From Bdellovibrionales bacterium (GTDB lineage Bacteria; Bdellovibrionota; UBA1018; CAIMNF01), in assembly GCA_947502835.1 (NCBI GenBank), contig CANNBJ010000003.1:310001-374000 (forward strand): a stretch of 64,000 nucleotides of DNA, given 5' to 3'. Position numbers and translations under genes: made by a program. Positions 1 through 64,000 of the stretch are shown one piece after another (the stretch's first letter is position 1; the number at the start of each line of letters is the position of its first letter). Under the pieces are notes generated by a model. It did not search any database, was not told where the DNA came from, and was given only the letters and a program-made list of their open reading frames with translations.

Positions 1-1235
1 TCGACAAGGTGATTCGCGCCGTTTCGAAGGTGAAGTCGCTTCTTTCCTTCCAGGAGAAAATGGATTCGAAGCTTGTGGGGCCCGAGGCACGCAAAACTCC
101 TGCCAAGGAAAAAGAAGCAATCCGCAACGACATCAAAAAGCGCGAGCGCCAGGTGGAAACCGCCTTCGAGAGCATTGCCTTCAACCGGAAGACGATCAAC
201 GTGCTCTCGGCCCAGATCAAGGATTATTGGAATCGCGGCCGTGAGCTCAATGAGGAACGCTCCAAAATTTATCAGTATCTCGGCGTGAAGGACGCGGAAG
301 CGTTCCAAACGGTTGCGGATTACATCAAGGATCCTTCGAAGATCCCTGAAACCTGCAAAAAGTTCGATCTTCCCGAGGCAAAGCTTCTTCAACTGGTGTC
401 CCAGGAGGATGAAGCGATCAAGAAGCTCGTACGTCTGGAAGGCGAGTCCGGCGTCACCGTGGAGGAACTCAAGCGCATCAACGAGAGTCTCATGATCGGA
501 GAGCGCAGAGCGGATATCGCAAAGAGCGAGCTCGTGGAGGCGAACCTTCGTCTTGTGGTTTCGATTGCCAAGAAATACACCAACCGCGGATTGCAGTTCC
601 TCGACCTGATTCAGGAAGGGAACATCGGTCTCATGAAGGCGGTCGACAAGTTCGAGTACCGCCGAGGATACAAATTCTCGACCTACGCGACTTGGTGGAT
701 TCGCCAGGCCATCACCCGCGCGATCGCAGATCAGGCCCGCACGATCCGGATCCCGGTTCACATGATTGAAACCATCAATAAGCTTGTTCGTACCTCCCGC
801 ATGCTGATGCAGCAGCTCGGACGCGAGCCTCAGCCCGAGGAGATTGCAGTCAAGATGGAGATGCCCGTCGACAAGGTTCGCAAGGTTCTGAAGATCGCAA
901 AAGAACCCATTTCGCTTGAGACTCCGATCGGTGAGGAAGAAGATTCTTCTTTAGGTGATTTTATCGAGGATAAAAACATCATCAATCCATCCGAGGCAGT
1001 GATCAGTTTGAACCTCTCCGAGCAAACCCGGAAGGTTCTCTCGACCCTCACGCCTCGCGAAGAAAAAGTGCTTCGCATGCGGTTCGGGATCGGCGAGAAG
1101 TCCGACCATACGCTTGAAGAAGTGGGGCAGGATTTCTTCGTGACCCGCGAGCGGATCCGTCAGATCGAAGCAAAGGCGCTCCGGAAACTTCGGCATCCGA
1201 GCCGATCAAAGCTTCTCAAAGCGTTCGTGGACTGA
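1..1235 (+). CDS. rpoD: RNA polymerase primary sigma factor RpoD (5' truncated by window edge)
   Basis: Primary sigma-70 factor that directs RNA polymerase to housekeeping promoters. The frame stays open through base 1 (codons gac-aag precede the GTG at 9), so the listed start is only the window edge and the N-terminal part lies upstream. Visible are the non-conserved region, then region 2 ([20 protein letters not shown], followed by [20 protein letters not shown]), region 3 and the region 4 helix-turn-helix ending [17 protein letters not shown]. These are the classical RpoD signatures rather than those of a stress sigma. The tail [13 protein letters not shown] is the normal RpoD C-terminus, so the 3' end is intact. 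mscL follows after about 60 bases with no obvious terminator. The family assignment is secure. Confidence 0.97.
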
Positions 1236-1296
1236 AAAACCAAAAAATATTGCAAGTGATTGCGGCTCGGAAATATCCGATGGGGGACCCTTTTCA

Positions 1297-1596
1297 ATGG
1301 TAAAGGAATTCATAGAGTTCTTGAAGCAATACGGAGTCATCGGGCTTGCCATCGCAGTCATCATTGGCGGCAAGTTGAATGATTTCATCTCCTCTCTCGT
1401 AAATGACCTGCTCATGCCGCTGATCTTCAAGCCAGCCCTTGAGGCCGCTCAAGTGGATGACATTCGCAAGCTCAGTGCCGGTGGGGTTCTCTACGGGAAG
1501 GTGATCGGATCCGCACTTGATTTTGTGATCGTGGCATTCGTGGTGTTCATGATTGCGAAGTTCATTTTGCGCGAACAAGCCGTTTCCAAAAAGTGA
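1297..1596 (+). CDS. mscL: MscL-type mechanosensitive channel, short variant
   Basis: Inner-membrane channel of the MscL family, which releases solutes when membrane tension rises. The 99-residue protein has the MscL plan: an N-terminal amphipathic stretch (MVKEFIEFLKQYG), TM1 with AVIIGGKLNDFISSLVNDLL, a short periplasmic loop and TM2 (LDFVIVAFVVFMIAKF). It is shorter than typical MscL (about 130-150 residues) and lacks most of the cytoplasmic C-terminal helix. Compared from memory with E. coli MscL, the pore constriction Gly22 is Ala here and polar or charged residues sit just after Gly26. Channel properties may therefore differ. A G-rich ribosome-binding stretch lies about 9 bases before the ATG. 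The next gene starts 10 bases after the stop, which suggests co-transcription. Confidence 0.85.
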   Translation: MVKEFIEFLKQYGVIGLAIAVIIGGKLNDFISSLVNDLLMPLIFKPALEAAQVDDIRKLSAGGVLYGKVIGSALDFVIVAFVVFMIAKFILREQAVSKK

Positions 1597-1606
1597 GGAA
1601 TTGGGC

Positions 1607-2314
1607 ATGAAACTTTTTTTATTCTTATTGCTTCTTTCTACGAGTACCAATGCATTTGCGATCGATGGGCTCAAAAATGAATCAGAAGTCGGAGTGGTAT
1701 TGACCTCCGGAAACAACGAGGTCTCGACCATCAGTGGAAAGCAAGCATCCACCTATGTTTCAGGATTGGATACCTATTCCTTCACGGGAAGGTACCTGAC
1801 TTCTTCGAACGAAGGCATCCAGCAGGCCCTTCAGTGGGGGTTGGGTCTCAAGTATGATCGAGGGCTCGCGGATGATTTCAGTGTGTTTCTTGGTCAAATC
1901 CTGGAGAGCAACATTTTTCAAAACATCAACCAGCGGTATGCCACTGACTTGGGTGGAAAGTTTGTGTTTTACAATTCCGAAAAGGAATTCACCTGGTTTG
2001 CCGAGGGCGGTTATCGTTTCACGCGGGAGAATTATCCTTTCGGATTCAAGAATCTGAATTTTTTGCGGGTTTACACTGCGGCGGAGCGCTTTTGGAATCC
2101 GAATTTCTCGGGGAAGCTTGGGGTCGAATACCTTCCCAATCTTACCCTTTGGAAGGCCTATCAGTTGAACGCGAGCGCATCCATCAATGCAGCCGTGAAT
2201 TCCGTGTTTTCCGTGAAAACGGGTTTTGATTTTCGCTACAACAACGAGCCTCCTGCAGGGGCTCGGTCAAATTCAGATCGGATTTTCACCACGGCCCTGG
2301 TGGCGAAGTTCTAG
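1607..2314 (+). CDS. DUF481 (YdiY-like) outer-membrane beta-barrel protein
   Basis: Predicted outer-membrane protein of the DUF481/YdiY family, often called salt-induced outer membrane protein; the molecular role is unknown. I use the ATG at 1607 rather than the longer ORF start because it begins a clear signal peptide (MKLFLFLLLLSTSTNAFA) and is preceded by a gagga ribosome binding site. The mature part has alternating hydrophobic/polar strands rich in Tyr, Phe and Gly, an early VVLTSGNNEVST segment typical of the family, and a C-terminal Phe (TTALVAKF), as expected for BAM-inserted barrels. It follows mscL by 10 bases, so an osmotic-stress link is plausible but inferred. Its stop lies 4 bases from the stop of the convergent oxyR gene. 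Confidence 0.8.
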   Translation: MKLFLFLLLLSTSTNAFAIDGLKNESEVGVVLTSGNNEVSTISGKQASTYVSGLDTYSFTGRYLTSSNEGIQQALQWGLGLKYDRGLADDFSVFLGQILESNIFQNINQRYATDLGGKFVFYNSEKEFTWFAEGGYRFTRENYPFGFKNLNFLRVYTAAERFWNPNFSGKLGVEYLPNLTLWKAYQLNASASINAAVNSVFSVKTGFDFRYNNEPPAGARSNSDRIFTTALVAKF

Positions 2315-2318
2315 GCGG

Positions 2319-3266
2319 TTACTTGATCTGAATGATGTCGAGATCCGGGCTTCGCCTGAGATGTACTTCCTTCGGGAGATGGGCCTTCACGGATTCACTG
2401 ATCGCTTTCAGCACGGTCTGCTTGTACTGACTTCGACGGTACACGAGACTGACCTCCCGGGTGGGGATGGGCGATTTGATTTCCTTCAGTCGTGATCTTT
2501 TATCGGAGGCAAGCTTCAGTGCGGACATCGCAGGAAGGAGCGTGTAGCCGTGCCCGTTGTCGATCAGTTCCATGAGCATCTCCATGCTCCCGCTTTCCAA
2601 GGTGACGTTTTGGAAGACTCCCGAGGTTCTCCGGGCTGAGCACAGTTTCAAGATCTGGGTGCGCAGGCAATGTCCTTCGGTCAAGAGCCAGATCCCGTTT
2701 CCAACGAGATCCTCCTTGGTGGGGTTCTTCACCTTGGAGAGCGGGTGGGACTTCGAGGTGTATACGTGGAAAGGCTCATAATACAGGGGGCGTTCGTCAA
2801 GCGTGGGAATGTCGAGAGGAGTTGCCAGAATGGCGGCATCGAGTTCGTCCCGATCGAGCGCCTCGATGATCTGGGGAGTGGTCATTTCCCGAATGCCCAG
2901 GTTCACCTTGGGGTAAGCGGATGCAAAGGGGCCGAGGAAGCGGGGGAGGAGGTAGGGGGCGATGGTCGGGATGATTCCAAGTTTGAATTCTCCGGAGGGC
3001 TCATGAGGGGAATCCAGGGTCATGTGCTTGAGTTTGCCGTATTCTCGCAAAATGGTTTTGGCCTGCTCGATCAAGGGAATCGTCTCGGGGTTCGGAAGGA
3101 TCGGCTGCTTGGTCCGGTCAAAAAAAGTCACCCCGTACTCCTCTTCGAGTTTGTGGAGTTGCATGGAAAGGGTGGGCTGGGAGACCGAGCAGGCTGCTGC
3201 GGCCTTGCCGAAGTGGCGGTGTTTGTCGACGGCGACGAGATATTCGAGTTGGGTGATGGATGCCAT
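2319..3266 (-). CDS. oxyR: LysR-family hydrogen peroxide sensor OxyR
   Basis: LysR-type regulator of 315 residues with an N-terminal winged helix-turn-helix (FGKAAAACSVSQPTLSMQLH) and a periplasmic-binding-protein-like sensor domain. The segment GHCLRTQILKLC keeps both redox cysteines in the spacing of OxyR (Cys199 and Cys208 in E. coli), which separates it from generic LysR proteins. Known OxyR members form a disulfide on peroxide exposure and activate catalase, peroxiredoxin and iron-storage genes. The annotated ORF runs much further upstream; the ATG at 3266 is chosen because the conserved LysR N-terminus begins there and ggaga lies just before it. A consensus OxyR box sits in the divergent spacer at 3303-3317, suggesting autoregulation and control of the neighbouring gene. 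Confidence 0.93.
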   Translation of the reverse strand: MASITQLEYLVAVDKHRHFGKAAAACSVSQPTLSMQLHKLEEEYGVTFFDRTKQPILPNPETIPLIEQAKTILREYGKLKHMTLDSPHEPSGEFKLGIIPTIAPYLLPRFLGPFASAYPKVNLGIREMTTPQIIEALDRDELDAAILATPLDIPTLDERPLYYEPFHVYTSKSHPLSKVKNPTKEDLVGNGIWLLTEGHCLRTQILKLCSARRTSGVFQNVTLESGSMEMLMELIDNGHGYTLLPAMSALKLASDKRSRLKEIKSPIPTREVSLVYRRSQYKQTVLKAISESVKAHLPKEVHLRRSPDLDIIQIK

Positions 3267-3281
3267 GCATTCTCCCTGGGG

Positions 3282-3295
3282 CGCACATCTGTGCG
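3282..3295. promoter_or_regulatory. Perfect inverted repeat in oxyR 5' leader
   Basis: CGCACA and TGTGCG are separated by two bases, forming a perfect 6-2-6 inverted repeat about 15 bases upstream of the oxyR start codon. It could be a second protein-binding site or a small hairpin in the oxyR leader. No known consensus is matched. Confidence 0.4.
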
Positions 3296-3302
3296 TTCCG
3301 CT

Positions 3303-3317
3303 ATAGTTTAAATCTAT
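3303..3317. promoter_or_regulatory. OxyR-binding half-site
   Basis: The sequence ATAGTTTAAATCTAT matches every fixed position of the published OxyR motif ATAGntnnnanCTAT and is flanked by one further complementary T/A pair. It lies between the divergent oxyR and epimerase genes, in an AT-rich stretch that could also carry their promoters. The adjacent motif expected at 7-base spacing on either side is poorly conserved, so this may be a single high-affinity half-site. Confidence 0.65.
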
Positions 3318-3380
3318 AAAATATAAATTTCGATCAGTCCATACTTGTCGGAACCTTCCCGTTTCGGGTACTCTCGGCCT

Positions 3381-4757
3381 GTGAAGGTTCTCATTGCTGG
3401 AGCAAGCGGATTCATCGGAGAGGCGTTGATGGAGCGCCTTCTCCAAACCAACGACATCGAAGTCGTAGCGCTTTCGAGAAGAGTCCGGGAAAGTCACGAC
3501 CCCAGGGTTCGGTGGATCCGGTGCGACCTGTTCTCGATGAAGGACATCCAGATCGCGATGTCCGGTTGTGATGTGGCCTACTACCTCGTCCACTCGATGC
3601 TTCCCTCCGCGGATCTTTCTCAGGGTTCTTTTTATGATTTTGATTTGATTCTTGCCGACAATTTCGCCCGCTGCGCAAAGGCAGCGAAGCTTCGGCAGAT
3701 CATTTACCTCGGGGGAATGATCCCGGAGTCCGAGCAGCTCTCCTGGCATCTGAGGAGCCGCCTCGAAGTGGAGGATGCGCTTCGCGAGTCGGGAATTCCT
3801 GTCACCACTCTTCGCGCCGGCCTGATCATTGGCCAAAACGGATCTTCCTTTGAGATCCTGCGAAGACTCGTATTGCGTTTGCCCCTCATGATCTGTCCTG
3901 CGTGGACGCGGACGGAGTCCCAGCCTATCGCTCTCCCTGAAATTCTGGATGTTCTGGAAACCGTCTTGATGGATCAGTCCGTACTAGGGCGCATTTATGA
4001 TGTGGGCGGGCCCGAGGTGATGACCTACCAGAAGCTGATCCTCCTGACTGCAGATGCCCTCGGCGTGAGACGCAGGCTTTACTCTTTCAATCTCGTTCCC
4101 ATCCGGCTCTCCCGGCTCTGGGTTTCCCTGATCACGGGAAGCTCAAAGGATCTCGTGTATCCGCTGGTGCTGAGCTTAAAGCACCGGATGGTGGCAAGTC
4201 CGGAGAAGGCCTGGAGCCGTTGGAGGGAGCCCAGGATCGGCATGGGAGAGGCGCTTGCCCGTGCGATCCGTGAAAAGAGACAAGATCCCGTTTCATTACC
4301 GAGTGCGGGTGCTCAACCGGGGGGTGCCCAAAAGCCCCACGATGTGCGCTCCATTCAGCGACTGTTTCATCCCAAGGGTCGGAATGCCGAGTGGGTCGCG
4401 TCAGAATATTTCAGATGGCTGGAATCCCTGTTTGTGTTCTTGATTCGGGTCCGGATCGAGGGGAATCGCTGTACCTTTTCGTTCTTGCACCCGGGCATCC
4501 GCTTGCTGATTCTGGAGAAGAGCGAAGAACGATCCACGCCCGACCGCCAGCTCCTGTACTTGAAAGGCGGTTTGCTCGTATCAAAGAAGACCGGGCGGGG
4601 CCGTCTTGAATTCCGCGAAGCTTTGCGAGGGACGGTGATTCTTGCCGCGATCCATGAGTTTGTGCCTGCGCTCCCGTGGGTGGTGTATCGCTACACCCAA
4701 GCATTGCTCCATGTGTGGGTGATGAGGCGCTTTGAGGGCCGTCTGCGGGGAATCTAA
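3381..4757 (+). CDS. NAD(P)-dependent epimerase/dehydratase with C-terminal DUF2867 domain
   Basis: Atypical short-chain dehydrogenase fused to a DUF2867 domain. The N-terminus VKVLIAGASGFIGEALMERL carries the GxxGxxG dinucleotide-binding motif, and the NmrA/YbjT-like Rossmann part occupies roughly the first 290 residues. The last 120 residues (from about YFRWLESLFVFLIRVRIEG) look like DUF2867, a lipid-binding-like fold often fused to such epimerases. The substrate is unknown. Two starts are possible: TTG at 3345 or GTG at 3381. I chose GTG because it lies directly before the first Rossmann strand; neither has a good ribosome binding site. The upstream OxyR box suggests oxidative-stress control. 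The stop overlaps that of the convergent protease gene by 4 bases. Confidence 0.78.
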   Translation: MKVLIAGASGFIGEALMERLLQTNDIEVVALSRRVRESHDPRVRWIRCDLFSMKDIQIAMSGCDVAYYLVHSMLPSADLSQGSFYDFDLILADNFARCAKAAKLRQIIYLGGMIPESEQLSWHLRSRLEVEDALRESGIPVTTLRAGLIIGQNGSSFEILRRLVLRLPLMICPAWTRTESQPIALPEILDVLETVLMDQSVLGRIYDVGGPEVMTYQKLILLTADALGVRRRLYSFNLVPIRLSRLWVSLITGSSKDLVYPLVLSLKHRMVASPEKAWSRWREPRIGMGEALARAIREKRQDPVSLPSAGAQPGGAQKPHDVRSIQRLFHPKGRNAEWVASEYFRWLESLFVFLIRVRIEGNRCTFSFLHPGIRLLILEKSEERSTPDRQLLYLKGGLLVSKKTGRGRLEFREALRGTVILAAIHEFVPALPWVVYRYTQALLHVWVMRRFEGRLRGI

Positions 4758-5659
4758 AGTCCCGTAGTCATCAACTCCTGATAAAGCGCGGGTGATTCCT
4801 TTTGAAGGTCCTCAAGGATCTTCACCATGCTGATGGAGAGCCCGGTTCCCTTGTTTCTCAGTTTGCAACCCGAATCAAGAGCGATGCTGTAGCCATCGAT
4901 TCCGATCACTTCTCCTTCGGAATCATAAACAGGGGCGCCCGAGTTTCCACCCGAGTCATCAAGAGTTGCGGGAATGCAATGAAAGAACACGCCAGTGTCA
5001 AGGTGTCGGACAAAGTGAGCGGCCGATGCCTGAAGGCCCCTTCCAGCATAGTTCCCAACCATGCCAATCCACGAATTCTCAGAGGGGTCATAGGCTGACT
5101 TTTTCAGACGGAGCGGAAAAATGGGAGTCTCGCTCTCCGTTGCTTGAGCGTGGTCGGGGCCGGTCACACCCTTGAATCGAAGAATGCAGAGGTCCAGATT
5201 CTCAAGGCAAATTTCCACGCGCTCGGGTCTGTAGGTCTGTTCGAGAAACGGGTTCTCCATTGAGATCGAGGCAAGAGTGCTGCTGTCGAGTTTTCGGTTG
5301 AGAAGCTTTTCATCAATCCCGAGGAGGTCCTTCACAACGTGTTTGTTGGTCATGACCAGGGTGTCGGAGACCATGAAGCCGGTTCCCGCGAAGCCGCGAC
5401 TGTAACCATACCGATCCAGGTGCTTGAGGGTGAAGGTACCCCCTGCGATCTTGATTTCAAGAGCAACCTGGTCGGTGCTGAGCTCGGAAATTCTTGCTTT
5501 TTCGCTATTGGGCCATCCGGCCAAGGTCAGCGATCCACCGGCAAAATGCGGAATCACGGGTGCCCACCTTGAGATTTTACCGGGCTCCGAGTGGGCTGTT
5601 GGAACAAGGAGGGGAAGAGCGAGAACGGCGATGAATTTTCGAAGCTTTAAGATGCTCAT
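4754..5659 (-). CDS. Secreted trypsin-like serine protease
   Basis: Predicted exported S1-type serine peptidase of about 300 residues. The catalytic triad is recognisable: His in VMTNKHVVKD, Asp in ENLDLCILRF and Ser in DSGGNSGAPVYD. The pattern is closest to V8/HtrA-like trypsin folds, but no PDZ domain follows. I place the start at 5659, where MSILKLRKFIAVLALPLLVPTAHS makes a standard signal peptide. The ORF extends upstream to 5782 and neither position has a convincing Shine-Dalgarno, so the start is uncertain. The gene is divergent from the secreted family A gene. Substrates cannot be told from sequence; a housekeeping or predatory exoprotease role are both possible. Confidence 0.8.
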   Translation of the reverse strand: MSILKLRKFIAVLALPLLVPTAHSEPGKISRWAPVIPHFAGGSLTLAGWPNSEKARISELSTDQVALEIKIAGGTFTLKHLDRYGYSRGFAGTGFMVSDTLVMTNKHVVKDLLGIDEKLLNRKLDSSTLASISMENPFLEQTYRPERVEICLENLDLCILRFKGVTGPDHAQATESETPIFPLRLKKSAYDPSENSWIGMVGNYAGRGLQASAAHFVRHLDTGVFFHCIPATLDDSGGNSGAPVYDSEGEVIGIDGYSIALDSGCKLRNKGTGLSISMVKILEDLQKESPALYQELMTTGL

Positions 5660-5972
5660 GGCAGGACCGGAGGAGCAGGAACCATGCCGATGGGAGAACT
5701 CATCGAGGACGACCTCAGTGTTATTGAGTGCATGAAGAGTAGACAGTTGATCAAGAACCATACGAAACTTGGGAATATTCACTAAAACTGGTCCAATGAA
5801 AAATCATTCCGGTACCTGAGGTTTGGATCATGTGGTTAGGGGAATTCTATTCAAGTCCACGCCAGGCGGAGATGCTGAATCCAACAGGATTCAATGAAAT
5901 TCATTGTAAAAAATCGGAATTCAATTAAAACCTGCCAAGAACCCGGTCAAATGGATTAAACTGAATTTGGGC
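5660..5972. other. Divergent intergenic region with an AT-rich perfect palindrome
   Basis: About 310 bases between the protease and the family A gene. The left third could still encode an N-terminal extension of the protease. The remainder is AT-rich, with a perfect inverted repeat at 5892-5906 (arms of 7 around one base) and several gaattc/attca repeats, and it must hold the promoters of both genes. No terminator, tRNA or known riboswitch was seen. Confidence 0.5.
5892..5906. promoter_or_regulatory. Candidate operator palindrome CAATGAA-A-TTCATTG
   Basis: A perfect 7-1-7 inverted repeat located about 65 bases upstream of the family A start codon and in the shared divergent promoter region. 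Size and symmetry suit a dimeric repressor or activator. The cognate regulator is unknown, and AT-rich DNA produces such repeats by chance at some rate. Confidence 0.35.
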
Positions 5973-7460
5973 ATGAAAAAAAGAATTGGATTCAAAACAA
6001 AGGTCTTTGGTGTCTTGGCAGTGTTAACAGGAATCCTCCTCACGGATTCCCGTCACAGTTTCGCTTCAAACGGGAATTCGTGCTCCAATTCAGCTCCTCA
6101 GGAGGGACTTTGCAAGGGGGTGTTCCTTGTAGATCTTTCCTTTTGTGAAAGTTGTGCGATCAAGGAGAACGCGGCGAGACTCCAAACACCCCCCGATTTC
6201 CGGAATCGTGACTTCTTTGACAAAATGGTGAAAAACGCGTTTGAGGGGGCCCAATTCCAAGGCAACTATCGCGGGTATCAGGAAGAGCCTGGATTTCAGA
6301 AAGAACTTGAAGCGTACAAACCGGTATTCAGCGCCTTTCAGGAAGCACAGAAGAGAGTCAAGGATCTGGATGAAAGGCGAAAATCCGGAAGACCTGTGAG
6401 CGGGATTGAAGCGGAGAGCGCTAATCAGAACCTCAAGACTGCCTACCAAAAACTTTTGGATGGTTCGAGAAAACTTGAGCAGGTTCGAGCCAGCCTCAGC
6501 AAGCCGTGGTTTGAATCTTATTTGAGTGACTTTCAAAAACGTTTGAAAGCCGGGGATGTCAAGGCAAAGGTTCAGGATCTGGCGAAATCCAAATTCTGTG
6601 CCTATGGGGTGGAGATGAGGATGCTGCCTGTTCCCGGGATTCAAGTCAGTCGGTTTGATCTTTCGAATTCTGGCGATTCCATTCGACGAAAACAGGCAAT
6701 CGATACGGCACGATCGGAGCTTTCCGAGAGAATCAAGAATGCGGAAAGCTCTGGCGACACCTTTTGTTCCGCACCGACTCGAATGAATTCCCTCTTGGAG
6801 AGTATCCCGAAACGGGAGTCGCTCACCCTGACGCAGGAGGAATTCTTTGCAGACAACCAGACCACCCTGACCCCGGCACAACTGAAAAAGATTCAGGCAA
6901 GAATCGATCAGTCGCTGATCCCTTCGGCTCCGGGCTGCAAGAAGACTATCAAATCCCTGGATCTTCAGACCTCGGCGAACGCCCTTGCCAATACCGGATC
7001 GGTTTGGGGAACGCCCGAGAATCGATTCAACTTCGAGTCGCTGTCAAGCGAGAGGGCGCAGAGTCTTGCGGCTGTGGTCACGTCGCATTTAACTGCCCGT
7101 TCCTCGTCTTCCGGCGGAACAATTGAGATCACGGAGGCTGCGAAGGAGGCAAGGATTGATTCCTCTGGAGAAAACGGAGATGGAACCAGTGGTCCCTGTC
7201 CCTATGAGATGAGGAATGTTCCGGGAGATCCGGGAGGGGACAGCGGGAAGATAATGATCGTGAAGAAGCCCGGCGCCGACAAACAGTTCGAGGACAAGCT
7301 GAAGGAAGCGAAATTCGCTCGAATCGACATTGAAACTGTCGAAAATTGTCCCGCGGTCAAGGAAGAGGAGGAAGCCTCCGGAACAGCCGCGCCAAAACGA
7401 GTCGATTACTTCGCAACAAAGTGCTTTCAGGCCGAGATCTCTTGCAGGGCGGGACCATAG
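5973..7460 (+). CDS. Secreted Cys-containing protein, family member A (OmpA-like C-terminal segment)
   Basis: Function not recognised. The ATG at 5973 is preferred over the TTG two codons upstream. Residues 1-32 form a signal peptide. After it comes a conserved cysteine motif (CESCAIKENAARLQ), then a long helical, Lys/Glu/Gln-rich middle, probably coiled coil. Further on is a region (KTIKSLDLQTSAN, then FNFESLSSERAQSL) that resembles the strand and LSxxRAxxV helix of OmpA-like peptidoglycan-binding domains, followed by GTSGPCPYEM and a C-terminal pair of cysteines. The minus-strand gene at 14951-16363 carries the same motifs in the same order, so this is one of two divergent paralogs in the window. 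Even numbers of periplasmic cysteines suggest disulfides. An envelope structural role is inference. Confidence 0.75.
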   Translation: MKKRIGFKTKVFGVLAVLTGILLTDSRHSFASNGNSCSNSAPQEGLCKGVFLVDLSFCESCAIKENAARLQTPPDFRNRDFFDKMVKNAFEGAQFQGNYRGYQEEPGFQKELEAYKPVFSAFQEAQKRVKDLDERRKSGRPVSGIEAESANQNLKTAYQKLLDGSRKLEQVRASLSKPWFESYLSDFQKRLKAGDVKAKVQDLAKSKFCAYGVEMRMLPVPGIQVSRFDLSNSGDSIRRKQAIDTARSELSERIKNAESSGDTFCSAPTRMNSLLESIPKRESLTLTQEEFFADNQTTLTPAQLKKIQARIDQSLIPSAPGCKKTIKSLDLQTSANALANTGSVWGTPENRFNFESLSSERAQSLAAVVTSHLTARSSSSGGTIEITEAAKEARIDSSGENGDGTSGPCPYEMRNVPGDPGGDSGKIMIVKKPGADKQFEDKLKEAKFARIDIETVENCPAVKEEEEASGTAAPKRVDYFATKCFQAEISCRAGP

Positions 7461-7499
7461 AGGTTCGCTGCCTTTGATGTGGTGGGCAGTTCAGGTCTC

Positions 7500-8282
7500 T
7501 TACAGATACAATCGATCCGGATCAATCTTATCCCGAAGAATCTCAAGGGTTTTTGTATCCGGATCCGGAATGGTCCGAAGGCTTGGCGCGATCTTCAGAT
7601 CCCAGCCACAGTTCTGTTTCACTTGCTCGACCGTCACGCCATCAAAGATTTCGGTCAGCGTGAACTCGCCATCGATCATCTCAAGAACCCCGAGATCCGT
7701 AATCGCCTTGGTGGGGCCACCGCCCGGAAGTTTCAGGTCAACGCGGGTCTTGCCCAGATACTTTGAGGGTTTTGTTGAGTCCATGCGGGAGCCGGGGCTT
7801 GTGACAAAATCGCATTTCGCAACAAAGCTCTTCGGACTCATTCGCATCATGATGAGCACTCGTTGCGAATGGGTTGCGATTTCGCAGGCTCCGCCCGATC
7901 CCGGAAGGCGGATCTTCGGGTTGTCGTATTCGCCGATCACGGTCGTGTTGATGTTTCCATAACGATCAACCTGGGCTCCGCCCAAGAACCCCACTTCGAT
8001 GAGTCCGCCCTGCAAATACTGCTGAAAAATATCGGCCTGCGAAACAATCGCCAAAGAATCAGTCACGAGGGTCGGGTCGCCGATGGAAACCGGAAGACGC
8101 GCAGGGAGGGTTCCGATTGTCCCGCTTTCATAGATCATGAAAAGCTCCGGAGCATGGATGGCACGCGCGAGGTTGCAGGCAAGATTTGGAAGTCCGATTC
8201 CGACGAACACGACTTCGCGGTTTTTCAGTTCCTGGGATGCACGGACCGCCATGCGTTCGGAGGGTTTCAGATTAGTATCCAT
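7500..8282 (-). CDS. CoA-transferase family I, subunit B (glutaconate/3-oxoacid type)
   Basis: Beta subunit of a family I CoA-transferase, which moves CoA between acyl groups through a glutamyl-CoA thioester. The 260-residue protein has the subunit B features GIGLPNLACNLA, the catalytic Glu context LFMIYESGTIG and GFLGGAQVDRYGNINTTVIG. It starts 11 bases inside the end of the subunit A gene, so the pair is translationally coupled. The sequence suits the glutaconate CoA-transferase (GctB-like) branch at least as well as SCOT/AtoA, so the acyl substrate is left open. Neighbouring aminotransferases and an aldehyde dehydrogenase suggest it activates a mono- or dicarboxylic acid produced from an amino acid. 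Confidence 0.88.
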   Translation of the reverse strand: MDTNLKPSERMAVRASQELKNREVVFVGIGLPNLACNLARAIHAPELFMIYESGTIGTLPARLPVSIGDPTLVTDSLAIVSQADIFQQYLQGGLIEVGFLGGAQVDRYGNINTTVIGEYDNPKIRLPGSGGACEIATHSQRVLIMMRMSPKSFVAKCDFVTSPGSRMDSTKPSKYLGKTRVDLKLPGGGPTKAITDLGVLEMIDGEFTLTEIFDGVTVEQVKQNCGWDLKIAPSLRTIPDPDTKTLEILRDKIDPDRLYL

Positions 8283-9201
8283 AATCGACTCCTTCGCACT
8301 TGCGGGGCTTTGCAGTCAGGCGGTCGATGAGTCCGCGTCCGACTTTTGCGAGGTATCCTTGCCGGTCCTTCACGCCATACACAAACTCATTCAGGTAATC
8401 TTGGTAGGTTTTCGGATCGCGCGAGATCTCTTCCCACTTCACATAAAAGTCATTGTCGCGATCATAATACCCTTGGGCATAAGAGGGGTGACAGCCCCAG
8501 GGTTCATGCACCACGTGATCCACAAGGATACCCGGGATCAAGGTGCGATTCGGGTCGCGACGGATGAGCGAGGTGTCGACGATTTCTTCCGCAACGATGA
8601 TCACGCGCTTTGAGGCAAAGGCGATTTCCTTCTGTGTGCCCATGAGGCCCCAGACCTGCGAGTTGCCTTCGCGATCCGCCCGTTGCACATGAATCACCGC
8701 CACATCCGGGTTCAGCGCAGGCACGGTGGCCAGGCGATTGCCGGTGTACGGACAAGTAATGGATTTGATTTTCGGGTTCGATTCCTCGATGTGGGTGCCC
8801 TCGAAGTTCTTGAGCGGCCAAAAGGGGAGGCCCGAGCTTCCGGCAAGCGATCGCGCAACCATTCCGAAATGCGAGTACTCTTCGAGTTCAAGCTTGGATG
8901 CGGAATCCTTCTGGGATCTGCGTCTGAGCGCATGAAGTGATCCGACGCCCGGATTTCCGGCCCACGAGAATACGAGTTTTTTTACGAGGCCTGCTTCGAT
9001 CAATTGGTCATAGACGAGATCAGGGGTCAGGCGGATTGCAGTGAGATCCTTGATTCCCTGGCGGATGATCTCGTGTCCTGCAGCAAAGGAAATCAGGTGG
9101 GTGAAGCCTTCAAGGTAAAGATCACAGCCGGGCTTTACCGCATCTGCGATTGCCTCACGCATGTTGACGATTTTATTCGGTGCAAGTTTTGGCTTACGCA
9201 T
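8272..9201 (-). CDS. CoA-transferase family I, subunit A
   Basis: Alpha subunit partner of the downstream CoA-transferase gene. The N-terminal KIVNMREAIADAVKPGCDLYLEGF and the DVAVIHVQRADREGN segment are characteristic of GctA-like alpha subunits. At 309 residues it is longer than SCOT/AtoD-type alpha subunits and close to glutaconate CoA-transferase A. The start overlaps the end of the upstream aminotransferase by 8 bases and the end overlaps subunit B by 11, so three genes form a compact minus-strand operon. Substrate assignment needs more than homology; a dicarboxylate such as glutarate or glutaconate would fit the family branch. Confidence 0.88.
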   Translation of the reverse strand: MRKPKLAPNKIVNMREAIADAVKPGCDLYLEGFTHLISFAAGHEIIRQGIKDLTAIRLTPDLVYDQLIEAGLVKKLVFSWAGNPGVGSLHALRRRSQKDSASKLELEEYSHFGMVARSLAGSSGLPFWPLKNFEGTHIEESNPKIKSITCPYTGNRLATVPALNPDVAVIHVQRADREGNSQVWGLMGTQKEIAFASKRVIIVAEEIVDTSLIRRDPNRTLIPGILVDHVVHEPWGCHPSYAQGYYDRDNDFYVKWEEISRDPKTYQDYLNEFVYGVKDRQGYLAKVGRGLIDRLTAKPRKCEGVDYGY

Positions 9202-10531
9202 GTCCGAGTTCCGTCAAGCACTGATCCAGGATCTCAAGGCCGACCTTTATGTCGGCTTCCGTGATAATCAGCGGAGGCGCAAAACGAATTGTCGATTTTC
9301 CGCAGGACAAGAGCAAAAGCCCCTTCCGGAAGGCAAGCTGCTCGAGCTTCCCGACATACTCAGTCGCAGGAGTGCCATCTTTTTGGATGAACTCGGCACC
9401 GATCATGAGGCCCACTCCGCGGATATCTCCGATGGAAGGATGCTTCTTTTGAAGTCTTCTCAGCTCTTCGATAAAGAATGCGCCGGTTTTTTTGATCTGC
9501 GGCAACATCCCGCCAATGATTTCAAGCGTTGCATTTGCAGCAGCACAGCAAACGGGGTTTCCGCCATAAGTCGAACCGTGAGTGCCGCGGCCCCAGGTCA
9601 TCTTCGAGGTCTTGGCGATAATTGCACCAATCGGCATTCCGGAGGCGATTCCTTTTGCGGAGAGAATCACATCGGGGGTAATGCCAAGGGTTTCTGCTGC
9701 AAACATGTCACCCGTGCGGCCAATGCCGGATTGCACTTCATCAAACACCAGAACAATGCCGTGCTTGTCGCAGATTGCGCGCAGATCCCGCAAAAACTTG
9801 AGGGACGGCATGATGTAGCCGCCTTCGCCTTGAATCGGCTCGACGAAGATTGCTGCGACTTCATCAGGCGAGAAGTGCGAGGTGAACCAATCGTCTTCGA
9901 GTTTCTTCCCGCAAACGCAGTTGTTCTCGCACCAGGTTTTTTCGTTTTTGTATGCGCAACGGTACGGATAGGAATACGGGAGGTGATAAATCTCAGGCAG
10001 CAAGGGCCCGAAGTGCGCTTTTTGTGTGGGCTTTGACGAATTCAGTGTGATTGCGCCCATGGTGCGCCCGTGGAATGCACCCTTGAAGGCAATGACCTTC
10101 GTGCGGCGAGTGTGGTAGCGCGCAAGTTTGATTGCGCCTTCGACCGCTTCGGTACCCGAGTTTGTCAGGAATACTTTGGTCTCACCCATGTAGGGTTTCA
10201 CCGCGCTCGATAGATTCTCGCAGAGCTTCACCATCGATTCGTAATAAAAATCAGTGCCGCAGATATGGAGAAACTTTCCTGCCGCATCCTGGACTGCCTT
10301 GACCACCTTCGGGTGGGCATGGCCTGTAGAGGTCACCGCGATGCCTGCCATGAAATCAAGATACGAGTTGCCATCAACATCGTACACGTACATGCCTTCG
10401 CCATGGGACACCACGAGAGGGTATTCCTTGATGTACGAGGGCGATGTTACCGCATGATCGCGATCGATCAGGGCCTTGGCCTTGGGACCGGGAGGAGGAG
10501 TCTTGATCTCGGGGCGTTTTGTGATTTCCAT
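9194..10531 (-). CDS. Class III PLP-dependent aminotransferase (GABA/acetylornithine type)
   Basis: Fold-type I aminotransferase of 445 residues that acts on omega-amino groups. It shows the class III pattern: GTEAVEGAIKLARYHT, AFHGRTMGAITLN, the cofactor-binding FDEVQSGIGRTG and the PLP lysine in ILSAKGIASGMPIGA. A cysteine-rich insertion (YRCAYKNEKTWCENNCVCGK) resembles the one in archaeal-type 4-aminobutyrate aminotransferases. It is the first gene of the aminotransferase-CoA-transferase A-B operon. The likely reaction is conversion of an omega-amino acid such as GABA or 5-aminovalerate to its semialdehyde with 2-oxoglutarate as acceptor. The exact substrate is inferred. Confidence 0.85.
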   Translation of the reverse strand: MEITKRPEIKTPPPGPKAKALIDRDHAVTSPSYIKEYPLVVSHGEGMYVYDVDGNSYLDFMAGIAVTSTGHAHPKVVKAVQDAAGKFLHICGTDFYYESMVKLCENLSSAVKPYMGETKVFLTNSGTEAVEGAIKLARYHTRRTKVIAFKGAFHGRTMGAITLNSSKPTQKAHFGPLLPEIYHLPYSYPYRCAYKNEKTWCENNCVCGKKLEDDWFTSHFSPDEVAAIFVEPIQGEGGYIMPSLKFLRDLRAICDKHGIVLVFDEVQSGIGRTGDMFAAETLGITPDVILSAKGIASGMPIGAIIAKTSKMTWGRGTHGSTYGGNPVCCAAANATLEIIGGMLPQIKKTGAFFIEELRRLQKKHPSIGDIRGVGLMIGAEFIQKDGTPATEYVGKLEQLAFRKGLLLLSCGKSTIRFAPPLIITEADIKVGLEILDQCLTELGHA

Positions 10532-10864
10532 GGCCTGAAACCTACCGCACTTTACCCCGAAAAAAAACGAAGAAGCCCCGGCTAAAGACGTGCCTCAAGA
10601 GCTCTCAATGACAAAGGTTTACATCAGCATTCCGCGATGAACTCTAGTTGGATTCCGACTTTTTGAGCGAGCCGAGGGGCCTGCTTGGAGTGTGTGATCA
10701 GTTAAACCCAGTGTTTGCCGAGGTTGTCTTGGGCAGAGAGGGGGTTTAGCCGACTCTCGCGAGACAGGACTGGCGACAGCGAGGCCGCAGGATGCGGCAT
10801 GGAGGCCTAAACCCTCTCTCTATCCAAGACAGCCGTGTCGAGCCCTTGGTGTCCATGATCCACC
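10532..10864. other. Non-coding region between two catabolic genes, containing a structured element
   Basis: About 330 bases separate the aldehyde dehydrogenase stop from the aminotransferase start on the minus strand. The small ORF in the track here is a shadow of the inverted repeat. The right half holds the cloverleaf-like element at 10722-10834. The left half presumably carries the promoter of the aminotransferase operon, plus a short AGCC/GGCT hairpin beside an A/T run near 10555-10585. Confidence 0.6.
10722..10834. repeat. Long inverted repeat with internal hairpins (candidate structured RNA or mobile palindromic element)
   Basis: Two outer arms of roughly 28 bases, about 10722-10749 and 10804-10834, are almost exact reverse complements (GTCTTGG, AGAG and GGTTTAG in the left arm; CTAAACC, CTCT and CCAAGAC in the right). 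The roughly 53-base interior holds three further hairpin candidates: TCTCGCGAGA at 10755-10764, CTG-GCGA-CAG at 10770-10779 with a GNRA-type loop, and GCCGCA-GGA-TGCGGC at 10784-10798. The whole could fold like a cloverleaf with a very long closing stem. No T-tract follows on either side, so it is not a plain terminator. It does not match tRNA, 6S, SRP or RNase P RNA signatures that I know. Confidence 0.7.
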
Positions 10865-12439
10865 TCACTCCATGATCGTCCGCGATTGCTCCCGCATGAA
10901 CTGCATCACATAGTACGGCCCGCAGCCGCCCTTGCCGGATCCGCCGCCCGAGCCCTTCCAGCCACAAAAGGACTGGACTCCGGGCCAGGCGCCTGTGGTG
11001 GCACCCGTGGCACGGTTTGCGTAAAGGACGCCTGCTTCGATCGAATCCATGAACAAATCGATCTCTTCTTTTTTGGCGGTGAAGATCCCGCTCGTGAGAC
11101 CGTATTCCGCCTTGTTCGCATCCGTGATCGCATCGGGCAGTGAACTGAATTTGGTGACCGCAAGGAAGGGAGAGAAAAACTCATCCTTGAAGTGCCGCGA
11201 AGTGGAGGGGAGTTCGGCGATGGTGGGATCGGCAAAGTGCCCCGCCTTGAACTCGGATTTCTCGCGAAGGTCTGTTCCGCCCCAAAGGATCTTTCCGATG
11301 GCGCGAGCTTCACTGATGGCGGTCAGGTGCCTCTCGACTGCGCGCTGATTGATGACCGGTCCCATGTAGATTTCTTGATTGGCTGGATCGCCCACGGATA
11401 CGAGTTTCCTTGCAGCAGCGAGCAGCTTCTCGACAAACTCGGGATAGATTTTTTCATGAACATAGAGTCGCGAAAGCGCGCTGCATTTTTGGCCCGAGAG
11501 TCCAAAGGCGCTCCGAACACAGCCATTCGCGGCTTTTTCGAGATCAGCGCTCTCGCATACGAATGCGGCGTTCTTTCCACCGAGTTCCACAAGCGCTGGT
11601 TTCGCGTACAGTCCTGAGTTCAAGGTGCGGATGATGCTCATTCCGACCATCTTGCTTCCGGTAAACGCAACCCCGTCACACATCGGATGTTTCACCATCC
11701 ATTCCCCAAGGGCAGGCCCGTTTCCAAAGACCACTTGCAACACGCCTTCAGGAAGGCCCGCATCCCGATACGCGAGATAAATTTCATAGGCAGTGCCCGG
11801 GGCATCATCACTTGGTTTCAGGATGACGCTGTTCCCACCCAAAAGTGCAGCCGAAGTCATGCCGGCACCAAGCGCCATCGGAAAATTAAAGGGCGCAATG
11901 ACCGAAAACACTCCGTAGGGGCGAAGCACATCCTTGGTGTTTTCATTGGGCGAGAGTTTGGCAAGCGGCTGGATGTAACCGTTTGCCTGCTCCATTTGAT
12001 CTGCGTAATAGGCAAGGAGATCTGCGGCTTCTTCAGCGTCGCCCAAGCTCTCCATCCTGTTTTTGCCAACTTCCAGAACCATGAGTGCTGCGATTCTCAT
12101 GCGGCGTTCGCGCATGATGTCCGCTGCTTTCTTGGTGATCGCAACCCGTTCCGTCCAGGGAGTCGCGCCCCAGATTTTTTGGGCGCGTTTTGCCGCGGTG
12201 AATGCCTCATTCAGATCCGCCTCACTTGCAACATGATAGTTGGCAATGAGGAGGGATGTGTTGGTGGGAGAGGTTTTTTTGTTCACCTTTCCGCTTTCAA
12301 CTTTCTTTCCATTCACGATCGAGGGGATCGAGTATCCAAGTGATGATTTTAGGTTTGCGAGAGCTGCATCGAATTCCTTATGGAGTTCGGTGAGGTCGGC
12401 ACTGAGGGCGGAGTAGGTGATTCTGAATCCTTTTGACAT
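10865..12439 (-). CDS. Aldehyde dehydrogenase, 1-pyrroline-5-carboxylate dehydrogenase-like
   Basis: NAD(P)-dependent aldehyde dehydrogenase of 524 residues. The catalytic Cys is near residue 319 (LSGQKCSALSR), the general-base Glu near 286 (ALVELGGKNA), and the nucleotide-binding region has PFNFPMALGAG and VAFTGSK. The C-terminus (GAWPGVQSFCGWKGSG, then GPYYVMQFMREQS) is the signature of glutamate-gamma-semialdehyde dehydrogenases (RocA/PutA C-terminal domain type). It could oxidise glutamate semialdehyde from proline or ornithine, or a related semialdehyde made by the two adjacent aminotransferases. No proline dehydrogenase domain is attached and none is in the window. The start ATG is supported by family length. 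Confidence 0.88.
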   Translation of the reverse strand: MSKGFRITYSALSADLTELHKEFDAALANLKSSLGYSIPSIVNGKKVESGKVNKKTSPTNTSLLIANYHVASEADLNEAFTAAKRAQKIWGATPWTERVAITKKAADIMRERRMRIAALMVLEVGKNRMESLGDAEEAADLLAYYADQMEQANGYIQPLAKLSPNENTKDVLRPYGVFSVIAPFNFPMALGAGMTSAALLGGNSVILKPSDDAPGTAYEIYLAYRDAGLPEGVLQVVFGNGPALGEWMVKHPMCDGVAFTGSKMVGMSIIRTLNSGLYAKPALVELGGKNAAFVCESADLEKAANGCVRSAFGLSGQKCSALSRLYVHEKIYPEFVEKLLAAARKLVSVGDPANQEIYMGPVINQRAVERHLTAISEARAIGKILWGGTDLREKSEFKAGHFADPTIAELPSTSRHFKDEFFSPFLAVTKFSSLPDAITDANKAEYGLTSGIFTAKKEEIDLFMDSIEAGVLYANRATGATTGAWPGVQSFCGWKGSGGGSGKGGCGPYYVMQFMREQSRTIME

Positions 12440-12517
12440 GAGCCGGATTTAATCACACCGTCGCCTGGATTTCCAGTCAAACAAGTGTTTTTTGGCTGTA
12501 GAATCCCTAAAGAGCCA

Positions 12518-13894
12518 TCACAGCGAGAAGCTTAGAATTGCCCTTTTCAACAGGTCCACGCACTCATCGGCTTCCTGCATGCTCATTTCAAGAGACGGCC
12601 CCAGAATCACAAGATCCCCATTCACGCCATCGGCCTGGCCGTAATTCGGCCAAATCACGAGGCCTTGATCTTGGGCATGTTGTACGAATTTTTGCGCAAA
12701 TTTCTTGGCGATCGGAAAGGGTGCTTTTGATGCTTTGTTCTCGACGAATTCAATGCCCGCCATGTGGCCAATTCCGGTGATCGAGCCGACAAAGGGGAGA
12801 GCATGAAGATGAGATTTTAACTCCGAGAGCCAGTGATCAGATACAACCTCTGCCTTTTGCAGGACCTGGTGTTCGTCCATGTATTCAATGACGGAAAGCG
12901 CTGTTGCCGCCATGGATGGAGTTTGCATGTAGGTTTGCGCATGAAGGAATCCGCCAGAGCTCCTTTTCATCGTGTCGACGTCGGTCTTTTTTACGAGCAC
13001 CGCTGCGACCGGCATGAGTCCGGCATTCAGTCCCTTGCCCATGACGAGCAGATCGGGTTTGAAGTCAAAATGTTCCGAGGCAAAAAACTTGCCCGTGCGT
13101 CCAGCCCCGCACATCACCTCATCTGCAATGACCAGGATCTCATGCTTTCTGCAAAGCTCCTGCACGCGGTGAAGATACCCCTTCGGTGGCACCCAAGCGC
13201 CGGTGGAAGAGCCACTTACAGGTTCCAGGAGGAAGGCACTGATCGTATCGGCCCCTTCGTGCTCGATCAGGGTTTCGAGTTCTTTTAGGTAAAATTCTGC
13301 GCCTTTTTCATGATATTCGGCGTGCATTTCTTCAATGTCATTGGACTGCACGACGGGGCAGCGGTACCCGTAGGGGGCGCTCACGGTCAAAACTTGCGAC
13401 AAGAGTGGGCCGTAGACTTTTTTATAATGTGGACGGCCTGAGGCTGAGAGCGCGTACAGAGTGTTGCCGTGATAGCCTGGAGTGCGGGTGATGAGTTTGT
13501 GTTTCGATGGGAATCCGCGATCCACCCAGAGTTGGCGCGCAAACTTGATCGCAGCTTCGATTGCCTCTGAGCCCGAGGCAAGAAGTGAAACCCGATCGAG
13601 TCCCAAGCTTGAAGCCTTCTTGGCAAGGTTTGCAGCAAGTGCTTCCATAGGCCTTGAGGTGAACTGCATGCCGTTCACGTAGGCGACTTTTTTCATCTGG
13701 GCTGCAACTCGATCGGCAAGCTCCGGGTGCCCATGTCCAAGGGTTGTCACGAGTGCGCCACCGGAGGCGTCAAAGTATCTTTTACCTGTTTCATCAAAGA
13801 GATGAACTCCCGATCCGTGCGAAATCACAGGATAGGATTTGTTCAGGTTCCGGAGCAAAACATTGCCTTCAGGGTAGTGAATCGGGTGTGACAT
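12518..13894 (-). CDS. Class III PLP-dependent aminotransferase (second copy type)
   Basis: A 458-residue aminotransferase clearly different from the one at 9194-10531. Motifs are LLASGSEAIEAAIKFARQ, TPGYHGNTLYALSASG, VIADEVMCGAGRTGKF and the PLP lysine in LLVMGKGLNAGLMPVA. It belongs to the omega-amino acid/diamine group of class III enzymes; the substrate (for example GABA, beta-alanine, ornithine, lysine-derived or a diamine) cannot be fixed by eye. It lies 78 bases upstream of the aldehyde dehydrogenase on the same strand. The pair could convert an amino compound to a semialdehyde and then to a carboxylate. Confidence 0.85.
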   Translation of the reverse strand: MSHPIHYPEGNVLLRNLNKSYPVISHGSGVHLFDETGKRYFDASGGALVTTLGHGHPELADRVAAQMKKVAYVNGMQFTSRPMEALAANLAKKASSLGLDRVSLLASGSEAIEAAIKFARQLWVDRGFPSKHKLITRTPGYHGNTLYALSASGRPHYKKVYGPLLSQVLTVSAPYGYRCPVVQSNDIEEMHAEYHEKGAEFYLKELETLIEHEGADTISAFLLEPVSGSSTGAWVPPKGYLHRVQELCRKHEILVIADEVMCGAGRTGKFFASEHFDFKPDLLVMGKGLNAGLMPVAAVLVKKTDVDTMKRSSGGFLHAQTYMQTPSMAATALSVIEYMDEHQVLQKAEVVSDHWLSELKSHLHALPFVGSITGIGHMAGIEFVENKASKAPFPIAKKFAQKFVQHAQDQGLVIWPNYGQADGVNGDLVILGPSLEMSMQEADECVDLLKRAILSFSL

Positions 13895-13971
13895 GAGGCA
13901 GGAGTCTAGCCCCGGTTCGCGCTAAAAAAAAGGGTTTTGTCTGATTGAATTCGGTTAAAATCCCAGGGCCT

Positions 13972-14889
13972 CTATGGGACCGCTACTGAGCTGAAAATAA
14001 GATCTGGGTTCGAATAATTGTTATTACTGCCGCAGATTACATTTAAAGCACCGCCGCCAAGATTCTGAATCGGGATGAGTCCTCCGGTAGCTTGAGAGGA
14101 GCACTCCTCCCAAGAGGACGATGTGGAGTTCCAAGCTGCCACGCGGATTGCCTCTGCTTTCGGAATCAAGCCTTGCCCAAGACTCGTAAGGCTTAGGTAT
14201 TGCCGATATTCCAGGCCTTCCCCTTCAAAGTAACGGATTTTAATTGAACGCGAATTCACTCCCGACGGCAACTCAACCTTTACAAATTTTCGTCCAGGGC
14301 AGTCATTTGTAGCGGTAGTGCAGGGTAATGTGGAAATTGTTCCACTGCCCGCAATTCCCCACACGCGAACCGGAATCACAGACTCATTTGAGACCCCATT
14401 CGGAAACTCTCTTGCTCCGAAAAATGAGAAAGTTGAATAAATTAAATTTGGAGAAGTCTCGTCGCCTTCAAATTTCATGCATCGTCCACCGGCCACATCC
14501 GCAGGCCCTGTTGTGATGGAGCCCACAATCCCGACACTCACTGGCACGTTTCTCGGGAGCTGAAGGCGGATTTCGGGGAAGCTCAAGGATGCGATCGCAT
14601 CGGTAAATAGGGTCGCATTTGGTATTGAACTATTTGTCAAAACCGGAACGGGGATTCCGCTCAATTCCCCAGTGGCTTCATTCTTGAACCCCGCTCGAAT
14701 ATCGGACTGGATGCAAGGAAAGCCTAGCGTGGTGGTTGTGGATTGTAGCTCGGGATTGCGGCTTAGGGTCTCAAGCAGGTTCGGAGCAGGTGAGTTGCGC
14801 TCAAGCCCGGTCACGAGCCTTACGGTTACGGTTTCGCCCGGTGCGCAGGCGGAGAGACAAAAAACAAGGGCAAGAAGGGCGGGCTTCAT
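13972..14889 (-). CDS. Putative lipoprotein of unknown function
   Basis: Function not recognised. The N-terminus MKPALLALVFCLSACAPGE is a lipoprotein signal with lipobox LSAC, so the mature protein is predicted to be lipidated. The remaining roughly 290 residues are Ser/Thr/Gly/Pro-rich with beta character and contain several further cysteines (for example PCTTATNDCPGRKF) that could form disulfides. There are no Walker, hydrolase or peptidoglycan-binding motifs. It lies just downstream of the family B gene on the same strand, separated by 61 bases, and may be co-transcribed with it. The pairing with an OmpA-like secreted protein suggests an envelope role, but that is inference. Confidence 0.65.
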   Translation of the reverse strand: MKPALLALVFCLSACAPGETVTVRLVTGLERNSPAPNLLETLSRNPELQSTTTTLGFPCIQSDIRAGFKNEATGELSGIPVPVLTNSSIPNATLFTDAIASLSFPEIRLQLPRNVPVSVGIVGSITTGPADVAGGRCMKFEGDETSPNLIYSTFSFFGAREFPNGVSNESVIPVRVWGIAGSGTISTLPCTTATNDCPGRKFVKVELPSGVNSRSIKIRYFEGEGLEYRQYLSLTSLGQGLIPKAEAIRVAAWNSTSSSWEECSSQATGGLIPIQNLGGGALNVICGSNNNYSNPDLIFSSVAVP

Positions 14890-14950
14890 GAATTCAATTG
14901 AATCAGGAAGCTGTTCTCAACGCATCAGAAATCGCCGAAGTTTGCTCGAC

Positions 14951-16363
14951 TCAGGGGATGCACTCGTACTTTGGAGTAAGGCACCCTCTCCTGAGAACCG
15001 ATCCAACATACGGAGTCTCCGAAACCCGCTTTGAGCAGGAGTCGCTCTGGGTGAAGTGCAGCGACATTTTGACGTTTTTTGCGCGCTCCAGGGCGACCTG
15101 ATCCCTCAGGGCTTCAGGAACGGATGCAGGATCCCGATCAAAGGCTTCAAGAGCCGCGTCCAATGCTTTTCGCTCTTTTTCAGTTGCAGGAGCCTTCAAG
15201 GTCCGGTTCAAGCGATACACGCCGCTCCCCGATCCGGTTTCGACCAGTTCATACGGACAGGGACCGGATGAACCAGAGCCGCCATCGCCCAGAATCACCC
15301 GTGTTCCTGAAAGGTCCTTGTTCAGGAAGTCCGGGTGGTTCACCTTCGGGAGCACCTTGAGAAGCGAGTTCGCGCGCGCCTCGGTCAGTGATTTGAAGTC
15401 CCATGCATCCCAGGGGGCACCGTTTTGAATCTTGTTGGAGGAAGCTGAAACCTCAATGGATTTCAACTTGCCAAGGCATCCGCCGTGCTTTTTTTGCATG
15501 TCATCGATCTCTTTTTCAATTCTTGCTTTGAGTGCGTCCGGGTCTTTCAATGCAGCGCTGTTGTTTCCGAAAAACTCGGTGGCCCTGATGGAGGCCTCGT
15601 ACTCGGTTCTATATCCGATGACTCGACTGTAATTTGGTTTTGGCTCACTCGTGCAAAACCAATTGCCCCGCACTCCAGCCTGCTTATGGACTTCGATGGC
15701 GCTCTCGAGCTGCGGTTGGGACAGCTTTTTTACCTCTACCTCGGTTTCCGCGACCGCAAGGTCCTTGCCCACTTGGATCGGACCGCTCAGCTCCAAAAGT
15801 GCGCGCGCCCCCTTTTGGCAGCCATGCTTCAGGATGTAGTCATTCATCCTTCCGTCTTGATTTTCAATCATGGCAGTTTTGTCTTCCGGAGTCAGAGCGG
15901 CAATGGTCTTGAGATCGGTCTCCGCTGCGGTTTTCGCTGAAGCCCGGTAGGAGTTGACATCGCTCTTTCCGATTTGATCAATCTTGCAATATTCCCGGCG
16001 TCTCACAAATTCCACGTACCCGATCTTGTCTCCCACCTTGTCAAGGCAGCTCGCCTGACCGATCAACGTGCCATCACTTGTGAAGGCATACCCGTTTGGG
16101 TATCCGTTCCTGATTTCGACCAGACTGTTTTCGAGAAAGAATTGATACTCGTTTTTCTTTCGCTGGGTTCTCGCACTGTTCTCCTTGATCGCGCAGCTTC
16201 CACAATCCTTCGGATTGTTGAGTTTGATGCTTGAACCCGGACAAGGCAATATGTCTGCGATTGATTCGAGCGGGTCGGCAAGCTTGCAGCTGTTCTCCGC
16301 ATGGCTGGAGGCTCCGAAGAACAAAAGAATCGAGATCGCAAACCGGGTGGAACTTGATTTCAT
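14951..16363 (-). CDS. Secreted Cys-containing protein, family member B (OmpA-like C-terminal segment)
   Basis: Paralog of the gene at 5973-7460. The start is set at 16363, because AAAGGAGGGGG lies 6 bases before that ATG and a signal peptide follows (MKSSSTRFAISILLFFGASSHA); the ORF-track start is 13 codons longer. Shared motifs in the same order are CGSCAIKENSARTQ, a helical middle, a segment LKSIEVSASSNK followed by DFKSLTEARANSL that looks like the peptidoglycan-binding part of OmpA-like domains, GSSGPCPYEL and a C-terminal double-Cys tail (CLTPKYECIP). The Asp normally binding diaminopimelate is not visible while the Arg in the EARA/ERAQ motif is kept. Binding to peptidoglycan is therefore uncertain. 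Function otherwise unknown. Confidence 0.75.
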   Translation of the reverse strand: MKSSSTRFAISILLFFGASSHAENSCKLADPLESIADILPCPGSSIKLNNPKDCGSCAIKENSARTQRKKNEYQFFLENSLVEIRNGYPNGYAFTSDGTLIGQASCLDKVGDKIGYVEFVRRREYCKIDQIGKSDVNSYRASAKTAAETDLKTIAALTPEDKTAMIENQDGRMNDYILKHGCQKGARALLELSGPIQVGKDLAVAETEVEVKKLSQPQLESAIEVHKQAGVRGNWFCTSEPKPNYSRVIGYRTEYEASIRATEFFGNNSAALKDPDALKARIEKEIDDMQKKHGGCLGKLKSIEVSASSNKIQNGAPWDAWDFKSLTEARANSLLKVLPKVNHPDFLNKDLSGTRVILGDGGSGSSGPCPYELVETGSGSGVYRLNRTLKAPATEKERKALDAALEAFDRDPASVPEALRDQVALERAKNVKMSLHFTQSDSCSKRVSETPYVGSVLRRGCLTPKYECIP

Positions 16364-16494
16364 AAAAAACCCCCTCCTTTCTGAGTTTACCAAGTGCGTC
16401 ATGAAAACGGAAATAGTTTTAAGGACGGGTCTGATTCAACGAATTTGATTTACCGTACCCGTTCACAAGCATCTGTGCAGCATTTGGAAGGGGA

Positions 16495-17772
16495 TCAGGA
16501 GATCATCCGGATTCTTCTTCCTTGGAAATAAGCAAGAACGCCGAAGGTGATCGACAGGTAAGCGGTGTTGGAGAATCCGTGCATCGCACTTGCTCCAGCT
16601 CCTTCCGTAACAACGGAGCCTGCAAGAAAGGTTGCGGAAGCAGCTCCGATTTGATGAACGCAGGTGTTAAGGCTCATGAAACTTCCCCGGCGCGAGGAGG
16701 GGATGCTTGATGAGATGATGGTGACCGCCGGAACCGATCTGAAATTCGAAAGAACGAAAATCGAGGTGGTGATCAGAAGAGTCATTCCCACGGAGGCCTG
16801 GCCAAGGTGTGTGATGAAAAATACCGGAATTAAAAAAAGCAATCCGGTCTTTGTAAAGGTCCGGCGGGCCCCGAAGCGATCCACGGTCTTTCCCATCAGG
16901 ATTCCGCTCACCACGGTCATGAATCCACCGAGTAAATAAATATGGGGAAGGTTTTGCGAGGGAAATCCAGTGTTGCTCACCAAGTAGGCACTGATGAAGG
17001 GAATCACCACGAATTGGGAGTGCACCATAAGAAGAGTTGTCAGGAGAGCATTCCGGGCATTCGGGTCAAGTGCGTTCTCTGTGATTCCCGAGAAGAAACC
17101 CTTCGGATCGACGCTCAGGTTCCATCTGCCTTTTGGAACGACCTGAATCGCAAGAACCAGGGCGAAGGTTCCCACAACCACAATGGATCCGAAAGTCGCA
17201 TGCCAGCCAATATGGTTGGAAAGATAAAGGCCGGTCGGAACCCCGATGATGCTTGCGAGCGAATAGGAGGTCAGGAGTTTACCCGTGGCAAGGCCGCGCT
17301 CCGCGATGGGAAACAAGTCTCCGATAATTGCATAGCAGATCCCCGATAAAAGCCCTGCAAATGCTCCTGTGATTGCCCGGGCGATCAGGAGCGTCTGAAC
17401 CTCGTGAGCATAGGCGCAGAAGAGGGTTCCGATTAAAAACCCGAGAAAGGACGCAACCAGTGATACCTTGCGATCCAGCCTGTCAAAGATGAGGGACCCG
17501 AGAAGGCCGAAGATTCCCGCTGAAAAAGAATAAATTGAAACGAGAAAGGAGAACTCCTTCGGAGTGATCCCGAAAAGTTCCATGAGCCTCGGACCAAGCG
17601 GCATCATCACCATGTAGTCCATGGTTGTGGAAAACATGATCAAAGTGAGAACCGCAAGCACCCACTTTCGCCGAGAGGGATGGATGGAAAATCGGGGATG
17701 AGCCCTTCGTTCCTCAAAAGGGTAGACCGCATCGATCGGCCGAGCGGATGGTTGTGGTGTGGTCTCGGGCAT
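16495..17772 (-). CDS. Major facilitator superfamily transporter
   Basis: Twelve-helix MFS transporter of about 425 residues. TM1 starts at RRKWVLAVLTLIMFSTTMDY, followed by FSFLVSIYSFSAGIFGLLGS and the MFS loop motif IFDRLDRKVSLVASF between TM2 and TM3. The fold resembles drug or arabinose-efflux-type exporters; the substrate is unknown. An N-terminal cytoplasmic extension of about 30 residues is rich in Arg and Pro. I place the start at the ATG at 17772; the longer ORF start would reach into the thiolase gene. Even so, the start codons of this gene and the divergent thiolase lie only 14 bases apart, so their promoters must sit inside each other's coding DNA or one start is wrong. Confidence 0.85.
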   Translation of the reverse strand: MPETTPQPSARPIDAVYPFEERRAHPRFSIHPSRRKWVLAVLTLIMFSTTMDYMVMMPLGPRLMELFGITPKEFSFLVSIYSFSAGIFGLLGSLIFDRLDRKVSLVASFLGFLIGTLFCAYAHEVQTLLIARAITGAFAGLLSGICYAIIGDLFPIAERGLATGKLLTSYSLASIIGVPTGLYLSNHIGWHATFGSIVVVGTFALVLAIQVVPKGRWNLSVDPKGFFSGITENALDPNARNALLTTLLMVHSQFVVIPFISAYLVSNTGFPSQNLPHIYLLGGFMTVVSGILMGKTVDRFGARRTFTKTGLLFLIPVFFITHLGQASVGMTLLITTSIFVLSNFRSVPAVTIISSSIPSSRRGSFMSLNTCVHQIGAASATFLAGSVVTEGAGASAMHGFSNTAYLSITFGVLAYFQGRRIRMIS

Positions 17773-17786
17773 GCTACCCACTATAC

Positions 17787-18983
17787 ATGGCAAAAATTCA
17801 CTCTGCATTTCCAAAACCGATATTTATGAGCGCATCCACGCGGACTCCGATCGGAAAGTTCGGAGGCAGCTTAAAGCACATCCCGGCAGGGGAGCTTGCG
17901 GCTCTTGCATTGAAAGAGTGTGTGAGGCGTGCCGAGGGTTCGGATCTCCCTGCCCGAACTCCGGACCTGGTGTACCTGGGGCATGCGCGCCAGGCTGGAG
18001 CAAGGCCAAACCCCGCGCGTCAAGCGACTCTTTTTTCGGGACTTCCGGAATCGGTGGCGGCGATCACCTTCAATCAGGCCTGTGCCTCGGGAATGGCCGC
18101 AGTGATTTCAGGAGCGGAAAAGATCGCTCTCGGTCGTGCGCGTTCCGTCTACGCGGGAGGGGTGGAAAGCATGTCGAATACGCCGTATTTCCTCATGCAG
18201 GGCAGGTGGGGGCTTCGCATGGGAAACTCGGAAATCCTGGATGGGATGACCCAAGATGGCTTCCATTGCCCGATGGCGAACATGTTGATGGGAGCAACGG
18301 TGGACACCTACCTCGCAAAGGAGCTTGGAATCAGCCGAAAGGAACAAGACGAGTATGCCCTGCTCTCCCAAACCCGTGCCGAAAACTCTTGGAAAAACGG
18401 ATTTTTTCAGGCGGAGACCTTTGAGGTTCCCGGGGATGGAAAGAATCCCGGCCTCAAGGAGGATGAGCATCGGAGAGGCTCGACGACCCTTGAGAGCCTT
18501 GCCAAGCTGCCACCTGTGTTTGACAAGACCTCAGGCACTGTCACAGCGGGCAATGCAAGTGGAGTCACTGATGGCGCCGCGTTTTTGCATCTGAGCGACC
18601 AAGCATCCGGTGCCGCCGATACTGAGCTTCTTGATTACGAAATGATCGGTCTTGATCCGAAGCGCATGGGCCTTGGGCCGGTGGAATCCATGCGAAGACT
18701 GCTTTCTCGCCAAGGCTTGCAGGTTTCGGATCTCGAGGCAGTGGAGCTGAATGAGGCCTTCGCCGCCCAAGTTTTGGCATGCAATCGTGAGCTCAAGATT
18801 CCGATGGAAAAGCTCAATATCAGGGGTGGTGCGATTGCGATTGGTCATCCGATAGGTGCGACAGGGACGAGAATTCTTGTCACTTTGAATCATGTATTAA
18901 AGGGGAAATCGGGTGCGCTCGGCATTGCAACGCTTTGCGTTAGCGGAGGTCAAGGAGTGGCGATTTTGGTGCGAAGTTTGTAG
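17787..18983 (+). CDS. Thiolase / acetyl-CoA C-acetyltransferase
   Basis: Thiolase of 398 residues that condenses two acyl-CoA molecules or cleaves 3-ketoacyl-CoA. The start motif TRTPIGKFGGSL, the nucleophilic Cys in FNQACASGMAA, the active-site His in AIAIGHPIGATGTR and the second Cys in LCVSGGQGVA are all present. The ATG at 17787 leaves an N-terminal stretch (MAKIHSAFPKPIF) that aligns with the first strand of thiolases, so the later ATG at 17826 is too short. Whether it is biosynthetic (AtoB/PhaA-type) or degradative (FadA-type) is not certain; no 3-hydroxyacyl-CoA dehydrogenase is adjacent. It could work with the CoA-transferase pair to dispose of acetoacetyl-CoA. Confidence 0.9.
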   Translation: MAKIHSAFPKPIFMSASTRTPIGKFGGSLKHIPAGELAALALKECVRRAEGSDLPARTPDLVYLGHARQAGARPNPARQATLFSGLPESVAAITFNQACASGMAAVISGAEKIALGRARSVYAGGVESMSNTPYFLMQGRWGLRMGNSEILDGMTQDGFHCPMANMLMGATVDTYLAKELGISRKEQDEYALLSQTRAENSWKNGFFQAETFEVPGDGKNPGLKEDEHRRGSTTLESLAKLPPVFDKTSGTVTAGNASGVTDGAAFLHLSDQASGAADTELLDYEMIGLDPKRMGLGPVESMRRLLSRQGLQVSDLEAVELNEAFAAQVLACNRELKIPMEKLNIRGGAIAIGHPIGATGTRILVTLNHVLKGKSGALGIATLCVSGGQGVAILVRSL

Positions 18984-19061
18984 ATTGGTCTTGCATCGCT
19001 TTGAGGTTTTGTGGAAGCATCTTTCCCATAACAACATTCCTATCTAGGAAAGGACATATAC

Positions 19062-19340
19062 ATGAAAAACGTATTCGTACTTGCTTTGATCGCTGGTTTC
19101 GCAATGACTTCTGTTTCTTTCGCAAACGAGCACACTGCTGATGCTGCACACGCAGATGCACACGCTGCTGCTCCTGCTGATGCTGCACACGCAGACCACG
19201 CTGAGAAGAAGACCGAGAAGAAATCTCCAAAGAAAAAAGCCAAGAAAGCTAAAGCTGAAGCTGCTCACACTGAAGCAGCTCCTGCTGCTGAAGCTCCTGC
19301 CGCTGCAGCTCCTACAACTACAACACCAGCTGGTCACTAA
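19062..19340 (+). CDS. Small secreted Ala/His/Lys-rich low-complexity protein
   Basis: A 92-residue protein with a clear signal peptide (MKNVFVLALIAGFAMTSVSFA) and a mature part of low complexity: His/Ala/Asp repeats (ADAAHADAHAAAPADAAHAD), a Lys-rich basic block (KKTEKKSPKKKAKKAKAE) and an Ala/Pro/Thr tail. It contains a 22-base exact direct repeat (19135-19156 and 19174-19195). Codon choice (GCT, AAA, GAA) differs from the GCC/GCG-leaning neighbours, the ribosome binding site (AGGAAAGGA) is strong, and a perfect intrinsic terminator follows. Together these suggest a monocistronic, highly expressed gene. No known domain. Possible roles are metal binding through the histidines or a histone-like or envelope-associated basic tail; neither is proven. 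Confidence 0.75.
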   Translation: MKNVFVLALIAGFAMTSVSFANEHTADAAHADAHAAAPADAAHADHAEKKTEKKSPKKKAKKAKAEAAHTEAAPAAEAPAAAAPTTTTPAGH

Positions 19341-19362
19341 GATTCTCGCTCCATGTGAGATC

Positions 19363-19400
19363 AAAAAAGGGCTGCTCCTTCGGGAGTGGCCCTTTTTATT
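19363..19400 (+). terminator. Strong Rho-independent terminator
   Basis: GGGC and GGCCC-side arms enclose CTCC-TTCG-GGAG with a UUCG-type tetraloop, preceded by an A-run and followed by CCCTTTTTATT. It lies 22 bases after the small secreted protein stop. The A-run on the other side means it may also act in reverse. Confidence 0.9.
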
Positions 19401-19450
19401 TGTGATCTGCACCTCTCATGGGTAGTGTCAGGCGCAGGATCGGAGAGTTC

Positions 19451-20065
19451 ATGATTTTGAAAAAAGGCAATCAATCCAAACCCCGGGGGGCGGCACCCGC
19501 TGAATCCCCTTCGATTGAGTTCATCAAGCCCAGGATCCGCGACATCATCGAGTCTTTCGGTGAGGACCCCTCTCGCGAGGGGCTTCTCGATACGCCGAAG
19601 CGTTTTGCCAAATCCATGGGGTTTCTGACCTCCGGATACGGACAGACTGCAAAGGATGTGGTGGGGTCGGCGCTCTTTCAAGCCGAATCAAGCGAGATGA
19701 TCATTGTCCGCGACATTGAGCTCTATTCCATGTGCGAGCACCACATGTTGCCGTTTTTCGGAAAGGCCCACGTGGCCTATATCCCGAACAAAAAAATCAT
19801 CGGCTTGTCCAAGATTCCAAGAATTGTGGATGTGTACTCCAGAAGGCTGCAGGTGCAGGAACGGCTGACCGCCGAGATTGCGGATGCGCTGATGGGAACC
19901 CTGAAGCCCCAAGGGGTGGCGGTGGTCATTGAGGCCGCTCACTTTTGCATGATGATGAGAGGGGTGGAAAAGCAGAATTCGAAGACCATCACCTCAGCCA
20001 TGAGGGGAGTGTTTTACACCGAGAGCGATACCCGGCGGGAGTTCCTCAATCTCCTTCGTGCCTGA
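19451..20065 (+). CDS. folE: GTP cyclohydrolase I
   Basis: Opens GTP to 7,8-dihydroneopterin triphosphate, the first step of folate (and in some bacteria queuosine) synthesis. The 204-residue protein has the zinc-binding [13 protein letters not shown] and the third ligand in [14 protein letters not shown], plus FEDPSREGL-type substrate residues ([16 protein letters not shown]). The ATG at 19451 is chosen over 19418 because ggagag lies just before it; the longer start overlaps the preceding terminator region and has no ribosome binding site. The gene ends 6 bases from the stop of the convergent kinase-fold gene, with no room for a dedicated terminator. Confidence 0.95.
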
Positions 20066-20071
20066 TGACGG

Positions 20072-20968
20072 TCAGAATGGATCAAACAGAATCAGCTCGT
20101 CATTTTCCGTCACCATGATGTTGTCGGATTTGAGGAGGATCAGAATCTCTTCATCCTTGAGCTCGATCAAGTTGCGGAATTGCCCCCGCAACAGCCGTTC
20201 GAAGTCCGGGTTCGCTGTTTCGCCGGCACCCGATTCCGGAAATTCAGACTTCCAGAGTTTATTTGCCTTGAGGAGCATGGGTTGAGCCTTCAGGAAATCA
20301 GGACGGTCCACAATCATCTTCCTGTGGTTCGGGTAATAGTTCTCCTCAGGCCGTTCGATCGAGACTTCAAAGCCTTTTGCACTGAGCGCGGATTCCACTC
20401 CCCGGAGCCAGTCTGAATAGTGCTTGAAAAGCTTTCGTTTTCGTTCGAGTGATCCATTTGAATCCACAAGGACTTCAGCAAGGGGGCGTCCCTCGATCCA
20501 AGGATTCTTCTGAACGACCTTGGTTTCCAACTCCGTGACTTTGGGCGCTTTTGGCGCAAGAAAAACCGAGTCGATGATCCTGACCGGTGGTGTGGGGGCC
20601 GGTGTCAGCTTCCGAAGGACTTTCAAACTGTAGTAATCATTGAACGCCTCGTGCAGGGAGTTTACCTTCAGGATGAATCGTTCGCCCGTTCCGGCAATCC
20701 CTTTCAAAACGGCCGCATGTTCGGATTCCGTCAAGAGTGTGAGGGTGAACTTTCGCATGTCATACGGAGCATGCTCACGAAGGATTTCCTCGGCTGCACG
20801 AACCTTGGAGTTCTTGAAGATGGAGCTGATGCTTGCCGTACAAAACTGTCGTGAGGGATCCTCGCAACCGGCCCCTGCAAAATGACCGTAAAGAAATCCG
20901 GGTGCCGCCATCAGGCTGCAAAGCAGGAACCAGCGAAGGTGTTTTTTTGAAGACGGGATCAAAGTCAT
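20072..20968 (-). CDS. Exported protein with APH/choline-kinase-like fold
   Basis: Not assigned to a named family. The start at 20968 follows TAGGA at good spacing, and residues 8-35 (HLRWFLLCSLMAAPGFLYGHF) form a signal peptide or membrane anchor. The rest resembles an aminoglycoside-phosphotransferase-type kinase: GTGERFILKVNSLHE like the ATP-holding lysine strand, WIEGRPLAEVL like the hinge, and a C-terminal LLKSDNIMVTENDELILFDPF that parallels the catalytic HxDxxxxN loop and the metal-binding D of these kinases. The catalytic His/Asp position reads as K-S-D, so the loop is partly degenerate. A cytoplasmic-type kinase fold outside the inner membrane, where ATP is lacking, is unusual; it may be a pseudokinase or may be anchored facing inward. 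Confidence 0.6.
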   Translation of the reverse strand: MTLIPSSKKHLRWFLLCSLMAAPGFLYGHFAGAGCEDPSRQFCTASISSIFKNSKVRAAEEILREHAPYDMRKFTLTLLTESEHAAVLKGIAGTGERFILKVNSLHEAFNDYYSLKVLRKLTPAPTPPVRIIDSVFLAPKAPKVTELETKVVQKNPWIEGRPLAEVLVDSNGSLERKRKLFKHYSDWLRGVESALSAKGFEVSIERPEENYYPNHRKMIVDRPDFLKAQPMLLKANKLWKSEFPESGAGETANPDFERLLRGQFRNLIELKDEEILILLKSDNIMVTENDELILFDPF

Positions 20969-21096
20969 CAAGTTCCTATCGGCGGGATCGCTTCCTGGCA
21001 TTACCTCTCCTGTCGCACCCCAATGCGATCAGATGCAATCCAAGTGACCCACGCAGTGGTTTTTGAGTCAAATTTCTGGCATTGTTTCGATCGAGT

Positions 21097-21900
21097 ATGA
21101 TTCAAGAATCATCCACCCAAGCGAGAGCCCCCTTTATCGACGCCCACTGCCACTTAAGCGACCCTCGCATGAAGGATCGCTTGAGTCTCGCCATTGAGGA
21201 GGCCACCAAGGCCGGGGTGGGGCTCATGATGCTTGGTGGTGTTGAAAGCGATGAGTGGCGGCGGCAAGCACAACTGAAAAGAGACCATCCTGAGATTCTT
21301 CGGACGAGCTTTGGGATTCATCCATGGAGGGTTGCGAGCTGCAGCCTGCCGGAGCTTGAGCAGGAATTCCTGGTACTTGAGCGTGAAATTCAAAATGCCG
21401 ATGCATTGGGTGAGACAGGTCTTGATTTCCATCCGAAGAGGAATCCTGCAAGCGTTTCAATCCAAGAAGAGTTTTTCACGCGTCAGTTGAAGCTTGCGGA
21501 AAAGGCACGGAAGCCCCTTGTTCTCCATGTGGTTCGAGCCCATGCCCGCGCGCTTCTCCTCGTGCGAGAGGCGAATCTCACGGTGCCACTCATGATCCAT
21601 AGTTTTTCAGGAAGCGCGGATGAGGCAAGAGAGTGGGTCAGGATCGGGGCACTCCTCTCGTTTTCAGGCGGCATTGCCAGGAAGGATGAAGCCTCTTCCC
21701 AAAAGGCAAAAGAGGCCTTGAAGGCGACTCCACTTTCCAAGATCCTCTTTGAAACCGATGCGCCGGATCAGGCCTTTTGCGAAGGAATCCATGAACCCCG
21801 TTTAGTGATTGAGATTTATCGGGCGGCTGCCGCGCAGCTTGGCCTCGAGCTTCAGGAGCTGAAAGAAATTGTGGCTGAAAATTTCGCCAAAATCAGATAA
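21097..21900 (+). CDS. tatD: TatD family metal-dependent hydrolase
   Basis: TatD-type TIM-barrel hydrolase of 267 residues, a family with DNase activity and roles in DNA quality control. Metal ligands are visible in order: FIDAHCHLSD at the start, GETGLDFHP, the His in VLHVVRAHA, HSFSGSADEA and the Asp in LFETDAP. The ATG at 21097 is used; a TTG five codons upstream is possible and neither has a strong ribosome binding site. tcdA follows after 12 bases, so the two are probably co-transcribed. Exact substrate specificity within the TatD/YcfH/YjjV group is not resolved. Confidence 0.9.
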   Translation: MIQESSTQARAPFIDAHCHLSDPRMKDRLSLAIEEATKAGVGLMMLGGVESDEWRRQAQLKRDHPEILRTSFGIHPWRVASCSLPELEQEFLVLEREIQNADALGETGLDFHPKRNPASVSIQEEFFTRQLKLAEKARKPLVLHVVRAHARALLLVREANLTVPLMIHSFSGSADEAREWVRIGALLSFSGGIARKDEASSQKAKEALKATPLSKILFETDAPDQAFCEGIHEPRLVIEIYRAAAAQLGLELQELKEIVAENFAKIR

Positions 21901-21912
21901 GTTTGGTCGCCT

Positions 21913-22785
21913 ATGGAAACGACCCAAAATCCCCAGATTCTCCCCATGACCGACTCCGAGATGGAGACCTATCGCCTGCATCGGCGCTTTGATCGCATGG
22001 GCCGCTTGGTAGGGGATTCGGTCATGGAAAAGCTCTTTCGCTCTCATGTGATGATTGTGGGTGTAGGCGGGGTGGGCTCTTTTGCCGCAGAGTCGATCGC
22101 GCGTTCCGGAGTCGGCAAGATTACCCTCGTTGACTTCGATGAGATCTGCATTACGAACTTCAATCGACAGTTGCACTCCCTAAACGGACTTGTGGGCGAA
22201 AAAAAGGTTGAAGTGATGGCCGAGCGTCTTCAAAAAATCAACCCGCAGGCAAGCATCCTTGCGATCACCAAATTCTACAACGCACGCTTCAGTGAGGAGA
22301 TTTTCAATGAAGCGACAAGCGAGCAGGGCAGCAAGCCTGATTTTGTAATTGATGCGATCGACAGTGTCACTCCTAAATGCCATTTACTTGAGAAATGCCG
22401 GAACGAAAACATTCGCGTGGTGACCTCGACCGGGTCCGGCGGAAAGATGGATCCAACACGGATTCGCGTAAAGGATCTGGGGCTTACGACAGTGGATCCG
22501 CTTGCAAAAGCCCTGCGCAGGATTCTTCGCGATCAACACGGGTTTCCGGAAACAGGAGAGTTCAATATCCCTGCAATTTATTCTGAAGAGCCTTCGCAAG
22601 CGCCGATGGAGTTGAACTACGACAACGGAAAAGGATTCCGCTGTGTGTGTCCCCAAGGGCAAAACGAGTTCTTCAATTGTGACAATCGCAACGTGATCTT
22701 GGGCAACGCAAGTTTCGTCACGGGCGCCTTTGGCCTTGCTTGTGCATCCGTTGTGGTACGGGAAGTGAGCGGAAACGGGGCGTGA
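21913..22785 (+). CDS. tcdA: tRNA threonylcarbamoyladenosine dehydratase
   Basis: E1-like ThiF-fold enzyme (CsdL/YgdL family) that cyclises the t6A37 modification in ANN-decoding tRNAs to ct6A using ATP. The Rossmann motif is VMIVGVGGVGSFAAESIARSG, followed by the ATP-site segment DFDEICITNFNRQLHSL typical of this family and IDAIDSVTPKCHLLEKCRN. The length of 290 is close to TcdA proteins. The convergent RND gene ends 7 bases after its stop. The same window also encodes TrmO, a second enzyme acting on t6A37. Confidence is high for the family and good for TcdA over other ThiF proteins. Confidence 0.88.
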   Translation: METTQNPQILPMTDSEMETYRLHRRFDRMGRLVGDSVMEKLFRSHVMIVGVGGVGSFAAESIARSGVGKITLVDFDEICITNFNRQLHSLNGLVGEKKVEVMAERLQKINPQASILAITKFYNARFSEEIFNEATSEQGSKPDFVIDAIDSVTPKCHLLEKCRNENIRVVTSTGSGGKMDPTRIRVKDLGLTTVDPLAKALRRILRDQHGFPETGEFNIPAIYSEEPSQAPMELNYDNGKGFRCVCPQGQNEFFNCDNRNVILGNASFVTGAFGLACASVVVREVSGNGA

Positions 22786-22792
22786 CCCCCTG

Positions 22793-25700
22793 TCATTCCG
22801 CCTCGGCCACGCCGAACACGCTCTTCACGGTCCGGTTTGACCAGATCCTGAAGCGGTCCACAAACGAGAATGCAGCTGGAACGACCACAAGAGTCAGAAG
22901 CGTCGAACTCACGAGGCCTCCGATGATTGCAATCCCCATCGAAGTCCGCTGACGGGAAGCCTCGTTTAATCCGAGCGCGATGGGAATCGTACCCGCAATG
23001 AGTGCAACCGAGGTCATCAGGATCGGACGCAAGCGAGTCTTTCCGGCCTTGATCATGGCGCTTGAGCGGTCCATGCCTTCGCGAATCAGGTGATTTGCGT
23101 AGTCCACAAGCAGAATCGAGTTCTTCACGGCAACCCCGAGAAGCATGATCACCCCGATCATCGAGAAGATATTGAGAGACTCCTGGGTGATGGCAAGAGC
23201 AACAAGAGAGCCGCAGAAGGCGAGGGGAAGGGCAAGCATGATGGTGAGCGGGGTCACAAACGACTCATAGAGGGATGCGAGCACCAAAAAGATGAACAGA
23301 ACCCCGAAGAACAAGGCTGTGATCATGCTCTCGCCCAACTCCTTGAAGTTCTCCGCCTGTCCCACATAGGCATAGCGAAAGCCGACGGGGAGCTTCAGCT
23401 CGGGGTCCGAGGCCAAAAGCGTATCGATGTTGCCCATGACATTTCCCATTCCGTAGCCCGGGGTGATGTCCGCCTGAATCTGGATGTACCGGGAGCGATC
23501 CTGACGGTTCACCTTGGAAGGTCCTGTTTTCTCAATCTTTGATGCAACATCCGAGAGCTTGACGAGATTGTTGTTCAGGTTCGGCACATAGTAGGTTTGG
23601 TAACCTGCCTTGAGATTCCGCTGGTCCTCTTTCAGGCGCGTGCGGACATCGTACTCAACTCCGCCCGTCCTGAATTTCGCGACGTCGTTTCCTTCGATGA
23701 GGGCCCGCATCTCATACCCGAGACTTGCCGGGGTCACACCGAGTTCCGATGCCCGTGATGGATTCATGGCAAGCTGCACTTCGGGTTTTCCGGGCCTGAA
23801 GTTGATGTCGATGTCCTTGAGTCCGGGCTCGTTCTTCTTCAAGTGCTCAAGCAACTTCATGGTGTAGGCTTCCAAAGACTCCTGATCGGGCGATACCACG
23901 TTCAGGTTGAAGGGGCGTTGCCCGCCACCCACGGCATCGTAGTCCTTTACCTTGGGATTGGCGTAGGCATATTCCTTCATTTGTTCACGGATTTTTTCCT
24001 TCACTTGGGAGGTGTTCAGTTTTCTGGATTTTGAGGGAGTCAGGTGGACATAGAAGGTTCCCACATTCGACTCGGCATTTCGACTCCCGACCGAGAGGGC
24101 TGCCAGATCCACTTCAGAATTTGCGCGAATCACGGAATCGAGTTTCAAACCAAGTTCGGATGTTGCCTCAAGAGAGGTTCCGGGAGGCAGATCGAAATCC
24201 ACCGAAAACTCGCCGGCATCCTGGGGTGGAAGAAAGGTCTTCGGCACGAACTTTCCGGTAAACATGCAGAGAAAGAAAATCGCCACACTGATCAAAAGGG
24301 CCTTCATGGGTTTTCGGGTGACTGAGCCAAGAAGGGTTTCGTAATACTCCTCAAGCCAGACCTGACCTTTCTCAAACCGGGAGAGAATAGGTGCAAACAG
24401 CCGCTCAAAGAAGCCCTTTTCATGGCCCTTCTTGCTTGCAAAGTACGCAGAGAGCATGGGCGCGATGGTAAGCGCATCAAAGAGGGAAATCAGCATGGCA
24501 AAGCAAATCACAAAGCCGAACTGCTTGAAGAATTGTCCTACAACACCCTTTAAGAAGGCCACGGGCCCGAAAACCGCAATCACGGTCAGGGTTGTGGCCA
24601 CTACAGCTTGGGTAACTTCTTTTGTTCCCTCAAGTGCCGCCTGGATCGGTTTTTTCCCCATTTCAATGTGCCGGAAAATGTTTTCCCGGACCACGATCGC
24701 ATCATCAATGAGAAGACCCACAGAAAGCGAAAGCGCAAGAAGGGTCATGAGATTGATCGTGTAGCCCGAGGCCCACATCAGGAGGAACGCACCGAGCAGG
24801 GAGTTCGGCAGGGCAAGTGCCGTGATCAGGGTGGATCTTGCGTTTTGCAGAAACAGAAACACTACGATGACCGCAAGCAGGATCCCGATCGTGATCGATT
24901 CCTTCATGTCAGTGACGTTTGCCTTGATGTAGACCGAGCCGTCGCGCACCACATTCAGTTCGGGCGCCCCCTTCATCAGTTTCAACTCGGGCTCCAGGGC
25001 CTTGACCCGCTTCAACACATTGTCCACCACAGCCACGGTGTTCGCTCCGCTTTGTTTGAACACGTACAAAAAGAGCGATCTTTGGCCATTGATGAAAGTA
25101 CGGGATTTTTCGTCTTCCAGGGAGTCCTCGACCGAGGCCAGGTCCTTCACTCGCAGGGAGCGTTCTCCTCCGAAAAAGTTGATGAGGGTATTCCGGATGG
25201 AATCGAGCGATTCAAACTGCCCGAGCGTTCGAACGACGGATTCCTGTTTCAAATCCTCGTTCTTCCCGGCCGGAATGTTCTCGCCCGAGGTCGAGAGGCG
25301 CTGGTTCAGCGAGGTGAGCGAGAGCTCGCGGGATTTCAGTTTCTTTGCATCAAACGCAATCTTGATCTGCCGTTTACGTGCACCCAGGGAGTACACCTGT
25401 CCCACCTGGTCGATTTGCTCGATTTTCGAGCGGATTTTCTCGTTTGCAATGTCGTAGAGTTCGGCCTCCGAAAGCTTTTCTTTTGAGGAAAGCGAGAGGA
25501 TCACAATGGGTTGGTCCGAAGGGTCGAGTCTTCGGATCACCGGTTCTTTTACATCCTTCGGCAGCAGAAACTTGACCGCACCCACCCGGTCGCGGACCTG
25601 CTGTTCCGCGAATTTGATGTCGGTTTCAAGTGTGAACTCGGCGATCACCTGGGATACGCCCTCCTGGCTCACCGATGAAAGACGTTTCACCCCTTGAAGG

Positions 25701-25918
25701 GTGGAAAGTTCGTCCTCGATGGGTTTTGAGACCAGCGTCTCGATCTCGGAGGGGCCGGCTCCCTGATAGCTTGTGCTCACGAATACAACGGGGAAGTTCA
25801 CCTCAGGAAAGAGGTCGACCCCGAGTTTCGTGATACTGAACATCCCGACTGCCAGCATGAGCAGCACGATGCAGGTGATGAAGGTCGGGCGCTTTACGGA
25901 AAGATCTGCGAGTGTCAT
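22793..25918 (-). CDS. RND-family multidrug efflux pump (HAE1/AcrB-like)
   Basis: Proton-driven inner-membrane exporter of 1041 residues with the duplicated RND architecture: N-terminal TM helix, two large periplasmic loops and two six-helix bundles. The proton-relay residues are present: GLLIDDAIVVRENIFRH (paired Asp in TM4) and GVAVKNSILLVDYAN (Lys in TM10). The start MTLADLSVKRPTF is the normal form for this family. It lies 15 bases downstream of a TolC-family gene. No membrane fusion (adaptor) protein gene is adjacent, which is unusual for a three-part efflux system. The substrate is unknown; the divergent TetR regulator is the likely controller. Confidence 0.93.
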   Translation of the reverse strand: MTLADLSVKRPTFITCIVLLMLAVGMFSITKLGVDLFPEVNFPVVFVSTSYQGAGPSEIETLVSKPIEDELSTLQGVKRLSSVSQEGVSQVIAEFTLETDIKFAEQQVRDRVGAVKFLLPKDVKEPVIRRLDPSDQPIVILSLSSKEKLSEAELYDIANEKIRSKIEQIDQVGQVYSLGARKRQIKIAFDAKKLKSRELSLTSLNQRLSTSGENIPAGKNEDLKQESVVRTLGQFESLDSIRNTLINFFGGERSLRVKDLASVEDSLEDEKSRTFINGQRSLFLYVFKQSGANTVAVVDNVLKRVKALEPELKLMKGAPELNVVRDGSVYIKANVTDMKESITIGILLAVIVVFLFLQNARSTLITALALPNSLLGAFLLMWASGYTINLMTLLALSLSVGLLIDDAIVVRENIFRHIEMGKKPIQAALEGTKEVTQAVVATTLTVIAVFGPVAFLKGVVGQFFKQFGFVICFAMLISLFDALTIAPMLSAYFASKKGHEKGFFERLFAPILSRFEKGQVWLEEYYETLLGSVTRKPMKALLISVAIFFLCMFTGKFVPKTFLPPQDAGEFSVDFDLPPGTSLEATSELGLKLDSVIRANSEVDLAALSVGSRNAESNVGTFYVHLTPSKSRKLNTSQVKEKIREQMKEYAYANPKVKDYDAVGGGQRPFNLNVVSPDQESLEAYTMKLLEHLKKNEPGLKDIDINFRPGKPEVQLAMNPSRASELGVTPASLGYEMRALIEGNDVAKFRTGGVEYDVRTRLKEDQRNLKAGYQTYYVPNLNNNLVKLSDVASKIEKTGPSKVNRQDRSRYIQIQADITPGYGMGNVMGNIDTLLASDPELKLPVGFRYAYVGQAENFKELGESMITALFFGVLFIFLVLASLYESFVTPLTIMLALPLAFCGSLVALAITQESLNIFSMIGVIMLLGVAVKNSILLVDYANHLIREGMDRSSAMIKAGKTRLRPILMTSVALIAGTIPIALGLNEASRQRTSMGIAIIGGLVSSTLLTLVVVPAAFSFVDRFRIWSNRTVKSVFGVAEAE

Positions 25919-25933
25919 GGATGGGCCTTTTCT

Positions 25934-27346
25934 TTATTCTGTATAGGTTTTCAGTTGTGAATGGGTTGCAAGAATTTCGCGCTCTACACGGAGGCGTGCA
26001 ATGAGGGCTTGCGCATAATCCTGTTCGAAGGTCAGCACCTGGTAGGTCGTCGTGCGACCGAGGTTGAACCGGTACTTTTCGTATTCGAGCTTTTCCTTTT
26101 GGAGAGTGACGAGTTCGTCTGCCATCTTGAGGCGGGACTGAGCCTCGCCCAGGCGTTGTTCAAGATCTTGGAAGGCTTGGGCGCTTTCCAGGGTCTTTTG
26201 ACGGGTGGTGGACTCCGCCGCAAGTTGTTGTTTTACGCGACCTCCCCGGATCTCAGCGGTTTCAAGAAAGTAGAGTGGCATCGAGAACTTGAGGCCGAGC
26301 ACATAGTAGGGGTTCTGGGTACTCAGTGAGTTTGCAAGGGCAGGCGAGAGAAACCGATCCACCCCGTTGAATGCGGCGGTCGCAAATACATTCAAATCCG
26401 GCTGCGCTTTCTGGAGGGCAAGCTCATTGTTCGCGCGAACGAGGCGCTCGTTTTGTTCGGCAGCCTTGATGTCATCTGAAACCGGAGCCCGTTTGGGAGC
26501 CTTCAAATTCTGGATCAGGTCGGTGCCCGCAAGGGTGATCTCCTCGCCAACCGCGTCTTGTTCAAGGTTCCGGAATTGGTTGAAGGAGAGTCTCGCGGCC
26601 CGCTGTTCCTCAAGTGCGGTTTGCAGGGAAATCGCCCGCGCCTGGTAGCTGGCCTTCGATTGCAGCATGTCGATCCGGTCGGTCAGGTGGTTTGCCACGC
26701 GACGGGTGGTCCAATCGAGGATCCTCTTTGCGCGATCGAGGAGTTCTTTTTCAAGCTTTACCGACTCATTTGCAATCGCAAGCCGGAAGTACGCGTTTTC
26801 AGCTTGGGCAAGGGTCTGCTTCAGCTTGAAGCTCTCGCCATAGTGGGCGGCGAGAGAGGATGCCTCGGCCACGGCCTCGGTGGCACGGGTCTCTTTTCCA
26901 AAAAAATTTCTCCAGAGACTTTGATTGAGATCAAGTTGGGTCTGTCCCGAGGTGTAGGCGTTGACTCCATTGGGGAAGATGATGGCCGGCAAATTGGTTG
27001 TGTTGTTGTTGAAGAGTGTATAGCTCAGTTTTGCGGCCAAACCGAAGTCGAATTGCTTTTCGAATCCAAGATTGAAGTTCTCGGAATTGGTTCTTCCCCC
27101 GAAGAAGGCATTAGGAAACTGCCTGCGATCGTAGGTGTAGGTCGCATTGAGAAAAAATTTGGGCATGTAGAGGAGATCGGATTCCTTTGAGGTCGACTTC
27201 GAGCCCTCGATGAGGTTTGTGCTCGATTGGACTGCGGGGGATTGGGATTTCACCTGCTCGAGGTATCCCTGAAGCGAAAGGGGAGCAGCATGGGCACGGA
27301 AGGTCCCGAAAACCAGAAGCAGGCCATAAAGGGATGGATTTTTCAT
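25934..27346 (-). CDS. TolC-family outer-membrane efflux protein
   Basis: Outer-membrane channel component of about 470 residues with a signal peptide (MKNPSLYGLLLVFGTFRAHA) and the duplicated helix-strand repeats of the OEP family, each with long coiled helices (for example NAYFRLAIANESVKLEKELLDRA and YEKYRFNLGRTTTYQVLTFEQDYAQA). The C-terminal repeat RFNLGRTTTYQVL is the classical OEP signature. The ATG at 27346 is preferred to the GTG two codons upstream. It is followed by the RND gene, so the two form an operon. The TetR gene is divergent with its start about 47 bases away. Confidence 0.9.
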   Translation of the reverse strand: MKNPSLYGLLLVFGTFRAHAAPLSLQGYLEQVKSQSPAVQSSTNLIEGSKSTSKESDLLYMPKFFLNATYTYDRRQFPNAFFGGRTNSENFNLGFEKQFDFGLAAKLSYTLFNNNTTNLPAIIFPNGVNAYTSGQTQLDLNQSLWRNFFGKETRATEAVAEASSLAAHYGESFKLKQTLAQAENAYFRLAIANESVKLEKELLDRAKRILDWTTRRVANHLTDRIDMLQSKASYQARAISLQTALEEQRAARLSFNQFRNLEQDAVGEEITLAGTDLIQNLKAPKRAPVSDDIKAAEQNERLVRANNELALQKAQPDLNVFATAAFNGVDRFLSPALANSLSTQNPYYVLGLKFSMPLYFLETAEIRGGRVKQQLAAESTTRQKTLESAQAFQDLEQRLGEAQSRLKMADELVTLQKEKLEYEKYRFNLGRTTTYQVLTFEQDYAQALIARLRVEREILATHSQLKTYTE

Positions 27347-27393
27347 TTGCACTCATGGATAAAACACAGGTAAGTAAGTGGTCAATTACATTT

Positions 27394-28068
27394 ATGGTAT
27401 TTTGCAAAAGAAATCGGAGAGCTACGGAATCAGCGCTGAAAACCTCGGCTGCCCGTCTCTTTTCAAAGAAGGGCTTTGAGGGCACCCGGACGCTTGAGAT
27501 CGCAAAGGATGCCGGGGTGAATGAGGCACTCATTGCCCGCTACTTTGGAGGCAAGGAGGGACTGCTTCTTTCCATTCTGAAAGAAGATGACCTGGGCTCC
27601 TCCTTTGTCGAGAGTGGATCGTTCCAAACCTCTGCTGATGAACTTCCTTCGCCCGGATCTGGACTCAGTCTCGGGGAGGCGCTCTTGGTGTTTTTTCGCG
27701 CAGGCGAGGCCCGTGTGCGCGAGCGGGAGCAATTCATGCGAATCGCCCTTTCGAGGTCACTTGTCGATGAGGAAACCGCGCGCGTGGTTCGCGAGAAGCT
27801 GATCGACCGGTTCAGGTTCAGGCTCGAAGAGTCACTGCGTGGCTATCTGGTTCGTTCAGGACTTTCCAAAGAAGAGTCCGAGGCGCTCTCAATGTTGCTT
27901 GCGGCCTCCAACCATACCTTCAATTTTCTTTGCAAGAGGGTTCATCAGATGGACGCGAGCAAGGCTGATCTTGCACTCTCGCTTCTTGCTCAGTCGGTGG
28001 AGGCTTTTTTGGTTTCCCGTACGGCCTTGATGGGAACGGCCACCAGGTCATCCACCATGAATGCCTGA
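27394..28068 (+). CDS. TetR-family transcriptional regulator
   Basis: TetR-type repressor of about 224 residues. The N-terminal helix-turn-helix region reads SAARLFSKKGFEGTRTLEIAKDAGVNEALIARYFGGKEGLL, and the C-terminal ligand domain is all-helical. The ORF extends far upstream as a shadow across the TolC gene start; ATGs at 27355 and 27394 are both plausible and I use 27394, which leaves a short promoter region. Its divergent position relative to the TolC-RND operon points to control of that operon. Its 3' end overlaps the 3' end of the convergent trmO gene by 79 bases. Confidence 0.85.
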   Translation: MVFCKRNRRATESALKTSAARLFSKKGFEGTRTLEIAKDAGVNEALIARYFGGKEGLLLSILKEDDLGSSFVESGSFQTSADELPSPGSGLSLGEALLVFFRAGEARVREREQFMRIALSRSLVDEETARVVREKLIDRFRFRLEESLRGYLVRSGLSKEESEALSMLLAASNHTFNFLCKRVHQMDASKADLALSLLAQSVEAFLVSRTALMGTATRSSTMNA

Positions 28069-28784
28069 TTTTCGATATGCCAATGGACATCGTGATTCCG
28101 AACGAGGAGTCCGAAGTCCTTTCCTTGCGAATGTTCGGCATCCGGGGGTAGCTCCCGACGCTGGAAGCCGGGCCTGGGATCAATGGTCAGGAGTTGTTCG
28201 ATCAGCGCACGAAGACCTTGCTCTCCGCTTGCTTCGAATCGGTTGATCTTCTCTTCCGCAACCCGTGAAAAGATCACGGGTGTTTTTTTGATTTCCTCAT
28301 GGGCCCAGCCCGGATTCGCCTGTGGAATGGAATCGGCGTAAGGGATGTAGGGCTTCACGTCCAGGATCGGCGTGCCATCGAGCAAGTCAACTCCACGCAC
28401 GAGGATTTCGGGACCGCCTTTTGCCAACAGGTCGATCGACTCGATCTCGCAAACCGACATTCCGATCGGATTCGGACGGTGGGGCGATCGCGAGGCGAGG
28501 ACTCCCATTTTTTCCTTTCCGCCGAGCCTGGGAGGGCGGATGGTTGGTTTCCACTTGTTTCCGCCATGGTCATGAAACACAAAAACAATCCAAAGATGGC
28601 TGAATTGTTCCATGCCCTTCAGAGCATGTTGAAAGTCGGGATCATTCCGGAATTTGATGAGTCCCTTCGCTTCGGGTACGAGTCCGGGCTGCCTTGGGAT
28701 TCCAAAACGCTGGGTGAAGGCAGTCCGAATGACGGCGATGGAGTCGAATTGAAAAGAAGAGATGGGATCGGATTTTCGTGACAT
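27990..28784 (-). CDS. trmO: TrmO-type tRNA m6t6A37 methyltransferase
   Basis: SAM-dependent TrmO (formerly TsaA/YaeB) that methylates t6A37 of tRNA-Thr to m6t6A. Family motifs are GIPRQPGLVPEAKGLIKF near the start, FSHLWIVFVFH, and MGVLASRSPHRPNPIGMSVC, the most diagnostic stretch of this family, followed by ILDVKPYIPYAD. The C-terminal extension (from about residue 185) resembles the extra domain of longer members. It is the last gene of an ileS-SDR-trmO minus-strand operon with gaps of 3 and 5 bases. The 3' end runs 79 bases into the convergent TetR gene. Confidence 0.92.
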   Translation of the reverse strand: MSRKSDPISSFQFDSIAVIRTAFTQRFGIPRQPGLVPEAKGLIKFRNDPDFQHALKGMEQFSHLWIVFVFHDHGGNKWKPTIRPPRLGGKEKMGVLASRSPHRPNPIGMSVCEIESIDLLAKGGPEILVRGVDLLDGTPILDVKPYIPYADSIPQANPGWAHEEIKKTPVIFSRVAEEKINRFEASGEQGLRALIEQLLTIDPRPGFQRRELPPDAEHSQGKDFGLLVRNHDVHWHIENQAFMVDDLVAVPIKAVRETKKASTD

Positions 28785-28789
28785 GGTCT

Positions 28790-29638
28790 TCAGCGAAACT
28801 CCGGGAAGTCGGTTTCAAGAATTGTTTCTTCCCAAGCATCTATTTCGGACTCGTATTGCGAGAGTTTGTTCCGAATCCGTTGTAGGGCGATTTTCCCCAT
28901 CGGAAGCCGGAGGGGCGGATTCGGATGATCCGCAAGGGCAATCATGGCTCGGGCCGCTTGAGCCGGATCTCCTGGCTGCTGCCCCCCGATGGTTTCATAG
29001 TATTTCCGGGTTTGGGAGAGGGCTGACTCATACTCAGGGAGGTAGGGGGCGACTTTCAGGGAGCGATTCGCAAAGTCGGTCCGGAATGCCCCCGGTTCGA
29101 TCAGCGTGACCTTGATTCCGAATGGTGCAAGCTCACCTGCGAGCGCCTCTGAAAGACCTTCGACCGCAAATTTGGTCGAGTTGTAGATGCTGGCACCCGG
29201 GGTCCCGACCATTCCGGCAACAGAGGAAAGATTGATGATGTGGCCTGATTTACGGGTCCGAAAGACAGGAAGGATGGCACGCGTGACTTCCATCAATCCG
29301 AAAACGTTTGTCTCGTAGATTGCCCGTACTCCGTCCATCGAGATTTCTTCGAGCGCGCCCACGTATCCGTAGCCCGCATTGTTCACGAGAACATCGATCT
29401 CTCCCGCACAGCGTTCAATCGCATCCTTCGCAACGGCGCGGACCAAGGAGTGATCCGTGACGTCAAGAGCATAGGTCAGGAGCTGATCCGGGTTCCGTGA
29501 TTTTTCATGAAGCCCGAGAATGGAATCAAGATTCCTGGCAGTTGCGATCACCCGATCCCCGCGGGCCAGGAGTTGCTCGGCAAGGATCCGGCCGAAGCCA
29601 GTGGAACAGCCGGTGATGAACCATGTCTTTTGTTTCAT
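28790..29638 (-). CDS. Short-chain dehydrogenase/reductase
   Basis: Classical SDR of 282 residues with TGCSTGFGR for cofactor binding, the structural NAG in VLVNNAGYGYVG, the catalytic Ser in INLSSVAG and the YxxxK pair in YNSTKFAVEG. The pattern matches the large group of NADP-preferring oxidoreductases whose substrates are mostly untested. It sits between ileS and trmO with almost no spacing, so it is co-transcribed with two tRNA-related genes, but nothing in the sequence connects it to tRNA chemistry. Confidence 0.9.
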   Translation of the reverse strand: MKQKTWFITGCSTGFGRILAEQLLARGDRVIATARNLDSILGLHEKSRNPDQLLTYALDVTDHSLVRAVAKDAIERCAGEIDVLVNNAGYGYVGALEEISMDGVRAIYETNVFGLMEVTRAILPVFRTRKSGHIINLSSVAGMVGTPGASIYNSTKFAVEGLSEALAGELAPFGIKVTLIEPGAFRTDFANRSLKVAPYLPEYESALSQTRKYYETIGGQQPGDPAQAARAMIALADHPNPPLRLPMGKIALQRIRNKLSQYESEIDAWEETILETDFPEFR

Positions 29639-29641
29639 GGG

Positions 29642-32600
29642 TCAACCCGTAACGGAAAGCCCGACACCAATCGGACCTTCCTCGACGTCGGTTGCGACCT
29701 CCACATGAGTGCCGCGAAGCCCCTCTTTTGAGGTGACATAGGTGAGCTTCTCGCAAAGGGTCTCGGCCTTTAGAGTCTCTTCGTGGATTCTTGCGGCTTC
29801 CAGGAGTTTGCCCTCCAGAAACAGGCAGAGTTCGATCCGTGCATCCATCTTGAGGTCGGCATTTTTACGGGCCGCCTGGATTTTCCTCATCACCTCGCGC
29901 GAAAGGCCTTCCAGAATCTGCTCCTCGCTGAGGCTCGGATCCACTTCGATGGAGACCTGCTGATGGGCTGCGATGGTTGGTTTGTCACCGAGGCTGGTCC
30001 GCTTGATCTCGACATCCGCAATCGTGATGGCCTCACCTTCGATCGTGATGCTCGATCCGTTCTCGAGGGACTCGAGATCGGAGAGGGAAAGCTTGTCGAT
30101 GCCGGCCGCGATGATCTTCATCTTTTGGCCTACTCGCTTTCCGAGCACCGGAAAGTTCGCTTTTGCTTTGACCTGAACGTAATCCTCTTCCTTTGTGACA
30201 TACTCAAAGGCGCGGATGTTGAGCTCGTCCTGAAAATACCACTCGAGTTTTTTCAGATCCGAGAGCGCCTTTGGATCGCGATGGATGATCTTCATCAACT
30301 TCAGTGGAATCTTCGCCTTGATTTTGATCTTCTCACGAAGATTTCGCCCCATCATGACAAGGACGTCCATCCTCGCCACGGCGCGCTCGAGGTCCGGTCG
30401 GATCAGATTCTCGTCAGCGACCGGATAGTCCTCTAGGTGCACGCTTTCCTTGCGCTGGTTCGCAGAAAGGGCTTTCGAGAGGTTCAGGTAGGTCTCTTCG
30501 CTCAAAAAGGGCGCAAACGGCGCCATGAGTTTTGAAAGACTGGTCAGCACATGAAAGAGCGTTTCGTAGGCGAACCGCTTGTCCTCGGGCATGCCTGATT
30601 TCCAGAAGTGGGGACGATTGAAGCGGATGTAGGTGTTGGTCAGTGCTTCGATGAAGTCCAGAAGCTCCGGCACCACATTGTACAAGCGGTAGGCCTCCAT
30701 TTCGCGATTGGTCTTCGAAGTCAGCGAATTCAACTTCGAGAGAATCCACTGATCGAGCAGGTTGGGTGAGTTCTTGAAGTCACCCTTCGGAGTGAAGCCG
30801 TCAATCGTTCCGTAACTCGTGAAGAAGGAATAGGCGTTCCACCAGCGAAGGAGGATCCGGCGGGTGATCTCGCGCACGCCCTTTTCGGAAAACCGCAACT
30901 CTTCGGCTTTTACCGCAGGGGAGTCAATCAAGTAAAGCCTGAGTGCATCTGCGCCGTGCTCGTTCAGGACGTGCATGGGGTCTGGATAGTTTTTCAGGCT
31001 CTTTGACATTTTCTTCCCGTCCTCGGCAAGAAGAAGTCCGTTCACGATGACGTTCTTGAAGGGGGCGCGCCCGAAAAGTCCGGCACCGATCACCATCAGT
31101 GTGTAGAACCAGCCACGTGTCTGGTCGAGGCCCTCTGCGATGAAATCTGCAGGGAAATTCTTCTCGAAGTCATCGGCATGTTGAAATGGATATCCCCACT
31201 GGGCATAGGGCATGGAACCTGATTCAAACCAGCAATCGAGCACTTCGTCGATCCGGCGCAAAGGTGACTTTCCGGTGGGCGAGGGGATCGTGATCTCATC
31301 GACGAACTCCTTGTGGAGATCCGCCACCTTCATTCCGGAGAGCTTTTCGAGTTCATCGCGTGAACCCACGCAAATGATTTCGCCTTCCTTGTTCTTCCAG
31401 ATCGGGAGCGGAGTGCCCCAGAAGCGACTTCTGGAAATCGACCAATCCCGCGCGTTTTCAAGCCAATTTCCAAACCGGCCATCGCGGAGATTTTCCGGAA
31501 TCCAAGCGGTGGTTTTGTTCGCGTTTACAATCTCGGTCTTGATCTTCTCGACCGCAACGTACCAGCTCGAAACCGCGCGATAGATGAGCGGTGTTCCCGA
31601 TCGGTAACAGTAGGGGTAGGAGTGGACGAGGGTGTCTTGCTTGTAGAGTCTGCCGTCGGCCTTCAGGCGCGCGATGATGTCCTTGTCGGCATCCTTCACC
31701 TTCCTGCCCTTGAAGTCGGTGACGGACGCAGTGAAAAGTCCGTCATCATCCACCGGGTTCACGACCGGAATTCCGGCGGCCTTGCATGCGTAGAAATCCT
31801 CTTCTCCGAACGCCGGAGCCATATGCACCACTCCGGTTCCGGAATCCGTGGTCACGTGGGCCGATTCGATGACCCGGAAAGCACCTTCGTTCTTTTTTGA
31901 TTCAAAATAGTTGAAAATCGGCGTGTAGGTCAGGTCAAGGAGGTCCCTGCCTTCCATGGTCTTCAGGATTTCGAAATCATCCGCAGGCTTTTTTGATAAC
32001 GCCGGAAGTCTTGCTTCTGCCAAAATGAAATGGTTTCCCGAGGATTTTTCACGAACCAGTACGTACGAAATTCCAGCACCCACTGCGAGCCCAAGGTTCG
32101 AGGGCAGAGTCCAGGGGGTGGTCGTCCAAGCCAGAATCGAGGTTCCCTCGGGCGCTCCGATTTTTTTCAGGCTCTCCGGAAGGAGTGGAAAGGTCACGGT
32201 GATCGCAGGATCCTGGACTTCGCGGTAATCCAGATTCGCTTCGAAGTTTGAAAGCGGGGTGGAGATTCCGGTCGAATACGGCACAACCTTCAATCCCTCG
32301 TAGATGAGCCCTTTTTTGAACAGGCTTTGAAATACCCACCACACACTCTGCATGAACTCGGGCTGCATGGTGAAATAGGCGTTTTCCATGTCCACCCAGC
32401 GGCCAATCCGCTTTACGGTTTTTTTCCACTCGTTCGAGTACCGGTCGACGATCCCGCGGCAGGCGTTGTTGTAGTTTGCGACCCCGTAGTTCAAGATATC
32501 CTGCCTTGAGTGCAGGTTCAGGGTCTTGTTGATTTCAAACTCCACGGGAACTCCGTGGCAATCCCATCCAAAGCGTCTTTGGACCCGATACCCGCGCATG

Positions 32601-32845
32601 GTCCAGTAGCGAGGGACGATATCCTTCAAGGTCCCCGCAAGAAGATGGCCGTAGTGGGGGAGCCCTGTGGCAAAAGGGGGCCCGTCATAAAAGCTGAAGG
32701 ACTTGGCGCCCGCTTTCTCAGTCATTGATTTTTCGAAAATCCGACCCTCATCCCAGTTCCTCAGGAGCTTTTCCTCGAGGCCCGGAAAATTCACCTCGGG
32801 CTTAACGGCATGGAAGCTGTTTTTTTGGGGGTCTGCTGCTGTCAT
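29642..32845 (-). CDS. ileS: Isoleucyl-tRNA synthetase
   Basis: Class Ia synthetase of about 1067 residues that charges tRNA-Ile and edits valine. The HIGH-type motif is in PPFATGLPHYGHLLAG and the KMSKS loop in DGKKMSKSLKNYPDP. A CP1 editing domain lies between them, and a long C-terminal anticodon-binding region follows. Length and motifs (GWDCHGVPVEFEINK, ISRSRFWGTPLPIW) match the longer IleRS type also found in eukaryotes and some bacteria. That type is often associated with mupirocin insensitivity, which is only an inference here. The ATG at 32845 replaces a longer ORF start that overlaps the ftsK upstream region. It leads the ileS-SDR-trmO operon. Confidence 0.95.
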   Translation of the reverse strand: MTAADPQKNSFHAVKPEVNFPGLEEKLLRNWDEGRIFEKSMTEKAGAKSFSFYDGPPFATGLPHYGHLLAGTLKDIVPRYWTMRGYRVQRRFGWDCHGVPVEFEINKTLNLHSRQDILNYGVANYNNACRGIVDRYSNEWKKTVKRIGRWVDMENAYFTMQPEFMQSVWWVFQSLFKKGLIYEGLKVVPYSTGISTPLSNFEANLDYREVQDPAITVTFPLLPESLKKIGAPEGTSILAWTTTPWTLPSNLGLAVGAGISYVLVREKSSGNHFILAEARLPALSKKPADDFEILKTMEGRDLLDLTYTPIFNYFESKKNEGAFRVIESAHVTTDSGTGVVHMAPAFGEEDFYACKAAGIPVVNPVDDDGLFTASVTDFKGRKVKDADKDIIARLKADGRLYKQDTLVHSYPYCYRSGTPLIYRAVSSWYVAVEKIKTEIVNANKTTAWIPENLRDGRFGNWLENARDWSISRSRFWGTPLPIWKNKEGEIICVGSRDELEKLSGMKVADLHKEFVDEITIPSPTGKSPLRRIDEVLDCWFESGSMPYAQWGYPFQHADDFEKNFPADFIAEGLDQTRGWFYTLMVIGAGLFGRAPFKNVIVNGLLLAEDGKKMSKSLKNYPDPMHVLNEHGADALRLYLIDSPAVKAEELRFSEKGVREITRRILLRWWNAYSFFTSYGTIDGFTPKGDFKNSPNLLDQWILSKLNSLTSKTNREMEAYRLYNVVPELLDFIEALTNTYIRFNRPHFWKSGMPEDKRFAYETLFHVLTSLSKLMAPFAPFLSEETYLNLSKALSANQRKESVHLEDYPVADENLIRPDLERAVARMDVLVMMGRNLREKIKIKAKIPLKLMKIIHRDPKALSDLKKLEWYFQDELNIRAFEYVTKEEDYVQVKAKANFPVLGKRVGQKMKIIAAGIDKLSLSDLESLENGSSITIEGEAITIADVEIKRTSLGDKPTIAAHQQVSIEVDPSLSEEQILEGLSREVMRKIQAARKNADLKMDARIELCLFLEGKLLEAARIHEETLKAETLCEKLTYVTSKEGLRGTHVEVATDVEEGPIGVGLSVTG

Positions 32846-32941
32846 AGGGCTTTGTTTTACCTGATGAAAGATGGCTTTCCTATCCCTAAAAAACACCGTA
32901 CAATTTTTCTAACGAACTTCGTTGAAACCAGGAGGGTAGAA

Positions 32942-35464
32942 GTGGCCAAAAAAGGAATCAGCACCGAGCTTGTCACCATTGGAGTCACCGCGATTGGAGT
33001 CTTTCTTTGGATCGCAATTTTTACGTATCACTCCCAGGATTCGTCATTTTTCACCCAGAGCACGGAAGTTTCGCTCAACGCGTGCGGCAAGGTCGGAGCC
33101 TATCTGTCCTCGCTTCTTTTACAGTTTTTTGGCCTGGGAGCCTTTCTTGTTCCCGTCGGATTCCTCTTTGTGGCCTCCCACCTTCACTCCAAGGAGTCAT
33201 TCGGAAAGGCATTGTTTTCGCTTGCGGGAGTGAGCTTCAGCGCCATTGCATTGACAGTATTTCTCTCGCTCCATTGGCAAGGGTGGGGCTGGTCTGAAAC
33301 CCGCTTTTTAACGGGGGGCTTGTTCGGCGCCTGGCTCTCGGTGCCCCTTGAATCGTATCTGAACCGCACGGGTGCTTCCATTGTTTCCCTTTCCCTGTTT
33401 TTGGCGGCGCTCGTCATTTCAACCCCGATCGGGGTGGCCCAAGTCCTCTCGGGCATGATTCGGGCTGGCGGCATCCTCGCCTATCGGTTCGGAAGGCTTG
33501 CCATGACCTATCTTGCCTATTATTCGGCCATCGGTCTCAATCAACTGGCGCAATTTATCGGAATCCAGGCACGCAAAAGTTTTGATCAGATCCGTGAGCG
33601 CGCCGAAGCCTACCGATTGGCACGAATTGAAGCCAAATCCGGAATTGAAATCACCTCTGATGCGGGTGCCTCCGGAAAAACCGAGGCTTCCATCATTCAG
33701 GCCGGAAGTGACGATTCCTCACCCGATCCCCTGAGTGAACAAGTCACAGAGAAAACCCGTAAGGCAAAAGCCGCGAGCGGGGCTGGAAATGAAGAGACGC
33801 AGGCTGATGAGCCTGAAAAAACGGTGATCTCGGTCGAGGCACTCCGCAAGCAAAAAGATTTCTTCGAGGCACCTCCTGTGATCGAGAAGGCCGCAAGTGC
33901 ACCCGAAGTGGTGAAGCCCAAATTCAAAATCGACAAGAAGCGCGGCAAATGGAAACTCCCTTCGATCGATTTCCTGCGCAAGATCACCCGGATTGAAACC
34001 GCAATCGATCGCGATCGTCTGGAGGCCCGTGCCTCGATCCTGACCGACAAACTCGGTGAGTTCGGCATTGATGGAACCGTGACCGCCATGCGGGTTGGTC
34101 CCGTGATCACGCTTTATGAATTCAAGCCGGGCCCGGGAATCAAAGTTTCGCGGATCGCGGGACTGGTGGATGACCTCTCCATGGCGCTCTCGTCAAAGTC
34201 GGTGCGGATTCTTGCGCCACTGCCCGGAAAAGCTGTGGTCGGGATCGAAATTCCTTCTGAAAACCGCGAGCAGGTGCTCTTGCGTGAGTTTCTTCAGACT
34301 GGAGAATTCCAGAATCCAAAGTACCAGCTGCCTGTGGTGATGGGAAAAGACATCGGCGGCCAGTCGATCTTCGCCGATCTTGCGAAAATGCCGCATCTCC
34401 TCGTTTCCGGACAAACCGGTTCCGGAAAATCGGTGTTCATGAACGGGCTCATTTGCTCGCTTCTCTACAGGTTCACGCCCGAGGAACTCCGGATGATTCT
34501 GGTCGATCCGAAGTTCATTGAATTCAGCTTCTATCATGACATTCCCCATCTTCTTCTTCCGGTCGTGGATGATCCGAAAAACGCATCCAGCGCACTCAAG
34601 TGGGCGGTTCGCGAAATGGAACGCAGGTACCGGATTCTTGAGGCCGCCGGAGTGAAGAACCTCCAAGGGTACAACGAAGTGGTGGATGCGAACGGTGCGG
34701 AGGCGATGGCGCAAAAGCTTCAGGCAGAAGCCCAGGCGCAAGAGGAATCTGGCGGATTGCTTACCGGTGGTGACTGGATCGAGGCTTTTGAGAAGGACGA
34801 ATCCGGCAACCCTATGATCGGAAAACTCCCCTACATTGTGATCATCATCGATGAGCTTGCCGACCTCATGATGACGGTCAAAAAAGATGTGGAAGGATCG
34901 ATTGCCCGGATCGCGCAAAAGGCGCGTGCCGCGGGAATTCATCTCGTGATCGCAACCCAGCGTCCTTCGACCGATGTGATCACGGGTCTCATCAAGGCGA
35001 ACATGCCGACCCGAGTTTCATTCTCTCTCTCTTCCCAAATCGATTCGCGGACCATCCTTGATCGTCCCGGGGCTGAGCGTTTGCTCGGTCAGGGGGATAT
35101 GCTTTTCATTCCACCCGGTCAGAGCGACCTTACGCGTCTTCAAGGTGCGTTCATTGACGACAATGAACTCAACACCATCACGAACTTCCTTCGTGACCAG
35201 GGCAAGCCGCAGTACCGCAATGAAATCCTGATTGATCCCGATGAGGCTGCGATGAGTGAGGGAGATGGTGCCGAGGATGAGGATCCCCTGTTTGAGGAGG
35301 CGCTCCTGATTGTCAGGAATTCGAAGAGTGCGTCTGCGAGTTTCTTGCAACGGAGGCTCCAGATCGGGTACAACCGGGCTGCTCGCCTCATCGAGACGAT
35401 GGAGTCACGGGGAATCGTGGGTCCCGCCGACGGAGCAAAGCCCCGGGAGATCCTGCTCCCCTGA
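32942..35464 (+). CDS. ftsK: FtsK/SpoIIIE-type DNA translocase
   Basis: Septum-located DNA pump that segregates chromosome termini during division. The start is the GTG at 32942, because a perfect AGGAGG lies 6 bases before it; the ORF-track start is 44 codons too long. The 840-residue protein has four predicted N-terminal membrane helices, a variable acidic linker, the alpha/beta translocase domain with Walker A SGQTGSGKSVFMNGL and Walker B IVIIIDELADLMM, and a C-terminal gamma winged-helix domain (RLQIGYNRAARLIETMESRG) that reads KOPS sequences. The linker is short compared with E. coli FtsK. It is divergent from ileS, with about 95 bases between starts. Confidence 0.95.
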   Translation: MAKKGISTELVTIGVTAIGVFLWIAIFTYHSQDSSFFTQSTEVSLNACGKVGAYLSSLLLQFFGLGAFLVPVGFLFVASHLHSKESFGKALFSLAGVSFSAIALTVFLSLHWQGWGWSETRFLTGGLFGAWLSVPLESYLNRTGASIVSLSLFLAALVISTPIGVAQVLSGMIRAGGILAYRFGRLAMTYLAYYSAIGLNQLAQFIGIQARKSFDQIRERAEAYRLARIEAKSGIEITSDAGASGKTEASIIQAGSDDSSPDPLSEQVTEKTRKAKAASGAGNEETQADEPEKTVISVEALRKQKDFFEAPPVIEKAASAPEVVKPKFKIDKKRGKWKLPSIDFLRKITRIETAIDRDRLEARASILTDKLGEFGIDGTVTAMRVGPVITLYEFKPGPGIKVSRIAGLVDDLSMALSSKSVRILAPLPGKAVVGIEIPSENREQVLLREFLQTGEFQNPKYQLPVVMGKDIGGQSIFADLAKMPHLLVSGQTGSGKSVFMNGLICSLLYRFTPEELRMILVDPKFIEFSFYHDIPHLLLPVVDDPKNASSALKWAVREMERRYRILEAAGVKNLQGYNEVVDANGAEAMAQKLQAEAQAQEESGGLLTGGDWIEAFEKDESGNPMIGKLPYIVIIIDELADLMMTVKKDVEGSIARIAQKARAAGIHLVIATQRPSTDVITGLIKANMPTRVSFSLSSQIDSRTILDRPGAERLLGQGDMLFIPPGQSDLTRLQGAFIDDNELNTITNFLRDQGKPQYRNEILIDPDEAAMSEGDGAEDEDPLFEEALLIVRNSKSASASFLQRRLQIGYNRAARLIETMESRGIVGPADGAKPREILLP

Positions 35465-35474
35465 AGGAGTTTGT

Positions 35475-35795
35475 TTGATCACGGTTTTCGCCATTCTGAT
35501 TTTTTTCGGATTCCCGGCTCAGGCGGAGGAGCCTCCTGCGGCGGTTCCCGTGCAAACACCTGCTACAGCGCCCGTCTTGTCGCCTGCCTCCGAGGAGTAT
35601 GAGATCGATTACGAGGAGGAGGTCGCGCCCTCCGAAGAGGCGCCACCGCCGAAACGCCCTGTGATCCGGAGCCAAGGCAACAGCACCGCAGTGCAAGGAT
35701 CCCGCGCAAAGGATCGCTTCACGCCGATTCTCAAGTCCGAAACCAAGAGTGTGTATAAAAAAGGGGGCAAGCAGCTCGATGTGGACCCGGATTGA
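35475..35795 (+). CDS. Small secreted acidic, Pro-rich protein
   Basis: Unrecognised 106-residue protein. The ORF track begins far upstream inside ftsK; the real start is likely the TTG at 35475, since AAGGAG lies 5 bases before it and a signal peptide follows (MITVFAILIFFGFPAQA). The mature part is Pro/Glu/Ala-rich, with YEIDYEEEVAPSEEAPP, then a basic tail (KSVYKKGGKQLDVDPD). It sits 10 bases after ftsK and overlaps the next gene by 17 bases, so it is translated within that operon. No domain is recognisable; it may be a periplasmic linker or partner of an envelope complex. Confidence 0.6.
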   Translation: MITVFAILIFFGFPAQAEEPPAAVPVQTPATAPVLSPASEEYEIDYEEEVAPSEEAPPPKRPVIRSQGNSTAVQGSRAKDRFTPILKSETKSVYKKGGKQLDVDPD

Positions 35796-37059
35796 TCGGA
35801 ACCTGAATGTGCCTCCTTCCGTTCGTATGGTCTTGAACACCTTGTATGATGGCGGATTCGAGGCCTATCTTGTGGGCGGCTGTGTTCGGGACTTTCTCTT
35901 GCAACGCGAGGTGAAGGACTATGACATTGCCACGAGTGCAAAACCGGATGAGGTTCAAAGGCTTTTTCCGAAAACAGTCGAGACCGGGAAGGCCTTCGGG
36001 GTGATCAAGGTGATCACCGAGGATCATCGGGAACATGAAGTGGCAACCTTCCGGAAAGATGGTCCGTACGGGGACCATCGTCGTCCGTCCCGGGTCGAAT
36101 TCGGAGATGTCCAGGCGGACGGGGCGAGGCGGGATTTCACGATAAATGCATTGTATTTTGACCTGAAGACCAATCGGGTTCTTGATTTGTTCGGGGGAAT
36201 CGAGGACCTCCGTGACAAGGTGATTCGTGCCATTGGCGATCCGGACGCCCGGTTCCGGGAGGACGCACTCAGGTTGCTTCGGGCGGTCAGATTTTCCTCG
36301 CGATTCCATTTCACGATCGAAGAACAGACCAGGGTTGCGATTTTGAAGAAAGCTCCCCTCATCAGGAAAATCTCGATGGAACGGGTCCGGGATGAACTCG
36401 AGAAAATGATCACCCATGCCTCCGCACGGGCTGCAATCAAGGAGCTCGATGATTTGGGGCTCTTGGAAAATGTCATGCCCGAAATCTCGGTTGCAAAGCT
36501 CGGACAACGCAAAGTCTGGGACCAGACACTCAGGGTTCTCTCCGTGCTGGGGAAGTATCATCCGGTGGAACCGAAAGCCTTTTATTGGGGTTTATTCCTC
36601 CTTCCCGCACTCCGCCTGCTCCCGATTGAAAAACGGGATGCCGAGGTCCGGAAAATCGCGGCACGATTGAAGCTCTCCTCGGACTGCACCGGCCAAATGG
36701 CGTATCTCGTTCGCGAGACTCCGAAATTCAGGGATGCGTTTTCGATGCGGGAGGCAACCCTGCTTCGGTGGATGAAGGATCCGGATTTTGAGTTGCTGGT
36801 GCGGTTTCACGGGCTTGATGCGATTTCCTACGACGGGAACCTCGCGGGCTTGGAATTCGTTCGCGCGATCTATCCGGAGGCGAAGCGCAGGCTTGAAATG
36901 AAGCCTCTCGTGACAGGCGATGATCTGGTCCGGCTTGGATTGACCCCGGGGCCGAAGTTCACCGAAATCCTCCGGACGATCGAAGATCTTGCACTGGAGG
37001 GGACTCTCACGACCCCCGAGGAGGCCTTGAACCATGTCCTCACGCATTTTGTCGTTTGA
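35779..37059 (+). CDS. CCA-adding enzyme / poly(A) polymerase family protein
   Basis: Class II nucleotidyltransferase of 426 residues that adds CCA to tRNA 3' ends or polyadenylates RNA. The head domain has LVGGCVRDFLLQREVKDYDIAT with the metal-binding DxD, and DGARRDFTINALYFDL, plus the family element RFREDALRLLRAVRFSSRF. The single-gene member could be the sole CCA enzyme or PcnB; sequence alone does not separate them reliably. I use the ATG at 35779, preceded by AAGGGGG. It overlaps the preceding small secreted gene by 17 bases. The NFACT gene lies tail to tail, 5 bases away. Confidence 0.9.
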   Translation: MWTRIDRNLNVPPSVRMVLNTLYDGGFEAYLVGGCVRDFLLQREVKDYDIATSAKPDEVQRLFPKTVETGKAFGVIKVITEDHREHEVATFRKDGPYGDHRRPSRVEFGDVQADGARRDFTINALYFDLKTNRVLDLFGGIEDLRDKVIRAIGDPDARFREDALRLLRAVRFSSRFHFTIEEQTRVAILKKAPLIRKISMERVRDELEKMITHASARAAIKELDDLGLLENVMPEISVAKLGQRKVWDQTLRVLSVLGKYHPVEPKAFYWGLFLLPALRLLPIEKRDAEVRKIAARLKLSSDCTGQMAYLVRETPKFRDAFSMREATLLRWMKDPDFELLVRFHGLDAISYDGNLAGLEFVRAIYPEAKRRLEMKPLVTGDDLVRLGLTPGPKFTEILRTIEDLALEGTLTTPEEALNHVLTHFVV

Positions 37060-37064
37060 TCGAC

Positions 37065-38540
37065 TCATTCAAGCGCGGCTTGGAGCCGTTTGATCCGCTC
37101 CTCTTCCAGAACAATCGAGAGGGTTTTGTTGCCTGAGTAGGACACCTCGGTGTGGTTCTTTATTTTTTTCACATTCTTCCGGAACGTATAATCCACATCG
37201 GTTTTTCCCCAATCCTTTCCTCCACTGTGAAGGATGCAAAGGTGGGCTGCATCAAGCAGGGTCTCAAGCGATGCAGTTCGTTTGGGGGGCAGGAGAATCA
37301 CCGTATGGGATCCGGGGCGGCCCCGCACATGCAGCCACAGATCGTTTCCTTTGGCGATTGTAAAGGTAAGGAGCAGATTTTCCTCCCGGTTTCTTCCTGC
37401 GAGAATCACCAGACCCTCGCGCGAACGATAGGTTCGACCGGTGAAGTTTGCGATCTTCCGGTCGAGTTTTCCCGGCGCACTCTGACTCCGTGGTCCACTG
37501 ATCCCGAGTTTTCCTTCGATCGCTTCGATCTCAGAGAGTTTTGCGGCGCTCTGAAGCGCCGAGGACTGGAGCTTCAAGCTTTCCCCGTCCTTTTCGAGGG
37601 TCATGATCCGCTCCAGGGTCTCTGAGAGCCGTTTCCTCTTTCGTTTCTCCTGATGGAAATAACGATTGAGTTGATCCTTCGGTCCCAGTTTTGGATCCGA
37701 GGGCAACCTGCAGATTTCCCCTGTCTCCGGATCTTCGAGTTCATAGATTCCGTGAGCGGGAATCGGACTCTCGTGGAGATGACTCTGGAGGATCTTGCCG
37801 TAGCGTCCCCAGTTTTCCTCCTCCTCGGTGGCCTTCTGCTGGATTCGAAGAGAACGGATTTTTTGCTCGAGGGTCAGCAACTTCCCTGCAATGAACTTTG
37901 ATGCACGTTCAAACCGGAGACGGAGAAAGGTTTCATCCTCTGCGGTTCGCCAAATTTCGGCGTAGCGCTCCAGGGAGGAAAGCCACTCCGGACGAAAGGG
38001 GATCTTCGCAATTTCATTCTCTTCCAGGGTTCGCCCCGAGTGGGGCAGTGTTTGGACTTTCGGGTCAGTGGAGTGCAATCGCCCCGGCGAATCCGGGCTC
38101 AGGATGCCCAAGGGTTTGCCCGGGATCAGGAGAAGGGAAAGCGTGAAATCGGAGGAGCCCTGAAATCCGAGCACAAGCACACGGTCTTTCGGGACCTGAC
38201 GAACCTCGCGGATTTTTGTCCCGGGAAGGTGTTTTGAGAGCGCAAGTTCAAATCCGGACTTCGGAGCGGTGGCCGCGGGCCTCAGTGTCTGTGCGGGAAG
38301 TGTCAGAACCCCGCACTCTCCGGAACGAAGGGAAACGTAAAGCTGTCTTGAAGCGTTCCTCAGGTGCAGGTCGAGTACGAAAGTTCTTTTGCAAAAGCCG
38401 TCGGGATGCAAGGGGAGTGCGGGAATGAACACCCGTTCCACTCGCGCCCCCTGAAGCGCAGCATGCAGAAGAGAGCTGTGGAGTTCGAGATCCCGGAAGC
38501 TCAAGACGGGAATGCGGGGCGCTGTTTCAATGAACTTCAT
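37065..38540 (-). CDS. NFACT family protein (Rqc2/RqcH-like)
   Basis: Member of the NFACT-N plus DUF814 (NFACT-R) family, which includes bacterial RqcH/FbpA and eukaryotic Rqc2. These act on stalled 50S subunits and add Ala tails to the nascent chain. The 491-residue protein has the N-terminal NFACT-N domain, a central coiled coil (KFIAGKLLTLEQKIRSLRIQ onwards) and a C-terminal NFACT-R domain with NDLWLHVRGRPGSHTVI and VDYTFRKNVKKIKN. The family's catalytic-like NFACT-N residues cannot be checked by eye. Classical FbpA-type members are longer (about 570), so the middle is shorter here. It is divergent from aminopeptidase P with 58 bases between starts. Confidence 0.85.
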   Translation of the reverse strand: MKFIETAPRIPVLSFRDLELHSSLLHAALQGARVERVFIPALPLHPDGFCKRTFVLDLHLRNASRQLYVSLRSGECGVLTLPAQTLRPAATAPKSGFELALSKHLPGTKIREVRQVPKDRVLVLGFQGSSDFTLSLLLIPGKPLGILSPDSPGRLHSTDPKVQTLPHSGRTLEENEIAKIPFRPEWLSSLERYAEIWRTAEDETFLRLRFERASKFIAGKLLTLEQKIRSLRIQQKATEEEENWGRYGKILQSHLHESPIPAHGIYELEDPETGEICRLPSDPKLGPKDQLNRYFHQEKRKRKRLSETLERIMTLEKDGESLKLQSSALQSAAKLSEIEAIEGKLGISGPRSQSAPGKLDRKIANFTGRTYRSREGLVILAGRNREENLLLTFTIAKGNDLWLHVRGRPGSHTVILLPPKRTASLETLLDAAHLCILHSGGKDWGKTDVDYTFRKNVKKIKNHTEVSYSGNKTLSIVLEEERIKRLQAALE

Positions 38541-38598
38541 CTAAATCCTCGCTGCGGCCTGATTTGGCAAATACCCGAAAAAAAGGTAGTCTGAGGCC

Positions 38599-40443
38599 AT
38601 GGATTTGAAATACGACTTTGCCCCTTCTGCCGCAAGCACTGTTGCGTCGGGAATTCCCGTTGCCCTCGAGCGCCTGGAGGGGCTTCTGGCCGGGGTGGAT
38701 GCATTGGTGCTCACCTCAAAGGATCCCTTTTTGTCCGAGTACGTTCCCCGTGAGAACAATCCCCGATTCGGGGCCACCCGGTTTTCGGGGTCCGTCGGTG
38801 ATGCCGTTTACTTTACACAGGAATTCCGGAAGTCCAGACCGGGCTTGAAGCCGCTCATGTTGTTTGTGGACGGACGCTACCACCTCCAAGCAGATCAGGA
38901 GACGGACCCGAGCTTCGTCGAGGTGGTCAAGCTTGATGTTGAGCCCAACATCGAGGCGGGGGTTCAAAAGGCTTTGGTTTCTACCGGTGCCCGGAAGGTG
39001 GCCCTTGATTTTGAGCGAACCTCTCTTGCCGCTTTGGACAGGTATCGCGTGACCATGAAACAACTCTCCGGTGAATTGATCCCGGTGGAAGGATCCGGAA
39101 TTCTTCGGGCGCTGGGATTGACCGGATGGAGCACGGATCGCCCCGTGTTTTCCTTGGCCGAAATTCACACCGGGAGAACGCTTGCAAAAAACCTTCGGGC
39201 GCTCTCCCTTGCCATGCATGAGAAGACCGGGGACACCGAATCCCTTCACCTCACGGTGGCAACCGATGATGCTGCATTCTTGCTGAATGCCAGGGCGTAT
39301 CACCTGCCTCATCTCGCCTCGATGCTTGCCTATACGTTCCTCTACAAAAACGAGTGCATTTTGTTTTTGCCGGAGTGTTCCGGCAGTGCTCCCGTGGAGC
39401 TCGATCCTTCCCAGTTCGGGGAGTTCAGGGTCACCGTGATCCGGAACTCCATTCCGGAGCTGAAGCGTGAGCTCTCCAGGTTCAATGTGAAATCGATCTT
39501 TTTCCACTCAGCAACCGTGAATGGATTGCTGCCCACTCTTGCCTCCGGCCTTTTTCCCGACGCTCGGGTCTATCCCGATTTCAATTGGGTCCTCAAGACC
39601 CGGACCCGGAAAACCCCCGAGGAGATGGGTTCCATCCGCGCCTCATTTCTCAAGAGCTCCCGTGCGATTGCCCGAACCCTGCGCTTCGGGAAAAAAGAGA
39701 GTCAAGTTCGAAAGGTGTCCGAGTTGGAGTTGGCCCGTTTCCTGAAGCAGGCCTACGCAGAGGAAGGCGCGGTTGCTCTTTCGTTCAGTACGATTTCGGG
39801 AGCAGGTGGAAACAGTGCCATTGTCCATTACAGCACCCCCTCGGCGGACCATTGTTTTGACCCGGGGAAACTTGCGCTTCTCGATTCCGGTGCGTACTAC
39901 GAAAACGGTTTTTGCACAGATTGCACCCGCGGATTTTTCGCAGGCGGAGCGGATTCCGGGGTGAAACCAGAGGCATGGCAGGTTGAAATCTACACGGCCA
40001 CGTTGAAGAGTGCGATTCAGCCCTTTCTCACCGGTGTTGACGCCGCTTGGAGCGGGCGGGAAGTGGATTCCTGGATCCGGTCCAAGGTGAAGGAGGCGGG
40101 CTACGACTACCTCCACGGAACAGGGCATGGAATCGGGATCCATGTCCACGAGGAGGGGATCCGCCTTTCCACGATGTCGATCTATCCTCAATCGGACTAC
40201 GCGTGCGTAAGTGTCGAGCCTGGAATTTACCTGAAAGACAAGGGAGGCGTCAGGGTTGAGAACGTGGCGCTCCTGATTCCGGAAGGTTCGAAACGGTATC
40301 GCTACGAGAATGTGGTGTTTGTCGGGTACGATTGGGATCTGATCGATGCTTCCCGGCTGACTCCCGAGGAGAAGGACTATCTCAAGGGGTATGAGGAGAA
40401 ATGCCGTGAGCTCGGAACAACCCTCACCCCGTGCCCGCTCTGA
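38599..40443 (+). CDS. Xaa-Pro aminopeptidase (M24 family)
   Basis: Aminopeptidase P-type enzyme of 614 residues, a length typical of the three-domain form. The M24 metal ligands are visible: Asp in LLDSGAYYENGFCTDCTRGF (both Asp), His in GTGHGIGIHVHEEG, and Glu in VSVEPGIYLKDKG and GVRVENVAL. Two N-terminal creatinase-like domains precede the catalytic part. The usual reaction is removal of an N-terminal residue that precedes proline, with two Mn/Co ions. There is no signal peptide, so it is cytoplasmic. A small membrane protein gene follows after 9 bases. Confidence 0.93.
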   Translation: MDLKYDFAPSAASTVASGIPVALERLEGLLAGVDALVLTSKDPFLSEYVPRENNPRFGATRFSGSVGDAVYFTQEFRKSRPGLKPLMLFVDGRYHLQADQETDPSFVEVVKLDVEPNIEAGVQKALVSTGARKVALDFERTSLAALDRYRVTMKQLSGELIPVEGSGILRALGLTGWSTDRPVFSLAEIHTGRTLAKNLRALSLAMHEKTGDTESLHLTVATDDAAFLLNARAYHLPHLASMLAYTFLYKNECILFLPECSGSAPVELDPSQFGEFRVTVIRNSIPELKRELSRFNVKSIFFHSATVNGLLPTLASGLFPDARVYPDFNWVLKTRTRKTPEEMGSIRASFLKSSRAIARTLRFGKKESQVRKVSELELARFLKQAYAEEGAVALSFSTISGAGGNSAIVHYSTPSADHCFDPGKLALLDSGAYYENGFCTDCTRGFFAGGADSGVKPEAWQVEIYTATLKSAIQPFLTGVDAAWSGREVDSWIRSKVKEAGYDYLHGTGHGIGIHVHEEGIRLSTMSIYPQSDYACVSVEPGIYLKDKGGVRVENVALLIPEGSKRYRYENVVFVGYDWDLIDASRLTPEEKDYLKGYEEKCRELGTTLTPCPL

Positions 40444-40452
40444 GGATTTTGC

Positions 40453-40704
40453 ATGAATTGGAATGAAACCCCTCGAAAAGTAGATGCATCCGAAGTGGAG
40501 ATTCTGGACTCGCGCGGAAAGACGATCGGGAATGAGGAGCGTAGGAGCGGCATCAAGGTGTTCAAAGCCGGTCCCGCGCTGTTGTTGTTTTTGCCTCTCT
40601 TGATCCCGATCTTCATCCTTGTGTTCTTCTTGGCCGGAATGGGAGCCCTCTTGTTCGGAAAGACGGCTTTCCGTGTGTTTTCGACCGGAATCAGGCGACG
40701 CTGA
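40453..40704 (+). CDS. Small single-span membrane protein
   Basis: Unrecognised 83-residue protein. A GAGGA ribosome binding site lies 6 bases before the ATG and it follows aminopeptidase P by 9 bases. It has a charged N-terminal half (DASEVEILDSRGKTIGNEER) and one long hydrophobic stretch (LLLFLPLLIPIFILVFFLAGMGALLF), then a basic tail (STGIRRR). That layout suggests a membrane-anchored accessory protein. No family assigned. Confidence 0.6.
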   Translation: MNWNETPRKVDASEVEILDSRGKTIGNEERRSGIKVFKAGPALLLFLPLLIPIFILVFFLAGMGALLFGKTAFRVFSTGIRRR

Positions 40705-40728
40705 GGCGGCTTGCCGCGAAGGGAATTT

Positions 40729-42120
40729 ATGCAAACGTTGAAAAAAATCCGTCTCCGTTCCAAAGAGGAGCGTCGTTTTCGCTCGGGCCATCCTTGGGTG
40801 TTTTCAAACGAACTGCAGGAATCCCCGAAAGGGCTCTTGATGGGTGAGGTGGTTGAACTCCACGATTCCGGAGGAGGGTTTCTTGCCTACGGGTTCGGGA
40901 ATCCCCATTCCCTCATCAGTTTTCGCGAACTCAGTCGTGATCGGGATTCCGGTTTTTTTTCCGAAGGACGCGTGAGTGTCGATTTTTTCAGGGATCGTTT
41001 CGCACGGGCGCGTGCGTTCCGGAAAAGCTGGTTTTCACCCGATCAAAGTCATCGCATGATTTACGGGGAGTCGGACGGACTCTCCGGGTTGATCCTGGAT
41101 CGGTTTTGCGGGGAGAAGATGGTGGTCGATGTGATTCAGCCGCACTCCGCCGGGATGGATCTCCATTTGGACTCCATCATGAAGGCTCTTGGTGAACCGC
41201 AAGACCGGACGGGTTCGATTCCGGAAAAAATGCAACACTATGCAGTCTTGCGCAGGGATGCTTCTTCACGTGAGAAAGAGGGGATTGATCGTTTGCCCGT
41301 GGTCGTGATGGATCTCCGGAGTAAAACCGAGGTGCGCGATCCGGAGTTCCTCCGGAACTTCCGTTTTTGCGTGTCGGGGATCATGGGGTCCTCGATTTTC
41401 CTTTCTGCCGACTTGATCTCGGGGCAGAAGACCGGGTTTTTCTTCGATCAGCTCCAGAACATCCGCTTGCTCGAAACCCTTGTTCTCCGGAAAATCCGCA
41501 ATGACCGCGGATTCCTCACCGCCAGAGTCCCCGGGGATTCGAGGCCATTCCGGGTTCTCGATCTTTGCTCCTACGTGGGGCAGTGGAGTGTTCACCTTCT
41601 GCAGACCCTGCAGGAGCGCGAGGTTCTGCCCGCCGAGTTCACCTGTGTGGATGCGTCCGCACCCGCCTTGGAGTTCGCGAAATCCAACCTGGATGCGCAG
41701 TCGAGGGCTTCGGGAACCGAGGACCGTGTACGGATCCACATCCTGAAAGCGGATGTTCTGGAAAGCCTCCCGGGCATTTCAGAGAAGGGATATGACATCG
41801 TGATTGCGGATCCTCCGGCTTTCATCAAGAACCGCAAGAGTCTTCCCCAGGGCAAGCAGGCCTATGTTCAGTTGTTCCAGACAGCGATACAAAAAACGGC
41901 ACCGGGAGGCCTGGTGGTGTGTTGTTCGTGCTCACAAATCCTGAGCCCCGAGGATTTCACCGAGGTCCTTTCCAAAGCGAGCCGGCGCTCCGGGAGAAGG
42001 GTGAGATGGCTTGCCCAGGGATCCCCCTCCTTTGATCATTTCACCCGTTCCACATTCCAGGAGGGTCACTATTTGAAATGCATGATCGGGCAGGTGGACG
42101 AAGTCGGAGCTGCCGATTAG
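40729..42120 (+). CDS. Class I SAM-dependent rRNA methyltransferase (RlmI/RlmK family)
   Basis: Predicted 23S rRNA cytosine-C5 methyltransferase of about 463 residues in the RlmI (YccW) group. It has an N-terminal PUA-like domain (HPWVFSNELQESPKG), the EEHD-type linker with GESDGLSGLILDRF, and a C-terminal Rossmann methyltransferase domain with SAM motif VLDLCSYVGQWSVHLLQ and the motif IV stretch IVIADPPAFIKNRKS; the late Cys-rich LVVCCSCSQIL fits the catalytic/structural Cys loop of this family. The start at 40729 is preceded by GAAGGGAA. Exact rRNA position is not determined. It ends convergent with the LysM gene with a 4-base overlap. Confidence 0.88.
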   Translation: MQTLKKIRLRSKEERRFRSGHPWVFSNELQESPKGLLMGEVVELHDSGGGFLAYGFGNPHSLISFRELSRDRDSGFFSEGRVSVDFFRDRFARARAFRKSWFSPDQSHRMIYGESDGLSGLILDRFCGEKMVVDVIQPHSAGMDLHLDSIMKALGEPQDRTGSIPEKMQHYAVLRRDASSREKEGIDRLPVVVMDLRSKTEVRDPEFLRNFRFCVSGIMGSSIFLSADLISGQKTGFFFDQLQNIRLLETLVLRKIRNDRGFLTARVPGDSRPFRVLDLCSYVGQWSVHLLQTLQEREVLPAEFTCVDASAPALEFAKSNLDAQSRASGTEDRVRIHILKADVLESLPGISEKGYDIVIADPPAFIKNRKSLPQGKQAYVQLFQTAIQKTAPGGLVVCCSCSQILSPEDFTEVLSKASRRSGRRVRWLAQGSPSFDHFTRSTFQEGHYLKCMIGQVDEVGAAD

Positions 42121-43670
42121 GGAGTGACTGGAGCTGCATCAAGTGCGCTGTCGATCGACGGTGGAGGCGCCACGGATTCAGGTTGGATCTCACCCTCGGA
42201 CTTCGGAGTCTCATCAGGCGCGGGAATCACGGGCGCAGGCGTTGGTGCTTCTGATGGTGCCCCGGGGTTTTGCGGAGAGGAATCCGCCTTGGGCTCGGGT
42301 GCGGTTGCGGGCGCCCCCGGGATGCCCGTTCCGCTGGCATCGTTCGGCGCGGACTCGTCTCCGATTCCGCTGCCCGGGTTCACTCCCGGATTCAGCACTT
42401 CCATTTTCACATCTTCTTCCGGAATTCCCGACCCTGTTCCCTCCGACGGCGTTTGCTTGGACCAGGCTTCGAGTTGTTTCAACTCGTCGATTTCCTTGTC
42501 CCCGAGACCCTCGGTATTGTCGAGAACATCGAGGTCGTCCACAGAACTTGTGGAGGCATGATCCTGAAGGACGCTTTGAAGACCCTGATTCCGATTGAAG
42601 TCCTTGAGATCGATCAATCCGACAAGCTCATCCTCGTGGCGAATTCCGGATCTGCTTTGGAGGATCAATGCGATCGAAAACTGTTCCTGTGACCGAAGCA
42701 CCATGAGTTCGGATTCAATCATGAAGTCGCGTGTTGGAAACTTCGATCGGGTGAAGGGATCCGAGTTCAGGTAATGCCTGAAAATCATTCCCGGCTTTAC
42801 GCCATCCTGGGTTCCTACATCGAGGTAGGCAAGCTTCATTGTTCCATTGAAGTTCTTCTGCATGGACTCGGGAAACATCGCAGTCGCATTGAGCGGGGAG
42901 GGGCATTCCTTCGGAGATGCCGGAATCCGGATGGGGCTTTCCTCCGGAATCAGGAGGGAACCGCGTTCGATCGCTTGATAGATTGCGGTGATTGAGCCGA
43001 TGAACATTCCATCCCGTACACCGATGACTTTCACTTTTCCCGAGATTTGATACGAGAAACCGACACGACCGTCTCGCGGGGAGGAGAGCTTCTCGGGTCC
43101 GGAAGTGATGGAATACACCGAACCGACCTGGATCGCCTCATCCGCCCGTACCAGGACAATTTCGCCAAGGGAAATGCCTTTAAAGTCGGATCTTGACCCT
43201 GTGATCTCCCCTGCAATCGGAATCCGGTCGGGCGCAATGGTCATCGGTGCCATGGTCTGGTTTGAGAATCGTTTTCCGACAGTGCTTCTTCGATCAAGGC
43301 CGCTTGGATCAATGGTTGGATCCTTTGTGAACTGGAATCGTTCCCAATTTTGTTTTGGAAGGAGTCGCCACTCCTGGGAACGTTTTCGAATGCGGGGAAG
43401 GGACGAGTTGGAAGCCACCAAGGTGAGCTTTTCCTCCGGAAGAAGACGGAGTCTCTGGCCCGGGTAGATCAGACGGGGATCCCGGATCTGTCCCTTGTTC
43501 AGTTCGTAGATTTCCTTCCATTTCTCCACGGTTCCATATTTGGCCAGAGCAATGCCGGTGAGACTGTCGCCCTTCCGGATTTCATACGCGCCTTGTGCGA
43601 AAGGAAGGGAAAGTCCAAAAAGCATCGGGCCCAAAATGAGGGAGATCTTGATTCGGGAGCCGTTTTTCAT
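42117..43670 (-). CDS. Secreted LysM-domain protein with Pro/Ala-rich tail
   Basis: Exported protein of 517 residues. A signal peptide (ending at about PFAQG) is followed immediately by one LysM domain (YEIRKGDSLTGIALAKYGTVEKWKEI), which binds glycan chains of peptidoglycan. A beta-rich middle of about 270 residues contains repeated IVLVRAD and GMFIGSI-type segments, and the last 130 residues are a low-complexity Pro/Ala/Glu/Gly tail. It is translated with the upstream CpoB-like lipoprotein gene (4-base ATGA overlap). Role unknown; cell-wall attachment of a tail-bearing protein is inferred. Confidence 0.8.
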   Translation of the reverse strand: MKNGSRIKISLILGPMLFGLSLPFAQGAYEIRKGDSLTGIALAKYGTVEKWKEIYELNKGQIRDPRLIYPGQRLRLLPEEKLTLVASNSSLPRIRKRSQEWRLLPKQNWERFQFTKDPTIDPSGLDRRSTVGKRFSNQTMAPMTIAPDRIPIAGEITGSRSDFKGISLGEIVLVRADEAIQVGSVYSITSGPEKLSSPRDGRVGFSYQISGKVKVIGVRDGMFIGSITAIYQAIERGSLLIPEESPIRIPASPKECPSPLNATAMFPESMQKNFNGTMKLAYLDVGTQDGVKPGMIFRHYLNSDPFTRSKFPTRDFMIESELMVLRSQEQFSIALILQSRSGIRHEDELVGLIDLKDFNRNQGLQSVLQDHASTSSVDDLDVLDNTEGLGDKEIDELKQLEAWSKQTPSEGTGSGIPEEDVKMEVLNPGVNPGSGIGDESAPNDASGTGIPGAPATAPEPKADSSPQNPGAPSEAPTPAPVIPAPDETPKSEGEIQPESVAPPPSIDSALDAAPVTP

Positions 43671-44509
43671 GGATGGCTCTCCTCAAGGGATGCCTTGGGA
43701 ACCTCCGGCGCAGCGGGCGCCTCGATTCCCCGGGGTTCTGCTCCCCGGGTTTCAAGGACCTTGGGTTCGTCGAAGGTTTCAACCCTGCTTCGTGAGGCTA
43801 GTTTTGCCTGCGGAGAATGCGGAAACTGGCTTTGCAGTTTCTCTTTGTAATAGGTTGCACGGGTTTCCTTGTTCAGGAGCTCGGAAACGCGTCCCAATGC
43901 AAGGAGTGTGTCCGGAATGTGGCTGGAGTGGGGATAGGTGATCAGGCCTCGACTCAGTTCTTCTTCCGCCAGCTTGTACTCTTTTTGATCAAAGTAGCTC
44001 ATCCCCAAATGATACTGGGCAGAGGCGGCGAGTGGATGATCGGGGTGATTCTTGAGAAAGGAGGCGAATTCAAGGATCGCATCCGAGTGGCGTTTCGAAT
44101 CGAAAAGGATTTTTGCTTCCCTGAAGCGATCAATTGCCTCATCCGAGGCGAAGGCGGGTGGAATGCTCCTGCCGGTTGCAGCCACCGGAGCAATTCTCTC
44201 TTCCACCACGGGTTTGGTTTTGGAGGCTGCGGGAGCCGGGGCTGTCATCACGGGCGAGGCAACCGACACGGTTTCCTGGGGAAGGGGCTTGGCCGAGTTC
44301 TCGAGATTGATCTTGTCATTCAGGGCACTCAAACGGACTTCAAGGTCACCAATTTTTTCCTGGAGTTTCAGGATCAAGTCGCGTGCGGCATCCGGATCCG
44401 TGGACGGCTGTCCTGATTTCGGAGTATGTGAGCAAGACGCGGTTCCAAGGAGAATTGTGAAACCAAGGAGGCGATAAACCGCGGGACGAATTGAAGTTTT
44501 CAAGCCCAT
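43667..44509 (-). CDS. CpoB/YbgF-like lipoprotein with TPR repeats
   Basis: Predicted envelope lipoprotein of about 280 residues. The start at 44509 gives a signal ending in LLGTASC, a lipobox; the longer ORF start has no support. After an N-terminal coiled coil (LILKLQEKIGDLEVRLSALNDKINLE) come tandem TPR motifs (AILEFASFLKNHPDHPLAASAQYHLGMSYFDQKEYKLAEEEL). This plan matches CpoB/YbgF of the Tol-Pal system and its relatives, but no tol or pal gene is in the window, so the name is only family-level. CpoB coordinates cell-wall synthesis and outer-membrane constriction in E. coli. It heads an operon with the LysM protein and is divergent, with 21 bases to the next start. Confidence 0.75.
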   Translation of the reverse strand: MGLKTSIRPAVYRLLGFTILLGTASCSHTPKSGQPSTDPDAARDLILKLQEKIGDLEVRLSALNDKINLENSAKPLPQETVSVASPVMTAPAPAASKTKPVVEERIAPVAATGRSIPPAFASDEAIDRFREAKILFDSKRHSDAILEFASFLKNHPDHPLAASAQYHLGMSYFDQKEYKLAEEELSRGLITYPHSSHIPDTLLALGRVSELLNKETRATYYKEKLQSQFPHSPQAKLASRSRVETFDEPKVLETRGAEPRGIEAPAAPEVPKASLEESHP

Positions 44510-44530
44510 ATGAGAATAGTTTAGGTGGAC

Positions 44531-44776
44531 ATGACTCACGCGCACAAGATCTTTATTCGCACAAAAAAAGAGGATTCCGCATTTGTTTACCATGTGTTCG
44601 AGGCACATGAGGGGTTGGTCTCGGTTTCGACCCTTCCCCATCAGCCGCACGATCCGTTTCGGGATCTTGAGCTCCTGGTCACTGTGGAGTTGAAGGCAGA
44701 TCTCGAGGCGATTCTCGAAGACCTTTCGGAAATCGTGAGCATTCTGCCGGAGGCTCCAGTCAAAAACGTGACTTGA
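44531..44776 (+). CDS. Small DUF4911-like protein
   Basis: Short 81-residue protein that looks like a DUF4911 member: IFIRTKKEDSAFVYHVFEAHEGLVSVSTL, then ELLVTVELKADLEAILEDLSEI. A mixed alpha/beta fold is expected; the function is unknown. Two starts are possible (GTG at 44525, ATG at 44531). Its stop overlaps the longest form of the next gene, a Tad-like platform protein, so the two may be coupled. The start lies 21 bases from that of the divergent CpoB-like gene. Confidence 0.6.
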   Translation: MTHAHKIFIRTKKEDSAFVYHVFEAHEGLVSVSTLPHQPHDPFRDLELLVTVELKADLEAILEDLSEIVSILPEAPVKNVT

Positions 44777-44823
44777 CGGGATGCCGGACTTGGTTCGGCA
44801 AGGTCCTTGCAGTCAAGGAGTTG

Positions 44824-45831
44824 ATGTTTCTCTGGACTTTGACCTTCCTGATGGTTTTCACGGGTGGGAGGGAGCTTGTCCCTCTTGGGCGCCGGGTGCT
44901 TCTATTCCTCAAGCAGGATCGTGGTCTCGATGCCTTGCGTGAGGCGGCGGCGCGGGTTCGTGGTTTGCAGGAGTTGCTGGAAAGCGGTTTGGTTCCCGAT
45001 GAGTCCGAATGGAACCGGATCCGGAGCTTTCCTGCCCCGTGGGACCGGATGATCGGCGAGAGTCTCAGGGAGCTCCGGAGTGAGGGAGCTCCGATTCTTC
45101 CGACACTTGAGAGAATGCACCGGGCTCTTCTCGATCAGGTGGAATTCACCCTCGAGTCGAAAGTGAAGAGTGCACAGGCCTTGTCACAGGCGCACATCGC
45201 TCTTGCATTGATTCCCGTGTTTTCCTTTGTTCTGTATTTGTTTTTGCCGGGGGTCGCAAACGCCGGTCGGATCTTTTTCCTCCTTGCTGCATTTTCCACC
45301 TTGCTCTCCAGTTTTGCCTATCTTTGGATTCTGGCGCTTGCGGAGAATGCGAGATTTGGAAACGTGCCAGTGGAGAATCGCTCCTGGTCAGTCTCGGTTC
45401 AAGCCACAATGGAGCGGATGTTTGCGTTGATCTCCAGTGGCAGGCCACCCGATCAGGCCTGGAGAATTTCAATTCGCGAGCTCCTCAAGTTTCATCCGGC
45501 TCTTGCGCAGATGTGGGGGGCCCAGGTGTGGGATCCGTTTCTTCCTGTTCAGAGGGGTGAGCACTCGGAATGCGAGAGGATCTTGGTTTTGCTTGGAGTG
45601 GAGATCCGACGGAGCATCCAAAGCAGTTTGATCGAGGGCAGGGGCTGCATGGATCGGCTCGAGTCCATTCACCGCACCTCGTTTGAGGAATTGAAAACCC
45701 GGGTTCGCACGGAGTTGAATCTTCTTCCCAATCGATGTCTCAAGCCGCTCTTTCTCTTTGTGCTTCCCGGGGTGATGCTTCTTCTCACGGGCAGTTTGTG
45801 GCTTTCCTTTCAGGAGTCCGGGTTCGAATGA
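44824..45831 (+). CDS. T2SF-domain (TadB/TadC-like) inner-membrane platform protein
   Basis: Predicted inner-membrane protein of about 335 residues of the type II secretion F (T2SF) superfamily. It has an N-terminal TM segment, a long cytoplasmic helical region, a pair of TM helices in the middle (ALIPVFSFVLYLFLPG and FFLLAAFSTLLSSFAYLWIL) and a C-terminal LPNRCLKPLFLFVLPGVMLLL, the ending typical of TadC-like proteins. The start at 44824 follows AAGGAG but spacing is short; the ORF-track start is 17 codons longer. Its opposite-strand neighbours encode a CpaF-type ATPase and a CpaC-type secretin, supporting a Tad/Flp-like role. Only one platform gene is present, whereas Tad systems usually have both TadB and TadC. 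Confidence 0.65.
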   Translation: MFLWTLTFLMVFTGGRELVPLGRRVLLFLKQDRGLDALREAAARVRGLQELLESGLVPDESEWNRIRSFPAPWDRMIGESLRELRSEGAPILPTLERMHRALLDQVEFTLESKVKSAQALSQAHIALALIPVFSFVLYLFLPGVANAGRIFFLLAAFSTLLSSFAYLWILALAENARFGNVPVENRSWSVSVQATMERMFALISSGRPPDQAWRISIRELLKFHPALAQMWGAQVWDPFLPVQRGEHSECERILVLLGVEIRRSIQSSLIEGRGCMDRLESIHRTSFEELKTRVRTELNLLPNRCLKPLFLFVLPGVMLLLTGSLWLSFQESGFE

Positions 45832-46007
45832 AAAGGGTTCTCGGAGCCCTCGCGGCCTGGATTTTTCTCATGGTGATCATCGGCGGTAAGCCATACCGGT
45901 TTCCGGGTGGTGTGCGCGGTGTGATGCGGGTTCTTCAGAGTCCGGGACCATCGGGAAGACCCTTCTCGAAACGATTCCATCGCGTTCCATCCCCTCGAGC
46001 GAAATGA
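45828..46007 (+). CDS. Possible small membrane protein overlapping the ATPase gene
   Basis: A 59-residue frame begins with ATGA overlapping the stop of the platform gene: MKRVLGALAAWIFLMVIIGG, then a Gly/Pro/Arg-rich tail. The hydrophobic start could be a signal or membrane anchor, possibly of a small pilin or leader. It overlaps about 130 bases of the opposite-strand ATPase gene, and no strong ribosome binding site precedes it. It may be only a chance frame. Confidence 0.3.
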   Translation: MKRVLGALAAWIFLMVIIGGKPYRFPGGVRGVMRVLQSPGPSGRPFSKRFHRVPSPRAK

Positions 46008-46917
46008 TCTCGCGGATGTTTCGCACTGAATCTCGTGCCTCCAGGTGCACGATTTTTTGAATCCCCCTTGAAATCAACGTCCGGATCAAGGGGGAGGGGA
46101 TTCGCCCCTTTGATGCGATCAGACCGAGAAGTTCGAGTCTTCGAATCGCATCGAGCGCCGAATTCGCATGGATTGTCGCCATTGTGCCCCGATGCCCGGT
46201 GTTGAGTGCCAGGAGGAGATCCAGCACTTCATCTCCCCGGCACTCCCCGATCAGAATGCGGTCCGGCTTCATTCGCAAGGTCTGCCGGACAAGATCCCGA
46301 AGCGAGACGCCGCCAAAGCCATCGGGATTCGGAGGGCGGGACAGCAGTCCGAGGAAATGGGGATGCACCGGTTCAATTTCGGCCGTGTCCTCAAGAGCGA
46401 TCAACCGCTCCCTCTCGGGAACAAAGCAAAGCAGATCATTGAACAGGGTTGTTTTTCCCGAGCCGGTCGCACCAGAGAAGAGAATGGATTCATGATTTCT
46501 CGTGGATTGCACCAGGAGTTGGAATGCAGTGGAGCTCGTTTCCCAACGTTTTTTTCCACGAAGCATTGCATCCTCCCATCCGCGGGATCCGCCTCCCGGG
46601 AGCCGACGCAAGGAGAGGCAAATCCCGTTTCTTGAAACCGGCGGAAACACCAGATGGGCACGGTGGGTCCGGAAGAAAACGGTATCGACGAAGGGAAGTT
46701 TCGCATCCCACGTCCGTCCGGCGAGGGACAATTGTTCTATGACAAACTGCCGGTATTCCTCTTCCTGTCCCGGAAAGAGGGTGCCGGGAATTTCCTCAAA
46801 TCCCGATCCCCTGTCGACTCGCAGGGACTGATGCCCGTTCAAGCAAATGTCGCTCACCTTCTCGTCTTCCAGCAAAGATCTTAATGTCGATGGGATCGGG
46901 ATCATAGAATGTTCCAA
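45877..46917 (-). CDS. CpaF/TadA-like secretion ATPase
   Basis: Hexameric GspE-superfamily ATPase of 346 residues that powers a pilus or secretion machine. Walker A is LFSGATGSGKTTLFNDLL; the Asp-box and Walker B region read ERLIALEDTAEIEPVHPH and MKPDRILIGECRGDEVLDLL; the His-box is RGTMATIHANSALDAI. All are typical of the CpaF/TadA branch. It is shorter than CpaF proteins (about 450) because the N-terminal domain is reduced. The gene begins 16 bases inside the end of the secretin gene, so the two are coupled. Its 3' end overlaps a short opposite-strand frame. Confidence 0.88.
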   Translation of the reverse strand: MEHSMIPIPSTLRSLLEDEKVSDICLNGHQSLRVDRGSGFEEIPGTLFPGQEEEYRQFVIEQLSLAGRTWDAKLPFVDTVFFRTHRAHLVFPPVSRNGICLSLRRLPGGGSRGWEDAMLRGKKRWETSSTAFQLLVQSTRNHESILFSGATGSGKTTLFNDLLCFVPERERLIALEDTAEIEPVHPHFLGLLSRPPNPDGFGGVSLRDLVRQTLRMKPDRILIGECRGDEVLDLLLALNTGHRGTMATIHANSALDAIRRLELLGLIASKGRIPSPLIRTLISRGIQKIVHLEARDSVRNIREIISLEGMERDGIVSRRVFPMVPDSEEPASHRAHHPETGMAYRR

Positions 46918-48326
46918 GGGAAGTCAGGATGTTTCCTGGCTTCTTCCAGCTCCTCTACGTTTATCCGGTCGCGAGGCAGGGGAAGGAATCCCCGCGGAAT
47001 CTCGCTTGAGATCCGCTTCATGGGAGCCTCCGGAGGGCTTCGATGGGGAAGCAGGATTGCGACCAGCTCGGAACGTTTGCTTTGGAAGTCCTGACTTGAA
47101 AAAAGCTTTCCGAGGATCGGGATCGCCGAGAGCGCGGGAAGCCCTTTTTGAGCTTCCTGAAGATCCTCTTGAAGCAATCCGGAAAGCAGGAGCGGTTTTC
47201 CCATCTTCCCGTCCACGAGCGTTTTGATCCGGTTGCTCTTGAGTCCCGGGATCTCATTGAGGTTGAGCGTGGAATCAAGATGACTGATCTCGGTTTCAAT
47301 TGCCAGACGAACGGTCTCGTATCCGAATTCCTTCACGTCGATCTTCAAGGTCAAACCAAAGTTTTTCCATGTGACGCTTTCGTTGAAGCGGTTTCTTTGC
47401 CGGATCGGGATCTCCCCGCCGGCGAAGAGCTCGGCCTGCCCCGGAGCCTTGACCACCAGTTCGGGCGAGGAAAGAATCCGGGCCATCCCCTTTTCATGGA
47501 GTGCTTGGATGCCCAAATCAATCGGACTTTGACCCCAGAGCTGCACGGGATTGAATCTCAGAGCGGCTGGCTGAAGTGCCGGCCACTGGATTCCAAGTTT
47601 TTTCATGAGGTCTTTTTTCACCTCCAGGAGGAAGACCTTGAAGTAGAGTGTGCTGTCCGGGCCCCGGAGAGTCTGGATTTCAAGCCTAGTCAGGGGTTGA
47701 ATGGATTGGACTCTTTTCCGAATGGAGGTCGCGACGCCTTCGTTGGATACCGATCCTTGAATGAGAAACTCACCCTCGATGGTGTGCAGTTGCAGACCGG
47801 GGTGGGGTGCGATCAGGACGGAAAGGCGCTCCGCGCAGGAAGCAGCCCAGTCCGGATCGATTTCGGTTTCATCCACGATTGCTTGGGGAAACAAACTCCG
47901 AAGATGTGCCACGGTTTTCGCCTCTGCAAGGTCCGGAATCCGCCCTCGCAGGATGAAAACCGGACCATGATCAATGACTTCCGTGGCGTGAAGGCCATTC
48001 AATGCCCTGAGAAGCTCCGCGGGATGCGGGCTCTGCTTGCGCTGTTCAATCCGGATCTGACGGCTCGCACTCCCGCCCCGGGTGCGGATCAGGAGCGAGG
48101 CGACTCCGGGACAATTGGCCTTCAAGAAAATTTGTCCTGAATTCGAGGCTCGCCAATGGCGGATACACTCTCCGCTGATGGAGAATTGCTCAAGCGAATC
48201 CGTATGGATGATTCTTTGTTCACCCACCTCCAGATAGATCGGGGCCAAGGTGGAGGAAGTCGACTGGGCCATTGCCGGAAACCCGGAGAAAACCAAAACC
48301 AATGAAAAATTGAGGAACTGGCTCAT
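46902..48326 (-). CDS. CpaC/RcpA-like outer-membrane secretin
   Basis: Secretin of the type II/III/Tad superfamily, 474 residues, with a signal peptide (SLVLVFSGFPAMAQ), an N-terminal pilus-secretin domain (APIYLEVGEQRIIHTDSLEQ), a BON-like domain and a C-terminal secretin pore domain with KGMARILSSPELVVKAPGQAELFAGGEIPI and LPALSAIPILGKLFSSQDF. These are the standard marks of the CpaC/RcpA group. It would form the outer-membrane gate of the machine powered by the CpaF-like ATPase. Pilin, prepilin peptidase, CpaB and TadZ genes were not found in the window. Confidence 0.88.
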   Translation of the reverse strand: MSQFLNFSLVLVFSGFPAMAQSTSSTLAPIYLEVGEQRIIHTDSLEQFSISGECIRHWRASNSGQIFLKANCPGVASLLIRTRGGSASRQIRIEQRKQSPHPAELLRALNGLHATEVIDHGPVFILRGRIPDLAEAKTVAHLRSLFPQAIVDETEIDPDWAASCAERLSVLIAPHPGLQLHTIEGEFLIQGSVSNEGVATSIRKRVQSIQPLTRLEIQTLRGPDSTLYFKVFLLEVKKDLMKKLGIQWPALQPAALRFNPVQLWGQSPIDLGIQALHEKGMARILSSPELVVKAPGQAELFAGGEIPIRQRNRFNESVTWKNFGLTLKIDVKEFGYETVRLAIETEISHLDSTLNLNEIPGLKSNRIKTLVDGKMGKPLLLSGLLQEDLQEAQKGLPALSAIPILGKLFSSQDFQSKRSELVAILLPHRSPPEAPMKRISSEIPRGFLPLPRDRINVEELEEARKHPDFPWNIL

Positions 48327-48447
48327 GCAAGTGTTTCAGCAATTCCAGTGCCAAAAAGGCGCACTTCAGGCACTAAAGAATTGACTTTTTCACTAAGGAA
48401 AGGCACACCTGAGGGCGAACCAACCACATTAAAATCAAGGAGATTTT

Positions 48448-48573
48448 ATGGCATCACGCACGGGCAAAACCCGAATGGCAAGAAAAGTGAAACAGGCGCG
48501 CAAAGGCAAGGCACGCAAGCGTCGCGAACAGAACAAGGGCACCACACCGAAGTTCGCAGTTCACAAAAAATAA
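48448..48573 (+). CDS. Small highly basic protein upstream of metK
   Basis: A 41-residue frame, not in the ORF track, starts at ATG 48448 preceded by AAGGAG at good spacing: [20 protein letters not shown], then [21 protein letters not shown]. Over a third of the residues are Lys or Arg, as in small ribosomal or nucleic-acid-binding proteins. It sits 34 bases before metK on the same strand. I do not recognise a named family, though the KGTTPKF tail looks like a conserved end. Confidence 0.7.
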
Positions 48574-48607
48574 CCCCATCATTCCGGATCATCGAAAGGC
48601 ATCTTCC

Positions 48608-49774
48608 GTGGCACACGAAACCCTGTTTACTTCCGAATCTGTGACCGAAGGTCATCCCGACAAAATCGCCGATCAGGTATCTGATGCGGTGTTGGATGCG
48701 ATTCTCACCCAAGATCCGAAAGGCCGGGTCGCCTGCGAGACGCTCGTGACCACGGGTTTGGTCGTGATTGCGGGTGAAGTCACCACCCACGCCAGGGTGG
48801 ACTATGCTCATGTTGCTCGGGAAACCATCCGCAAGATCGGATACGATCACTCTGACAAGGGCTTTGATGCCAATACTTGCGGAGTCATGGTCACTCTCGA
48901 CCGCCAGAGTCCGGATATTGCCCAAGGTGTGACCACCGGGCAGGGGATGCACAATCAGAACGAGCAGGGAGCCGGAGACCAAGGCATCATGTTCGGATAC
49001 GCGACAAACGAAACACCTGAGTTGATGCCGCTCACCATTTCTCTGTCGCAAAAGCTTGCCCAGCAGTTGTCGAAAGTCAGAAAGAACGGGGCCTTGCCTT
49101 GGTTGAGACCCGATGGCAAAACCCAGGTCACAGCACAGTATGTGGATGGACGCCCGACTCGGATCGATACAGTCGTTTGTTCCACCCAGCATGCAGACGG
49201 GATCAGTCACTCGCAAATTGTCGAGGCAGTAATGGAAGAGGTGATCAAAAAGACCATTCCTGCGAATCTGCTCGATTCAAAGACCAAATACTTCATCAAT
49301 CCGACCGGCCGATTCGTCATTGGTGGCCCCATGGGGGATTGTGGATTGACCGGTCGTAAGATCATTGTCGATACCTACGGCGGGTATGGTGCCCACGGCG
49401 GAGGAGCTTTTTCGGGCAAGGATCCATCAAAAGTGGACCGTTCAGCCTGTTATATGGCTCGATATGTGGCCAAAAATATCGTGGCAGCAGGGCTTGCAGA
49501 CCGCTGCCTTGTCCAGCTTGCGTACGCGATTGGAGTCGCTGAGCCGGTCAGCGTTCATGTGAATGCCTATGGAACAGAGAAAGCTCCGATTCAAAAGATC
49601 GAAGATGCTGTTCGCAAAACCTTCCGTCTGACCCCGGGAGGAATCATAGAAACATTGAATCTGTTGCGCCCGATCTATTCGAAAACAGCGGCCTACGGAC
49701 ATTTCGGACGCAACGAGGTCGAATTTACCTGGGAACAGACGGATCAAACAGCTGCGCTCAAGGCAAAGATTTAG
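48608..49774 (+). CDS. metK: S-adenosylmethionine synthetase
   Basis: Makes S-adenosylmethionine from methionine and ATP. The 388-residue protein has the ATP/metal motif [21 protein letters not shown] near the start, the [12 protein letters not shown] signature (residues about 120-130) and the P-loop-like stretch [19 protein letters not shown]. The start is the GTG at 48608, with GAAAGG eight bases upstream. It is full length. No SAM riboswitch was recognised upstream. A small membrane protein gene follows 9 bases later, so a short operon is likely. Confidence 0.97.
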
Positions 49775-49783
49775 CCTGCTGGC

Positions 49784-50023
49784 ATGGGGCTGGTGTTTCT
49801 ACTCATCAAGATTTTCCCTTTCTTCGGGGTTTCCTTCGGAATCATCTTTTTTGATCTCGCAAGAAGCCTGAAGCGGAAAGGGAACAAATCATGGATCGGT
49901 CTGCTCCTTGTTTCGTTATTCATGTTCTTTGCGAGTCTTGCATGGGTGTTTTTCAGGGGTGACCGAAATGCCGACCTGTGGTTTGCGCGACTCATGGAGT
50001 GGTTGCAGTTCAAATCCATGTGA
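49784..50023 (+). CDS. Small two-span membrane protein downstream of metK
   Basis: Unrecognised 79-residue protein with two hydrophobic helices (FLLIKIFPFFGVSFGIIFF and IGLLLVSLFMFFASLAWVFF) joined by a basic loop (LARSLKRKGNKS). It begins 9 bases after metK and could be co-transcribed. The ribosome binding site is weak. Only membrane location is supported; function is unknown. Confidence 0.5.
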   Translation: MGLVFLLIKIFPFFGVSFGIIFFDLARSLKRKGNKSWIGLLLVSLFMFFASLAWVFFRGDRNADLWFARLMEWLQFKSM

Positions 50024-50258
50024 GTCTTTTGTCGCCACAGTTTCATTTTCTACACACATTCAAAATAAAAACGAAGTAAGCCTTTGTGATCAAGGGGAAA
50101 TTCAATCCGCCTGGTTTCTGACTCAGTCAACAAAGAATAATTTCAAGAAAAGTTTTTGACAGTGCGACAAAATTAGCCTTACCCTAAATATGGCTGATGG
50201 CCCCGGAGTCTTAAGGATGGACGGACACCGGAAACTGAAACTCATGGAAGGAGTTACT

Positions 50259-51191
50259 ATGTTGGAGAACCAATTTTCGATTCAATCTGATCTCATTGAG
50301 AAGGCGGCTCAAACCGAGCAGGGCGTTCTAATCAATGGGGAAACTGGCACTGGAAAAGAGCTCATTGCCCGGATCATTCACAACCGCTCGTCCCGCGCCA
50401 ACGGCAACTTTGTCGTCATGAACTGCGCGCTCAGCGGCGAAATCCTTGAAGCAGAATTTCAATCCAAAATGGAGACGGCTGCAGGCGGAACTATTTTCAT
50501 TGAAGAGATCAACGAACTTCCCCTTCATCTTCAGGCAAAGCTCGTACAAGGCCATGGAAACACACGCATCATCGCATCCTCGAGCGCGAATCTTCAGGAA
50601 TCAGTTTCTGACAAGCTTTTCCGTTCCGACCTCTTTGCAAAGCTCTCCTATGTGAATTTTTCGATTCCTGCACTTCGTGAGCGGTTGGAGCAGATTCCCA
50701 CTCTCGTCAGCGCCTACATCGAGAAGTTCAATCGCCTTACGGGGTCCAATGTCAGCTCCACGCCTTCTCCAGAAGCAATCGATGCACTGACCAGTTACAA
50801 CTGGCCTGGGAACATTCGCGAGCTCGAGCATGCGATTGAGCGGATTGTAATCGTGAAGGGACAGGGAACCATTGAGGCTTCTGATCTGCCGACCAAGATT
50901 TTCCAGGCTGCTCAAAATGCAATGAATGGAATCGGTGCAAATTCTGATGTCGATTTTCCCAGAATGTTCCTTTCTGAAAAAGGAGTGGATCTCAAGGCGG
51001 TTGTGACCGCTTTTGAAAATCATCTTGTGGATCAGGCTCTTGCAAGAACCAGTGGCAATAAAAACCGTGCTTCCATGCTTCTTGGTTTGAATCGCACGAC
51101 ACTTGTCGAAAAGCTTCGCAAGCGCGGCATGATCACTCCGCTTAAGTCCAATTCAGACTTTCGCGGGCCCATGAGCACCAGCAACGAGTGA
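50259..51191 (+). CDS. AAA+/Fis-type regulator lacking the GAFTGA loop (sigma-54 activator-like)
   Basis: Homologue of sigma-54 enhancer-binding proteins, about 310 residues, with no sensor domain. The AAA+ part has Walker A LINGETGTGKELIAR and a Walker-B-like IFIEEINELPLH, and the sensor/arginine-finger region NWPGNIRELEHAIERIV. The GAFTGA loop that contacts sigma-54 is missing: VVMNCALSGEILEAEFQSKM runs straight into ETAAGGTIF. A Fis-type helix-turn-helix ends it (NKNRASMLLGLNRTTLVEKL). It probably works without sigma-54, as GAFTGA-less members such as TyrR do, but the target is unknown. The start at 50259 follows AAGGAG at 6 bases; the track start is 23 codons longer. Confidence 0.8.
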   Translation: MLENQFSIQSDLIEKAAQTEQGVLINGETGTGKELIARIIHNRSSRANGNFVVMNCALSGEILEAEFQSKMETAAGGTIFIEEINELPLHLQAKLVQGHGNTRIIASSSANLQESVSDKLFRSDLFAKLSYVNFSIPALRERLEQIPTLVSAYIEKFNRLTGSNVSSTPSPEAIDALTSYNWPGNIRELEHAIERIVIVKGQGTIEASDLPTKIFQAAQNAMNGIGANSDVDFPRMFLSEKGVDLKAVVTAFENHLVDQALARTSGNKNRASMLLGLNRTTLVEKLRKRGMITPLKSNSDFRGPMSTSNE

Positions 51192-51231
51192 TTTGATTCG
51201 TCCATCCAAAGTTGGAATTCTCTAGCGAATT

Positions 51232-51262
51232 GCCCCGGTCCGGATGCGGATCGGGGCTTTTT
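51232..51262 (+). terminator. Rho-independent terminator after the regulator gene
   Basis: GCCCCG and CGGGGC arms pair, with an inner TCCG/CGGA and GATG loop, followed by TTTTTG. It is 41 bases downstream of the regulator stop and 33 bases before the PLD-nuclease start. Confidence 0.88.
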
Positions 51263-51294
51263 GTTGGATTCGTTTGGGTGTAAGGTGGGGTTGA

Positions 51295-51879
51295 ATGCTG
51301 AGAGATTTCCTCCGTTTGATTCTGTTTTTCTGTCTCTTGTGCGGGTCTGATTCTTCCCATGCAGGTCGCAAGCGGGTGAAGCTCAAGGAGGTGGTGAGTG
51401 ATTGGTTGGATGAGGCAACTGTAGTCGCGCCCATCGATCGCGAGGTCTGCTTTTCTCCCGAGGAGAGGTGCGATCTCAAGTTGATTCGGTTTGCCGAAAC
51501 AGCCAAAAAATCGATCGATATTGCTGCTTTCGACATCAATCTGGATCAATTGGTTCATTCCCTGTTGGTTTTATCGAAACGGGGGGTTCGGGTTCGTGTG
51601 CTTGTGGACAACCGTCAGGCCAAGGGGCGGTATTCCCTCTCGGGGACCTTGAAAAAAGGAGGCCTGCAGGTTCGCAGAGGGTATCAAAGAGGTTTGATGC
51701 ACCATAAATTCATGATTGTCGACGGGATCAGGCTTGAGACCGGTTCTTTCAATTACACGAACCATGCGAGCCGTGCGAATCAGGAGAATCAGGTGTATCT
51801 TGATGATCCTTCGATAGTTGCAAGGTTCGTCGCGCGATTTCAAAAAAGTTGGAGCGATTCAAGGGAGTTTGAGGATTGA
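51295..51879 (+). CDS. Secreted phospholipase D-like nuclease
   Basis: Exported single-HKD protein of 194 residues in the PLD-nuclease family (Nuc-like). A signal peptide (MLRDFLRLILFFCLLCGSDSSHA) is followed by a basic linker and one HKD motif (MHHKFMIVDG, then GSFNYTNHASRANQEN). Nuc-type members form dimers that complete the active site from two single motifs and cut DNA or RNA without metal. The next gene begins one base after the stop codon, so they are co-transcribed. A nuclease for DNA outside the cytoplasm would fit; lipase action is less likely at this size. Confidence 0.85.
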   Translation: MLRDFLRLILFFCLLCGSDSSHAGRKRVKLKEVVSDWLDEATVVAPIDREVCFSPEERCDLKLIRFAETAKKSIDIAAFDINLDQLVHSLLVLSKRGVRVRVLVDNRQAKGRYSLSGTLKKGGLQVRRGYQRGLMHHKFMIVDGIRLETGSFNYTNHASRANQENQVYLDDPSIVARFVARFQKSWSDSREFED

Positions 51880-51880
51880 A

Positions 51881-52513
51881 ATGTGTGTGCAATTCATGAT
51901 CCGGAAATCGCTTCGCGAACTGGGAGAGGTTTTTCATGCGAGGATCGAGGGCGAATTTGAGTTTGCTGCACGCGTTTTTCCACGATATGTTGCACCCGTT
52001 TTGGGGATGAGCGACGGGGTTCGTGTGATCAAGCCTTATCAGTTTGGCCTGATTCCTTCCTTTGAGCGCAACATCAAGCCCAAGCTGATTTTGCACAATG
52101 CAAGGGTTGAAACGCTCCATGAAAAGCCATCTTTCCGTGACGCTTTTCCAAAGCAGCGGTGTCTGATTCCGCTTGAGTCCTTTTTCGAATATCTCTCCAT
52201 TGGATCAGAGGGAAGGGGATTGTACCGGATCCAACCTGAACACGGGGGGTTGCTCGTTGCGGCAGGGCTGTTCACGCGGTGGAAGTCCCCGGATGGCAAG
52301 CTCATTCCTACCTTTACGATGATCACGCGCCCTGCCCCGGAGGAGCTCGTTCGGGCAGGCCATGATCGGTGCCCGTACTTCCTTGACCCGAAGGGGTATG
52401 ATGATTGGCTTCAAGGAAAAGGAGCATCTCCTTCGGAATGGTATGAAGTGCTGAGGCAGGGGCGCTTTGAGCCTAAGCTTGTCTGGGAGAGGTTTAGTTC
52501 AGAAAGCGTGTAG
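51881..52513 (+). CDS. HMCES/YedK family SOS-response protein
   Basis: SRAP-domain protein of 210 residues that forms a covalent thiazolidine crosslink with abasic sites in single-stranded DNA through Cys2. The start at 51881 is required because it exposes the catalytic Cys directly after Met (MCVQFMIRK); the ORF-track start would bury it. Other family residues are NARVETLHEKPSF, RCLIPLESFFEYL (with the active-site Glu) and AGHDRCPYFL (with the catalytic His). It lies one base downstream of the secreted nuclease gene. Its stop overlaps the end of the convergent small secreted gene by 20 bases. Confidence 0.93.
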   Translation: MCVQFMIRKSLRELGEVFHARIEGEFEFAARVFPRYVAPVLGMSDGVRVIKPYQFGLIPSFERNIKPKLILHNARVETLHEKPSFRDAFPKQRCLIPLESFFEYLSIGSEGRGLYRIQPEHGGLLVAAGLFTRWKSPDGKLIPTFTMITRPAPEELVRAGHDRCPYFLDPKGYDDWLQGKGASPSEWYEVLRQGRFEPKLVWERFSSESV

Positions 52514-52922
52514 ATTGGATGGGGCTTCCAATAAAACGGGCCTCAACGGAGCCCTTGGAATTGACAATCTCAATGAGGGTGGAGTGGTCGGGGGTGGATG
52601 TGATGAGGATTTGGGATGATCCCAATACGGCCATCAGGAGTGAGGGAGATCGATGGTCATAAGTGGTCTTGGTGATTTGATAATTGGACCAGTGGATGGA
52701 TTCCTGACAAATGGCTTCGATGGCGCAGGCCCTGAGTTTGGGAAGTCGAATGGTGCTGGTGGAAGTATCAATCAGGATCCTCTTTTGAAGCAGGGCTGAA
52801 AACTCTGAAGTGGAAGCCGACTCGTTTGCGGGCTGTGCCACATAAACCTCAAATTGTGCGGCCAGAGTGTTTGTGGAGATCAGGAGAAGTGCTGCAGTCA
52901 GGAATCGAACTTTGTTTTTCAT
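52494..52922 (-). CDS. Small secreted protein of unknown function
   Basis: Unrecognised 142-residue protein with a signal peptide (MKNKVRFLTAALLLISTNTLAA). The mature part is Ser/Thr/Ile-rich with likely beta strands and two cysteines (LRACAIEAICQESIHW) that could pair. There are no catalytic motifs. Its ribosome binding site is inside a hairpin (see 52923-52948), which points to translational control. The 3' end overlaps the convergent HMCES gene by 20 bases. Confidence 0.6.
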   Translation of the reverse strand: MKNKVRFLTAALLLISTNTLAAQFEVYVAQPANESASTSEFSALLQKRILIDTSTSTIRLPKLRACAIEAICQESIHWSNYQITKTTYDHRSPSLLMAVLGSSQILITSTPDHSTLIEIVNSKGSVEARFIGSPIQSTRFLN

Positions 52923-52948
52923 AAGGTCCTCGTGTTTCGTGAGACCTT
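52923..52948 (-). promoter_or_regulatory. Hairpin sequestering the ribosome binding site
   Basis: In the minus-strand leader, AAGGU pairs with ACCUU and CUC with GAG, enclosing a short loop. The GAGGA Shine-Dalgarno of the 52922 gene falls within the right arm, directly before AUG. Read on the plus strand the same repeat is followed by a T-run, so it could also terminate antisense transcription from the HMCES gene. Confidence 0.5.
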
Positions 52949-53037
52949 TTTAATGGATTTGGTTTAGAAACTAAAATTATTAGATTTTAAACAACTTAAT
53001 TAGTTTTAATTATCCAATGAGTTTCCTGAGGTTTTGG

Positions 53038-53856
53038 TCACTGACTGGAGGAATCCCCGGATTTGTCCTTGTTGTCCTTGATGGTCTGACGAATGAGGTT
53101 CCTCATGATCCGGTTTCGATTTACCTGTCCCACCAGGGCCTTTGCGTCGTCGTAAAGGGCAGGGTCATTGATGAATGCCCCCAGGCTTCCCTGGCCCTGA
53201 TCGATCTTTTCCAGGATGGAATTGAGGTGGTTGACCGAGGATCGGAGCTTCATTTGGCCCAATTCCTCATTGAGTTTCCCGGTGATGTCACCCAGGTTCC
53301 TGGTTGTGCTCGAGAGGGCTTGAAAAAACTGTTCGGATCGATTGCCACGGTTGAAAGCAGCAAGGATTCGATCCAGATTCTCCGCGGTCGATGTGAGTCT
53401 TTGGACCAGCTGGTCGCTTGAGGTGATGATCTGGGAGAGGTCTTTGGAGGACCCTTGGGGGATCTCCCCCCCGTTCTCGATCACGGCAAGGGCGGGATCT
53501 CCGGGATTGACGGAGAGGTATTTGTCTCCGAGTACGCCCTGGGTTACCACCTCCACCGTCGAATCTTTCCGAAGGTACTCGGAGTAGTCCCGCTCAACAG
53601 TGAACTCGACACGCATTTCCCTTTTTGCCGAATCAAACGAGATCTTCGAAACAGCGCCGATCTGAAGACCTCCCAGGGTGACTTTTGCGCCATGAACGAG
53701 ACCGTCGATCTTCTGAAAATGGGCGAAGTAACGATTCACAGAGGTGAAGATGCTCTGTCTCCCGCCAAGAACAAGAATGGAAATCATAGTGATGATGAGG
53801 CCGGTTACAACAAACATGCCGACCCGAAGTTCAATTTTCTTCTCATCTATTTTCAT
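53038..53856 (-). CDS. mlaD: MlaD-like MCE-domain protein
   Basis: Membrane-anchored MCE-domain protein of 272 residues, the substrate-binding ring of an Mla-type phospholipid transporter. One N-terminal TM helix (VGMFVVTGLIITMISILVL) is followed by the MCE core (YFAHFQKIDGLVHGAKVTLGGLQIGAVSKI) with the ring loop VVTQGVLGDKYLSV, then a long coiled C-terminal region. It is longer than E. coli MlaD (183 residues), so the tail may reach further across the periplasm. It is encoded last of the operon, with a 4-base overlap with mlaF. A mlaC-type carrier and mlaA are not in the window. Confidence 0.88.
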   Translation of the reverse strand: MKIDEKKIELRVGMFVVTGLIITMISILVLGGRQSIFTSVNRYFAHFQKIDGLVHGAKVTLGGLQIGAVSKISFDSAKREMRVEFTVERDYSEYLRKDSTVEVVTQGVLGDKYLSVNPGDPALAVIENGGEIPQGSSKDLSQIITSSDQLVQRLTSTAENLDRILAAFNRGNRSEQFFQALSSTTRNLGDITGKLNEELGQMKLRSSVNHLNSILEKIDQGQGSLGAFINDPALYDDAKALVGQVNRNRIMRNLIRQTIKDNKDKSGDSSSQ

Positions 53857-54608
53857 CGGATATGTGCTCCTGTGGTAAAGGATTTTACCAAAACGTGATT
53901 GGATGTTTTCATCTCTTCGACTGGCATGATCAGCTCGATTCTGCCTTGATTCAGGATCCCCACGCGATCACAGATCTCAAATGCGGCCGGGATGTCGTGG
54001 GTTACGAAGATGGCTGTCATTCCTCTTTTCTTGAACGAGAGGATGTTGTGCAAGAGGCGACCGGTGTTGACGGGATCGAGTCCCGCTGTCGGTTCATCAA
54101 AGAGGATGATCTTCGGTTGGAGGATGATCGCACGGGCGAACCCGGCTCGTTTCTGCATGCCGCCGGAAAGCTCGTTTGGCAAAAGTTGATTTGCGCCCTT
54201 CATGTCGATCATTTCGAGCAACTCGTTCACTTTTTTCCGAATCTCGGCAGTGGAGAGGGAGGTGTGGGCCCGGAGGGGGTAGGCGAGGTTTTCCTCAACG
54301 GTCAAGGAGTCGAACAGGGCCCCGTTTTGGAAGACATAGCTGATTTGGGTGCGAACCTTGAAGAGCTCCCGTTCCGTCAGGGGGACGAGGTCCCGTCCTT
54401 CAAAAAGAATCTGACCTTCATCCGGATGCTCGAGTCCGATGATGGAGCGTAGAATCACACTCTTTCCGCTGCCCGATCCGCCAAACAGACCCAGAATTTC
54501 ACCCTCATGAAGATCAAGGCTGACCCCGCGATGCACTTCCTTCTCCCCGAAGGCTTTCTTCAGGTCCCGGAGGCTCAATGCGATTTTCGTTTCTGTTTTC
54601 AAGTTCAT
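53853..54608 (-). CDS. mlaF: MlaF-like ABC ATPase
   Basis: ATPase of the Mla-type lipid transporter, 251 residues. The start at 54608 (MNLKTETKIALSLRDLKKAFGE) is used; the long ORF-track extension overlaps mlaE in another frame. Walker A is LFGGSGSGKSVILR, the signature is LSGGMQKRAGFARAI and Walker B is IILFDEPTAGLDPV. These all match the MlaF/Ttg2A group. It lies between mlaE (8-base gap) and mlaD (4-base overlap). Confidence 0.95.
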   Translation of the reverse strand: MNLKTETKIALSLRDLKKAFGEKEVHRGVSLDLHEGEILGLFGGSGSGKSVILRSIIGLEHPDEGQILFEGRDLVPLTERELFKVRTQISYVFQNGALFDSLTVEENLAYPLRAHTSLSTAEIRKKVNELLEMIDMKGANQLLPNELSGGMQKRAGFARAIILQPKIILFDEPTAGLDPVNTGRLLHNILSFKKRGMTAIFVTHDIPAAFEICDRVGILNQGRIELIMPVEEMKTSNHVLVKSFTTGAHIR

Positions 54609-54616
54609 TTCGTGAT

Positions 54617-55414
54617 TCAGTATTTCGGGAACACCGTGATGATGAAGAATTTCGTGAGGAAAAAATCCGCAATCATGATGAAGATCGAGCTTGTGACAAC
54701 CACCCATGTGGTGGTCCGGCCCACGCCCTGGGTGCCCCCCTCGGTGTTCAGGCCCTTCCAGCATGCCGAAATTGCGATGAAAAACGCGAAGACGATTGTT
54801 TTCGCCATCCCTGTGAAGAGGTCGGCCAAAGTCAGGGTTTCGAGAATCTTGGCATAAAAGAATGAATAGCTGATGTTGAACTCGAGCTTCACGACGAGCA
54901 TTGCGCCAATGAGTCCCACATAGTCGGCAAGCAGGGTCAGGATCGGGAGCGCAATCACGCACGCCAGAAGGCGGGGAATGACAATCCTCTGAATGGGGGA
55001 AGTGCCGAGGGCGCGGATGGCATCAATCTGTTGGGTCACTTTCATGGATGCAATCTCGGATGCCATTCCGGACCCGATTCGACCTGCCACGAGAAGACTC
55101 GTGAACACAGGACCCATTTCGCGGAGAATCGACAGCGAGGTGATCTTCGGTACATACAAAGTGCCTCCGAAGCGCTCGAGTCCGTACCCGAACTGAAGTG
55201 CCATCACGGACCCTGTTGCGACTCCAGTGATCAATACAAGAAGCAGGGATTCCACGCCAATCGAGTAAGCTTGCTGAAAGATCAGCCTCCAGGGGAGCGG
55301 ATACTCAAGAAAACCCGAGAAAGTCTGTGCGACAAGCCTTCCGAACCCGCCCGCAAATCGGGTGGCACTCAGAACTCTGAAACCGATGCGTTGGGAGAGT
55401 TGTGTGTCGTTCAC
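54617..55414 (-). CDS. mlaE: MlaE-like ABC permease
   Basis: Inner-membrane permease of the Mla system, 265 residues, with the MlaE-family signature region VLLITGVATGSVMALQFGYGL and PKITSLSILREMGPVFTSLLVAGRIGSG, and five or six hydrophobic helices. It starts with GTG, overlapping the stop of the upstream lipoprotein gene by 4 bases. It transports phospholipids between membranes together with MlaF and MlaD; direction is debated in the literature and not decided by sequence. Confidence 0.94.
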   Translation of the reverse strand: MNDTQLSQRIGFRVLSATRFAGGFGRLVAQTFSGFLEYPLPWRLIFQQAYSIGVESLLLVLITGVATGSVMALQFGYGLERFGGTLYVPKITSLSILREMGPVFTSLLVAGRIGSGMASEIASMKVTQQIDAIRALGTSPIQRIVIPRLLACVIALPILTLLADYVGLIGAMLVVKLEFNISYSFFYAKILETLTLADLFTGMAKTIVFAFFIAISACWKGLNTEGGTQGVGRTTTWVVVTSSIFIMIADFFLTKFFIITVFPKY

Positions 55415-55938
55415 TTGAGTTCCAAGGTATCACGGAACCGCGAGAAGGCCGAGATTTCTCGGTCAAAACTTTCAACCGGACTGAGGTAAATCAAGTCATA
55501 GATGCAGGTCGGACTCTTGACGACCATGATTTGAAACCGGCGATCGCGGCCGAGATAGTTTCCCCGAGCGGTGGTTTGAAATGCGGGAAGGTTCCTGAAG
55601 GAGAGGGGGGATTGATGTTCGATCTTGAGATTGTCCCACTGGGAGAGAAGGACCTGGGTGACTTTTTTCACATCCCGTTCCCCTCCGGCTCCATTCCGGC
55701 AAACCGAGTTCAAGGAAATCACGGCTGCGGTGGCTTTCGACTGCCACGCCTCATCCGGACGCTCGGAGGATCGCTCCGACGGATTCTCCGGCATGATTCT
55801 CTGCCACCCCAGGGCCTCGAGGGAATGCGCGGGCGCCGGCTCATTGACGGACTTCTCCTCCAACGGCTTCACCTGTCCCACGAGGATGCTACAGGAGCAA
55901 AGGAACAGGAAAAATGGCATCAAGCAAAATGATTTCAT
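55411..55938 (-). CDS. Lipoprotein at the head of the mla operon
   Basis: Unrecognised 175-residue protein with a lipobox-type signal (MKSFCLMPFFLFLCSCSIL). The mature part begins with a charged linker and ends in a domain (KATAAVISLNSVCRNGAG through VVKSPTCIYDLIYLSP) with alternating strands and helices; a PsbP/Mog1-like fold is possible but unproven. It is the first gene of the operon and overlaps mlaE by 4 bases, so it probably is a working part of this transporter, perhaps in place of MlaA or a PqiC-like partner. That is inference from position only. Confidence 0.65.
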   Translation of the reverse strand: MKSFCLMPFFLFLCSCSILVGQVKPLEEKSVNEPAPAHSLEALGWQRIMPENPSERSSERPDEAWQSKATAAVISLNSVCRNGAGGERDVKKVTQVLLSQWDNLKIEHQSPLSFRNLPAFQTTARGNYLGRDRRFQIMVVKSPTCIYDLIYLSPVESFDREISAFSRFRDTLELK

Positions 55939-56076
55939 CGAGTTGCTTCAGTTTAAAAGAAGGGTCTTGAATTGAGAAGCGCAAAAATGATTTCCGGGGA
56001 ATTGGGGTTGCGGTCAGGAGGAAAATTCTGCCACAATAGGAAAGAAGTACCCGGGTGGTTCACGACTAGGAAGGGA

Positions 56077-58848
56077 GTGATCGGTACCTTGAGAAGAAAA
56101 GGACTTTTTCAATTCGTGGGATTTGCGTTTTCTCCGCTCTGGGGTTTGGCCGCGTTCGCAGCCCAGTTTGACGGTTCCATAGGGCTTGGGACCCGAGGTG
56201 CATATTCCCGTCTTGAGTTGGCCATTGATTCGTCTTTTTCTCCAAAGTTCTCCGATTCCGGAAAGGGTTTCCGGATCGAGATCCCTTCTGCGACCCTGAT
56301 GGACGTCGGGGTTCCGTTCGGTTCCGAAAAACAATTCAATGAGTATCTTGGAACCATCCATGATGAGCGGATTACCCGCATCCGAATGAGGGAAACCGAA
56401 TCAAATCTGATTGTCGAAGGGGAGTACCGGTTTCCTGAAGGACGGGCTGCGCTCGCAGATCCAAAAATGGAACATTTCGACTTCAAAAAGGAAGAGGCGG
56501 GGCGGTTCGTCGTCGATTTTTTTTACCGCAAGGGACCCACCATTGCGGAAGTGGAAAGAGCGAGGAGGGAAACAAGGGGGCAAAGGGAGCGTGCTGCGAT
56601 GGAACTTCTCCGGAAGAAGGAGTCCCAGAAACGTGCTGCGAGGGAGAAGCGGATTCAGGACGGTCGTAACGCCATGATGTTCTGTGAGCAGCCCTTTGAT
56701 CGTTCCACTACTGTGTTTCTCAAGTTTCGGGCAGAGCACCCGGGTTTGAGTTTTGCGGCCTATTTTCCTGAAAAAATCCCCGATCACAGATTTCAGTATT
56801 CCGAGCCATCCGGAAAGGGGGAAGCTCCCGATATGGTGCGGCTGGCACTCAAGCTGAGCCGCGAGAACAAGCACGCGCTCACAATTCGCACGGTAGAGTT
56901 TCTTGAAAAAGAGCATCCGAAATACCCTGGGCTTGATGAAATGGTGTTTCTGAAGGCGAATGCATATTTTCGCATGGGGTTCGAGGAGCGGGGGCGTTCC
57001 CTGCTTCAGACGCTCGCGCGGACTTCGAGGGGAACGGAGGTTGGATTGCAGACCGCGGGCTTCCTTGCTGCCCGGAGTTTCCAAAATCAGGACTGGCTTG
57101 CAGCGCTTGAGGCTTTCTTGAATTTGAAGAGGGAAATGCCCAACCATCCTCTGGTTTGGTTGTTCCGGTACGGAATCGCCGAGTGCCTGTATCGGATCAA
57201 GCAGGGGGATCAGGCCCAGGTGGAGTATGAATGGCTGTCGAAGAATGCGCCCAAGGAGGACATCCGGGCGGAAGCCGCGTTCAAGGCCGGGGACGTGTTC
57301 TTTGAGCGAGGGCAGTTCGCGCAGGCGGTAAGTGCGTACCAGGGGGCGCTGAAAGGAAGAGATTCATATCTTCCGGGCTACCCGGCGGTTCTGCTGAATC
57401 TCGGGGAAAGCTACTTCCAGCTCGAGGAGCTTGATCGTGCGGAGGCTGCCTTCAAGAAGTTCATGGAGGTCGGTTCCGCGAATCCCATGGCGTGGAGAGC
57501 GAGCCTTCGTCTTGCCGAGATCAAGGCGATGGGAGCGACCCTGAATGAAGATGCTGAAAAGGCATTCATGGAAACCATCAACCGCTACCCGCTTTCCCAG
57601 GGTGCTTTGATATCGAGGATCAGGCTCCTTCCTTGCGGTCGCCACGGAGGTTTCGATCTGCCCGCGGCCGAACGTCTGATTTCCTCGCCAGAAGTGGTGA
57701 ATTTCCCTTCCGATGGAGCGGTGTACCCAAGTCAGTTCCGTGAGTTGGCAGGATTGAGCGAAGTGCGAATGTTGATCTCCTTCCAGGAAAATCAGAAGGC
57801 CCTTGAGCGCGGATTGGCCCGATTGCGCGAGAATCCGGGCGTGGAGACCCGGAGACTGATCGAACAGGCCATGATTGGCGGGATCAAGTCCATTTTGGAG
57901 AAAAAGCTCGGCGAAAAGGACGTTTTTGGTGCCATCGCATTCTACGAGAAATATGGTGATTTTCTTCCGCTTCCTGCCCATGATCCCCTCGCGGATGATT
58001 TGAAGGTCCGTCTGGCCACGCTCGCTGCAGAGAGAAATCTTACCCAGTTCGCGCTGAAATTGATCGAGCCCTACCGAAGGATGAATGAAGCCGGCCAAAA
58101 AGAGGTGATTGCGGCCATTGAAAAGCACATCACGCTTGAGGGAGTGGATGATCAGGAGGAGCGGAACCTGGTTGAAGCAAAAACGATCTGGAATTCTGCC
58201 GGCTTCAAGATTGAAGACTCGGCCCGCGCAGACCAGTTGGTTGCGCGTCTGGGGTACATTCGCGAGGATTCCCGTTTTGCCTTTGAGAAGAATCTGATCT
58301 TGGCTTTGTTCCATCGTGAAAAGAAGGATTTCAAGAGCGCATTGCTTCATGTTCGGAGATTGAGCAAACAGATGGGGGGCGTCTCTCCATGGGGCAGAAT
58401 CCAGGTTGAAACCTTGACGGGGGATGTGGCTCTTCGGTCTTCTGACCTTGAGTTGGCCCGCGGGGCGTTTGGCAGGGCCCGCACGGGGTTGTCCGCGCTT
58501 CAGGGAAAGCAGGCGGAATCCCTGAACTTCCGTCATTTGGATGCCGCTCCTTCCTCGTCTTTTTTGGTCCAGTCCGAGGGGGAAGTCCTTGAAAAGCTGG
58601 AAAAATGGAAAGAAGCGGTTGCTCTTTATTCTGAAGCCATAGAAAATAAAATAGGGGGAAATCACATCCTTTACTCGCATGCAAAAGCGATTTTGAAGGA
58701 GGGTGGCAAGGAGTCCGAAGGGCGTGCCATGGTTTCCCTGAAGAAGATTGAACAGAGTCAGGATGATGATGTTTGGAAACGTTTAGCGCAGGAAAAGCTA
58801 AAGGAAATTGCCAAGGAGGGCAAAGTCGATGGTAAGTCCAACCCGTGA
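56077..58848 (+). CDS. Large secreted/periplasmic TPR protein upstream of flagellar genes
   Basis: Large protein of about 923 residues, no named family. The GTG at 56077 is chosen because it begins a signal-like segment (LFQFVGFAFSPLWGLAAFAA) and AGGAAGGG lies just before it; the ORF-track start is 35 codons longer. After the signal comes a roughly 110-residue beta-rich domain (SRLELAIDSSFSPKFSD, then FRIEIPSATLMDVG) similar to AMIN domains that bind peptidoglycan or secretins, then a charged coiled coil, then many TPR-like repeats (AEAAFKAGDVFFERGQFAQAVSAY). It overlaps the next regulator gene by 20 bases, placing it in the flagellar operon. It may be a flagellar or motility-associated scaffold. 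Confidence 0.7.
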   Translation: MIGTLRRKGLFQFVGFAFSPLWGLAAFAAQFDGSIGLGTRGAYSRLELAIDSSFSPKFSDSGKGFRIEIPSATLMDVGVPFGSEKQFNEYLGTIHDERITRIRMRETESNLIVEGEYRFPEGRAALADPKMEHFDFKKEEAGRFVVDFFYRKGPTIAEVERARRETRGQRERAAMELLRKKESQKRAAREKRIQDGRNAMMFCEQPFDRSTTVFLKFRAEHPGLSFAAYFPEKIPDHRFQYSEPSGKGEAPDMVRLALKLSRENKHALTIRTVEFLEKEHPKYPGLDEMVFLKANAYFRMGFEERGRSLLQTLARTSRGTEVGLQTAGFLAARSFQNQDWLAALEAFLNLKREMPNHPLVWLFRYGIAECLYRIKQGDQAQVEYEWLSKNAPKEDIRAEAAFKAGDVFFERGQFAQAVSAYQGALKGRDSYLPGYPAVLLNLGESYFQLEELDRAEAAFKKFMEVGSANPMAWRASLRLAEIKAMGATLNEDAEKAFMETINRYPLSQGALISRIRLLPCGRHGGFDLPAAERLISSPEVVNFPSDGAVYPSQFRELAGLSEVRMLISFQENQKALERGLARLRENPGVETRRLIEQAMIGGIKSILEKKLGEKDVFGAIAFYEKYGDFLPLPAHDPLADDLKVRLATLAAERNLTQFALKLIEPYRRMNEAGQKEVIAAIEKHITLEGVDDQEERNLVEAKTIWNSAGFKIEDSARADQLVARLGYIREDSRFAFEKNLILALFHREKKDFKSALLHVRRLSKQMGGVSPWGRIQVETLTGDVALRSSDLELARGAFGRARTGLSALQGKQAESLNFRHLDAAPSSSFLVQSEGEVLEKLEKWKEAVALYSEAIENKIGGNHILYSHAKAILKEGGKESEGRAMVSLKKIEQSQDDDVWKRLAQEKLKEIAKEGKVDGKSNP

Positions 58849-59755
58849 AACCAATCCCAATCAAACCCAGGGCCCGTTGGTCCAGGGGAGGCTGTCGAGC
58901 GTGGACCGTCAGGTCAACGAATTGCTCTCTCTTGCGGAAAGCGTTGCCAAAAGCAAGGCAAGTGTTTTGATTTTCGGCGAATACGGGACGGGGAAGCGAT
59001 CCCTTGCCAGATTCATCCATGAAAAAAGCGCTCGCAATGTACGCCCTTTCGGAATCATGAACTGCAGGGAGACGGCCCTTGGTGATCAAGAAGCCTTGTT
59101 CAAGTCACTTCAGGAGCAAGCCATCGGTTCCACCCTGATTCTTGCAGAGGTTTGGAAACTTTCACCGGTTGTCCAAGTGAGGCTGCTCGATCTCCTGCAG
59201 TCCGGAGCTGACATTCGCATTGTGGCGACCAGCTCAAGATCACTTTCGAATCTTGTCCGCAACGGAGATTTCAGGGAAGAGCTTTTTTATCGATTGAACG
59301 TCGTGAATCTGAAAATCCCCAGTCTTCAAGAGCGTCTTGGAGACATTGAAGCTTATGCGCGGGCAATCGTTTCACGTTTTGCAGCCGAGCAGGGGCGCCC
59401 CGGACTTCAGCTCTCGGAAGAGGCGGTATGCCTCCTCAATTCCCATCGCTGGCCGGGCAACATCCGTGAGCTTGAATCGGTGTGTGAGCGGGCGGTTCTT
59501 CTCTCCCAAGGGCCGGAGATCCGCGCAAGGGACATTCAGTTTCAGGTGGCGCAGGAGGCGAAAGTCGCTTCGGAGACTTCTTCCACGGCCTGGAAGCCGG
59601 GCAGAACTCTTGATGAGATTGAACGGAATGTGATTCTCGAGGCGCTCAAGCACTTCGGAGGAAACCGGACGCATACTGCAAAGGCATTGGGCATCTCCAT
59701 TCGGACTCTGCGGAACAAGCTCGCGGAATTCAGGGTGATGGGAATCCGGGCATAG
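58829..59755 (+). CDS. AAA+/Fis-type regulator lacking the GAFTGA loop, at the head of flgB operon
   Basis: Sigma-54-activator homologue of 308 residues with no sensor domain. Walker A is IFGEYGTGKRSLARF. The GAFTGA loop is missing (NCRETALGDQEALFKSLQEQ runs into the next strand), and the Walker B Asp is Ala (LILAEVWKLSP), so ATP hydrolysis is doubtful. The sensor region (HRWPGNIRELESVCERAV) and Fis-type helix-turn-helix (NRTHTAKALGISIRTLRNKL) remain. It starts at 58829 with AAGGAGGG 8 bases before, overlaps the TPR gene by 20 bases, and ends 8 bases before flgB. It is probably a DNA-binding regulator of flagellar genes that no longer drives sigma-54. Confidence 0.82.
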   Translation: MVSPTRETNPNQTQGPLVQGRLSSVDRQVNELLSLAESVAKSKASVLIFGEYGTGKRSLARFIHEKSARNVRPFGIMNCRETALGDQEALFKSLQEQAIGSTLILAEVWKLSPVVQVRLLDLLQSGADIRIVATSSRSLSNLVRNGDFREELFYRLNVVNLKIPSLQERLGDIEAYARAIVSRFAAEQGRPGLQLSEEAVCLLNSHRWPGNIRELESVCERAVLLSQGPEIRARDIQFQVAQEAKVASETSSTAWKPGRTLDEIERNVILEALKHFGGNRTHTAKALGISIRTLRNKLAEFRVMGIRA

Positions 59756-59763
59756 GCGGGAAG

Positions 59764-60177
59764 ATGAAAGGGTTGTTTGATACCACGATTTCAGCGCTGA
59801 ATCAGAATTTGAATCTCAGGCTTGAGAATCAAAATGTGATTTCCGGCAATGTTGCGAATGCCGACACCCCCGGCTACAAGGCGAAGGTTTCGAATTTCGA
59901 ACATGCCATGAGGGATGCGATGAACACACAGGAGGGCATCAAGCTTGATGTGTCTGATCCGGCGCATTTCGGGTCCCATGGTCCGGAGGGTGTCGTTGCA
60001 GATGTGTATGAAGACCCCAACGGGATCGAGTCATTGGATGGAAATACCGTGGATCGTGCCGGTGAGATGGCACGCATGAAGGAAAACGAGATTCTCTACA
60101 ATGCCTCGATTGAATCGTTGAGGAAAAAACTTGGCATGCTCGAGTACGGGATCTCCGAAGGGGGAGGGAATAAATAA
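59764..60177 (+). CDS. flgB: Flagellar basal-body rod protein FlgB
   Basis: Proximal rod protein of the flagellar basal body, 137 residues. The N-terminal rod motif region is seen as LENQNVISGNVANADTPGYK, typical of FlgB, with a C-terminal coiled-coil helix (NEILYNASIESLRKKLGML). It lies 8 bases after the regulator and shares one base with the flgC start (TAATG). Together these genes begin the rod-MS ring operon. Confidence 0.96.
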   Translation: MKGLFDTTISALNQNLNLRLENQNVISGNVANADTPGYKAKVSNFEHAMRDAMNTQEGIKLDVSDPAHFGSHGPEGVVADVYEDPNGIESLDGNTVDRAGEMARMKENEILYNASIESLRKKLGMLEYGISEGGGNK

Positions 60178-60599
60178 TGGCTGACTTCTTTTCGTCGATG
60201 CGGGTGAGTGCGTCGGGACTTGATGCGCAGATGAAGCGGATGAACACGATTTCCTCCAATATCGCGAACGCAGAAACTGCCGGTTACAAGAGGAAAGATG
60301 CCGAGTTCACCGCGACTGCGGATCGTGAGAGTTTCGGGGACATCCTGGAAAGCAAAATGGACGAGTCCATTCAGGGGGTGATGGTGACCGAAATCAAGGA
60401 AGATGAAAAGCCCCAGAGACTTGTGTACAAGCCGGATGACCCCAATGCCAATGCAGAAGGGTATGTGGAAATGCCGAATGTGAATCCTGTAAAGGAGATG
60501 GCTGACATGATCAGCGCACAAAGGTCGTATGAAGCAAATGTGACTGCCATCGGCGCGGCAACCCAGATGGCCAACAAGGCCTTGGAACTTGGAAGGTAA
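60177..60599 (+). CDS. flgC: Flagellar basal-body rod protein FlgC
   Basis: Proximal rod protein of 140 residues. The N-terminal motif is MRVSASGLDAQMKRMNTISS followed by NIANAETAGYKRKD, and the C-terminal helix (EMADMISAQRSYEANVTAIG) is the FlgC-type ending. The start overlaps the flgB stop by one base, so translation is probably coupled. fliE follows after 11 bases with an unremarkable ribosome binding site. Confidence 0.97.
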   Translation: MADFFSSMRVSASGLDAQMKRMNTISSNIANAETAGYKRKDAEFTATADRESFGDILESKMDESIQGVMVTEIKEDEKPQRLVYKPDDPNANAEGYVEMPNVNPVKEMADMISAQRSYEANVTAIGAATQMANKALELGR

Positions 60600-60610
60600 A
60601 GAGGATCTAG

Positions 60611-60958
60611 ATGAACTCGATTCAAAACTCATTCCGTCAGTTTGACCCGGATCTGGGAATGGTCTCCGCCGACTCGATCTCTGTTCGGAAGGAGGCCCCG
60701 GGATCTTTAGGAGAATCCGGAGCACCCGAGGCAAAAGGCGGTGGGTTCCTGGATGCCCTCTCAAAAACTTTGGAAGAGGTGAATCAGGAGCAGGTCAAAG
60801 CGGATGACTCGATCAAGGACATCATTGCGGGCAAAAGCAAAAACATTCATGAGACCATGCTACAGATTCAGAAAGCGGAGCTTTCGCTCAAGACGATGAT
60901 GCAGGTCCGGAACAAGATTTTGGAAGCGTATAAGGAAATCATGAGGATGCAGGTGTAG
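60611..60958 (+). CDS. fliE: Flagellar hook-basal body protein FliE
   Basis: Adaptor between the MS ring and rod, 115 residues. The N-terminal 40 residues are variable, and the C-terminal region has SIKDIIAGKSKNIHETMLQIQKAELSLKTMMQVRNKILEAYKEIMRM, the core of FliE. It has the expected place between flgC and fliF. The fliF start lies 2 bases after its stop. Confidence 0.95.
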   Translation: MNSIQNSFRQFDPDLGMVSADSISVRKEAPGSLGESGAPEAKGGGFLDALSKTLEEVNQEQVKADDSIKDIIAGKSKNIHETMLQIQKAELSLKTMMQVRNKILEAYKEIMRMQV

Positions 60959-60960
60959 TT

Positions 60961-62646
60961 ATGGAATTCATCAATCGTATTTCTTCGCAATTAAAGGATT
61001 TTTTCTCCGGGCTCTCGGCAAGCCGAAAGCTTGCTCTCGGGATCACGGGTGGGGCAATTGCACTGATTCTCGGGGCTCTGTTCTACTGGGCATCTCACCA
61101 AGGATACCAGCCGGTCACCTACGGGTCCATGAGTGCAGAGGATTCCGCAAATGTCATGAGGCTCCTGCGGGAAAAAAAGATCCCCTTCCAGGTGGATCCG
61201 AGCGGGAAGCAGGTGATGGTTCCCCCTGAATACCTGAATGACCTGAGGCTTGAGCTTGCGATGCAGGGTTTGCCCCAGGCTTCCGGTGTGGGTTATGAGC
61301 TTTTTGACAAACAATCCTTCGGCACCACGAGTTTTCTCAACAAAGTAAATCAGAAGCGCGCCCTTGAGGGCGAGTTGATGCGCTCGATCAATACGATCAA
61401 GGGAGTGAAGCGTTCCCGGGTTCACCTTGCGATCCCTGAAAAGACGGCATTTGTCGAGGACCAAAAGAAGCCTACGGCCTCGGTTGTGCTTGACCTCGAG
61501 GGTGGCAGTCTCTTGAGCGAGAAACAGGTGTTCGGAATCACCCACATGGTCTCAAGTGCTGTGGAGGGGATGGATTCCGCGAATGTTGTGATTCTCGACT
61601 CCATGGGCAAGGAACTTTCCAAGAATCCTCGCGACTCGTTGATCGGTCTCACGGCCGAGCAAACCGACTTCAAGCGGAAGCTTGAGATGGATTACCAGCA
61701 CAGGGTCGAGGAAATTCTTGGAAAGGTTGTGGGGGAAGGTCACGTGAAGGTGGGAGTCACTGCGGATCTTGATTTTGCTGCGATTTCAGAAACGCAGACG
61801 ATCCTTGATCAGGATGGTGCGACCATTCGTTCCCAGCAAAAGACAAACGAGACGATGGATGGAAGCCGTCCGGTTGCTTCTGGCGCCCCGGGGGCGACTT
61901 CAAACACCCCGGGCGAGCAACCCGGAGTGGTTCAGCAGAACGCCATCAAGAACAACACTGCAAAGTCAAACGAGATTGTCAATTATGACATTCCCAAGAC
62001 AGTACGCACCACGCAGAGGCCTGTGGGTGTTGTGAAGAAGCTCTCGGTGGCCGTCCTGGTCGACAGCAAACAGGTCAAGACCACCGGCGCGGATGGGAAG
62101 ATTGAGACCAAGACCGAAGCCTGGAGTGCCGAGAAAATGAAGGAGTTCGAGGCGCTCGTTGCGGGGACCCTCGCACTCGACAAAAAGAGGGGTGATACGC
62201 TCGAGTTCAAGAATATGGAGTTTGTTCCTGAGGATTTTGAGGAGGCCCAGAGAATCCTGGATGCCACGGCAACCCGCAACTATGTACAAAGCATGATTGT
62301 ATACGGTGTCATCGGGTTGATTGTGCTCCTGTTCTTCTTCCTGGTTGTCAGACCGTATGTGCGTTGGGTGACTGAGAACACCAGTGAAAGCGTGGAAACC
62401 TTCCTGCCGCAAACCATTGAGGAGTTGGAGAAGATCCAAAAGAGCAGTACCCTTGCGCAGCTCGATGAGGTGGTTCCGGACCTTCCGGATCGATTGGATC
62501 CGGAAAAGGTGGAAGGCGAGATGATCAGGGAGAAAATTGTGACCTTGATCGACAATAACCCGCAGAAAGGGGCATTGATCCTGAAGGAGTGGATCTCGGC
62601 GAACAAGAAACCGAAGGAAGACAAAGGAAAGACCGCAAGCGCGTAA
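60961..62646 (+). CDS. fliF: Flagellar MS-ring protein FliF
   Basis: MS-ring protein of 561 residues anchoring the flagellum in the inner membrane. Two TM helices flank a large periplasmic region: near residues 23-43 (LALGITGGAIALILGALFYW) and near 443-463 (IVYGVIGLIVLLFFFLVVRPYV). The periplasmic YscJ/FliF part contains LNKVNQKRALEGELMRSINT and SRVHLAIPEKTAFVED. The C-terminal tail that binds FliG ends in GALILKEWISANKK. It precedes fliG. Confidence 0.97.
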   Translation: MEFINRISSQLKDFFSGLSASRKLALGITGGAIALILGALFYWASHQGYQPVTYGSMSAEDSANVMRLLREKKIPFQVDPSGKQVMVPPEYLNDLRLELAMQGLPQASGVGYELFDKQSFGTTSFLNKVNQKRALEGELMRSINTIKGVKRSRVHLAIPEKTAFVEDQKKPTASVVLDLEGGSLLSEKQVFGITHMVSSAVEGMDSANVVILDSMGKELSKNPRDSLIGLTAEQTDFKRKLEMDYQHRVEEILGKVVGEGHVKVGVTADLDFAAISETQTILDQDGATIRSQQKTNETMDGSRPVASGAPGATSNTPGEQPGVVQQNAIKNNTAKSNEIVNYDIPKTVRTTQRPVGVVKKLSVAVLVDSKQVKTTGADGKIETKTEAWSAEKMKEFEALVAGTLALDKKRGDTLEFKNMEFVPEDFEEAQRILDATATRNYVQSMIVYGVIGLIVLLFFFLVVRPYVRWVTENTSESVETFLPQTIEELEKIQKSSTLAQLDEVVPDLPDRLDPEKVEGEMIREKIVTLIDNNPQKGALILKEWISANKKPKEDKGKTASA

Positions 62647-62661
62647 CCGGGGAGAATGCAC

Positions 62662-63678
62662 ATGATTGAAGCACAGGACTATGAAAGCTTGAATGGACTT
62701 GAGAGATCTGCAATTCTTCTGAATGTATTGGGGAACAGGGTCACTGCCGAGGTTTTCAAGCACATGCGGGACAATGATGTAAAAAGGCTGGTCACCGCGA
62801 TGGGGCAGGTGAACAAGGTGCCGATCCCCGTGGTGAAACAGGTCTTGGATGAGTTTTATGCAGAGATCTCCGAAGAGGAGCAGCTCATTTTCGGGCACGC
62901 GGCCGGTAAAGACTTCATTCTTGAGACCCTGGGTGAGGAGCGGGCAAAGACTGTTCTTGGACAGTTGGCGGTGATCGAGGGCAGTCGTTCACTCGAGGCT
63001 CTCGAGCTTGTGGATCCGCGAACACTTGCGAACTTTCTCGTCAATGAACATCCGCAAACAACCGCAGTGGTGCTTGCGCACCTGAGTCCGGACAAGAAGT
63101 GCGAAGTGCTGAAGAAACTTCCTGAACCGGTTCAGACCGAGGTGGTTCTCCGTATTGCGAACCTGGATTTCATTTCACCGTCCCTGCTTTCCCAAGTTGA
63201 CGAGATTCTCAAGCAGGAGCTTGCCACGCTCGGTTCGATCGACACCCAGCAGTTGGGAGGGGTTTCGCCCATTGCAGAAATGCTCAATGTCATGGACAAG
63301 AACACTGAGCAGGGAATCATGTCACGGGTTGAGGAGCGAGACCCCCAGCTCGCCGAGGAGATCCGTCGACTCATGTTCGTGTTCGAGGACATCATTTACA
63401 TCGACGACAGGGGAATGCAGACTCTCCTGAAAGAGGTTCCGAACGACAAGCTTACGATCGCCATGAAGACCGCTCCGGACGAAATCAAGGAAAAGATCTT
63501 CAAGAACATTTCAAAGCGTGCGGCGGACTTGCTCAGGGAAGATCTGGCGGCCATGCCTCCTGTGCGGCTCTCGGATGTTGAAACTGCCCAGCAGGAAATC
63601 GTGAACGTGGCAAAACGCCTTGAGAATGAGGGCAAAGTGATCATCAGTCGAGGCGGCGGAGAGGATGCTCTGGTGTGA
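62662..63678 (+). CDS. fliG: Flagellar motor switch protein FliG
   Basis: Rotor switch protein of 338 residues. The start at 62662 is used because GGGGAG lies 7 bases before it; the ATG at 62656 is too close to that site. The EHPQT motif is present (NEHPQTTAVVLAHLSPDKK), and the torque helix has the conserved charges (RLMFVFEDIIYIDDRGMQTLLKEV). FliG joins FliF to FliM and takes up torque from the stator. The fliH start overlaps its stop by one base. Confidence 0.97.
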   Translation: MIEAQDYESLNGLERSAILLNVLGNRVTAEVFKHMRDNDVKRLVTAMGQVNKVPIPVVKQVLDEFYAEISEEEQLIFGHAAGKDFILETLGEERAKTVLGQLAVIEGSRSLEALELVDPRTLANFLVNEHPQTTAVVLAHLSPDKKCEVLKKLPEPVQTEVVLRIANLDFISPSLLSQVDEILKQELATLGSIDTQQLGGVSPIAEMLNVMDKNTEQGIMSRVEERDPQLAEEIRRLMFVFEDIIYIDDRGMQTLLKEVPNDKLTIAMKTAPDEIKEKIFKNISKRAADLLREDLAAMPPVRLSDVETAQQEIVNVAKRLENEGKVIISRGGGEDALV

Positions 63679-64000
63679 TGGGTGAGGAGAAAGGTCCTGG
63701 CGGAAAAATGGAAATCAAGTCCTTTCAGCCACGCACTTTGAATGGATCCGGCATCAGCGAGTATGCCGAGACCAAAAAGAGATTCGGATCCCTCTCCTCC
63801 CTTGAGGGAAAAGAGGGCGGTGCATTCAATTTGCATCCCGCCGCCAAAAAGTATCTTGGTGTGGAAAGGCAAGAAAAGGACCATGTGGAAGGTCTTGTCC
63901 GGGCAGAAGTAGAACTGAGGGTGGGCGAAATTCGGGATGCCGCCTACCAAGAGGGACTTGAGTTGGGCCGGAAAGAGGGATTTGCCAGTGCCGAAAAGGA
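63678..64000 (+). CDS. fliH: Flagellar assembly protein FliH (3' truncated by window edge)
   Basis: The frame begins with ATG at 63678, overlapping the fliG stop, and is open to the window end; the ORF track omits it. The first 107 codons give a charged N-terminus and then AYQEGLELGRKEGFASAEK, the G-x3-G-rich helical repeat typical of FliH. FliH regulates the export ATPase FliI. An internal ATG at 63708 is an alternative start. The order after fliG is the standard one. Confidence 0.9.
   Translation, partial: MGEEKGPGGKMEIKSFQPRTLNGSGISEYAETKKRFGSLSSLEGKEGGAFNLHPAAKKYLGVERQEKDHVEGLVRAEVELRVGEIRDAAYQEGLELGRKEGFASAEK

Follow-up and report, generated by a model that had tools for sequence, protein, structure and literature searches.

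Imperfect intergenic palindromes of 100-200 bp with a MITE-like character, such as the ERIC, RU-1/RU-2, bcr and NEMIS families, are recognised by sequence that is common along much of the unit. REPs are 20-40 bp long, carry a GTAG or CGTC tag, the GTAG type having a Y1 transposase as its partner, and are located after gene ends and between convergent genes (PMC3733652). The arms of a palindrome can also be rewritten by template switching; homogenisation of the arms and inversion of the spacer are known results of this process (PMC8604942 and PMC8794818), and both are predicted for it together with a 5' arm enriched in G and T (PMC8794818, PMC8604942).

In the window analysed here, a stretch of 64,000 nucleotides from a Bdellovibrionales bacterium, a first-pass annotation had picked out an inverted repeat and proposed either a structured non-coding RNA, possibly the leader of an aminotransferase operon, or a mobile palindromic repeat. 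We found that the element belongs to a dispersed long-hairpin family of Bdellovibrio relatives that is previously undescribed, the known families having been compared by description and Rfam 15 having returned no match, and we consider it probable that in this new REP/MITE-like palindromic family a folded single strand, probably RNA, is under selection. Its members resemble REPs and RAYT-associated REPINs in being intergenic, palindromic, multi-copy and placed after gene ends or between convergent genes, but they span 85-400 nt, bear a branched conserved head, occur in ~198-bp units in the window's group and show no link to a Y1 gene; of the mobile-repeat proposal, the mobility stood (~40 copies, and unit ends that are those of an insertion sequence), while the REP affiliation did not, by the features tested. 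They share size range, intergenic position and MITE-like character with the ERIC-type palindromes, from which they are set apart, by the descriptions of those families, in that only the head is common to the copies and the arms turn over completely.

The window copy lies between coding regions, as had been noted, with a class-III aminotransferase gene (9194-10531, - strand) on one side and an aldehyde dehydrogenase gene (10865-12439, - strand) on the other, and folding gave a branched head on top of a long stem at 10719-10835. Positions 10715-10840 folded at -69.6 kcal/mol on the + strand (z -5.7) and -62.1 kcal/mol on the - strand (z -5.3), with an equal or better fold in 0/200 shuffles on either strand, which bears out an inverted repeat with two complementary arms. 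The arms of this stem (P1, + strand, from fold and alignment covariation) are near-complementary as described but slightly longer than the ~28 bases reported: the 5' arm, of variable sequence, occupies 10719-10751 and pairs with the 3' arm at 10804-10835, and their G-U pairs fall on the + strand only. An inverted-repeat finder missed the element because it contains no exact 9-base seed. The Rfam 15 search of the hairpin gave no match at the gathering score, in agreement with the earlier failure to place it in a known RNA class, and the matches at E<=10 were to microRNA precursors only and were judged chance; nor does a T-tract follow the hairpin, as also reported. Outside the stem, 10679-10718 and 10836-10876 appear to be the outer left and right parts of a former ~198-bp unit (borders at about -69 and +71), the right part overlapping the final codons of the aldehyde dehydrogenase gene. 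The end repeat is faint here, and by eye the window element looks like an old copy with decayed outer ends.

The head, a conserved core of 57 nt (10749-10805, + strand; all positions below are on this strand), recurs in ~40 copies of its own genome and in relatives, as recovered by blastn, profile and covariance searches. Two hairpins with GGA loops meet in its junction, together with an internal loop (GA/GAAA) and a closing motif (GA..GGA), and the consensus order of the head is stem P1, GA-C, helix P2 (CUYGC/GCRAG) bearing hairpin P2b via the internal loop, hairpin P3 and GGAG. In the window, GAC at 10752-10754, whose columns are invariant in alignments A1 and A2, is the putative 5' half of a tandem G.A closing motif (GA opposite GA) followed by C20, and GGAGG at 10801-10805 is its 3' half, GGAG being present in 66/66 family-A copies; the two GA steps facing each other beside P1 would form tandem sheared pairs. 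The 5' strand of P2 (10756-10760) pairs with its covarying 3' strand (10779-10783), with a compensatory change from C-G to U-A in 9/41 copies. Hairpin P2b (10763-10774) presents GGA in its loop (GGAC at 10767-10770), the 3' side of the P2/P2b internal loop (10774-10779) reads CGACAG where the consensus has CGAAAG, and hairpin P3 (10784-10798, GCCGC-AGGAT-GCGGC) holds the second GGA loop and shows double changes in four of its five pairs. GGA occurs in the P2b loop of 63/66 family-A copies and in the P3 region of 62/66. The first-pass annotation had counted three smaller hairpins, where the head has two; its 6-bp stem with a GGA loop is P3, whereas the bases of its GCGA loop, taken for a GNRA-type loop, are paired in helix P2 of the conserved fold.

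Pairing in head and stem is supported by covariation. In an alignment of 41 sequences, 91.2% of pair cells were standard (73.6% when shuffled) and 214 were double-changed (61.5 when shuffled), numbers to be read with the caveat that template switching can also make paired changes; when partners were slid by 1-3 columns, pairing fell below 45%. Recombination sites of the attC type and domain 5 of group II introns were dismissed by eye, their conserved boxes being wrongly placed. The GGA loops, two per head and more in expanded copies, recall in loop sequence the CsrA/RsmA-binding hairpins of CsrB/RsmZ type; the head loops read CAGGA or AGGAN and differ in this from the full ANGGA consensus. We predict that a protein would recognise the head through its two GGA-loop hairpins. 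Two copies (L097:2909-3023 and L239:1508-1615) have expanded heads with extra hairpins that carry AGGA loops, and these fit such recognition.

Comparing the stretch with its own genome by blastn gave 44 matches, ~36 of them clear and nearly all confined to the central part, with ~20 copies in each of the congeners G008 and G011, and iterated profile searches brought the set to 72 distinct copies; common to them are the central 57 nt, flanked by arms that differ in sequence yet stay complementary. A covariance model placed the head in 16/55 genomes of the order (E <= 0.01): ~41 matches in the window's own genome (G000), 24 in G011, 19 in G008, 30 in G039 of another family, and 1-5 in each of G002, G003, G004, G006, G009, G010, G015, G020, G025, G026, G030 and G034, the weakest of them near threshold. 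Among 369 genomes of the phylum, G250 was the sole further carrier, with two heads. Arms in other genomes shared no evident sequence with those of the window's group and were paired for 30 to >100 bp, G039 containing very long near-perfect palindromes. The exact head pattern occurred in two congeners only among GTDB genomes, a set that possibly does not include the window's own genome, and in none of the viral contigs; the element had no match in phage collections, and a single plasmid match was judged chance. In the G039 copies L202-L221, the outer stems contain, ~60 nt away from the head, a conserved, asymmetric box in which GACGTCCTCGCC faces GGCTGCGGAATGTC, possibly a second recognition site.

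Which strand folds can be read from the stem mismatches, which we counted over the inner 35 bp after an alignment that made no distinction between mismatch types. For the window's group together with the scattered genomes, a set that includes related copies, this gave 108 G-U against 43 A-C mismatches on the strand of the head (p = 1.2e-7); a non-redundant set with G039 gave 98:47, G039 alone showed no inner-stem bias (12:12), and the outer arms had no G-U excess (63:55). The excess did not change with the direction of the upstream gene, being 31:10 where that gene reads the head's sense strand and 44:15 where it reads the antisense, so one strand is favoured as a folded molecule independently of neighbouring transcription. 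These counts show a preference for the window's + strand as the folded single strand along the inner ~35 bp of the stem. Because G.T is stabler than A.C in DNA as well, RNA and ssDNA both fit the bias, which cannot tell them apart.

We favour the reading that the + strand functions as a structured RNA, less likely as an ssDNA hairpin. Because transcription of the neighbouring gene proceeds on the opposite strand at many copies, among them that of the window, an RNA form would depend there on a promoter of its own or on antisense read-through; a local scan found no promoter-like site at the window copy, and no promoter was noticed within the unit. The best-placed competitor, which we hold to be rather unlikely, is that the + strand folds as DNA during replication or under supercoiling, that a protein which processes or structures DNA recognises its tip and that the stem evolves by palindrome-directed template switching. 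The long near-perfect palindromes of G039, the flipping of units described below, the indifference of the strand preference to gene direction, the lack of a conserved promoter and the stability of G.T in DNA all suit this account, but the internal loops of the head are RNA-like, and Y1 (HUH) transposases do not track copy number: G014 has 21 of them and no repeat, whereas the window's genome has one weak match and ~41 repeats. That sole Y1 protein scores below the cut-off and has apparently lost its HUH motif, and across the genomes of the order neither Y1 transposase nor reverse transcriptase counts follow the repeat. A 250-aa Y1-transposase-like protein at L060:1375-2127 has apparently lost the HUH metal-binding motif, and short Y1-like proteins similar to it are widespread in the order.

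The stem itself turns over in blocks as well as in single steps. The window locus has AGAGAG/CTCTCT in one species against a GC-rich pair block in another, and between L005 and L081 the differences are single paired replacements; at two orthologous loci of G008 and G011 the unit lies in opposite orientations, clearly on both flanks at one locus and on one flank at the other, and G and T are in excess in the 5' arm (56-62%). The template-switched RNA hairpins of Monttinen and Loytynoja (2022; PMC8794818) likewise show compensatory changes of several bases, inverted loops and a 5'-arm excess of G and T; the present elements differ from them in a far longer stem borne on a mobile repeat. We infer that the stem is rewritten by template switching: switching between the arms during replication would keep them complementary and sometimes flip the whole unit, and the inner stem would be selected in addition; template switching alone does not yield a one-strand bias. 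Folded-strand selection and DNA-level palindrome repair are usually blurred because both yield compensatory changes, and the >100 natural copies offer a means of separating them, to which the contrast between a G-U-biased inner and an unbiased outer stem speaks directly. The family joins an RNA-like conserved head to a stem that is hyper-variable yet always paired, and transposition has spread the combination. Should the head bind a regulator, an insertion sequence would have amplified a regulatory RNA motif in an order of bacteria that has received little study; the bolder extension, an order-wide Bdellovibrionales class of structured-RNA genes in which a global regulator binds the two-GGA-loop head, template switching rewrites the stem under one-strand selection and transposition has built a genome-wide regulatory system, we regard as speculative.

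Nearly all copies are intergenic and lie close after stop codons, and 14/20 of those in G039 sit between convergent genes, a distribution like that of REPs (PMC3733652). It would suit a REP-like 3'-end element, a hairpin that acts within the mRNA of the upstream gene as a terminator or as 3'-end protection in either orientation; this we judge improbable, as the G-U bias does not track the transcribed strand (44:15 with an antisense upstream gene), the window copy lacks a T-tract and the position after gene ends may reflect tolerated insertion rather than function. Against an aminotransferase leader, which is also unlikely, stand the location of both flanking genes on the - strand, with + as the favoured strand, and the presence of copies in either orientation at many unrelated loci. 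What holds of the structured-RNA proposal is the behaviour of the head, which is that of a selected, structured single strand.

Between unrelated loci of the window's genome and of its two closest congeners, homology reaches to about -69 on one side of the 57-nt head and to about +71 on the other and has sharp borders, which defines a short, non-coding, multi-copy unit of ~198 bp that ends in AACTGGCMYCTTTGARTGGGCATGG and its reverse complement. A ~1-kb insertion sequence with a 303-aa transposase is flanked by the same AACTGGCCCCTTTGARTGGGCATG-type ends; the transposase matches the NCBIfam IS1 model at E 3e-8, far below the cut-off, and no Pfam model. Because unit and insertion sequence share these IS1-like end repeats, the repeat would have spread in the window's group as a MITE, most likely mobilised in trans by the IS1-like element. 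The resemblance to IS1-superfamily MITEs extends to a full IS with the same ends in the same genome, but here the folded head is under locus-level constraint and is present also where the IS was not found, and no target duplication was seen: flank matches at lengths 2-11 were no better than between unrelated copies. The G008/G011 alignments, too diverged or confounded by adjacent copies, contained no clean empty site. In the order as a whole, the repeats are not distributed like the transposase homologues, the head being present without a detected homologue in G002, G003, G004 and G020 and absent from several transposase-rich genomes (G024, G032), so the IS explains the amplification in the window's group and not the head itself. 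IS1-like copies lie in the window's genome at L162:1188-2099, L169:1379-2290 and L170:724-1674 (transposases of 303-316 aa, matching no Pfam model), and transposase homologues occur in 20/55 genomes of the order. Shorter palindromes with the same end repeats and little or no head (L164, L166 and L167) are apparently deletion derivatives.

Orthologous loci reveal how strongly the head is held. Between species it is 96-100% identical in most pairs, the exceptions being pairs that involve G008 at the window locus (88%) and one further pair (91%), whereas identity in arms and flanks mostly drops to ~55-85% (the last two rows of the comparison, not clean orthologues, were left out of the count). 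The window head is 100% identical to its G011 orthologue, with 83% and 55% in the adjoining sequence on the two sides, and orthologous heads keep copy-specific features. A copy lies 3' of tRNA-Ser(TGA) in both G000 and G009 and another 3' of tRNA-Pro(CGG) in both G009 and G006; the right flanks align at 72% and 83% over ~1.4 kb, and the heads are alike where the arms are not. Judged by these alignments, the two loci are ancient, the repeat persisting beside the same tRNA genes in distant congeners.

A plain MITE, a non-autonomous relative of the IS1-like element whose arms are kept similar by template switching and whose head is conserved by recent ancestry or gene conversion, with no host function, would account for the IS-type unit ends, for ~40 copies and for the arm homogenisation and spacer inversion that template switching produces (PMC8604942 and PMC8794818). 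We give it little credence, less even than the 3'-end element, given heads conserved with copy-specific features at orthologous loci, their distribution with respect to the transposase and the strand-specific G-U bias. The repeat is more than a MITE because the head is kept at orthologous loci, persists by tRNA genes and tolerates G-U on one strand. In the selected-strand reading that we prefer, the head is kept at fixed loci and one strand is favoured as the folded form, the IS1-like element would have amplified the unit, and the surviving copies lie directly downstream of the 3' ends of genes. A lone chance or decayed palindrome, to which only the decayed outer ends of the window copy might point, is refuted by the further copies (>100 relatives with a conserved head) and by strong covariation, and we assign it almost no probability.

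Around the element, the - strand of the window from 7500 to 13894 encodes CoA-transferase subunits, two class-III aminotransferases and the aldehyde dehydrogenase, with amino-acid catabolism as the likely role. This metabolic cluster is flanked by two apparently paralogous proteins (5967-7460, + strand, and 14951-16402, - strand) that have no Pfam match and share the motifs SCAIKENxAR and SGPCPYE.
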